Position numbers and translations under genes: made by a program. DNA of 35,743 bases, taken from the NCBI GenBank assembly GCA_030601485.1, contig JAUVTO010000003.1:1-35743 (forward strand), written 5' to 3'. The notes under the pieces are model-generated. The model was not told the origin of the DNA, did not search any database, and saw only the letters and a program-made list of their open reading frames with translations. The stretch comes from Desulfobacterales bacterium. GTDB lineage: Bacteria > Desulfobacterota > Desulfobacteria > Desulfobacterales > UBA11574. Below are positions 1 through 35,743 of this stretch, piece after piece. Each line of letters opens with the position of its first letter. The stretch's first letter is position 1.

Positions 1-305
1 CTAACCATCGTAGCCTTGGTAGGCCGTTACCCTACCAACAAGCTAATGGTACGCGGGCTCCTCTCCAAACGATAGCTTACATGTAGAGGCCATCTTTGAT
101 TTTGAAAACCGAAGATTTCAAAATATTATCCGGTATTAGCATCGCTTTCGCGATGTTATCCCCAATTCAAGGGTAGATTACCCACGCGTTACTCACCCGT
201 GCGCCACTTTACTATCTTCTGCAAGCAGAAGAGTTCTCGTACGACTTGCATGTGTTAAGCACGCCGCCAGCGTTCATTCTGAGCCAGGATCAAACTCTCC
301 AATTA
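1..305 (-). rRNA. rrs: 16S ribosomal RNA, 5' portion (truncated by window start)
   Basis: Reverse complement contains AGAGTTTGATCCTGGCTCAG (279-298) followed by AATGAACGCTGGCGGCGTGCTTAACACATGCAAGTCG and GGCGCACGGGTGAGTAACGCGTGG; the 5' end is estimated from the usual offset of the 27F site. Confidence 0.97.
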
Positions 306-463
306 AAATATATCAATTGCGTCTGCCTTCCGGCAGTCGCAATGAATTAACTGCGAAACCTAACTCACAAGCTGTCACTATTTAGTTTTCAAAGATCAAA
401 AAGAACCATTAAAAGAATGGCTTTTTAAGCCCATACTGTCAAAGAGAAACAGTTGGAACTTTC

Positions 464-491
464 ATTATATGAAATCAATCTATATTGTCAA
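464..491 (-). promoter_or_regulatory. Sigma-70-type promoter of the rRNA operon
   Basis: On the minus strand: TTGACA (486-491), 16-nt spacer, TATAAT (464-469), oriented into the 16S gene. Confidence 0.85.
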
Positions 492-492
492 T

Positions 493-536
493 GTTTTTTT
501 TAAATTTGTACAAAGTTTTTTTTAAATTTGTACAAA
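493..536. repeat. Two perfect tandem copies of a 22-bp AT-rich unit (GTTTTTTTTAAATTTGTACAAA)
   Basis: 493-514 and 515-536 are identical and directly upstream of the rRNA -35 box; each contains the palindrome TTTGTACAAA. Confidence 0.93.
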
Positions 537-594
537 AATTCTCAATTTTTTAGACCAAAAGAAACAAAATATTTAAAATTATTTGTTACCTTTG

Positions 595-1920
595 TCAAGA
601 CTTATTTTTAATTATTTTAATTTTATGATACCGTTTTTTTCCTGCCCTTAATAGTATTTCCAGGTCAACAATATCGCTATCGGTTAACAGGTAATCAAAG
701 GATTCTATCCGCTGGCCGTTAACATAGGCCCCTCCCTGCTCAATGAGCCTTCTGGCCGCACTTCCCGAGTTTGATAGACCCACCATATGATACAACTTAA
801 ATGCCGGAATACCCTCTTTAAATCGGTCTATCTCTATGTGTGAATGTGGGGTCGAATCAACACTACCTGCCGCTTCAATCTCTAAGGCCGGTAAAACACC
901 GCCATCTCGATGAATCGAACTTGACGGCAGAATGTCTTTAGGAACAACTCGAGCGCCAAATTGGCTTTTAGCATCATTATATGCATTGATCGCCTCTTCC
1001 TTTCCGTGAGCAATCTGAGTGGTTTCAAATGCCAGGACAACCTTAGCGCTGTTTAAATCGGCACCGTTTAATTTCTCAAGCTCCTTGATCTCCTCCATGG
1101 GCAAAAATGTAAACAGAGCCATAAATCTGGCTACATCTCGATCATCTGTATTTACCCAGTACTGATAATAATTATACGGCAACGTTCTGGCCGGATCAAG
1201 CCACACAGCACCTTCAGCTGTTTTGCCCATCTTTGCGCCGCTGCTGGTAGTGATTAACGGAAAGGTAATCCCAAATACGGTTTCTTGACGAACCCTTCTA
1301 ATTAACTCGACGCCGGCAACAATGTTACCCCATTGATCACTCCCTCCCATCTGCAATCTACATCCATAATGATCATAGAGTTCCAGAAAATCATAGGCCT
1401 GTAAAAGCATATAATTAAATTCAATAAAATTGAGACCTTCCTCGGATTCAAGGCGCATTTTATAGCTTTCGGCTTTTATCATACGATTAACAGAAAAATG
1501 TCGTCCAAAATCTCTTAAAAAAGGTATATACTTTAATTTAGTCAGCCAATCGGCATTGTTCAACATCAGCGCATTGTCATCGCTAAAGTCGATAAATCGG
1601 GACAGCTGTTTTTTAATCCCCATTGCGTTCTCATCTACCATCTCAGGTGTTAAAAGCTTACGCATTTCAGTCTTTCCACTGGGATCACCCACAAGGCCTG
1701 TCCCGCCCCCTATAAGCGCTATAGGACGATGGCCGTGTTTTTGCATATGTGCAAGTGACATTATCGGAACAAGGCTCCCCACATGGAGACTGGATGCTGT
1801 AGGATCAAAACCGATATAACAAGTCACCTGCCCGGCTTCGAGATATTGGTCCAGCACTTTCTCATGTGTTGTCTGATCAATAAAACCTCTTTCTTTAAGA
1901 ATATCGATCAAATTCGCCAT
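595..1920 (-). CDS. tyrS: Tyrosyl-tRNA synthetase
   Basis: 441 aa; YIGFDPTASSLHVGSLVPIM, GGGTGLVGDPSGKTEMR, MGGSDQWGNIVAG, KMGKT motif and C-terminal S4 domain. Confidence 0.98.
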   Translation of the reverse strand: MANLIDILKERGFIDQTTHEKVLDQYLEAGQVTCYIGFDPTASSLHVGSLVPIMSLAHMQKHGHRPIALIGGGTGLVGDPSGKTEMRKLLTPEMVDENAMGIKKQLSRFIDFSDDNALMLNNADWLTKLKYIPFLRDFGRHFSVNRMIKAESYKMRLESEEGLNFIEFNYMLLQAYDFLELYDHYGCRLQMGGSDQWGNIVAGVELIRRVRQETVFGITFPLITTSSGAKMGKTAEGAVWLDPARTLPYNYYQYWVNTDDRDVARFMALFTFLPMEEIKELEKLNGADLNSAKVVLAFETTQIAHGKEEAINAYNDAKSQFGARVVPKDILPSSSIHRDGGVLPALEIEAAGSVDSTPHSHIEIDRFKEGIPAFKLYHMVGLSNSGSAARRLIEQGGAYVNGQRIESFDYLLTDSDIVDLEILLRAGKKRYHKIKIIKNKS

Positions 1921-1950
1921 GTTATTTTTACCTCATTCATAATTTTCAAG

Positions 1951-3513
1951 TTATTTGTTTGCGTACTCTACGGCCCGGGTTTCGCGTATAACTGTAACCT
2001 TGATCTGGCCCGGAAAAGTTAGAGACTCTTCAATTTTTTTGGCAATATCTCTGCTGAGAAGCGTTGACTCTTCATCAGAGATAATACCACTTTCGACGAT
2101 AACCCTCAGTTCCCTTCCAGCCTGAATGGCGAAGGTATTGGCAACTCCATTAAATGAGTTTGCTATGTTTTCAAGGTCTTCCAACCTTTTGATATAATTT
2201 TCAAGCAGCTCCTTACGAGCTCCGGGTCTTGCCCCGGATAAAGCATCAGCAGCTTGTATCAACAAATCATACACCGAACTCGGCGGCACATCTTCATGAT
2301 GAGCGGCAATGGCATGCACGACCTCAGGTGTTTCACCAAATTTTTTTGCGAGCTTAGAACCGATTATAGCATGCTGGCCTTCAACCTCGCGGTCAATCGC
2401 CTTTCCGATATCATGCAATAATCCCATGCGCCTCGCCAGTTTCGAGTTCAGCCCCAATTCAGATGCCATAATACCGCTTATAACACCCACCTCGACCGAA
2501 TGCTGCAGAACATTCTGAGCATAACTGGTACGAAACTTTAATCGACCGATATAGTTAATAAGTTCGCTATGAATACCGTGAACACCCAAATCAAAGGCCG
2601 CCTGTTCTCCAGCTTCTTTTATGGTTAAATCAACCTCTTTCCCAACTTTTTTAACAACATCCTCAATGCGAGCCGGATGAATCCGACCATCCGCTATTAA
2701 TCGCATCAGTGAAAGCCTGGCAACCTCGCGTCGAACCGGATTAAAACCAGACAAGATGACCGCCTCAGGTGTATCATCAATGATAAGATCAATACCGGTT
2801 GCCGCCTCAAGGGCACGAATATTTCTACCTTCTCTGCCAATTATTCGCCCTTTCATCTCATCGTTTGGAAGTTGAACCACTGAAACAGTATGTTCAGCAA
2901 CAAAATCTCCGGCGTACCTTTGGATGGCAGTAGCCATGATCTTTGTGGCTTTTTTTGTTGCCTGTTCTTTTGTTTCATTCTCTATCCTTTTGATAATCTT
3001 GGCACCTTCATATCGTGCCTCGTTTTCCATGGCCCTAATCAGAAGTTCCTTGGCCTGTTCCGCCGTTAAACCGGAAATTTTTTCAAGCTGTCTTTTTTGT
3101 TCTTCAATAAGCTCATTATATTTAATTTTAATCCGCTCTATTTCTTCCTCTCTAATCCCAAGCTTTTTCTCTTTTCGCGAAATGTCCCGTTCTCTGCGTT
3201 CGAATTGATCTATCTTGCGGTCGATATTCTCCTCTTTTTGAATCAACCGCTGCTCTTTCTTTTTCAATTCATATTTAGTCTCTTTAGTATCAGCATCAAA
3301 CTCACTTTTCATTTTGAAAAGTTTGTCTTTAACCTCCAGTTGGGCTTCTTTTATCAGAGTTTCTGATCTTCTCTTGGCATCCTCTAATATTCGCGAAGTT
3401 TCCCTTTCAGCCGCCTTAACTTTCTGAGCTACAATTATCCCTTTAACCCAATAGGCAATCGCAAAGCCTATCACGAATGCAATCATGCCTATTAATAAAT
3501 TATATTCATTCAT
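1951..3513 (-). CDS. rny: Ribonuclease Y
   Basis: 520 aa; N-terminal TM, long coiled coil, KH domain ([19 protein letters not shown]), HD domain ([10 protein letters not shown]). Confidence 0.97.
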
Positions 3514-3805
3514 TAGCCTACTCCCCGGAAATATTCATATTCAACACTCTCATCCAGATTAAACCTTTTAGTTTTACCTGTAAATTTCAATAGGTTAGTT
3601 TGATATCAGATAAAATTAGCCGCTATACGATACGACTTATGAAGAATGTTATAATAAGGCAGATTATGAATGAGAAATTGAGGAAAAGCCAGGTAAGGTA
3701 GCTAAAAAATTGATGATTTCTGTATGCCTTTAATGTTTCAATAGATTTGTACCGGCACTTCCTGCCATATCAGATTGATCGCCATCTTTGATCTGAATTA
3801 AGCAG

Positions 3806-3986
3806 GACCCCTGCCACAATGCCGTGTTGGGAGGTCTTTGAGCCAATAAAATAAAGTGGGCGCCTTTTATAATTTCTTTAGGCTTTTCTGTACGAGCAGA
3901 ACATGCGCACCAAAATCAGGGAAGGCTCCCTTTAAATGGATGTTGGGTCAAAGAACATCTTCCAATCACAAACACGGCAGGGGTCA
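3806..3986 (-). ncRNA. ssrS: 6S RNA
   Basis: Minus strand contains TGGTGCGCATGTTCTGCTCGTACAGAAAAGCCTAAAG, resembling the conserved 6S segment (E. coli GGTGAGCATGCTCGGTCCGTCCGAGAAGCCTTAAAA). Terminal arms ACCCCTGCCgtgtt / aacacGGCattgtGGCAGGGGT can pair. Immediately downstream of zapA, the conserved 6S location. Confidence 0.85.
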
Positions 3987-4132
3987 AACGCCTGGTTTAA
4001 GAAACATTAAGATCAAATTATATCCTGTGAGGATAACAAAAACTTCCTGGATTTGTCCTTAATAAATACAGGCATTAAGGGAGAAAAGGGGAAATACAAC
4101 CTATAGTAGTGGTATCAACTTGTTAAAAACCT

Positions 4133-4426
4133 TCAATCATTTACCGCAGCATCCAATTCGCGTATCAGATTCGCTGATTTTTTCGAAATATGTATCAACA
4201 AGTCTGAATATTTTCTTTTTTGCTCAATATTTTCATTCGCAATATTAAGTGCGGCTAAAATCAAAGTCGCAAATTTAGCAACTGATGACTGACTCGAATG
4301 TTGAGTTTCAACCTTGGTCACTTCTTTGACAAGGTAATCAGCAACCTCTTTAGCGTTGGTTATGTCTGATTCTGTTTTAAACGTATAAGGCTGCCCAAAA
4401 AGTTCTATTGTTACAAGTTGTTCCAA
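4133..4426 (-). CDS. zapA: Cell division protein ZapA
   Basis: 97 aa; VTIELFGQPYTFKTESD...VADYLVKEV, VAKFATLILAALNIANE pattern of ZapA. Confidence 0.88.
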   Translation of the reverse strand: MEQLVTIELFGQPYTFKTESDITNAKEVADYLVKEVTKVETQHSSQSSVAKFATLILAALNIANENIEQKRKYSDLLIHISKKSANLIRELDAAVND

Positions 4427-4469
4427 TGAATAAGTTCTTCTACCTTTTTAGAATCATCCCTTTTGGCCG

Positions 4470-4712
4470 TTATTCAACCTCTGCAATATCCTCTATCCTG
4501 ACCAAAAGACTATCAATCTTTGACCGGATCAAAGCCTTTTCTTGTGTGTAATTGGTTTCAGCATCAACCTTACCTTGAAGCTCTTCCTCCAACCTCTTAA
4601 TTTTATTCCTAAGTTCTAGGTTTGTCGCCTCAAGTGACTTATAAACATCGATTAATTTTTCAACTTTTTTTTCAATTTCTTCAAATTGTCTTAAGATAAT
4701 TTCGTTATCCAA
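4470..4712 (-). CDS. zapB: ZapB-like coiled-coil cell division protein
   Basis: 80 aa all-coiled-coil protein directly upstream of zapA; family call rests on coiled coil and synteny. Confidence 0.65.
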   Translation of the reverse strand: MDNEIILRQFEEIEKKVEKLIDVYKSLEATNLELRNKIKRLEEELQGKVDAETNYTQEKALIRSKIDSLLVRIEDIAEVE

Positions 4713-4764
4713 TCTTACACCTCATAATCTGTTTGTTTAATATAATCTTTTATATAACCGAAAG

Positions 4765-5517
4765 TCAAGATTTATTCCTTACCCGGTTATGCAAAATGTT
4801 TTCAACCGTCATAAGGTCATGTATGGTGTTAACCCCAACAGTCTCCTCGCTATCGTCACCAATAAGCACCCCCACAACCTTTCCTTCCCTATATCCTAAT
4901 TCAACAATATCGGTTAGATAAAACTCGCCTTGTACGTTGTCGGATTTAATTTTTTTTAATGAATCAATCAAAATTTCTTTTTTAACGCAATATATGCCGG
5001 TGTTAATTGTCTTTATGCTCTTTTGCTTAGCGGATGCATCCGCTTCTTCTACTATTCCTGACACATTCATCTTTTCATCAAACAAAACCCTTCCGTAACC
5101 TTTGGGATTGTCAATTGTTACGGCTAAAAGTGATATGTCTCGTTTAGCTATAATATGATCTTTTAAAAGCCTCATAACGGTTTCAAAAGTTAGAAGTGGT
5201 ACATCACCACATAAAATAATAACTTCTTTAGTATGATCAGGCAGATAAGGGAGTGCGCACGAAGCGGCATGACCTGTCCCGAGTTGATCTTTTTGTAAGG
5301 CAAAAATAACATTAGCATTTTCTGATACTACTTTTCGGACTTTATCAGCCTGATTGCCGATAACAAGAACAACATCATTTCCAGCAACTCTTTTGGCCAT
5401 CTCTACAACATACATAATCATGGGCTTACCGAAAATCTCGTGCAATACTTTTGCTTTTTCGGATTTCATACGTTTGCCCATTCCGGCGGCAAGTATTACA
5501 ATAGCTGGTTTTCCCAT
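4765..5517 (-). CDS. GlmU-like UDP-GlcNAc pyrophosphorylase/nucleotidyltransferase, N-terminal domain only
   Basis: 250 aa; VILAAGMGKRMKSEKAKVLHEIFGKPM, QLGTGHA, CGDVPLL, NTGIY, EFYLTDIV; no left-handed beta-helix acetyltransferase domain before the stop. Confidence 0.88.
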   Translation of the reverse strand: MGKPAIVILAAGMGKRMKSEKAKVLHEIFGKPMIMYVVEMAKRVAGNDVVLVIGNQADKVRKVVSENANVIFALQKDQLGTGHAASCALPYLPDHTKEVIILCGDVPLLTFETVMRLLKDHIIAKRDISLLAVTIDNPKGYGRVLFDEKMNVSGIVEEADASAKQKSIKTINTGIYCVKKEILIDSLKKIKSDNVQGEFYLTDIVELGYREGKVVGVLIGDDSEETVGVNTIHDLMTVENILHNRVRNKS

Positions 5518-5596
5518 AATATTTTCCTTTTTTCACCCATCTCAAAACGCTCTTTCTTTTATATTTTAAACCAGGAGCATTGAATCCTTTGTTTTA

Positions 5597-5633
5597 AAAC
5601 AAAAAGGGCAAACCATATTTTTGGTCTGCCCTC
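5597..5633 (-). terminator. Rho-independent terminator downstream of atpC
   Basis: Minus strand AGGGCAGACC-AAAAATAT-GGTTTGCCCT followed by TTTTTGTTTT. Confidence 0.85.
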
Positions 5634-5709
5634 ATTATTATATAAATCCAACGATCATTTCCCGTATCTCAGGGATAAATATAAACTCAAAAGCCAACGG
5701 TATTTTTTA

Positions 5710-6120
5710 CTATTGCTTTGTTCCAGCAATCCTTATTCGATGCAAGGCTCTCTCCAGAGCTGCCTTGGCTCTCGCAAAGTCGATATCCTCATCTTCTTTT
5801 TCCAAACGTTTCTGGGCTCGTTCCATTGCAGCCTGTGCACGTCCGGTATCAATGTCACGTCTCCTTTCAGCCGATTCTGCCAGCACCGTAAGCTTATCCG
5901 GAAGCGCTTCAGCAAATCCACCGCTGGCAAAAATATATCTTTGCCCCCCGTCTGCACCCGTATAATGGATCATGCCTGTTTTTAAGGTCGTCAAAAAAGT
6001 GGTATGGCCGACAAGTACGCCAAACTCACCAAGACTTCCGGGAGCCACCGCAATTTGGACTTCTTCGCTAACAACCACTTTTTCAGGGGTAACCACTTCT
6101 AATGTAATATTTCCAGCCAT
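5710..6120 (-). CDS. atpC: ATP synthase F1 epsilon subunit
   Basis: 136 aa; ITLEVVTPEKVVVSEEVQIAVAPGSLGEFGVLVGHTTFLTTLKTG. Confidence 0.97.
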   Translation of the reverse strand: MAGNITLEVVTPEKVVVSEEVQIAVAPGSLGEFGVLVGHTTFLTTLKTGMIHYTGADGGQRYIFASGGFAEALPDKLTVLAESAERRRDIDTGRAQAAMERAQKRLEKEDEDIDFARAKAALERALHRIRIAGTKQ

Positions 6121-6136
6121 CCGTTTCCCCTCATAA

Positions 6137-7555
<1,419 letters not shown>

Positions 7556-7627
7556 CTATAGACCTCCAAATCTGTTGTTTGTTATTTGTTAATCGATTAA
7601 CAAATAATTAGTGACTATTTCCCAGGT

Positions 7628-8518
7628 TTATCCTCTAAGGGCCTCGGCACCGCCGACTATATCCATCAACTCTGCGGTTATGGATGCCTGCCGAGCCTTG
7701 TTGTATGCCAGAGTGAGATTGTCTATCATATCGTCACAAGCTTTTGACGCATTGTCCATGGCCATCATCCGTGCGGCATGTTCGCTGGTAGATGTCTCCA
7801 GTAACGCACTGTATAACTGAACATATACGCTCCTTGGCAGTAGCTCACCCAAAAGTTCATCAGGAGATGGTTCGCAAATATGCTCCGCCAGATACGGCTT
7901 GTCCTGGTCTTCGGCCTCATCTTCATCAGATTCCATTGGCGGTATGGGAAGCAACTGTTTTATTGTCGCGACCTGCCGTCCCATGCTAATAAACTCTGAA
8001 TAAACGACATAGACTTCGTCATATTCTCCATTAAGAAATCCGTCTATCAAGCCTTTGCCGGCTGTGGAAGCAATATTGAACTTGATTACAGTCCCAATGA
8101 CGTCAATATGCTCGCTTCTGATAGAAATTTGTTTTTTACGACACCAATCCCGTCCCTTTTTGCCAAAGTTTGTAACGGAGAACTCTATATCCTCTCCGGC
8201 TTCTTTTATAAATGAATCGGCTTTGGAAATAAGGTGTGCATTGAAACCGCCGCACAAGCCCCGATCGGAAGTGCACAAAATAATATGTTTTTTTATGACT
8301 TCATCATGCGGCAAAAGAAGAGGGTTTGTTTCTTCTCCTGCTCTTCCTGAAAGACCTCCAAGAACTTCGGCGAACTTTTCAGCATAGGATCGAAAACCCT
8401 CCATATTGGTCTGGGCGCCACGCAATCTGGAAGCCGCCACCATGTTCATGGCTTTTGTGATTTGTTTTGTCTTCTTTACCGCACCTATTTTTGTTTTGAC
8501 CTCTTTTAACGTCGCCAT
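7628..8518 (-). CDS. atpG: ATP synthase F1 gamma subunit
   Basis: 296 aa; TKQITKAMNMVAASRLRGA and C-terminal NLAYNKARQASITAELMDIVGGAEAL-type motif. Confidence 0.98.
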   Translation of the reverse strand: MATLKEVKTKIGAVKKTKQITKAMNMVAASRLRGAQTNMEGFRSYAEKFAEVLGGLSGRAGEETNPLLLPHDEVIKKHIILCTSDRGLCGGFNAHLISKADSFIKEAGEDIEFSVTNFGKKGRDWCRKKQISIRSEHIDVIGTVIKFNIASTAGKGLIDGFLNGEYDEVYVVYSEFISMGRQVATIKQLLPIPPMESDEDEAEDQDKPYLAEHICEPSPDELLGELLPRSVYVQLYSALLETSTSEHAARMMAMDNASKACDDMIDNLTLAYNKARQASITAELMDIVGGAEALRG

Positions 8519-8653
8519 ACAAATCAGCCTTTATAATTCAAGTTATACAATCGCTTCGCGATTCTATGAAACGTCCACATTCGGCGGACTTAAAAAAAAG
8601 AAATTTCTATACTATTCAATTGCCTGTTATACAAATCAACAAATAACGAATAA

Positions 8654-10171
8654 CTATTTGATTGTATCCTTGAACTCCTCGTCATAAGCGTTCAGGGCCT
8701 CGGCCATAACTTTGTCAAGCTCATCTGATATCTCTTGTTTCTCCGCAATTTCAGTAAAAATCTGAGGATATCTGTCTTCAATAAAAGGGTACAGCCCGGC
8801 CTCATATTTCCCTAAAACACCAACCGGATATTTGTCGAGAAAACCTTTTGTTCCTGCATAGAGTAATGTCACCTGTCTTTCAACCGAGAGCGGTTGAAAC
8901 TGCGGTTGCTTCAAAATCTCAACAAGCCTTTCTCCACGGGCAAGCTGTGCCTGAGTTGTCTTATCCAGGTCGCTTCCAAAAGCGGCAAACGCTTCAAGTT
9001 CACGGAACTGGGCCAGATCAAGCCTGAGGGTACCGGCCACCTGTTTCATGGCTTTGACCTGAGCCGCACCCCCCACGCGAGACACAGAAAGTCCGACATT
9101 AATTGCAGGCCTAACACCTGCAAAGAACAGACTGGGCTCAAGAAAGATCTGCCCGTCGGTAATGGAAATAACATTTGTCGGAATATATGCTGCAACATCA
9201 CCTGCCTGGGTTTCAATAATCGGAAGCGCGGTGAGAGAACCGGCGCCCAGCTCGTCGTTGAGCTTAGCGGCTCGTTCCAGCAGGCGGGAGTGATTATAAA
9301 AAATATCACCCGGGTAAGCTTCACGACCTGGTGGACGTCTCAAAAGAAGTGAAACCTGGCGATATGACGCCGCCTGTTTTGAAAGGTCATCATAGATTAT
9401 GAGCGCATGCATCTTATTGTCCCGGAAATATTCCCCCATGGCACATCCCGAATAAGGAGCGATATACTGCAATGTTGCCGGGTCGCTGGCACAGGCTGCA
9501 ATAACAATCGTATATTCCATGGCCCCGTGTTTTTCAAGGGCGGCAACGACCTGGGCAACCGTCGATTTTTTCTGACCGCAAGCCACATAAATACAGTAAA
9601 CATCCGTATTTTTCTGATTAATGATGGCATCCACCACAAGAGCTGTTTTGCCGATCTGGCGGTCACCAATGACAAGTTCTCGTTGGCCGCGGCCCACCGG
9701 TGTCATGGCATCAATAGCTTTTGCTCCGGTGTACATGGGTTCATGCACACCCTTTCTGTCAATAACACCCGGCGCAACCATCTCGACCCTTCTGGTTTCT
9801 TTGGTATCTATCGGTCCCTTGCCATCAAGAGGTTCACCAACTGCCGAAAGTACCCGCCCAAGGACACCTTTCCCCACAGGAACCTCAGCAATTCGGCCGG
9901 TCCGCTTGACCATATCACCTTCTTTGATACCGAAGTCATCACCCATAACGGCAATGCCTACGTTATCTTCCTCAAGGTTCAGCACAAGGCCAAAAATGCC
10001 ACCCGGAAATTCAACCAGCTCCATGGCCATAACCTTTTCCAGACCATACACTCTGGCAATACCATCACCCACCGACAAAACAACCCCTGTTTCACTCAAT
10101 TCGACTTTCTTGTCGTAATCCGTAATCTGTTCCTTAATAATCTGACTTATTTCTTCAGCTTTTAGTTCCAT
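8654..10171 (-). CDS. atpA: ATP synthase F1 alpha subunit
   Basis: 505 aa; [65 protein letters not shown]. Confidence 0.99.
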
Positions 10172-10722
10172 TATACACTCTCACCCCTTTTTAAAGATTC
10201 TCTCATATTGAGTAATTGTGTTTTGATGCTACCGTCCAAAACCAGATCACCTATTCGAGAAACAATCCCCCCTATAAGGCTGGGGTCTTGTTCAACCTCT
10301 AAAATAATATCTTTACCTGTCTTTTTCGACAGGGTAGTACGAATTTTTTCAACGGTTTCGGATGACAATTCAGTAGCCGAAACCAGACTGGCACGCACAA
10401 CGCCTTTTAATTCATCGGCCAGTTTTTTATAAAACTCATTGATATCACTTAGAAATCCAAACCGTCCTTTGTCAAACAGCAAAAGCAGGAAAGATGCCAT
10501 AACTTTGGAAATATTTACTTTATCTATTACCGCCTGCAAAACCTTTTTACGGCCTCCGGCATCATAAAGCGGGTTGGTAATTGCCTGCTCAAGCTCTTTT
10601 TCACTTGTAATTAAATCTGAAAATCGATCAAGTTCTTCTTTATAGGTCTCAGCCTTATCATCCTCTTTGCCGATAATCAGAAGTGCCTTGGCATAACGCC
10701 GGGCTATTTTCAAATTTTTCAT
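10171..10722 (-). CDS. atpH: ATP synthase F1 delta subunit
   Basis: 183 aa; [13 protein letters not shown]...[27 protein letters not shown]. Confidence 0.96.
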
Positions 10723-11342
10723 TATGCCACCACCTTCTCTAAATATTCGTCTACCAATTTATCCTGATCCTGGGTTGTAATATTATTTTTTATCAAGGTT
10801 TCAGCATTAACAAGCGCTTTTTCGAGTATATCTTGCTGCAGTTTTATTTTGGCCTGTTTGAACTCATGCACAATATTGCGGCGGGCCTGTTCTTCTAGTT
10901 TCTCGACAGTCTTTTTTGCCTCATCGATAATCCTCGCCTTGGCCTCGTTTCCCTGCCTTATATACTCTTCAATAAGCTTCTCAGACTCCTGTTCCAAGTG
11001 CGAAAGCCTTTCATTGTATTTTACCAGTTCCTTTTCTGCTTCCTTTTTCTTAGTCTCCAGTTCGCTGAGCTGATCTTTAATACCTTTAATTCTGGAATCA
11101 AGCGCTTGTGATACAGGCTTGCGTAAAACCAAAAAAAGACCGATAGCCAGAACAGCAAAATTCATAACCTTGTAAGTATCGGTCGCTACCCATCCTTTAC
11201 TGCCGTTTCCTTCTGACGAAGCTATAGTCGTCCCCACAAAGCAGAATAAAAGCACGGCCATAATAACTATCGCGGTTAATCCTTTTTGAATAATCAGATT
11301 TTTGCGATTAATACCGGACTGTCTTCTTATATTAAGGTTCAT
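10722..11342 (-). CDS. atpF: ATP synthase F0 b subunit
   Basis: 206 aa; N-terminal hydrophobic extension plus TM, then long charged coiled coil; between atpH and a second b-type gene. Confidence 0.9.
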   Translation of the reverse strand: MNLNIRRQSGINRKNLIIQKGLTAIVIMAVLLFCFVGTTIASSEGNGSKGWVATDTYKVMNFAVLAIGLFLVLRKPVSQALDSRIKGIKDQLSELETKKKEAEKELVKYNERLSHLEQESEKLIEEYIRQGNEAKARIIDEAKKTVEKLEEQARRNIVHEFKQAKIKLQQDILEKALVNAETLIKNNITTQDQDKLVDEYLEKVVA

Positions 11343-11866
11343 TAAACAGCCCTCCCCAGAATTTTTTCACCAATAGCACTCGCAAAGGTATCAATCTCCT
11401 TTTGTAAAGATGCCCTGACAGTCTCGGCATCCTTTGCAATTTTTTCACGTACCTCGGCAAGGTCTGCCTGAGCCTTTTGATTAATTTTATCGATTATCTC
11501 TCTTTCTTGGCCAGCAGCCTCATTTAATAGGGCATTCTTATCATTTAATCCTTTAGCCCTGGCATCTCTAATCCCCGAATCGAAGGCCTCGTTTTTTTCC
11601 TTTACTTCCTTGTCTGAAGTCTCGATATTCTGCTCAAGGTTTGTAATTTTTTCCTTTCTTTGGATCAGAATGTTGCGAATCGGCCTGAATAAAATAATAT
11701 TTAATACCCATACAATAAGGAGAAAATTGGCCATTTGGACCCAAAGCGTCCAATCAGGAATAACCGTTATTCCACCTGAGCCAAAAGCAACTCCCGTAAA
11801 CAATAGAGAGGCTAATATAAAATAGAAGATAATCCGACCTTTCCGGTTTAAACCAACTATTTTCAT
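11342..11866 (-). CDS. ATP synthase F0 b-type (b') subunit
   Basis: 174 aa; single TM followed by coiled coil (NILFRPIRNILIQRKEKI); first gene of the atp operon. Confidence 0.88.
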   Translation of the reverse strand: MKIVGLNRKGRIIFYFILASLLFTGVAFGSGGITVIPDWTLWVQMANFLLIVWVLNIILFRPIRNILIQRKEKITNLEQNIETSDKEVKEKNEAFDSGIRDARAKGLNDKNALLNEAAGQEREIIDKINQKAQADLAEVREKIAKDAETVRASLQKEIDTFASAIGEKILGRAV

Positions 11867-12037
11867 CTATAGATCCTCCATCCATGAAACTTGTAAACGC
11901 GATTTATATAAACTCATGTTTTTAACTCGGCGGTCTATAACATCAGTAATAAAGGTTGTCAAAGGTTTTTTTTAATTTTTCTTTTATGTCTTATTTCCCG
12001 TTAAAATTAAACCTGTTACATTGATAAAAGAAAGGGT

Positions 12038-12379
12038 TCAGACTTTCATAAAACAATTTCCATTGAAAACAACTCCGGATTCAATCAAAACAACCGGAGC
12101 CTGAATATCACCTGTAACACGACCCGGCGGATAAACTTCAATTTTTTCCTTTGCATGGATTGTACCATTTACCTCACCCATAATTATCGCGACATCAACA
12201 ATTATCTCTGCGTTCACAACAGCTTTTTCCCCTATAATCACCGTACCTTGCTTGCTGCTAATTTTTCCGGTAACATTTCCGTCCAGCCTGACGGTATTAC
12301 TAAACTCGATTGTCCCTTCAATACTGGTACCGGCTCCCAGCAAAGTGTTTATGGTTTGGGGCTTCTTTGTTTTTTTCAT
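12038..12379 (-). CDS. Bactofilin family polymer-forming cytoskeletal protein
   Basis: 113 aa; NTLLGAGTSIEGTIEFSNTVRLDGNVTGKI...VNGTIHAKEKIEVYPPGRVTGDIQAPVVLIESGVVFNGNC. Confidence 0.94.
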   Translation of the reverse strand: MKKTKKPQTINTLLGAGTSIEGTIEFSNTVRLDGNVTGKISSKQGTVIIGEKAVVNAEIIVDVAIIMGEVNGTIHAKEKIEVYPPGRVTGDIQAPVVLIESGVVFNGNCFMKV

Positions 12380-12495
12380 ACATTCTCCATAACCCGGACA
12401 AGCCGGTGCAGATCATCCCTTCAGGATATAAAGTAAATATACAGAAAATAGATGAGAGCACATTGTCCGGTTAAGTAACGCATCATATTTCGTGA

Positions 12496-13599
12496 TTATT
12501 CAAACAGGAAGCGCCTCATGCTTATACTCATTAAAAGGCCGACACAAATCATTATGCTAACGATGGATGAACCTCCATAGCTGATAAACGGCAGCGTCAC
12601 ACCGACGATCGGCATCAGGCCCATAGCCATCCCAATATTGATAAAAATCTGCCAGAACATCATTGCCGTGATGCCTACAGCCAGAATAGTGCCAAAAGGA
12701 TCTCTGCATCTATAGGCAATGTTTAATCCCCAGATAATAAGCATAAGAAAAAGAAAAAGCATACCCACCGACCCCACAAATCCCCATTCCTCGGCCAAAA
12801 CTGAAAATATGAAATCGGTATGCTGCTCAGGTAAAAAAGAGAGTGCGTTCTGAGTTCCTTTCAAATATCCTTTGCCGAAGATCATGCCGGAACCTATGGC
12901 AATTTTGGATTGTATAATATGATAGCCTGCACCCAGGGGATCACGGTCTGGATCTATAAATGTTAATATCCGTTTCTTCTGGTAACCTTTCAGTAAAAAC
13001 CAGACCAAAGGACCGGTTATCGTACACGCAGTAATAATACATAAAAATGAGCGTCTCTCAATTTTTACAAAAACAGTCATGAAACCGGCAATCAAAACCA
13101 CCACCATGGCTGTCCCTAAATCCGGTTGTTTAACGATTAAAATAAAAGGCATTGCCGTCAATATCAAAGGGGTAAAGAGTTCTCGCAAGGTAAAACCCCT
13201 GGTATCTGAAAATTTGGAATAGTATCTTGCCAGACTAATTATCACGGCAATCTTGACAAGTTCTGAAGGTTGAATTGAAATAGGGCCCAATACGAGCCAA
13301 CGCCTTGCTCCCCCAACATATTTCCCCATTATTAATACATATATCAAAAGCAATATGCACACCGCATAGATTGCGGGAGCCCATCGATACAATGATTTAT
13401 AATTAATCAAAAAAGACAAAACCATGCCGGTCATCCCGGCACAATACCAGATCATCTGTTTAAAATAGAGTGTTTTTTGCGGCGTGGGAGTCGCTGATGT
13501 TACCGCGCTGTATAGGGTAACAAGACCCAATATTCCGATTAAAAAAGTGAGTCCCAATAAGCCCCAATCAAAGTATTTTACAAACCGCCGATCAAACAT
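12496..13599 (-). CDS. rodA: Rod shape-determining protein RodA (SEDS glycosyltransferase)
   Basis: 367 aa polytopic; GARRWLVLGPISIQPSELVKIAVI, FLPEQHTDFIFSVLAEEWGFVGS, LPFISYGGSSI. Confidence 0.97.
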   Translation of the reverse strand: MFDRRFVKYFDWGLLGLTFLIGILGLVTLYSAVTSATPTPQKTLYFKQMIWYCAGMTGMVLSFLINYKSLYRWAPAIYAVCILLLIYVLIMGKYVGGARRWLVLGPISIQPSELVKIAVIISLARYYSKFSDTRGFTLRELFTPLILTAMPFILIVKQPDLGTAMVVVLIAGFMTVFVKIERRSFLCIITACTITGPLVWFLLKGYQKKRILTFIDPDRDPLGAGYHIIQSKIAIGSGMIFGKGYLKGTQNALSFLPEQHTDFIFSVLAEEWGFVGSVGMLFLFLMLIIWGLNIAYRCRDPFGTILAVGITAMMFWQIFINIGMAMGLMPIVGVTLPFISYGGSSIVSIMICVGLLMSISMRRFLFE

Positions 13600-13625
13600 G
13601 GTCGCTACATTCCATATAACTATTA

Positions 13626-15500
13626 TTATTGCTTGGAGATTTCAGCTTTCAGCTGCCTTACATATTCATCCTTTTCCAAATATGTCCTAATTATTTCCCT
13701 TGCTATGGGCGCTGCTGCAGTTGATCCGTGTCCTCCATGTTCTACAAGCACGGCAACGGCTATTTGTGGATTCACCGATGGCGCATAAGACACAAACCAT
13801 GCATGATCTTTGAAATGGTACGGAATATCTTTCTCAGATAGATGGGGATCATTAGAACGTCCCACCACCTGTGCGGTTCCGGTTTTTCCGCTGATATCGA
13901 TACCTTTAATATGTGCGATCCGTCCAGTTCCTTTGGGACTGTTAACGACTTCCCACAGACCTTTTTTGACAATCGCCAATGTCTTTTTGCCGGCAGGCAG
14001 CCTGCCGATAATCTGCCTTTTGCTTTGAATAACAATATCACCATCTACTGTTTTAACCGATTTCAGTATCAGTGGCTTATATCTTGTTCCGCCATTTGCC
14101 AATGCCGAAGTCAGAACCAGCATCTGCAATGGCGTTGATAGGTCAAACCCCTGCCCGATGGCCACTGAAAGGGTCTCTCCTCCTTGCCAGGAAATGCCGG
14201 TTCGCCGCTTTTTCCAGGCCGAGGTTGGAATCAGCCCTTCTGCCTCATCGTCCAGATTTATCCCGGTTGCCGACCCCAAACCACATGCCTTGGCGTAAAA
14301 CGCAAGCGGATCTATGCCCAGCTTTTGACCCACCTGGTAAAAAAAGACGTCACAGGATTGGGATAATGCTTTAACAATATCTACGCTACCGTGGCCTCCG
14401 CGTCTCCAGCATCTATAAATACGATTTCCGTATTTATAATACCCCGGACAGTGCATGGTTGTGTTTTCATCGATAACACCTTCCTCCAGCCCTGCAATTG
14501 CGGTTGCAATCTTAAAAGTAGATGCAGGAGGATACTCACCCTGAATAGCCTTGTTTTCCATGGGGCTTAACGGATTGGAAATCAAAGACTCCCATTGTTT
14601 GTGTGACATACCGTCAACAAAAGCATTCTGGTCAAATGAAGGTGAGCTTGCCATTACAAGTATGTCTCCTGTCTCCGGATCCATAGCTACCACTGCACCG
14701 GCTGCGCCTTCTAAAAGTGCTTCCGCCTTTTTCTGCAAAATGTAGTCAATGGTCAGATATATATTTTGTCCGGGCAGGGCATCAACCGTTTTTAAGACTT
14801 TAACAACCTGTCCCATGACATTTACTTCGACCTGTCGCCCCCCTCGCTTTCCCTTCAAAAACCGTTCAAATATTTTTTCAACACCAAACTTTCCGATAAA
14901 ATCACCGCCTTTACACTCCGGATGTTTCCCCGATTTGAGCTCATCAGAACTGATTTCACTCAAATATCCGATCAGATGGGCGGCGCTCTGCCTTTTGATG
15001 TAGTGTCTTCGAGGCTTTACATTTACAACAATACCGGGAAGATCGAATTTTCGAACATCGACAGCCGCAAGGGCATCTCGCCCGATATCCTGTTTCAAAA
15101 GAATCGGTTTATAGGACAAAATACCTTTATTATGCCCAATTTTTTTCATAAGCTCCGATACAGGAACCTCAATCAATTTAGCCAACTTCTCAATAGTACG
15201 ATCAACAGGTTTGGCGTCTTTTAAAATAATACTAAGATCAAACGCCGGCCGATTATCAACAAGAAGTATTCCATTACGATCAAAAATCATCCCTCTGGAA
15301 GCATCTGTACTTTGCAGCCGAATACAGTTGTTTTCTGAAAGTCGCCTTAACTCCTGTCCCTGAACCACCTGAAGATAAAATAAACGTAATAAAAGAATAA
15401 AAAAGGCTCCTGAAACGCATAATATCACCCGGATTAAACGTTGTTTGTACCAATCGGTATCTGCGGTTTTTAAATATTTGCCCAAAGGGACCTCAATCAA
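13626..15500 (-). CDS. mrdA: Penicillin-binding protein 2
   Basis: 624 aa; STFK active site in EYPPASTFKIATAIAGLEEG, SQSCDVFFYQ, KTGTAQVVG; adjacent to rodA and mreD. Confidence 0.97.
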   Translation of the reverse strand: MIEVPLGKYLKTADTDWYKQRLIRVILCVSGAFFILLLRLFYLQVVQGQELRRLSENNCIRLQSTDASRGMIFDRNGILLVDNRPAFDLSIILKDAKPVDRTIEKLAKLIEVPVSELMKKIGHNKGILSYKPILLKQDIGRDALAAVDVRKFDLPGIVVNVKPRRHYIKRQSAAHLIGYLSEISSDELKSGKHPECKGGDFIGKFGVEKIFERFLKGKRGGRQVEVNVMGQVVKVLKTVDALPGQNIYLTIDYILQKKAEALLEGAAGAVVAMDPETGDILVMASSPSFDQNAFVDGMSHKQWESLISNPLSPMENKAIQGEYPPASTFKIATAIAGLEEGVIDENTTMHCPGYYKYGNRIYRCWRRGGHGSVDIVKALSQSCDVFFYQVGQKLGIDPLAFYAKACGLGSATGINLDDEAEGLIPTSAWKKRRTGISWQGGETLSVAIGQGFDLSTPLQMLVLTSALANGGTRYKPLILKSVKTVDGDIVIQSKRQIIGRLPAGKKTLAIVKKGLWEVVNSPKGTGRIAHIKGIDISGKTGTAQVVGRSNDPHLSEKDIPYHFKDHAWFVSYAPSVNPQIAVAVLVEHGGHGSTAAAPIAREIIRTYLEKDEYVRQLKAEISKQ

Positions 15501-16012
15501 TTTTCTTTGACAACCACTTTCTTAAGCCAGTTATTCCATCTTTTATGGGAATAATTAAAAAACATCAGAAAAATCGGCCCGGTAAATATTGCCCATAAAA
15601 CCTGTATCGTAACCGTGCTTATAGCAGCAGATAAAAACTGCGTGCCCGGTTTGAACATGGCAATGATTCCTATAAATATGCAATTTTGCAGTAACACGCC
15701 TGCAGCAACAATAAATGGCAAAAGAAAGCTGTCTCCTACATGTAAAAATGTAATAATCCACCGAACCCCTGCGAAGAGCCAGATATAGGTTGTTAAATAT
15801 AGCCCAAACGGGCCTCCGGAAAGGCTATCCATCATAATTCCAAAAAAGAGTATGACAGGTATGCTTTGACGAAGAGAATGAAAAAGACTTAAATAAATAA
15901 CAAACGGGAAAAGCAGATCATAAAACCTGTCGAACAAATGGAAATAGGGCATAACCGTTGTCTGAAGAAGCACCAGACAAATACAGATGCCGACATGAAA
16001 ACAATACGTCAT
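15497..16012 (-). CDS. mreD: Rod shape-determining protein MreD
   Basis: 171 aa polytopic membrane protein between mreC and mrdA; GIMMDSLSGGPFGLY. Confidence 0.88.
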   Translation of the reverse strand: MTYCFHVGICICLVLLQTTVMPYFHLFDRFYDLLFPFVIYLSLFHSLRQSIPVILFFGIMMDSLSGGPFGLYLTTYIWLFAGVRWIITFLHVGDSFLLPFIVAAGVLLQNCIFIGIIAMFKPGTQFLSAAISTVTIQVLWAIFTGPIFLMFFNYSHKRWNNWLKKVVVKEN

Positions 16013-16842
16013 TGCTCGCTCTGAAACTTATGCTTTTTGGGGTTCAGTACAATCAGAACCTCTTCAAGTTTTTCGAAATCAACGAATGGGGTAACTGATA
16101 CTTCCTGAAAAATCCCTGACTTGGGTTTGATAACGTCCGAAACGTGGCCCACGGGAAGTCCTTTTAGAAAAACACCATCCAATCCGGATGAAACAACGGT
16201 ATCGCCAACTGCAACCCCTTTCTTGCGCAGAACATATTTAAAAACACATCGGTCCGCAAACCCGCCCTTAATAATTCCGCGCGCCCGAGTCCCCTGCACC
16301 AGTGCATCGACGGCACTGTTATGGTCAATAATCAGAAGAACTTTGGAATTATGGACCGAGACCTCTGCAACCTGCCCCACAATTCCTTGAGGAATCACAA
16401 CAGCCGCACCTTTTTCCACACCATCATCTTTTCCCTTATTTATCATTATCGTCTTAAACCAGGGAGAGGGATCTTTGCCGATAACCTCGGCAGCAATTAC
16501 TTTATTGGTAATGGTTTTCTGAAAGTTAAGTAAGCTTCGGAGACGAATGTTGGAAAGCTTAAATTCCTTATGCAGATTGTTTCTTTCAACTGCAAGACTT
16601 AATGCTTTTTTATAATTATCATTTTCTTTTGCCGTTTCAACAAGAAAGAAATAGTGGAACCAGATATCTTTTACAAAACGAATTGAACGGGAAACAGCCT
16701 CCTGAAACGGGGCAATTAAAGAAATAGCTATCCGCCCTGGGCCATACGATTGATAGCGGCGATTGGAAACAGAAAGGACTATGATGTTGACAGCAATCAG
16801 AACGATCACCCCAATAATCATCACCATCTTTTTGGGGAACAT
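16009..16842 (-). CDS. mreC: Rod shape-determining protein MreC
   Basis: 277 aa; VIGKDPSPWFKTIMINKGKDDGVEKGAAVV, GIVGQVAEVS, DTVVSSGLDGVFLKGLPVG. Confidence 0.96.
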   Translation of the reverse strand: MFPKKMVMIIGVIVLIAVNIIVLSVSNRRYQSYGPGRIAISLIAPFQEAVSRSIRFVKDIWFHYFFLVETAKENDNYKKALSLAVERNNLHKEFKLSNIRLRSLLNFQKTITNKVIAAEVIGKDPSPWFKTIMINKGKDDGVEKGAAVVIPQGIVGQVAEVSVHNSKVLLIIDHNSAVDALVQGTRARGIIKGGFADRCVFKYVLRKKGVAVGDTVVSSGLDGVFLKGLPVGHVSDVIKPKSGIFQEVSVTPFVDFEKLEEVLIVLNPKKHKFQSEQ

Positions 16843-16846
16843 AACA

Positions 16847-17896
<1,050 letters not shown>

Positions 17897-18053
17897 TCAT
17901 ATCGGCACACGAAAAGTGCTCATCCCTCATTTTTAAAAGATATTTTTTATAACCCTGAAAAAAGCTTGATAATTTGTCAGTCATTTAAATAAATAAATTT
18001 ATCAGACTCACTCTATGATTACAAGAAAAATATCAAGCTATAAAATCGCATCC

Positions 18054-19178
18054 CTATTTAATTAAACCGTTATTCATAAGCTTTTTCATGACCCTATCAT
18101 GCAATTTCGGTCTAAAGGCTTTTATTTTGTTATTATCACGCGATGGATGTACACGGTTGGTTAATAATATAATGATCACTCTGCGGTCAAGATCCATCCA
18201 GAAAGATGTGCCGGTGAAGCCAAGATGACCCACTGTTTCCTTTGAAAAATATTGGCCGCAACTTGAGCCGACCGGAGATGGGGTGTCAAACCCCAGAACT
18301 CGACCGGTATGTTCCTGACGTTTAAAAAAACTTTGAATTAAATCAGTATCAAATACACCCGTGGAAGGGGAACCCAAATATGCGGCCATAAGCTCGGACA
18401 AAAGAGAAAGAACATCTTTGGCCGTCCCGAAAAGACCCGCATGTCCCTGGATACCCCCCACCACGTAGGCGTTATCATCATGGACCGCGCCTTCCAAAAG
18501 TATGTTCCGCCACGAACAGAGTTCGGTAGCGGCAAATTTTACCTGACGGGGCGTTAAATCAAGATCCACAAAAAACAGATTTTCAAGGCCCAATGGATGG
18601 TAGATCTCTTTAGTAACAAACCGGTCCAATCGATTTCCGGACACCTGTTCTATTACCCAGCACAGAATCATGAATCCTATATCACTATACATCACCTCTT
18701 TGCCGGGGGGATTTATAAGCGGTTCTTTCGCCAGAAGCTCTCTTAACGCATCTTTTCTTAGATTTGGCTTAAGCTTGCACAACAGTTTGTAATAGGGGCG
18801 GTAATCCGGAAAGCCCGAATTATGATAAAGCAGGTTTTCTATACTTATCCGTCCCTTGTCTGTGCTGTTAAATTGGGACAAAATCGATCCCAGATGTTGA
18901 CCCAGCTCCAGCTTTTGTTGAGAAATGAGCTTTATGATCGCCAGCGTGGTTGCCAGAGGTTTTGTAAAAGATGCCAGGTCAAAAACGGTATGACTTGTCA
19001 TTTGACGACCAGAGAATATATTCGCATATCCGTATGCTTGGAAAAAAATTTCGGAACCGGCGGTTGAGACCAGGAGCACTCCTCCGGGGAACACTTTATT
19101 GGAAACCGCTTGTTTCATCAAGTTGTTTACCGATTTCATGTTGTCATTCGTCAGTAGTAGCCATGGTTGCCGGTTCAT
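18054..19178 (-). CDS. Serine hydrolase, beta-lactamase/class C PBP family
   Basis: 374 aa; SxxK in FDLASFTKPLATT, NLLYHNSGFPDYRPYY, YSDIGF, GHLGFTGTSFWMD. The start may be the internal Met at 19139 (MKSVNN). Confidence 0.9.
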   Translation of the reverse strand: MNRQPWLLLTNDNMKSVNNLMKQAVSNKVFPGGVLLVSTAGSEIFFQAYGYANIFSGRQMTSHTVFDLASFTKPLATTLAIIKLISQQKLELGQHLGSILSQFNSTDKGRISIENLLYHNSGFPDYRPYYKLLCKLKPNLRKDALRELLAKEPLINPPGKEVMYSDIGFMILCWVIEQVSGNRLDRFVTKEIYHPLGLENLFFVDLDLTPRQVKFAATELCSWRNILLEGAVHDDNAYVVGGIQGHAGLFGTAKDVLSLLSELMAAYLGSPSTGVFDTDLIQSFFKRQEHTGRVLGFDTPSPVGSSCGQYFSKETVGHLGFTGTSFWMDLDRRVIIILLTNRVHPSRDNNKIKAFRPKLHDRVMKKLMNNGLIK

Positions 19179-20076
19179 GAAAAGTCAAAATTTGCCGGTC
19201 AGCGTCAAGGGTTGCTCCCAGTCCCATTGGAATCGTGATATTGATCCTGGCGTGGCCGATTTCAAAACCAGAAAGAATAGGAATGTTGACATCTTTAAAC
19301 ACTTCCTGAATGATCCGGAATATCTCATCAAGTTTTCCACACGCTTCAAAGGAACCCAGGAAAAGGCCCTTAATCCCCTCAAAACATGTGGCAAGCTTCA
19401 TCTGGGTTAGCATCCGGTCAATTCGATAGGGCGCCTCTCCCTGATCCTCAAGAAACAGGATCTTCCCGTTGAAACGCGGGGTATAAGGAGTCCCAACAAG
19501 ATGACACAAGGTGGTCAGGTTCCCGCCGACCACAAATCCAGAGGAAACACCCGGCTTGATGACAATGCCTTTTTCGGGTTTCAGCTCAAGGATTATATTG
19601 GATGTCATCACCCTACGCATTGCCGCGATGGTCTCTTCGGCGGTGTTTGCCAGGGTGGTTACCACAGGCCCGTGAAAGGTGACCAGGCTGCACCGGGTAT
19701 GTAATACGGACAGCAGCACCGAAATATCGCTGAATCCCACAAAGATTTTGGGATTGTTTTGAATGGTTTTAAAATCGAGAAACGGAAGTATCCGCAGGCT
19801 GCCATACCCGCCCCGGGCACAAACAACCGCTTGGACGGCCGGATCATCGAACAGACGATTCACCTGATCCGCCCGCTGCACGTCGGTTCCGGCAAGAAAT
19901 CCATGTTTTCGGAAAATACCCTCATCAAAAAACGTTTTAAACCCCATTGACTCCAGAACCGCCTTCCCTTTCATGAATTTTGCCGGGTCAAACGGACCGG
20001 CAGGCGCAACAATGCCAACTGTATCGCCCGGCATCAGACAGCGAGGCTTAATGGATTTTTTCTCTTTAATTTGCAT
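19144..20076 (-). CDS. ldcA: LD-carboxypeptidase (peptidase S66 family)
   Basis: 310 aa; LMPGDTVGIVAPAGPF, VVCARGGYGSLRILPFLDF, VGFSDISVLL, FLEDQGEAPYRIDRMLTQM. Confidence 0.93.
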   Translation of the reverse strand: MQIKEKKSIKPRCLMPGDTVGIVAPAGPFDPAKFMKGKAVLESMGFKTFFDEGIFRKHGFLAGTDVQRADQVNRLFDDPAVQAVVCARGGYGSLRILPFLDFKTIQNNPKIFVGFSDISVLLSVLHTRCSLVTFHGPVVTTLANTAEETIAAMRRVMTSNIILELKPEKGIVIKPGVSSGFVVGGNLTTLCHLVGTPYTPRFNGKILFLEDQGEAPYRIDRMLTQMKLATCFEGIKGLFLGSFEACGKLDEIFRIIQEVFKDVNIPILSGFEIGHARINITIPMGLGATLDADRQILTFHEPATMATTDE

Positions 20077-20287
20077 GGGGTTGTGTGTTTCTTAAATTAA
20101 GTTTTAGAATAACGGATAACGCCAAAATCGAGTTTTGATTAAATTTGTGTTAAATAAAACGTCCTTTTTACGAAATCGTCAATAAAAATTTAAAACTATT
20201 ATCATATGAAGGTTTCGGAAAAATCTATATTGATCGCAGAAAGTATAAGGAAACGACTTTTTCACAGTCATCATCTTATATCATATC

Positions 20288-20318
20288 TTGACATGGCATA
20301 TTTGAGATGTTAATTATT
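20288..20318 (+). promoter_or_regulatory. Candidate promoter of the tRNA-Pro gene
   Basis: TTGACA at 20288-20293 with a weak AT-rich -10 region (TTAATTAT) 17-18 bp downstream. Confidence 0.5.
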
Positions 20319-20328
20319 CATTTATCGT

Positions 20329-20405
20329 CGGGGCGTGGCGCAGTCTGGAAGCGCACTTGAATGGGGTTCAAGGGGTCGGAAGTTCAAATCTTCTCGCCCC
20401 GACCA
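20329..20405 (+). tRNA. tRNA-Pro (anticodon GGG), CCA encoded
   Basis: CGGGGCG/CGCCCCG acceptor stem, GCGC-AGTCTGGAA-GCGC D arm, anticodon arm CTTGA-ATGGGGT-TCAAG (GGG at 34-36, G37), TTCAAAT T loop, discriminator A plus CCA. Confidence 0.95.
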
Positions 20406-20431
20406 AAAATAAAAAGTAAATCAATCGGGTT

Positions 20432-20460
20432 AGCAATCAGGCTTTCCTGCTCTTTTTTTT
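20432..20460 (+). terminator. Possible rho-independent terminator after tRNA-Pro
   Basis: AGcaatCAGG-CTTT-CCTGCT (bulged stem) followed by CTTTTTTTT. Confidence 0.4.
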
Positions 20461-20877
20461 GAAACCGCCTGCCATCTTGCCAGTAATAATTGAACAGCAC
20501 CCGCTGAAGATAGTTTAAAAGAAGAATTCACACGTCACACGAAAGTATAAAAGGGTTGGAATGTCTTCCGACGCCTTTCATTAAGCCGGTTTCCTTGGGC
20601 TTCCTTGTCCTTGTGAATATCATCCAGGGAAAGGATGAGCAAGCCTTAAGGCGGGGTGTTCTAAACGGTCTGGTGCCATTCCTTCAATCCCATAATCCTC
20701 CAACACCACAGAATTCTTGACAGTCCTTTATTACTGGTGTATTTAATTGAATTAATTCAAATTTCGGAGGCTTCAAATATAGTCAAAGAAGCTCTTTTTT
20801 TACATGTGGGAAATCGTTGAAAATGTGGGTAGATCATTAAACGTATTAAACGTATAAAGGAAAGGAGGAACCCGGAA

Positions 20878-21228
20878 ATGAAGAATCTAATTAAGAACCT
20901 GCAAGCCGCGAACAGGGATCTAAAGGCACTATCAAAGAAAGTTGATAAGATGATTGTCGAGGTCGGGAAACTTGAGAAACCAAAATCAGCAAAGAAAGCC
21001 GTGGCCAAAGCAAAGCCCGTAAAAAAGGTCGTTGCTAAAAAAACCGTCAAATTAACAGCGGCCGATACTCTTTTTGGCATAATTAAAAGATTCAAAAAGG
21101 GCTCTGATGTGGCTACACTGATGGAAAAGACGGGTTTCAATAGAAGAAAAATATACGACAATGTTAAGATTTTGAAGAAGCAGGGGAAAATTAGGACTGC
21201 TGGAATTGGCGTGTATGTTAAGGCATAA
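20878..21228 (+). CDS. Histone H1-like Lys/Ala-rich protein with C-terminal winged-helix-like domain
   Basis: 116 aa; AKKAVAKAKPVKKVVAKKTVK tract flanked by an N-terminal coiled coil and a helix-turn-helix-like C-terminus (DVATLMEKTGFNRRKIYDNVKILKKQGKIRTAGIGVYVKA); GGAGG RBS upstream. Confidence 0.78.
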   Translation: MKNLIKNLQAANRDLKALSKKVDKMIVEVGKLEKPKSAKKAVAKAKPVKKVVAKKTVKLTAADTLFGIIKRFKKGSDVATLMEKTGFNRRKIYDNVKILKKQGKIRTAGIGVYVKA

Positions 21229-21250
21229 ACACTTCGATAATATTTAATTT

Positions 21251-21443
21251 TGACGGTTTCGTAAAAAGTCTGATTTTGCTCTCTCTGTGAGAAATTTTGG
21301 GATTCATAAATCGCCCGGCTAAATTTCAAAAACTCGGGCTAATGCCCTCAAACAGTTTGAAATTTTTAACGCCAGGTGATTTATGAATCTTTTTCCAAAA
21401 TTTCTCAATGTCGTTCACAAAATGACTTTTTACGAGTTCATCA
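21251..21443. repeat. ~193-bp imperfect palindromic (MITE-like) element
   Basis: Left arm TGACGGTTTCGTAAAAAGTC...GAGAAATTTTGG.GATTCATAAATCGCCCGGC aligns with the reverse complement of the right arm TGATGAACTCGTAAAAAGTC...GAGAAATTTTGG.GATTCATAAATCACCTGGC. Confidence 0.88.
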
Positions 21444-21514
21444 ATTTTTGGAGTAAATAAAAAAGACCTTTAGGAGACCCGAGGCGGTGAGCTGGAAATT
21501 GACGACTCAATTCA

Positions 21515-21597
21515 GGAAACAGCCCCATGTCATGAATAAAGGCTTATACATGACATTTAAATTATACCAGGGTATGAGCCTCTTCTGTTTCCGGGGC
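21515..21597 (+). other. Candidate structured RNA or palindrome cluster upstream of the Yip1-family gene
   Basis: Outer pair GGAAACAG (21515-21522)/CTGTTTCC (21585-21592) encloses ATGTCATGaATAA-AGGC-TTATaCATGACAT (21527-21556) and ATACC/GGTAT (21564-21575); alternative pair GCCCC/GGGGC. Confidence 0.4.
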
Positions 21598-21696
21598 AAT
21601 TAATGAACCCATTGCATTCGGGTAGAGACCGGATTTTTGACCATATGAACAATCCGTAGTACACCTCAGGAATAAATCTAACCATAGGGGGGTTAA

Positions 21697-22221
21697 ATGC
21701 AAAATTATATAGATCGTATTGTTCGTGCTGCCAAGCTCGATATTAACCTATATGAAGAGGTTGAGGCGGATAAAGGAGCAATGGGTCAAGCCATGGGAGT
21801 TGTTGTGCTTTCCAGTCTGGCAGCCGGGATAGGAAGCATAGGAACCATAGGAGCAAAGGGAATCGTTATCGGAGCGATCACAGCTCTTATCGCTTGGTAT
21901 GTTTGGGCCTATATGACGTATTTTATCGGTGTTAAACTCCTTCCTGAGCCCCAGACCAAAGCTGATCATGGTGAATTGCTGCGAACCATCGGTTTTTCAA
22001 GCTCTCCGGGGTTAATTCGAGTATTGGCTATTATACCTGGTATATCCGGGATCATTTTTGCTATCGCTTCAATTTGGATGTTAATAGCTATGGTTATTGC
22101 GGTAAGACAGGCTCTTGACTATCAGAGCACATTACGTGCTATAGGTGTTTGTATGATTGGCTGGGTTATTCAAGCAATAATCTTTATGATTTTATTTTCT
22201 ATTTTAGGCACAACAAACTGA
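21697..22221 (+). CDS. Yip1-family integral membrane protein
   Basis: 174 aa polytopic protein; N-terminal YIDRIVRAAKLDINLYEEVEAD and TM pattern typical of bacterial Yip1-domain proteins; GGGGGG purine tract RBS. Confidence 0.75.
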   Translation: MQNYIDRIVRAAKLDINLYEEVEADKGAMGQAMGVVVLSSLAAGIGSIGTIGAKGIVIGAITALIAWYVWAYMTYFIGVKLLPEPQTKADHGELLRTIGFSSSPGLIRVLAIIPGISGIIFAIASIWMLIAMVIAVRQALDYQSTLRAIGVCMIGWVIQAIIFMILFSILGTTN

Positions 22222-22340
22222 TTTCTTGACTACTTTAAAAAGATTTTTTTTCTTATTATGCCTAAACCATTCACACTATGGCGTTTTGGCATCGTGTATA
22301 TCTTCGGTTCGGACTTCTCGATTCTTCATTTGAATTCGGT

Positions 22341-22994
22341 TTAAAATCCCAGGTCTTCATTGATCAAAATAACCTTCACCCTTCCTTTGGGAAATGATTT
22401 TTCGGTAATCGTCCAAGTATTACAGATACGGTCAGGACTTTTGCATTCTTCGCAATATGAGGTTTTGGCGCACGGTGTTTTTTTGTCCAGACGCATGGTG
22501 TTGACCGGAGCGGCATAGTTTTTAATACGGAACATGGCCGCATCCAGGTCAGGGACAATTTTATTGCGGCCTGCAAGGATAATAACATGTTTCGGGCCGA
22601 AAGTGATCCCTCCGATACGGTTGCCGATCATATCAAGGTTAACAAGCTGACCGGTCTCGGTCACCGCGTTACTTCCGGTAATAAAAAGATCCACCAGCAG
22701 TGACTGCCGGCGACGCTCCAGACTTTCTTCGGGAGACAGCTTTTTTTCAAAAGTGTCCAGCACGGTTAAATCACTCCTTTTCTTCAAAGCATCATATAGC
22801 CCCGTAGCAGTGAATGTTATGGATCCTCCCCATGAAATGCTTCTGGGCGCAGTCTCGGGTATAATTTTTTCCAATACAATCTTTTTGGCTTCATCGGTAT
22901 TTTCCGCCACAAAGGCTTGGAAGTTGTTTGAATCCAAAGTGTTCTTAAGATCCGTCAATCTTGTTTTCCAAAAGGTATCAATCGGTTTGTCCAT
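22341..22994 (-). CDS. LUD domain (LutC/YkgG-like, DUF162) protein
   Basis: 217 aa; FWKTRLTDLKNTLDSNNFQAFVAENTDEAKKIVLEKIIPE...SISWGGSITFTATGLYDALKK; VTETGQLVNLDMIGNRIGGITFGPKHVIILAGRNKIV. Confidence 0.88.
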   Translation of the reverse strand: MDKPIDTFWKTRLTDLKNTLDSNNFQAFVAENTDEAKKIVLEKIIPETAPRSISWGGSITFTATGLYDALKKRSDLTVLDTFEKKLSPEESLERRRQSLLVDLFITGSNAVTETGQLVNLDMIGNRIGGITFGPKHVIILAGRNKIVPDLDAAMFRIKNYAAPVNTMRLDKKTPCAKTSYCEECKSPDRICNTWTITEKSFPKGRVKVILINEDLGF

Positions 22995-23072
22995 AATATC
23001 CTCCTCTCTAATAATTTATCGTAAATTAAAAAGTTGCTCAGGACAAAAAGGAAGTTGAGCATTAACAACCAG

Positions 23073-24701
23073 TTATAACTTTAGCAGAATCTGATTTCTG
23101 ACAGACCGGGATTCTCCGGCAGATATCACCCGGATGGCGGGGTTTCCTTTTACCGGACACTTATATTCACAGATACCGCACCCCACACAGCTTTCCAGAT
23201 CTACATAAGGCAGTTTTACACTGACCTCTTTCCCATCCGGTGACCGGATCGTCTCTTGTCTTAGACGTATGGCCTTGGGCGAAGTGGGACAGAGTTCTTC
23301 ACAAACGATGCAGGAACCGTTTCCCGACCACGGGAGACATCGTCCCCGGTCTATATGGGCCGACCCTATCCTGACGGGAGTTTCGATTTTCTCTTTGCCT
23401 GATAATTTACGGATAGCCCCTGTCGGACAAACCCCACTGCAAAGTGTGCAGGTATATTCACAATAGCCCTGGATCATAATGAGATTCGGCGTCCAGAACC
23501 CGGCCATTCCCGCTTCTGTAAGTGCAGGGTTGATTGCGTTTGTTGGACAAACCTTCATGCAGAGTCCGCACCGCTGGCAGAGCTTTAAAAAATCCTTTTC
23601 GGGCAATGAACCCGGGGGTCTGATCAGACGTGCATCAGACACCTTGTGCAACCTGCCGTCCAACCGTCCTAAAAGGGGAAAGGATAGGCCGGCCAATAAA
23701 CCACCCAGCACCGCCCGGCGACCCATATCAGGTTTTTTACTAACCTCCGGCGGCCATCCCAATTTAAAAACAATGGCATTTTCAGGACAAGCGTTAAAAC
23801 AATTAAAGCAGAATATACATTCCGAGGCTTCCCATTCCTGGCCAGGAACAGGAGAGGCTGCTCCCTGGCATGATTGAAGACACAAATTGCAATCAGTGCA
23901 TTTCTCAGAATGTTTTTCAAGTCTCAGTATGCTGAACCTTGCAAAGACTCCAAGAAGCGCACCCAGAGGACATAGGGTGCGGCACCAGAAACGCGGACGG
24001 ATACGGTTGAGAAACAAAATAAATAGAAAAAGAATGCCAATGAACCACGCAGATTTGAAGGCTTTATATCCATACCCGAAAACCGGTGATACGAAAACCT
24101 CCCCGCCGTAGCTTATATAATTCAAGATTTTTATATCGCTTTGCGCAGCCAGATTCAACAATTCTTTAATTCCGGTTCCGATCCCGGGAAAAACAGCAAG
24201 GGACAGAGAACGGAAGAAAAAAGCCATGGGGTCTAGCAGTCCGGTGAGATTCAGACCCAGCAACGCAGCCATAAGAAACAGGATAAGCAAAAAATATTTG
24301 AATCTCTGACTGGCGTGTTTTTGGTTAGCATGGATCATATTCTGTTTTTTCAGGGCCGGTCTGATATAACTCACCATATGATGTAGGGTGCCCAAAGGAC
24401 AGATAAAGCCACAGAAAATCTTGCCGAAGAAAAAAGTCAGGACAACAATCCCGAAAGCCCACCCAAAGCCTTTGATCCACTGGTGCCCTGATATGAGAGA
24501 TGTAACCCATATGAGGGGATCAAGCTGAAAAAAATATGTGACTGGATAATCCAGCTCCATGTCCTGTTCAACGTTCAGAGCTATGGAATAATCCAGATAA
24601 ATGTCCTGGGGCAGGCGGCTTTCAATTAGGAGAAAAATGAAAAGAATTAAAAAAAAGGTCTGGCTCATGCGTCGTATCCAGACCAGATGGTTTGCTTTCA
24701 A
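23073..24701 (-). CDS. NapH/NosR-like membrane Fe-S protein fused to NapG/MauM-like ferredoxin domains
   Basis: 542 aa; N-terminal TM segments with CGFICPLG and CRTLCPLG, CTDCNLCLQSC and CIFCFNCFNACP, internal GRRAVLGGLLAGLSFPLL, then CQRCGLCMKVCP, CTLCSGVCP, CIVCEELCP, CVGCGICEYKCP. Confidence 0.87.
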   Translation of the reverse strand: MKANHLVWIRRMSQTFFLILFIFLLIESRLPQDIYLDYSIALNVEQDMELDYPVTYFFQLDPLIWVTSLISGHQWIKGFGWAFGIVVLTFFFGKIFCGFICPLGTLHHMVSYIRPALKKQNMIHANQKHASQRFKYFLLILFLMAALLGLNLTGLLDPMAFFFRSLSLAVFPGIGTGIKELLNLAAQSDIKILNYISYGGEVFVSPVFGYGYKAFKSAWFIGILFLFILFLNRIRPRFWCRTLCPLGALLGVFARFSILRLEKHSEKCTDCNLCLQSCQGAASPVPGQEWEASECIFCFNCFNACPENAIVFKLGWPPEVSKKPDMGRRAVLGGLLAGLSFPLLGRLDGRLHKVSDARLIRPPGSLPEKDFLKLCQRCGLCMKVCPTNAINPALTEAGMAGFWTPNLIMIQGYCEYTCTLCSGVCPTGAIRKLSGKEKIETPVRIGSAHIDRGRCLPWSGNGSCIVCEELCPTSPKAIRLRQETIRSPDGKEVSVKLPYVDLESCVGCGICEYKCPVKGNPAIRVISAGESRSVRNQILLKL

Positions 24702-25645
24702 ATGATTACCTTGTTCTCACGGAGTTTCTGAAATTCAGTTGTGCCAAGTCCCCATTTTTCCCCGAGGCCAATGAAACCGATGTCCCGGGGCCGAAAATTA
24801 AAAAGACCTGCGGCTTTGGCATCTGCGGCAACAGGATCATCACTCAATATAAGGCGATTTAAGACCACCACATCCGAACGGCTTCCGCCCGAGGGACCAT
24901 TAGCGACCATGATCCGGGTGGCATCTATGAGAGTGACCGTGGGATTGAAAAATTGAGCCAGATCTACGATGGTTAGATGGATATCCTGATGCAGGGCACT
25001 TCTCCTGCCGCCCACGGCTCCAATCCAGTTTTTCATGCCAAGGGTCAGACCGCTAAGGCTATGGACCTTGGCAACCGGTAGATTGATGACTTTGTCGGCC
25101 TCAACCAGCGGCAAGAAAACCGGCCAGACATCCAGACGGTGTCCCCGTAATTTCATGTTCCGCATCAATGAGGACCGGGGATAGACCAGATCCGCTCCGG
25201 TTTTTTTCGCCACCATCCCGGCACCTGTGATGGCAAAACAGCGTCTGGCGTCATGGATGGTATGATCGGCGATTCTGACTTTTTTGGCTCCGGCCTCCTG
25301 GCAAAGTTCAACAACCGCTTCCAGAACTTCCGGATTGGTGGTTGCCGCAAGGTCTGGGAGCCTTGCCCAGGAGATATTCGGTTTGATCACCACCACATCC
25401 TGTTTTGAAACAAATTTCTGTATTCCCCCGGCTGCCTCAAAAACCTTTCTGGCTAATGCCTTAACAGAATATTGATGATTCTGGCCGATCCCCTCTATAA
25501 TAAATTTTTTATTGGTTGATCCGGCCCAGGCCGAAATCGTTTTTTGAAGTGGCCATGTCACTACACCGGTCAGCGCAAGGCCTCCGGATATTTTAAGAAG
25601 CTTTTTTATCGATTGTCTGCGGGTAATGGGATGATAATTCATCAT
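24698..25645 (-). CDS. DUF362 domain-containing protein with Tat signal
   Basis: 315 aa; TRRQSIKKLLKISGGLALTGVV twin-arginine leader; VVIKPNISWARLPDLAATTNPEVLEAVVELCQEAGAKKVRIADH; VINLPVAKVHSLSGLTLGMKNWIGAVGGRR. Confidence 0.9.
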   Translation of the reverse strand: MMNYHPITRRQSIKKLLKISGGLALTGVVTWPLQKTISAWAGSTNKKFIIEGIGQNHQYSVKALARKVFEAAGGIQKFVSKQDVVVIKPNISWARLPDLAATTNPEVLEAVVELCQEAGAKKVRIADHTIHDARRCFAITGAGMVAKKTGADLVYPRSSLMRNMKLRGHRLDVWPVFLPLVEADKVINLPVAKVHSLSGLTLGMKNWIGAVGGRRSALHQDIHLTIVDLAQFFNPTVTLIDATRIMVANGPSGGSRSDVVVLNRLILSDDPVAADAKAAGLFNFRPRDIGFIGLGEKWGLGTTEFQKLRENKVII

Positions 25646-25655
25646 CAGCTCCTCA

Positions 25656-26651
25656 TCAAACAGTACCTATTATTATTCCCGAATCATTGGGTGAGTCAAA
25701 AAAAATGCGTCGGATTTTCCTGACCCCGGCATCAGAAAGCATGTCTCGGATCTGCTTTTCAGAATAGGATTGTCCTGACGGCGTTACCAAGAGCATATTC
25801 AGGGAAAACAGAGCCGGGAAAAGAGGGCCGTCCATACTGTCGTTTAAAATAAAATCGTGGATCAGGATCATGCCTCCAGGTTCCAGAGCAGAAACAGCCT
25901 TTCCGATAATTTTACAGCAGTCCTCGGGGCCTTCACCGTGGAGAATATGAGACAACCAGGCAACGTCATAGATCCCTTCAATCTCTTCTTCTAAGTAATC
26001 CACATTCTTGAAATCGATCCGGTCTTGCAAATTAAATTTAGCAATAGTTTTTTCGGCAAAGGGACGAGTGGTGGGCATGTCATAAACAGTTGCTTTGAGC
26101 CGGGGATTGTTCATACAAAAATGGATGGCATAAGTCCCGGGGCCACCACCCAGATCGAGTAAACGCCGCCGACCGGAAAGATCTATTTTAGTCACCAGCA
26201 CCGGAGCGAGATTCATCGCTAAATTGAACATACCCATAAGAAAATTTTCTCGTTGCTCTTCATCCGTATGAGTTACTCTATGCCTTACCGAACGGCCGGA
26301 TTGAACCGCCACATTCAGTCGGCTCCAGGACTCTATCAAATTGTGATGGTGAAGAATGATGTGCCCCATATATCGGGAAGAGTCCTTGCAAAGAAAAGTT
26401 AAACTCAACGGTGTATTGGAATAAATATCTTCTGTTTTCACCAGAAGGTCCATGGCAGAAAGGGCATTGAGAAGCATTTTAACGCCTCTTTTGTCGCCGT
26501 CGAGTGTGTCGGCCACATCTTCTCCCTTAAGATGATCCTTGCCTATGATTGTAAAAACATCGAGCTTAACTCCTGCATGAAGCGTACAAGTTTCCCAATA
26601 ACTGCCTGATAATTCTAATATCTTTTCCGGATTCAGTTCTTCTAAGGTCAT
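25656..26651 (-). CDS. SAM-dependent methyltransferase, O-methyltransferase (acetylserotonin-type) family
   Basis: 331 aa; N-terminal dimerisation-like helical region, LLDLGGGPGTYAIHFC SAM motif, VAWLSHILHGEGPEDCCKIIGKAVSALEPGGMILIHDFIL. Confidence 0.88.
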   Translation of the reverse strand: MTLEELNPEKILELSGSYWETCTLHAGVKLDVFTIIGKDHLKGEDVADTLDGDKRGVKMLLNALSAMDLLVKTEDIYSNTPLSLTFLCKDSSRYMGHIILHHHNLIESWSRLNVAVQSGRSVRHRVTHTDEEQRENFLMGMFNLAMNLAPVLVTKIDLSGRRRLLDLGGGPGTYAIHFCMNNPRLKATVYDMPTTRPFAEKTIAKFNLQDRIDFKNVDYLEEEIEGIYDVAWLSHILHGEGPEDCCKIIGKAVSALEPGGMILIHDFILNDSMDGPLFPALFSLNMLLVTPSGQSYSEKQIRDMLSDAGVRKIRRIFFDSPNDSGIIIGTV

Positions 26652-26947
26652 AATATTTTATCTTTTCTGTGATATTGAAGATATGATCTATGTTAATCCT
26701 AACAAAGTTATAATAATTTTTCAACCGGTATCACCTAACCCGCCGTCGTTCTTCACTTTTGTATCATTTGAACGTTACAAAACAAGGAGCCAAACAAGCA
26801 TTTGGGTGATCCGGTTTTTAAGCGGGTCAATATCTGATACCATTTTTTAAATTTTTTAAAAATTTCTAAGAAAAACACTTTACATTTTTCATTCATGATT
26901 TATTGTCAAAAATCGCCATATTCAAAACCCGTATTTCAGGAGATACC

Positions 26948-27247
26948 ATGACGAACCAAATGAAAATTCCGGACGATTTGCAATGGGCTTTTCAGCGCTT
27001 GATTGATCACCTTCCCGACCCACTGAAAGATGATGACCACACAAAACAAGTTATTTTAACTTACTTAAAATTTGAGGATGAAAAATTGGCTCGACATCGT
27101 ATTGAGATCATCAAAACACATTTTCGCGAAAAAACTGTTAAAGAATCATCTGAAATCCAGACGTTGTTGGATCTTCACACTGACGGGAGTGATATGTCCG
27201 AATCCGATCTGTCTGAAGGTGATAGCTCAGAATTCCCAACTGATTAA
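26948..27247 (+). CDS. Hypothetical acidic protein (99 aa from the preferred start)
   Basis: The track ORF begins at 26903, but AGGAG (26939-26943) precedes the ATG at 26948 (MTNQMKIPDDLQWAFQRLIDHLPDPLKDDDHTKQV). Confidence 0.6.
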   Translation: MTNQMKIPDDLQWAFQRLIDHLPDPLKDDDHTKQVILTYLKFEDEKLARHRIEIIKTHFREKTVKESSEIQTLLDLHTDGSDMSESDLSEGDSSEFPTD

Positions 27248-27306
27248 CTCAATCGATTGATTTTATAGAATTCTTGTGCAGTTGACGCTCTGCAGGTACT
27301 GCTGGG

Positions 27307-27547
27307 CACCTAAACAGGTAAAGGCAACCTTATTCTCAAAGATTACGGAAAAAACGCATATATAATACTCAACCGCTCGCACAAAAAGGCCTTCCGGTTT
27401 TCCCGCAAAAAACAGTATCGATATGGCGGTGAACTCGGAGAAGAATTCAGCCGGCTTGATGATGCCATTTCGTCAAATACGGCAAGCCAGAAGGAAAAAT
27501 GGCGCCACAAGATGCTCAAAGCAAAAGATCTTCTTTCAAAACCATAA
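27307..27547 (+). pseudogene. Possible gene remnant or ORF with non-standard start
   Basis: Open frame ending TAA at 27545-27547 reads ...GKGNLILKDYGKNAYIILNRSHKKAFRFSRKKQYRYGGELGEEFSRLDDAISSNTASQKEKWRHKMLKAKDLLSKP with no ATG/GTG/TTG near the N-terminus and an in-frame stop upstream. Confidence 0.35.
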
Positions 27548-27580
27548 AAAAAGGGCAACACCGTAACTGTGTTGCCCTTG
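27545..27580 (-). terminator. Rho-independent terminator downstream of the HesB-like gene
   Basis: Minus strand AAGGGCAACAC-AGTTACG-GTGTTGCCCTT followed by TTTTT. Confidence 0.85.
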
Positions 27581-27602
27581 GTTAAAAACGGAATCTGTAT
27601 GA

Positions 27603-27917
27603 TTAACAACAGGAACTTGTTTTTGTTCCGCAGCTTGAACATCCTGATTCGAAAGCTATGCCGCAGTCTAATTTAAAACCCATTCCGGAGAAATCTATCT
27701 TAATCGGATTTGTTTTTTCCATAAACTCTTTATCGACAATATATTTGAAACCGTCAATGTCAAAAACGTGGTCTGTATCTTTAGGCTCATCCAGAGCCAT
27801 AGCGAGCGACGGACCGCCTCATCCTCCCGCATTTAAAAAGATCCGTATCGGTGAAACTTCTTTGCCTTTGAAATACTCGGCAATCTGTTCTGTTGCTGAT
27901 TTGGTAACTTCAACCAT
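27603..27917 (-). CDS. IscA/HesB-like selenoprotein (in-frame UGA read as Sec at codon 33)
   Basis: Reading from ATG at 27917 with RBS AAGGAGATT: MVEVTKSATEQIAEYFKGKEVSPIRIFLNAGG-U-GGPSLAMALDEPKDTDHVFDIDGFKYIVDKEFMEKTNPIKIDFSGMGFKLDCGIAFESGCSSCGTKTSSCC. TGA at 27819-27821 occupies the Cys position of the GGCGGPS motif. The track shows only the post-TGA piece (27603..27800). Confidence 0.9.
27784..27798 (-). promoter_or_regulatory. Candidate bacterial SECIS hairpin
   Basis: GGCUC-UGGAU-GAGCC: perfect 5-bp GC-rich stem, 5-nt loop with G at loop position 2, beginning 20 nt after the UGA. Confidence 0.6.
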
Positions 27918-28070
27918 AATAATCTCCTTTTGAAAAAAATATACCCACCTTATTTAAATAAGCATGAAATTCACCATAACATAGTTCCGGCATTAAGTTT
28001 TGTCAATGGAAGGTACCAAAAACTCATAACTCAGGCCTAAAACACAATAAATTCAACTTTGTATAAACTG

Positions 28071-28565
28071 TCATAGGTCATAAAGTGTTTCATCCCTTAA
28101 CGGCTCTTTACGTTTTGTTTTGATGCTTTTTCCCTTTTTCGCCTGTAGAGAAAACGGGTCTTCCTCTTCCAGAATATCACCCAATTCAGCCTCTACCTGT
28201 CCAGGATCTTCACCTTTTTCCATCCTTCTCAACGCTTCATCCATACCGTCACCGAGTTTAAGGCCCGTCATATCAGAAAGTTTGCGCATAAGATTGGCAG
28301 CCTGCTTGGGATCGTTCTCATTCATTTTATCAGCTTCACCCGCTATCATCTGCATGGCCTGTTCCATTCTGCTGCTGTCAAATGGCAGGTCATCCATATC
28401 GCCGTCTTCCTTTGCTCGTCCGGTAAATGCCACCACAGAAATCTGTCTGGTAAGTGTCCTTATTTTACATTTCGGACACTTGGGCTTTTTGGTCGTATTA
28501 ATGGTTTTGGAAAAAAAATTAAAAAGAGTATTACAGTCCCTGCAATAAAATTCGTAGATCGGCAT
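28071..28565 (-). CDS. FmdB-type zinc ribbon protein with acidic C-terminal extension
   Basis: 164 aa; MPIYEFYCRDCNTLFNFFSK...KCPKC N-terminus typical of FmdB/CxxC zinc ribbon. Confidence 0.88.
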   Translation of the reverse strand: MPIYEFYCRDCNTLFNFFSKTINTTKKPKCPKCKIRTLTRQISVVAFTGRAKEDGDMDDLPFDSSRMEQAMQMIAGEADKMNENDPKQAANLMRKLSDMTGLKLGDGMDEALRRMEKGEDPGQVEAELGDILEEEDPFSLQAKKGKSIKTKRKEPLRDETLYDL

Positions 28566-28654
28566 GTGTTACACCTCTTTTGATATCACGTTAGCTTTTT
28601 GAAAATTTTATAGACCGCTCGTTTGTATCCGGCTTTTTTCAAAGAACTAAACGG

Positions 28655-30373
28655 TTACCTCTTTTTTTGCTTTTTCTGCTGTGCTTTCTGTATTCTGGCC
28701 CATGTATCCCGTAACGTTACCGTACGGTTGAATACCAGGGCTTGGTCCGAAGAATCCACGGAATCCACGCAGAAATAACCGAGTCTCTCAAACTGGTACC
28801 TGCTACCCGGCGCCGCACCGGAGAGACTGGGTTCGACAAAAAAAGGACGTATCTCCAGAGAATTCGGATTTAAATATGTTTTAAAATTAACATCCTTTTC
28901 CTCATCCGGATTTTCTTTTATAAAGAGATGATCGTAAAGGCGCGTTTCGGCTTTGATCGCGTGGGCCGTAGAAACCCAATGTAAGGTCGCTTTGACCTTC
29001 CGTCCATCCGGGGATGATCCGCCGCGTGTATCCGGATCATAGGTGCAATGCAGTTCGACCACCTGGCCGGTTTTTTCATCCTTAACAACTCTCACACATC
29101 TAATATAATACGCATATCGCAATCGCACCTCACGCCCGGGCGCCAAACGGAAAAACTTTTTCGGCGGGTCCTCTAAAAAGTCGTCCTGTTCGATGTAAAT
29201 CACGCACGAAAAAGGAATCTTGCGTGTGCCCATAGACGGATCTTCAGGGTTGTTCAAGGCTTCCAATTCTTCAACTTTATTTTCGGGATAGTTGTCTATG
29301 ACCACCTTGAGTGGACGCAACACACCCATTACGCGCTGTGCCCGTTTATTCAAATCTTCTCTGATGCTGTATTCGAGCAATGCAATATCAACAATACTGT
29401 CCCGTCGGGCGACTCCGATTCGGTGACAAAAATTGCGGATCGATTCCGATGTATAGCCGCGTCTCCTCAGACCGCTTATGGTCGGCATTCGAGGATCGTC
29501 CCATCCTGAGACATTCCCCACGTCTACCAATTCCACAAGTTTGCGCTTACTTAATACCGTATAGCTGAGATTGAGACGTGCAAACTCGATTTGCTGGGGA
29601 TGGCAATCCACGTTCAGTTGGTCCAGTATCCAGTCGTAGAGTTGGCGATTAATTTCAAATTCAAGGGTGCAAAGAGAATGGGTAATTCCTTCGATGGAAT
29701 CCGAAAGGCAATGGGCAAAGTCGTACATCGGATAAATGCACCACTTGTCACCTGTCCTGTGATGGGGTATCCGTCGAATACGATAAAGCGTGGGATCACG
29801 CATCAGCACATTCGGCGATGCCATATCAATCTTGGCTCGGAGGACGTGGGAACCGTCCTCAAATTCTCCGGCCCGCATACGCTCGAACAGGTCCTGGTTT
29901 TCTCTCACCGAGCGGGTTCGACAGGGACTTTCCTTTCCCGGTGTTGTCAGGGTGCCTCGGCTCTCCCTGATCTCATCAGCGCTCAAACTGCACACATAAG
30001 CCTTGCCGGCTTTGATCAACTGAACGGCATATTGATAAAGCTGTTCAAAGTAATCCGATGCATAGAACAGCCGGTCATTCCAATCGAATCCAAGCCATCG
30101 GACGTCTTCTATTATGGATTCAACATATTCAATATCCTCTTTTCCGGGATTGGTATCATCGAATCGCAAATTGCAAATACCCCCTTTATTTTCTGTGGCA
30201 ATACCGAAGTTAAGACAAATGGATTTGGCATGTCCGATATGCAGATATCCGTTCGGCTCCGGGGGAAAGCGGGTGACAACCCGGCCGTTATTTTTGTTGT
30301 CTTTTAAATCCTGCGCGACAATGTTCCGGATAAAATTAGAAGCCGGAGTGAATTCGGTTTTTGTCATATTCAA
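28655..30373 (-). CDS. glnS: Glutaminyl-tRNA synthetase
   Basis: 572 aa; [74 protein letters not shown]. Confidence 0.97.
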
Positions 30374-30396
30374 AACTCCATTCTTTAGCTATATTT

Positions 30397-30573
30397 ATGA
30401 GTCTGTTGATTAATGAGGATTTTCGTTCAAGATCAAGCCTCCGGCCCGTAGGTCCTACGCCCCGGAGGGGCATGCGAAAAAAATAACCACAGGCATATAT
30501 TTGATATTCCGAGGATTATTTTTTGAGCACAACGCAGAGATTGTGCGAAAAGACCATTAATCAACAGACTCAT
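30397..30573. repeat. 177-bp MITE-like palindromic element between glnS and gltX
   Basis: Perfect 19-bp terminal inverted repeats ATGAGTCTGTTGATTAATG (30397-30415) and CATTAATCAACAGACTCAT (30555-30573), with weaker homology further in; internal GC-rich hairpin CCTCCGGcccGTAGGTCCTACgccCCGGAGG (30438-30468). Confidence 0.9.
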
Positions 30574-32061
30574 TTATGGTTTATCGAAAAGCGCCGGCGC
30601 CTTGCGCAGCCGATCCACAACACGACGCTGTCCTATGGTAATCAAAATATCAAATATCCCAGGGCCGGCAAGCTGGCCGGTAACAACGGTTCGAACACCG
30701 TTGATCAATACCCCGGGTTTGATTTTTAGCTCCTCAGCCATCTCACGAATTGCGTCCTCGGTTTCTGTGGCTGTAAAGCTTTCCAAAGCACCCAACCGAT
30801 CCGCCAGCTTCGGAAACCATTTTTTGAGATCCGGATGCTTGAGAATATTCTTTTTCACCGCCCTGGATTCAATGGGAAACTCGTCGGAAAAATAGGCCCT
30901 CCCACGGGAAACAAAATCGGTTGTAACATGAAAACGGCTGCGAATCAGTCCAATGGTATCCAGATACCAGCGGCGTTTTGTGCCCTCATACTCAGGATTC
31001 CAGATCCCCGCTTTTTCCAGTTCGGCTGTAACATAAGGCTCGATCTCTTCAACCGGCAGGGTCCTCAGATAATGGGCGTTGATACTTATCGCCTTGGGAT
31101 CGGTAAAATATTTTGGATCATTCGTTCTTACATCGAAGATGGAATTGGCACGATTGATTCCCTGAAGAGAAAATGCTTGAATTAATTCCTCCTTGGTAAA
31201 AATTTCTCTGGATTCGGGCGTGGCCCATCCTAATAGGACCAGAAAGTTTACAAATGCCCACGGTAAAAATCCGTGCTCTTTGTAAAAGCGGACGGCAACC
31301 AGTTCGCCATGCTTTCGTTTTGAGATCTTGGCTTTTTTAGGATCCAGGGTGAGTGACATATGCGCAAATTTCGGCACCGGCGCTCCCAGCGCCTGATAAA
31401 TTAAAATCTGCCGGTGTGTATTTGACAGCCCGTCCTGACCGCGAATTACATGGGTAATCCGGTCACGGATATCATCCACCGTATTTGACAACAGATAAAG
31501 GGGCTGACCATTGGAACGGACAATAACAAAGTCTTCAATGTCTTTGTATTTATGATCGATTCTTCCGTAGACGACGTCTTCAAAAGAGACGGAACCTTTA
31601 CCGTTGGGCACTTTCATGCGAAGGGTGTAAGGAATGCCTTGCTCTTCCTTTATGTAAATTTCAATCCTTGTCAATCGCCGACAGGTGCCGTCATACTTTA
31701 AATCTTTTTTCTGCTTCAATGCCGTCTCTCTTTTGCGGTCGAGTTCCTCTTTCGTACAGAAACACTTGTAGGCATGCCCCGACTCCAGCAGTCTGCGTGC
31801 GGCAGCCAGGTGTTCATTAATAAACTGTGACTGGAAATAGGGGCCCTCATCCCAAATTATCCCCAGCCATTTCAAACTTTCAATAATTCCTTGTATAGAT
31901 TCTTCAGTTGACCGTTCCGCATCCGTATCCTCGATTCTAAGGATAAATTTGCCCCCGGTTTTTTGAGCAAATAGCCAGTTAAAAATCGCTGTGCGGGCGC
32001 CGCCGATATGAAGGTAACCGGTGGGGCTGGGGGCAAAGCGTACAATTACTTCTTGTTTCAT
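30574..32061 (-). CDS. gltX: Glutamyl-tRNA synthetase
   Basis: 495 aa; VRFAPSPTGYLHIGGARTAIFNWLFA, LRIEDTDAERS, ISKRKHGELVAV (KISKR motif). Confidence 0.98.
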   Translation of the reverse strand: MKQEVIVRFAPSPTGYLHIGGARTAIFNWLFAQKTGGKFILRIEDTDAERSTEESIQGIIESLKWLGIIWDEGPYFQSQFINEHLAAARRLLESGHAYKCFCTKEELDRKRETALKQKKDLKYDGTCRRLTRIEIYIKEEQGIPYTLRMKVPNGKGSVSFEDVVYGRIDHKYKDIEDFVIVRSNGQPLYLLSNTVDDIRDRITHVIRGQDGLSNTHRQILIYQALGAPVPKFAHMSLTLDPKKAKISKRKHGELVAVRFYKEHGFLPWAFVNFLVLLGWATPESREIFTKEELIQAFSLQGINRANSIFDVRTNDPKYFTDPKAISINAHYLRTLPVEEIEPYVTAELEKAGIWNPEYEGTKRRWYLDTIGLIRSRFHVTTDFVSRGRAYFSDEFPIESRAVKKNILKHPDLKKWFPKLADRLGALESFTATETEDAIREMAEELKIKPGVLINGVRTVVTGQLAGPGIFDILITIGQRRVVDRLRKAPALFDKP

Positions 32062-32420
32062 ATGCAGTTATCCTTTTGTAAGCATTCACGGTTCAGATTT
32101 TTGAAGTGAACCTACAATCTCTGAACCTTTGAACCCTGAACGGTGAAATTAATGTTAAACAACTGTAACTTGAAAATTTTTAAAGCTGCTGGTTTTACAA
32201 TTATTTCCTACAGCATAACCTTCTTTAAGTAGAATTAATCTGATAAATTTGCTATATGTAATTCTCTACACTGTAAAACTGAGAACGTCCATAAAATTTT
32301 TAGCTTTTAAGAAAAAATCCTTCAGGGTTTCGATCAGAAAAAATAACCGGCTTCTCTCGGTTTTGGATAGTCGAAATCGTGGGATTAAACGACTCAACAT
32401 TTATCATAAAAGGGTATCAC

Positions 32421-32615
32421 ATGAGCAATCAAATAGAATGTATGTGTATGCAATGTGGCATATCGATCTATCTTCCCGAAGATTCCGTTATCATGGATGA
32501 TTCGTCCGACGCTGATTCCAAGCTTTTGGACATCCTATTGGTATGCGAGCAATGTGGGGGTCAACTGAGGCTGGTGGGAAAAAGCAGGGATGAGCCTTTT
32601 TACCGGCTCAGGTAA
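32421..32615 (+). CDS. Small Cys-rich putative zinc-ribbon protein
   Basis: 64 aa from ATG at 32421: MSNQIECMCMQCGISIYLPEDS...LLVCEQCGGQLRLVGKSRDEPFYRLR; CxxC pairs; the upstream GTG start in the track is less likely. Confidence 0.55.
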   Translation: MSNQIECMCMQCGISIYLPEDSVIMDDSSDADSKLLDILLVCEQCGGQLRLVGKSRDEPFYRLR

Positions 32616-32631
32616 TGGGTATGCTACCGGG

Positions 32632-32976
32632 TTAGAAAAAATGAGTGCGGTACAAGTGGAAGATTTCCGCTTCTTCATCTTCATGCAGAAGCCTGAGCGG
32701 CTCAACTTTCATTTTGCATCGATAATTGGGGGATGTTCCGTACAGGCGACAGATCAACGGCCGGACAGGATAGATAGAACAACCGGTTTCATTTAAATAT
32801 GGACAGGTGTTTCCATGAGCCTTGCCCGGTTTCATTGAGTTTTTTCTAAGGAACGCTTTAACCCGTTCATCCTCAACTTTAGTTCTGGAGGGCACGCCAA
32901 AGTTTTGGCAGCATTCATGGCAGCCGTCGGTACATTGAAAGTCCGGAATCAGATTGTAAATATCTTCAATATCCAT
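32632..32976 (-). CDS. YkgJ family cysteine cluster protein
   Basis: 114 aa; CTDGCHECCQNFG...CPYLNETGCSIYPVRPLICRLYG pattern. Confidence 0.9.
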   Translation of the reverse strand: MDIEDIYNLIPDFQCTDGCHECCQNFGVPSRTKVEDERVKAFLRKNSMKPGKAHGNTCPYLNETGCSIYPVRPLICRLYGTSPNYRCKMKVEPLRLLHEDEEAEIFHLYRTHFF

Positions 32977-33055
32977 TAATTTCCTCGTGTTTTTGAAAAA
33001 GGTATCGAATTTTTGATTATATGGGCCATAATATTGAAAAAAGTCAACTGAAAAA

Positions 33056-33742
33056 ATGATTGTATCTGCAAATCAGCCTTACTTTTTTCCGTATCCCGGT
33101 TTTTTTTACAAAACGCACCGTTCTGATGTTTTTGTAATTCTGGATGACGTTCAGTTCCCCAGGGGAACCACCTGGACCACTCGAAACAGATTTAAAAACC
33201 ACCAGGGAAGCCTATGGATGACATTGCCTGTAAAAAAGAAAGGGTTGGGTCTGCAAAAGATCAACGCTGTCAGGATATGCCATGACGGCCGATGGGGGAA
33301 AAAACATTTGGAGAGCTTGAGAAATGCTTATGCAAAAGCTCCGTATTTTAAGGACCATCTCAACTTTTTAGAGGAGCTTTTTTCAACAAAATTTGAAAAA
33401 CTTATCGATTTAAATCTTAAGATCATCGGTTATTTGATGAAACATCTTCAAATTGAAACAAAGATCACATTATCGTCCGAGCTTGAGATAAAGGCAAAAG
33501 GAGACAACCTTCTCATAGAAATTTGCAGGAGATTGGAGGCATCGCAGTTTTTGGTCCAGAGCGCTGCCAGAAAGCACTTTGATGCAGACAGGTTCAAAAA
33601 AGCGGGGATTCGACTAACGGACGTTAAACCTCCGTCACCGGTTTATCCTCAACTCTGGGGAAGTTTTATTCCCAACCTGTCCGCACTTGACCTTGTTTTC
33701 AATTGCGGATCAAAAGCCCACGACATCATGATCGCCGGATAA
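33056..33742 (+). CDS. WbqC family protein
   Basis: 228 aa; MIVSANQPYFFPYPGFFYKTHRSDVFVILDDVQFPRGTTWTTRNRF is the WbqC-like N-terminus. Confidence 0.9.
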   Translation: MIVSANQPYFFPYPGFFYKTHRSDVFVILDDVQFPRGTTWTTRNRFKNHQGSLWMTLPVKKKGLGLQKINAVRICHDGRWGKKHLESLRNAYAKAPYFKDHLNFLEELFSTKFEKLIDLNLKIIGYLMKHLQIETKITLSSELEIKAKGDNLLIEICRRLEASQFLVQSAARKHFDADRFKKAGIRLTDVKPPSPVYPQLWGSFIPNLSALDLVFNCGSKAHDIMIAG

Positions 33743-33762
33743 ACCGGGTTAGATTCATACAC

Positions 33763-35673
33763 ATGAAATTCAAACATACAGCTCCATTGGAAAAAATAAT
33801 TCTCATCTCCGCTCCCTGGCCCCTTTACAGCCGTCCCTCAATTCAAATCGGCACTCTGAAGTCCTATCTAAAAAAAAACTTGCCTGACCTGACGGTCCAT
33901 GCGCATCACTTTTATTTAAAAGTCGCCGAGGCCATCGGATACAGACGCTATCAAGCAATTTCCGAGCGAACATGGCTTGCGGAAACCATTTACGCCGCCC
34001 TGTTATATCCGGAACGCCTCGAGCATATTGAAAAAATATTCTATAAGCAGGCTGCCGGCAAATCTCTGCTGCGGGAAATTCTTTTTGAAACCCTAACCAA
34101 ACAGGTTCAGAAGGTTTCCGAGACTTTTATACACACCATTAACTGGGGGGGATATGGTTTGGCGGGTTTTTCCATATGTCTTTGCCAGTTAACTGCGTCA
34201 CTCTATTTCATCAGGCAGGTTAAAAAGCAATTCCCGAATCTTTTTATTGTTGTGGGCGGTTCCATGTCCACCGCTGATGCAACACGGAATCTGTTTAAAA
34301 TTTTTCCGGAAATTGATGTTGCGATCAACGGCGAAGGTGAACTTCCCCTGAGCCGATTGATTGCTTATCTCAAAGATCCGGGGGGTAAGGAAATGCCTCC
34401 GGTTAATGGGATTATCACATCAGAATCCGCTGAAAAAGAAACACCGGCCGCGTTTCATCAGATGAATGAGTTATCCGCTCTTGTTCCTCCGGATTACGAC
34501 GACTACTTTGAATTGCTGCAATCATTCGGACCGGAGAAAACTTTCTTTCCAACACTTCCCATGGAAATCTCAAGAGGGTGCTGGTGGCGCCGCAAACAAA
34601 AAGGCGAAAAATCTACAGGATGTGCCTTCTGCAATCTAAATCTCCAGTGGGACGGTTACCGATCAAAAGACCCGGAACAGGTGGTTTCGGAGATTGATCA
34701 TCTGACAACCAAGCATAAAACACTTTCCGTAGCCTTTATGGACAACCTTCTCCCTTTGAAAACATCCCGGGACATCTTTAATCGCCTATCAAGACTGGGA
34801 AAGGATTTTCGCCTGTTCGGAGAAATCAGGGCCACCACTCCGGGGTCCGTACTGAAAGCCATGCAGACCGCCGGAATGCAAGAGGTCCAGATCGGTATAG
34901 AGGCGCTAAGCACACGGCTCCTCAAGAAACTCAACAAAGGAACCACGACAATCCAGAATATTGAAATCATGAAACATTGCGAAATAACGGGCATTGCAAA
35001 TTCATCGAATCTGATACTCTATTTCCCGGGTAGCGACCAAAAAGATGTGGACGAAACGCTTCGGAACCTGGATTTTGTTCTGTGGTTTCGTCCGTTAAAG
35101 ATGGTTCACTTCTGGCTCGGTCTGGGCAGCCCTGTATGTCAGAACCCTGAAACCTTCGGACTCAGATCTGTTTTCAACCACCGTAATTATGCCGTCTTAT
35201 TTCCACCGAACGTTTTTAAAGCCATGCGTTTTACCATTCAGTCCTATCGAGGCGACCTCGGGCATCAGAGAAAACTCTGGCAGCCGGTCAAAAAAAAGCT
35301 GGCTGCCTGGAAAAAGTCGTATGACGAACTCCATAAGGGTCCAAAACATGAGAACATTTTAACCTTTCGTGACGGCAGAAATTTTATGATCATACGTCAG
35401 AAAAGACTCAACGGCCGAGCCCTGACACACCGCCTGGAGGGAACGTCCCGGGCAATCTATCTTTTTTGCCTGCGGCACCGGTCTTTAAAAAGAATCCTTG
35501 CCCGGTTCCCGTCGATGGCTGCAGACAGGATCGAGCCTTTTTTAAAAATAATGGTCGATAAAAAGCTGATGTTTCGAGAAAACGATAAATATCTGAGCTT
35601 AGCCGTACCTGCCAGCCTGCATTGGTCAACCTCAATTTCTAATCCGCCAAATCAAAACGTGAATTTATTTTGA
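33763..35673 (+). CDS. B12-binding domain radical SAM protein related to RiPP-maturation radical SAM proteins
   Basis: Start moved from 33703 to ATG 33763 (MKFKHTAPLEKIILISAPWPLYSRPSIQIGTLKSYLKK). N-terminal B12-binding-like region (VVGGSMSTADATRNLFKIFPEIDVAINGEGE), RGCWWRRKQKGEKSTGCAFCNLNLQWDGYRSKDPEQVVSEI, C-terminal winged-helix-like tail. Confidence 0.85.
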   Translation: MKFKHTAPLEKIILISAPWPLYSRPSIQIGTLKSYLKKNLPDLTVHAHHFYLKVAEAIGYRRYQAISERTWLAETIYAALLYPERLEHIEKIFYKQAAGKSLLREILFETLTKQVQKVSETFIHTINWGGYGLAGFSICLCQLTASLYFIRQVKKQFPNLFIVVGGSMSTADATRNLFKIFPEIDVAINGEGELPLSRLIAYLKDPGGKEMPPVNGIITSESAEKETPAAFHQMNELSALVPPDYDDYFELLQSFGPEKTFFPTLPMEISRGCWWRRKQKGEKSTGCAFCNLNLQWDGYRSKDPEQVVSEIDHLTTKHKTLSVAFMDNLLPLKTSRDIFNRLSRLGKDFRLFGEIRATTPGSVLKAMQTAGMQEVQIGIEALSTRLLKKLNKGTTTIQNIEIMKHCEITGIANSSNLILYFPGSDQKDVDETLRNLDFVLWFRPLKMVHFWLGLGSPVCQNPETFGLRSVFNHRNYAVLFPPNVFKAMRFTIQSYRGDLGHQRKLWQPVKKKLAAWKKSYDELHKGPKHENILTFRDGRNFMIIRQKRLNGRALTHRLEGTSRAIYLFCLRHRSLKRILARFPSMAADRIEPFLKIMVDKKLMFRENDKYLSLAVPASLHWSTSISNPPNQNVNLF

Positions 35674-35743
35674 GCCCTTAGGGTTCGCGAAGAAATAAAT
35701 TTACATTTTCAGGAGTCGAGGCGCCCGCATGGCAAGGCGCGGG

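Follow-up and report, generated by a model that had tools for sequence, protein, structure and literature searches.

Organization of the radical SAM gene and its product

The window, meaning the whole stretch of 35,743 nucleotides that was analysed, is the entire contig 177 of a draft genome of 1.85 Mb with 80% completeness. It contains a gene for a predicted cobalamin-dependent radical SAM enzyme directly behind a WbqC-family gene, and the features of this pair are listed in Table 1.

Table 1 Features of the radical SAM gene and its upstream neighbour, in window coordinates
Feature	Position	Strand	Evidence
Class-1 cobalamin-dependent radical SAM enzyme, NLNLQW subfamily of TIGR03975, 636 aa	33763-35673	+	ATG at 33763, stop at 35673; TIGR03975 363.5 bits; Radical_SAM PF04055; AlphaFold pLDDT 90.8; PDB matches OxsB, TsrM, TokK, CysS, MgmA
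N-terminal segment and predicted cobalamin-binding Rossmann-like domain (about residues 11-206)	33793-34380	+	PF02310 below cut-off; strand/helix alternation in the model; invariant Gln142 in GFSxCLCQLT
Cluster motif SRGCWW-x11-CAFC (residues 270-290)	34570-34632	+	Cys273, Cys287 and Cys290 as expected 4Fe-4S ligands
Extended basic loop between Cys1 and Cys2, RRKQKGEKSTG (residues 276-286), plus flanking Trp275	34585-34620	+	Low sequence identity, positive charge, model pLDDT 66-73
Clade signature NLNLQW-x2-YR-x-K after Cys3 (residues 291-302)	34633-34668	+	Present in all second-class members checked
Predicted C-terminal winged-helix domain (residues 533-613), bbb-aaa plus hairpin wing	35359-35601	+	Domain model pLDDT 90.2; winged-helix fold matches
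WbqC-family gene, ending 20 bp upstream of the radical SAM gene	33056-33742	+	PF08889, E 6e-70; same gene order in about 10 loci from the window's family

When the protein was compared with the NCBI models, it passed the TIGR03975 cut-off of 281.85 bits with a match over the complete profile (positions 1-606 of 606), and thus belongs to the RiPP-maturation radical SAM protein 1 family as NCBI defines it, which the first-pass annotation had suspected from the overall layout. The same model matches all 58 aligned members of the group described below (E ≤ 1e-10). Pfam assigned the Radical_SAM domain, and a PF02310 match at residues 117-199 stayed below its cut-off (26.4 against 32.1). The cluster motif SRGCWWRRKQKGEKSTGCAFC places the cysteines as C273-X13-C287-X2-C290, so that the unusual first spacing read from the DNA is real in this open reading frame. 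These three cysteines, expected to hold the 4Fe-4S cluster, are invariant in the 58 members and in nine RiPP-type members of the family, and Gln142 and Gly135 are likewise invariant in both groups.

Predicted structure

An AlphaFold model of the full protein, computed for the protein only, reached a mean pLDDT of 90.8 and displayed a Rossmann-like cobalamin region with alternating strands and helices, a radical SAM barrel and a C-terminal winged helix. The protein is thus predicted to have the class-1 cobalamin radical SAM layout, with the Rossmann domain N-terminal to the barrel that carries the three cluster cysteines. A search of PDB sequences with the single window protein gave no match, while an alignment profile and Foldseek both recovered OxsB, TsrM, TokK, CysS and MgmA, of which the first three have been named class-1 cobalamin radical SAM enzymes (PMC13331322). 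OxsB, TsrM, TokK and CysS share with the window protein the cobalamin Rossmann domain in front of the barrel and are its best PDB matches in both sequence and fold, yet their identity to it is 12-17% and their substrates differ. In the profile alignment with OxsB, the Asn of the OxsB motif SVNFGQ corresponds to Cys139, which adjoins the invariant Gln142, and judging from this alignment Cys139 may lie beneath the cobalt.

The C-terminal domain modelled alone (pLDDT 90.2) gave a bbb-aaa arrangement with a hairpin, and its best fold matches were generic winged helices, all of them weak (best above E 0.005, none below E 0.001), in agreement with the winged-helix-like tail that had been noted before. 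The order bbb-aaa, by which the RRE is defined (PMC12710340), is thus present in the predicted domain together with a wing. No PqqD match in Pfam was obtained for this domain among 55 members, and no RRE appeared among its top fold matches.

A probable deep sister branch within TIGR03975

To place the protein within its family, 297 genomes of the phylum were surveyed with TIGR03975. The results showed 47 genomes above the cut-off, in two score classes. The first, of RiPP type, comprises 9 genomes with about 570-660 bits and often several copies, and the second, which includes the window, comprises 38 of the 297 genomes (about 13%) with about 284-398 bits and an essentially single-copy gene. 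All first-class proteins carry SRGCWW..C.FC, mostly followed by GLNG or a similar motif, whereas all second-class members checked carry CxFCNLN[LIV]QW..YR.K. The two also differ in FWLGxGSP (NLNLQW clade) against (D)RFSxY (RiPP type), and near the C-terminus in IIRQ against I.DTR.

A maximum likelihood tree was calculated in quick search mode from the alignment with the loop removed (58 NLNLQW and 9 RiPP-type rows, all of the same phylum) and rooted on the chosen outgroup. The two sets of rows lie on opposite sides of one branch with an SH-aLRT support of 100 and a length of 1.55 changes per site on each side, and within this same-phylum sampling no NLNLQW row groups with the RiPP-type members. 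Given the two score classes, the fully supported long branch and the motif contrasts, the NLNLQW proteins form a separate subfamily. Most likely they are a deep sister branch of the TIGR03975 RiPP C-methyltransferases, marked by CxFCNLN[LIV]QW, and this signature offers a simple rule for splitting TIGR03975.

Compared with known TIGR03975 RiPP enzymes (PoyB, PoyC, the bottromycin and the pheganomycin-type enzymes), the window clade keeps the full-length domain order, SRGCWW...CxFC, the invariant Gln142 and the C-terminal winged helix. It differs in having NLNLQW for GLNG, FWLGxGSP for (D)RFSxY and RQ for DTR, in scoring about 200 bits lower, in being single copy and in having no linked precursor of the Nif11 or NHLP families tested. 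Because sequence motifs of the active-site region differ between the two types, a new substrate for the window enzyme, as had been suggested, is plausible.

The Cys1-Cys2 loop

The distinct subfamily proposed at the outset was tied to the X13 spacing, and this part of the proposal did not stand. Among 50 public-genome loci from Desulfobacterota-type MAGs (mostly Desulfobacterales, two labelled Syntrophobacterales), nearly all that include the motif have X13, the others X14 or X21, and this spacing persists in nearly all homologs as identity falls from 87% to 42%. A sequencing error or a private insertion is thereby ruled out. In the alignment of 58 members below 85% identity, X13 is found in 32, next to X4 in 15, X9 in 1, X12 in 2, X14 in 3, X15 in 1, X17 in 2 and X21 in 2. 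Since the loop length changes at least 10 times on the tree within the clade (three changes over the tree as a whole if only short and long loops are told apart), X13 does not define the subfamily; it is a lineage feature inside a clade for which CxFCNLN[LIV]QW is the better marker.

The C-X7-C-X2-C motif given for the family at the outset is correct for PoyB/PoyC and the bottromycin enzymes (PMC5682303). Within the phylum, the RiPP-type members have X4, X7 or X9. The first spacing is therefore not constant in the family, and the X13 of the window protein departs from a spacing that is not strict. QueE, with CX14CX2C, likewise has a long loop on an otherwise usual cluster site (PMC4389238), although it is not cobalamin dependent and its reaction is unrelated.

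Measured between WW and the last residue before Cys2, the loop has 19% identity among the 32 X13 members; the corresponding values are 62% for the upstream and 77% for the downstream flank. Its net charge is positive in 40 of 42 long loops and negative in none; Lys and Arg account for 33% of its residues, compared with 14% in the protein. The Lys/Arg-rich character noticed earlier is therefore conserved, and so, mostly, is the length. At pLDDT 66-73 the loop is the least certain part of the model. Charge and mostly length being kept while the sequence drifts, the comparison suggests a flexible basic loop that would act in contact rather than in catalysis.

Search for linked precursors

We then examined whether precursor peptides accompany the enzyme, using two curated families, Nif11 and NHLP, genome-wide. 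A linked leader of either family was found in 0 of 41 genomes with an NLNLQW gene; Nif11 leaders were present in 2 of them, on contigs other than that of the enzyme, and NHLP was absent from all 41. Of the RiPP-type genomes, 4 of 9 had a Nif11 leader no more than a few kb from the enzyme, and NHLP exceeded its cut-off in 3 of 9. The contrast in linked leaders, 0/41 against 4/9, gives a Fisher p of 0.0005, the genomes being related and so not independent. A scan of small open reading frames recovered Nif11-like and NHLP leaders beside RiPP-type genes; around NLNLQW genes it gave no RiPP family among the 25 most frequent or best-scoring families listed, and no short open reading frame is conserved beside the gene across lineages. 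In plasmid records the only relatives, near 25% identity, are of RiPP type, and those of Streptomyces and Sinorhizobium adjoin pheganomycin-type and Nif11 precursors. A role of the window enzyme in RiPP maturation, which the resemblance to that family had suggested, is thus not supported, as no Nif11 or NHLP precursor is linked to genes of its clade in 41 genomes.

Genomic neighbourhood and distribution

No neighbour is common to all NLNLQW loci. In about 10 loci, all from the window's taxonomic family, the gene immediately upstream is WbqC, at a distance of about 0 to 150 bp; the flanks in the remaining lineages lack it. The linkage from which co-expression had been inferred is conserved within this family only, where WbqC is probably an operon partner, and WbqC as a general partner is ruled out outside it. 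In one close relative (L006), a 62-residue WbqC remnant at 7789-7974 lies upstream of an intact radical SAM gene.

What follows position 35743 may be judged from relatives only: in the closest two (L004 and L005, 87% and 85% identity), the next genes encode a TerB-DnaJ protein, an M48 peptidase and a DnaJ-type protein. Some loci of the CX4C branch (L107, L121-L125, L130 and L133) have, overlapping the enzyme gene or right behind it, a gene for an uncharacterised protein, c3, of about 260-300 aa with invariant WVG-E and GxxFHExMKLKEN and a C-terminal TPR region. As a general partner c3 was rejected, being present in many genomes without the enzyme and represented in Desulfobacterales carriers by TPR-level chance matches only. 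An uncharacterised family of 115-117 aa (c4/c2) with no Pfam match is encoded directly downstream of the enzyme in 11 related loci (L010, L011, L012, L014, L015, L018, L019, L028, L032, L048 and L050); being restricted to these loci and conserved over its entire length, it does not resemble a precursor and was rejected as one. The eight loci scanned with Rfam gave no match, so a cobalamin riboswitch in the neighbourhood was also discarded.

The enzyme is patchily present within the order. In a locus of the same genus (L052:1354-1931, genome G001), the radical SAM gene lacks residues 100-525, its N- and C-terminal pieces being abutted, and the WbqC and TerB-DnaJ neighbours around it are intact. 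This deletion points to decay of a dispensable gene, and together with the patchy presence it indicates an accessory, non-essential function.

Proposed function

Judging from homology, the three cysteines would hold a 4Fe-4S cluster at which SAM is split into a 5'-deoxyadenosyl radical, and a second SAM would methylate the cobalamin in the Rossmann domain. The radical would then abstract hydrogen from an unactivated carbon, which would receive the methyl group, as in the scheme described for PoyC-type enzymes (PMC5682303). With a cluster geometry that is presumably the usual one, as in QueE, X13 would form an extended surface loop adding positive charge near the mouth of the active site, possibly steering an acidic substrate or partner.

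Because the gene is single copy and stands alone, and no substrate is encoded beside it, the substrate is probably a host protein, RNA or metabolite made elsewhere. A precedent is MgmA, also among the fold-search matches: this B12 radical SAM methylase modifies a cellular enzyme and not a RiPP, MgmA and Mmp10 both acting on MCR. TIGR04014, the model for MgmA (MCR glutamine C-methyltransferase), matches the window protein at superfamily level only (41 against a cut-off of 360 bits). On this basis we consider it reasonably likely that the NLNLQW proteins are a stand-alone subfamily of class-1 cobalamin radical SAM methyltransferases with a probably non-RiPP substrate made elsewhere, and with moderate confidence we regard a cellular protein or some other widely available molecule as a better candidate than a RiPP precursor.

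Several points weigh against this assignment. The class-1 fold can also perform chemistry other than methylation, as in OxsB. An undescribed type of precursor could be missed, a precursor can lie far from the enzyme (a recognisable one was nearby in only 4 of 9 RiPP-type loci), and the winged helix could serve as an RRE for leader-peptide binding. That the enzyme is a RiPP C-methyltransferase after all, with the winged helix as its RRE and a precursor that is of an unfamiliar type or encoded at another site, would accord with the window protein passing TIGR03975 and all 58 members matching that model, with the bbb-aaa order and with the C-terminal RRE fusions that RRE-Finder reports in proteusins (PMC7470986). 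We nevertheless regard it as unlikely, considering the missing Nif11 and NHLP linkage, the lack of a conserved short neighbouring frame, the single copy in patchy housekeeping neighbourhoods, and a C-terminal domain with no PqqD match in Pfam and no RRE among its top fold matches.

A corrinoid or another small molecule, such as a B12 lower-ligand, lipid or cofactor precursor, is a rather improbable substrate. In a few loci the enzyme gene has neighbours related to cobalamin or cobalt: L137 carries CobU and a CobD-like gene, L129 a gene for a BtuF-like binding protein, L135 one for a NikL-type nickel/cobalt transporter subunit and L141 one for a methionine-synthase-like protein. The enzyme also resembles BzaD, HpnJ, HpnR and BchE weakly. 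However, such neighbours occur in 4-5 of about 58 lineages, all distant and differing among themselves; as raw counts without background comparison they are compatible with B12 dependence. The resemblance to BzaD, BchE and HpnR is at superfamily level with scores far below the cut-offs, and the Rfam scan of the eight loci was negative. It is most improbable that the enzyme acts with WbqC in modifying surface polysaccharides or sugars: the close pairing within the window's family speaks for it, but elsewhere in the phylum the pair is absent, and in L006 the radical SAM gene is intact beside a mere remnant of WbqC.

Returning to the stand-alone methyltransferase, we tentatively propose, as a possibility that we would not yet call probable, that the phylum-wide subfamily C-methylates a housekeeping protein or RNA in sulfate-reducer-type bacteria, and that the long-loop branch would dock an acidic substrate via its basic loop. 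Were a cellular protein or RNA the substrate, the RiPP label would hide a post-translational or RNA modification that is new, and cobalamin radical SAM chemistry would, beyond MCR methylation, have another target in the core machinery. Our literature search found no description of a non-RiPP TIGR03975 branch. The RiPP label on the NLNLQW branch is probably an over-annotation and is best treated as unproven. Automatic labelling as RiPP C-methyltransferase can lead genome-mining tools to call peptide clusters where there are none.

Other genes upstream in the window

Upstream of WbqC, a small conserved CxxC-type protein (32379-32615, forward strand) and a CxxCxxCC protein (PF03692; 32632-32976, reverse strand) are encoded head to head, and relatives have homologs of both in the same position. 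Further upstream, two adjoining genes on the reverse strand (28655-32061) encode class-I tRNA synthetases of the Glu/Gln type with 572 and 495 aa. Relatives have a homologous pair upstream as well, and the arrangement is apparently ordinary.
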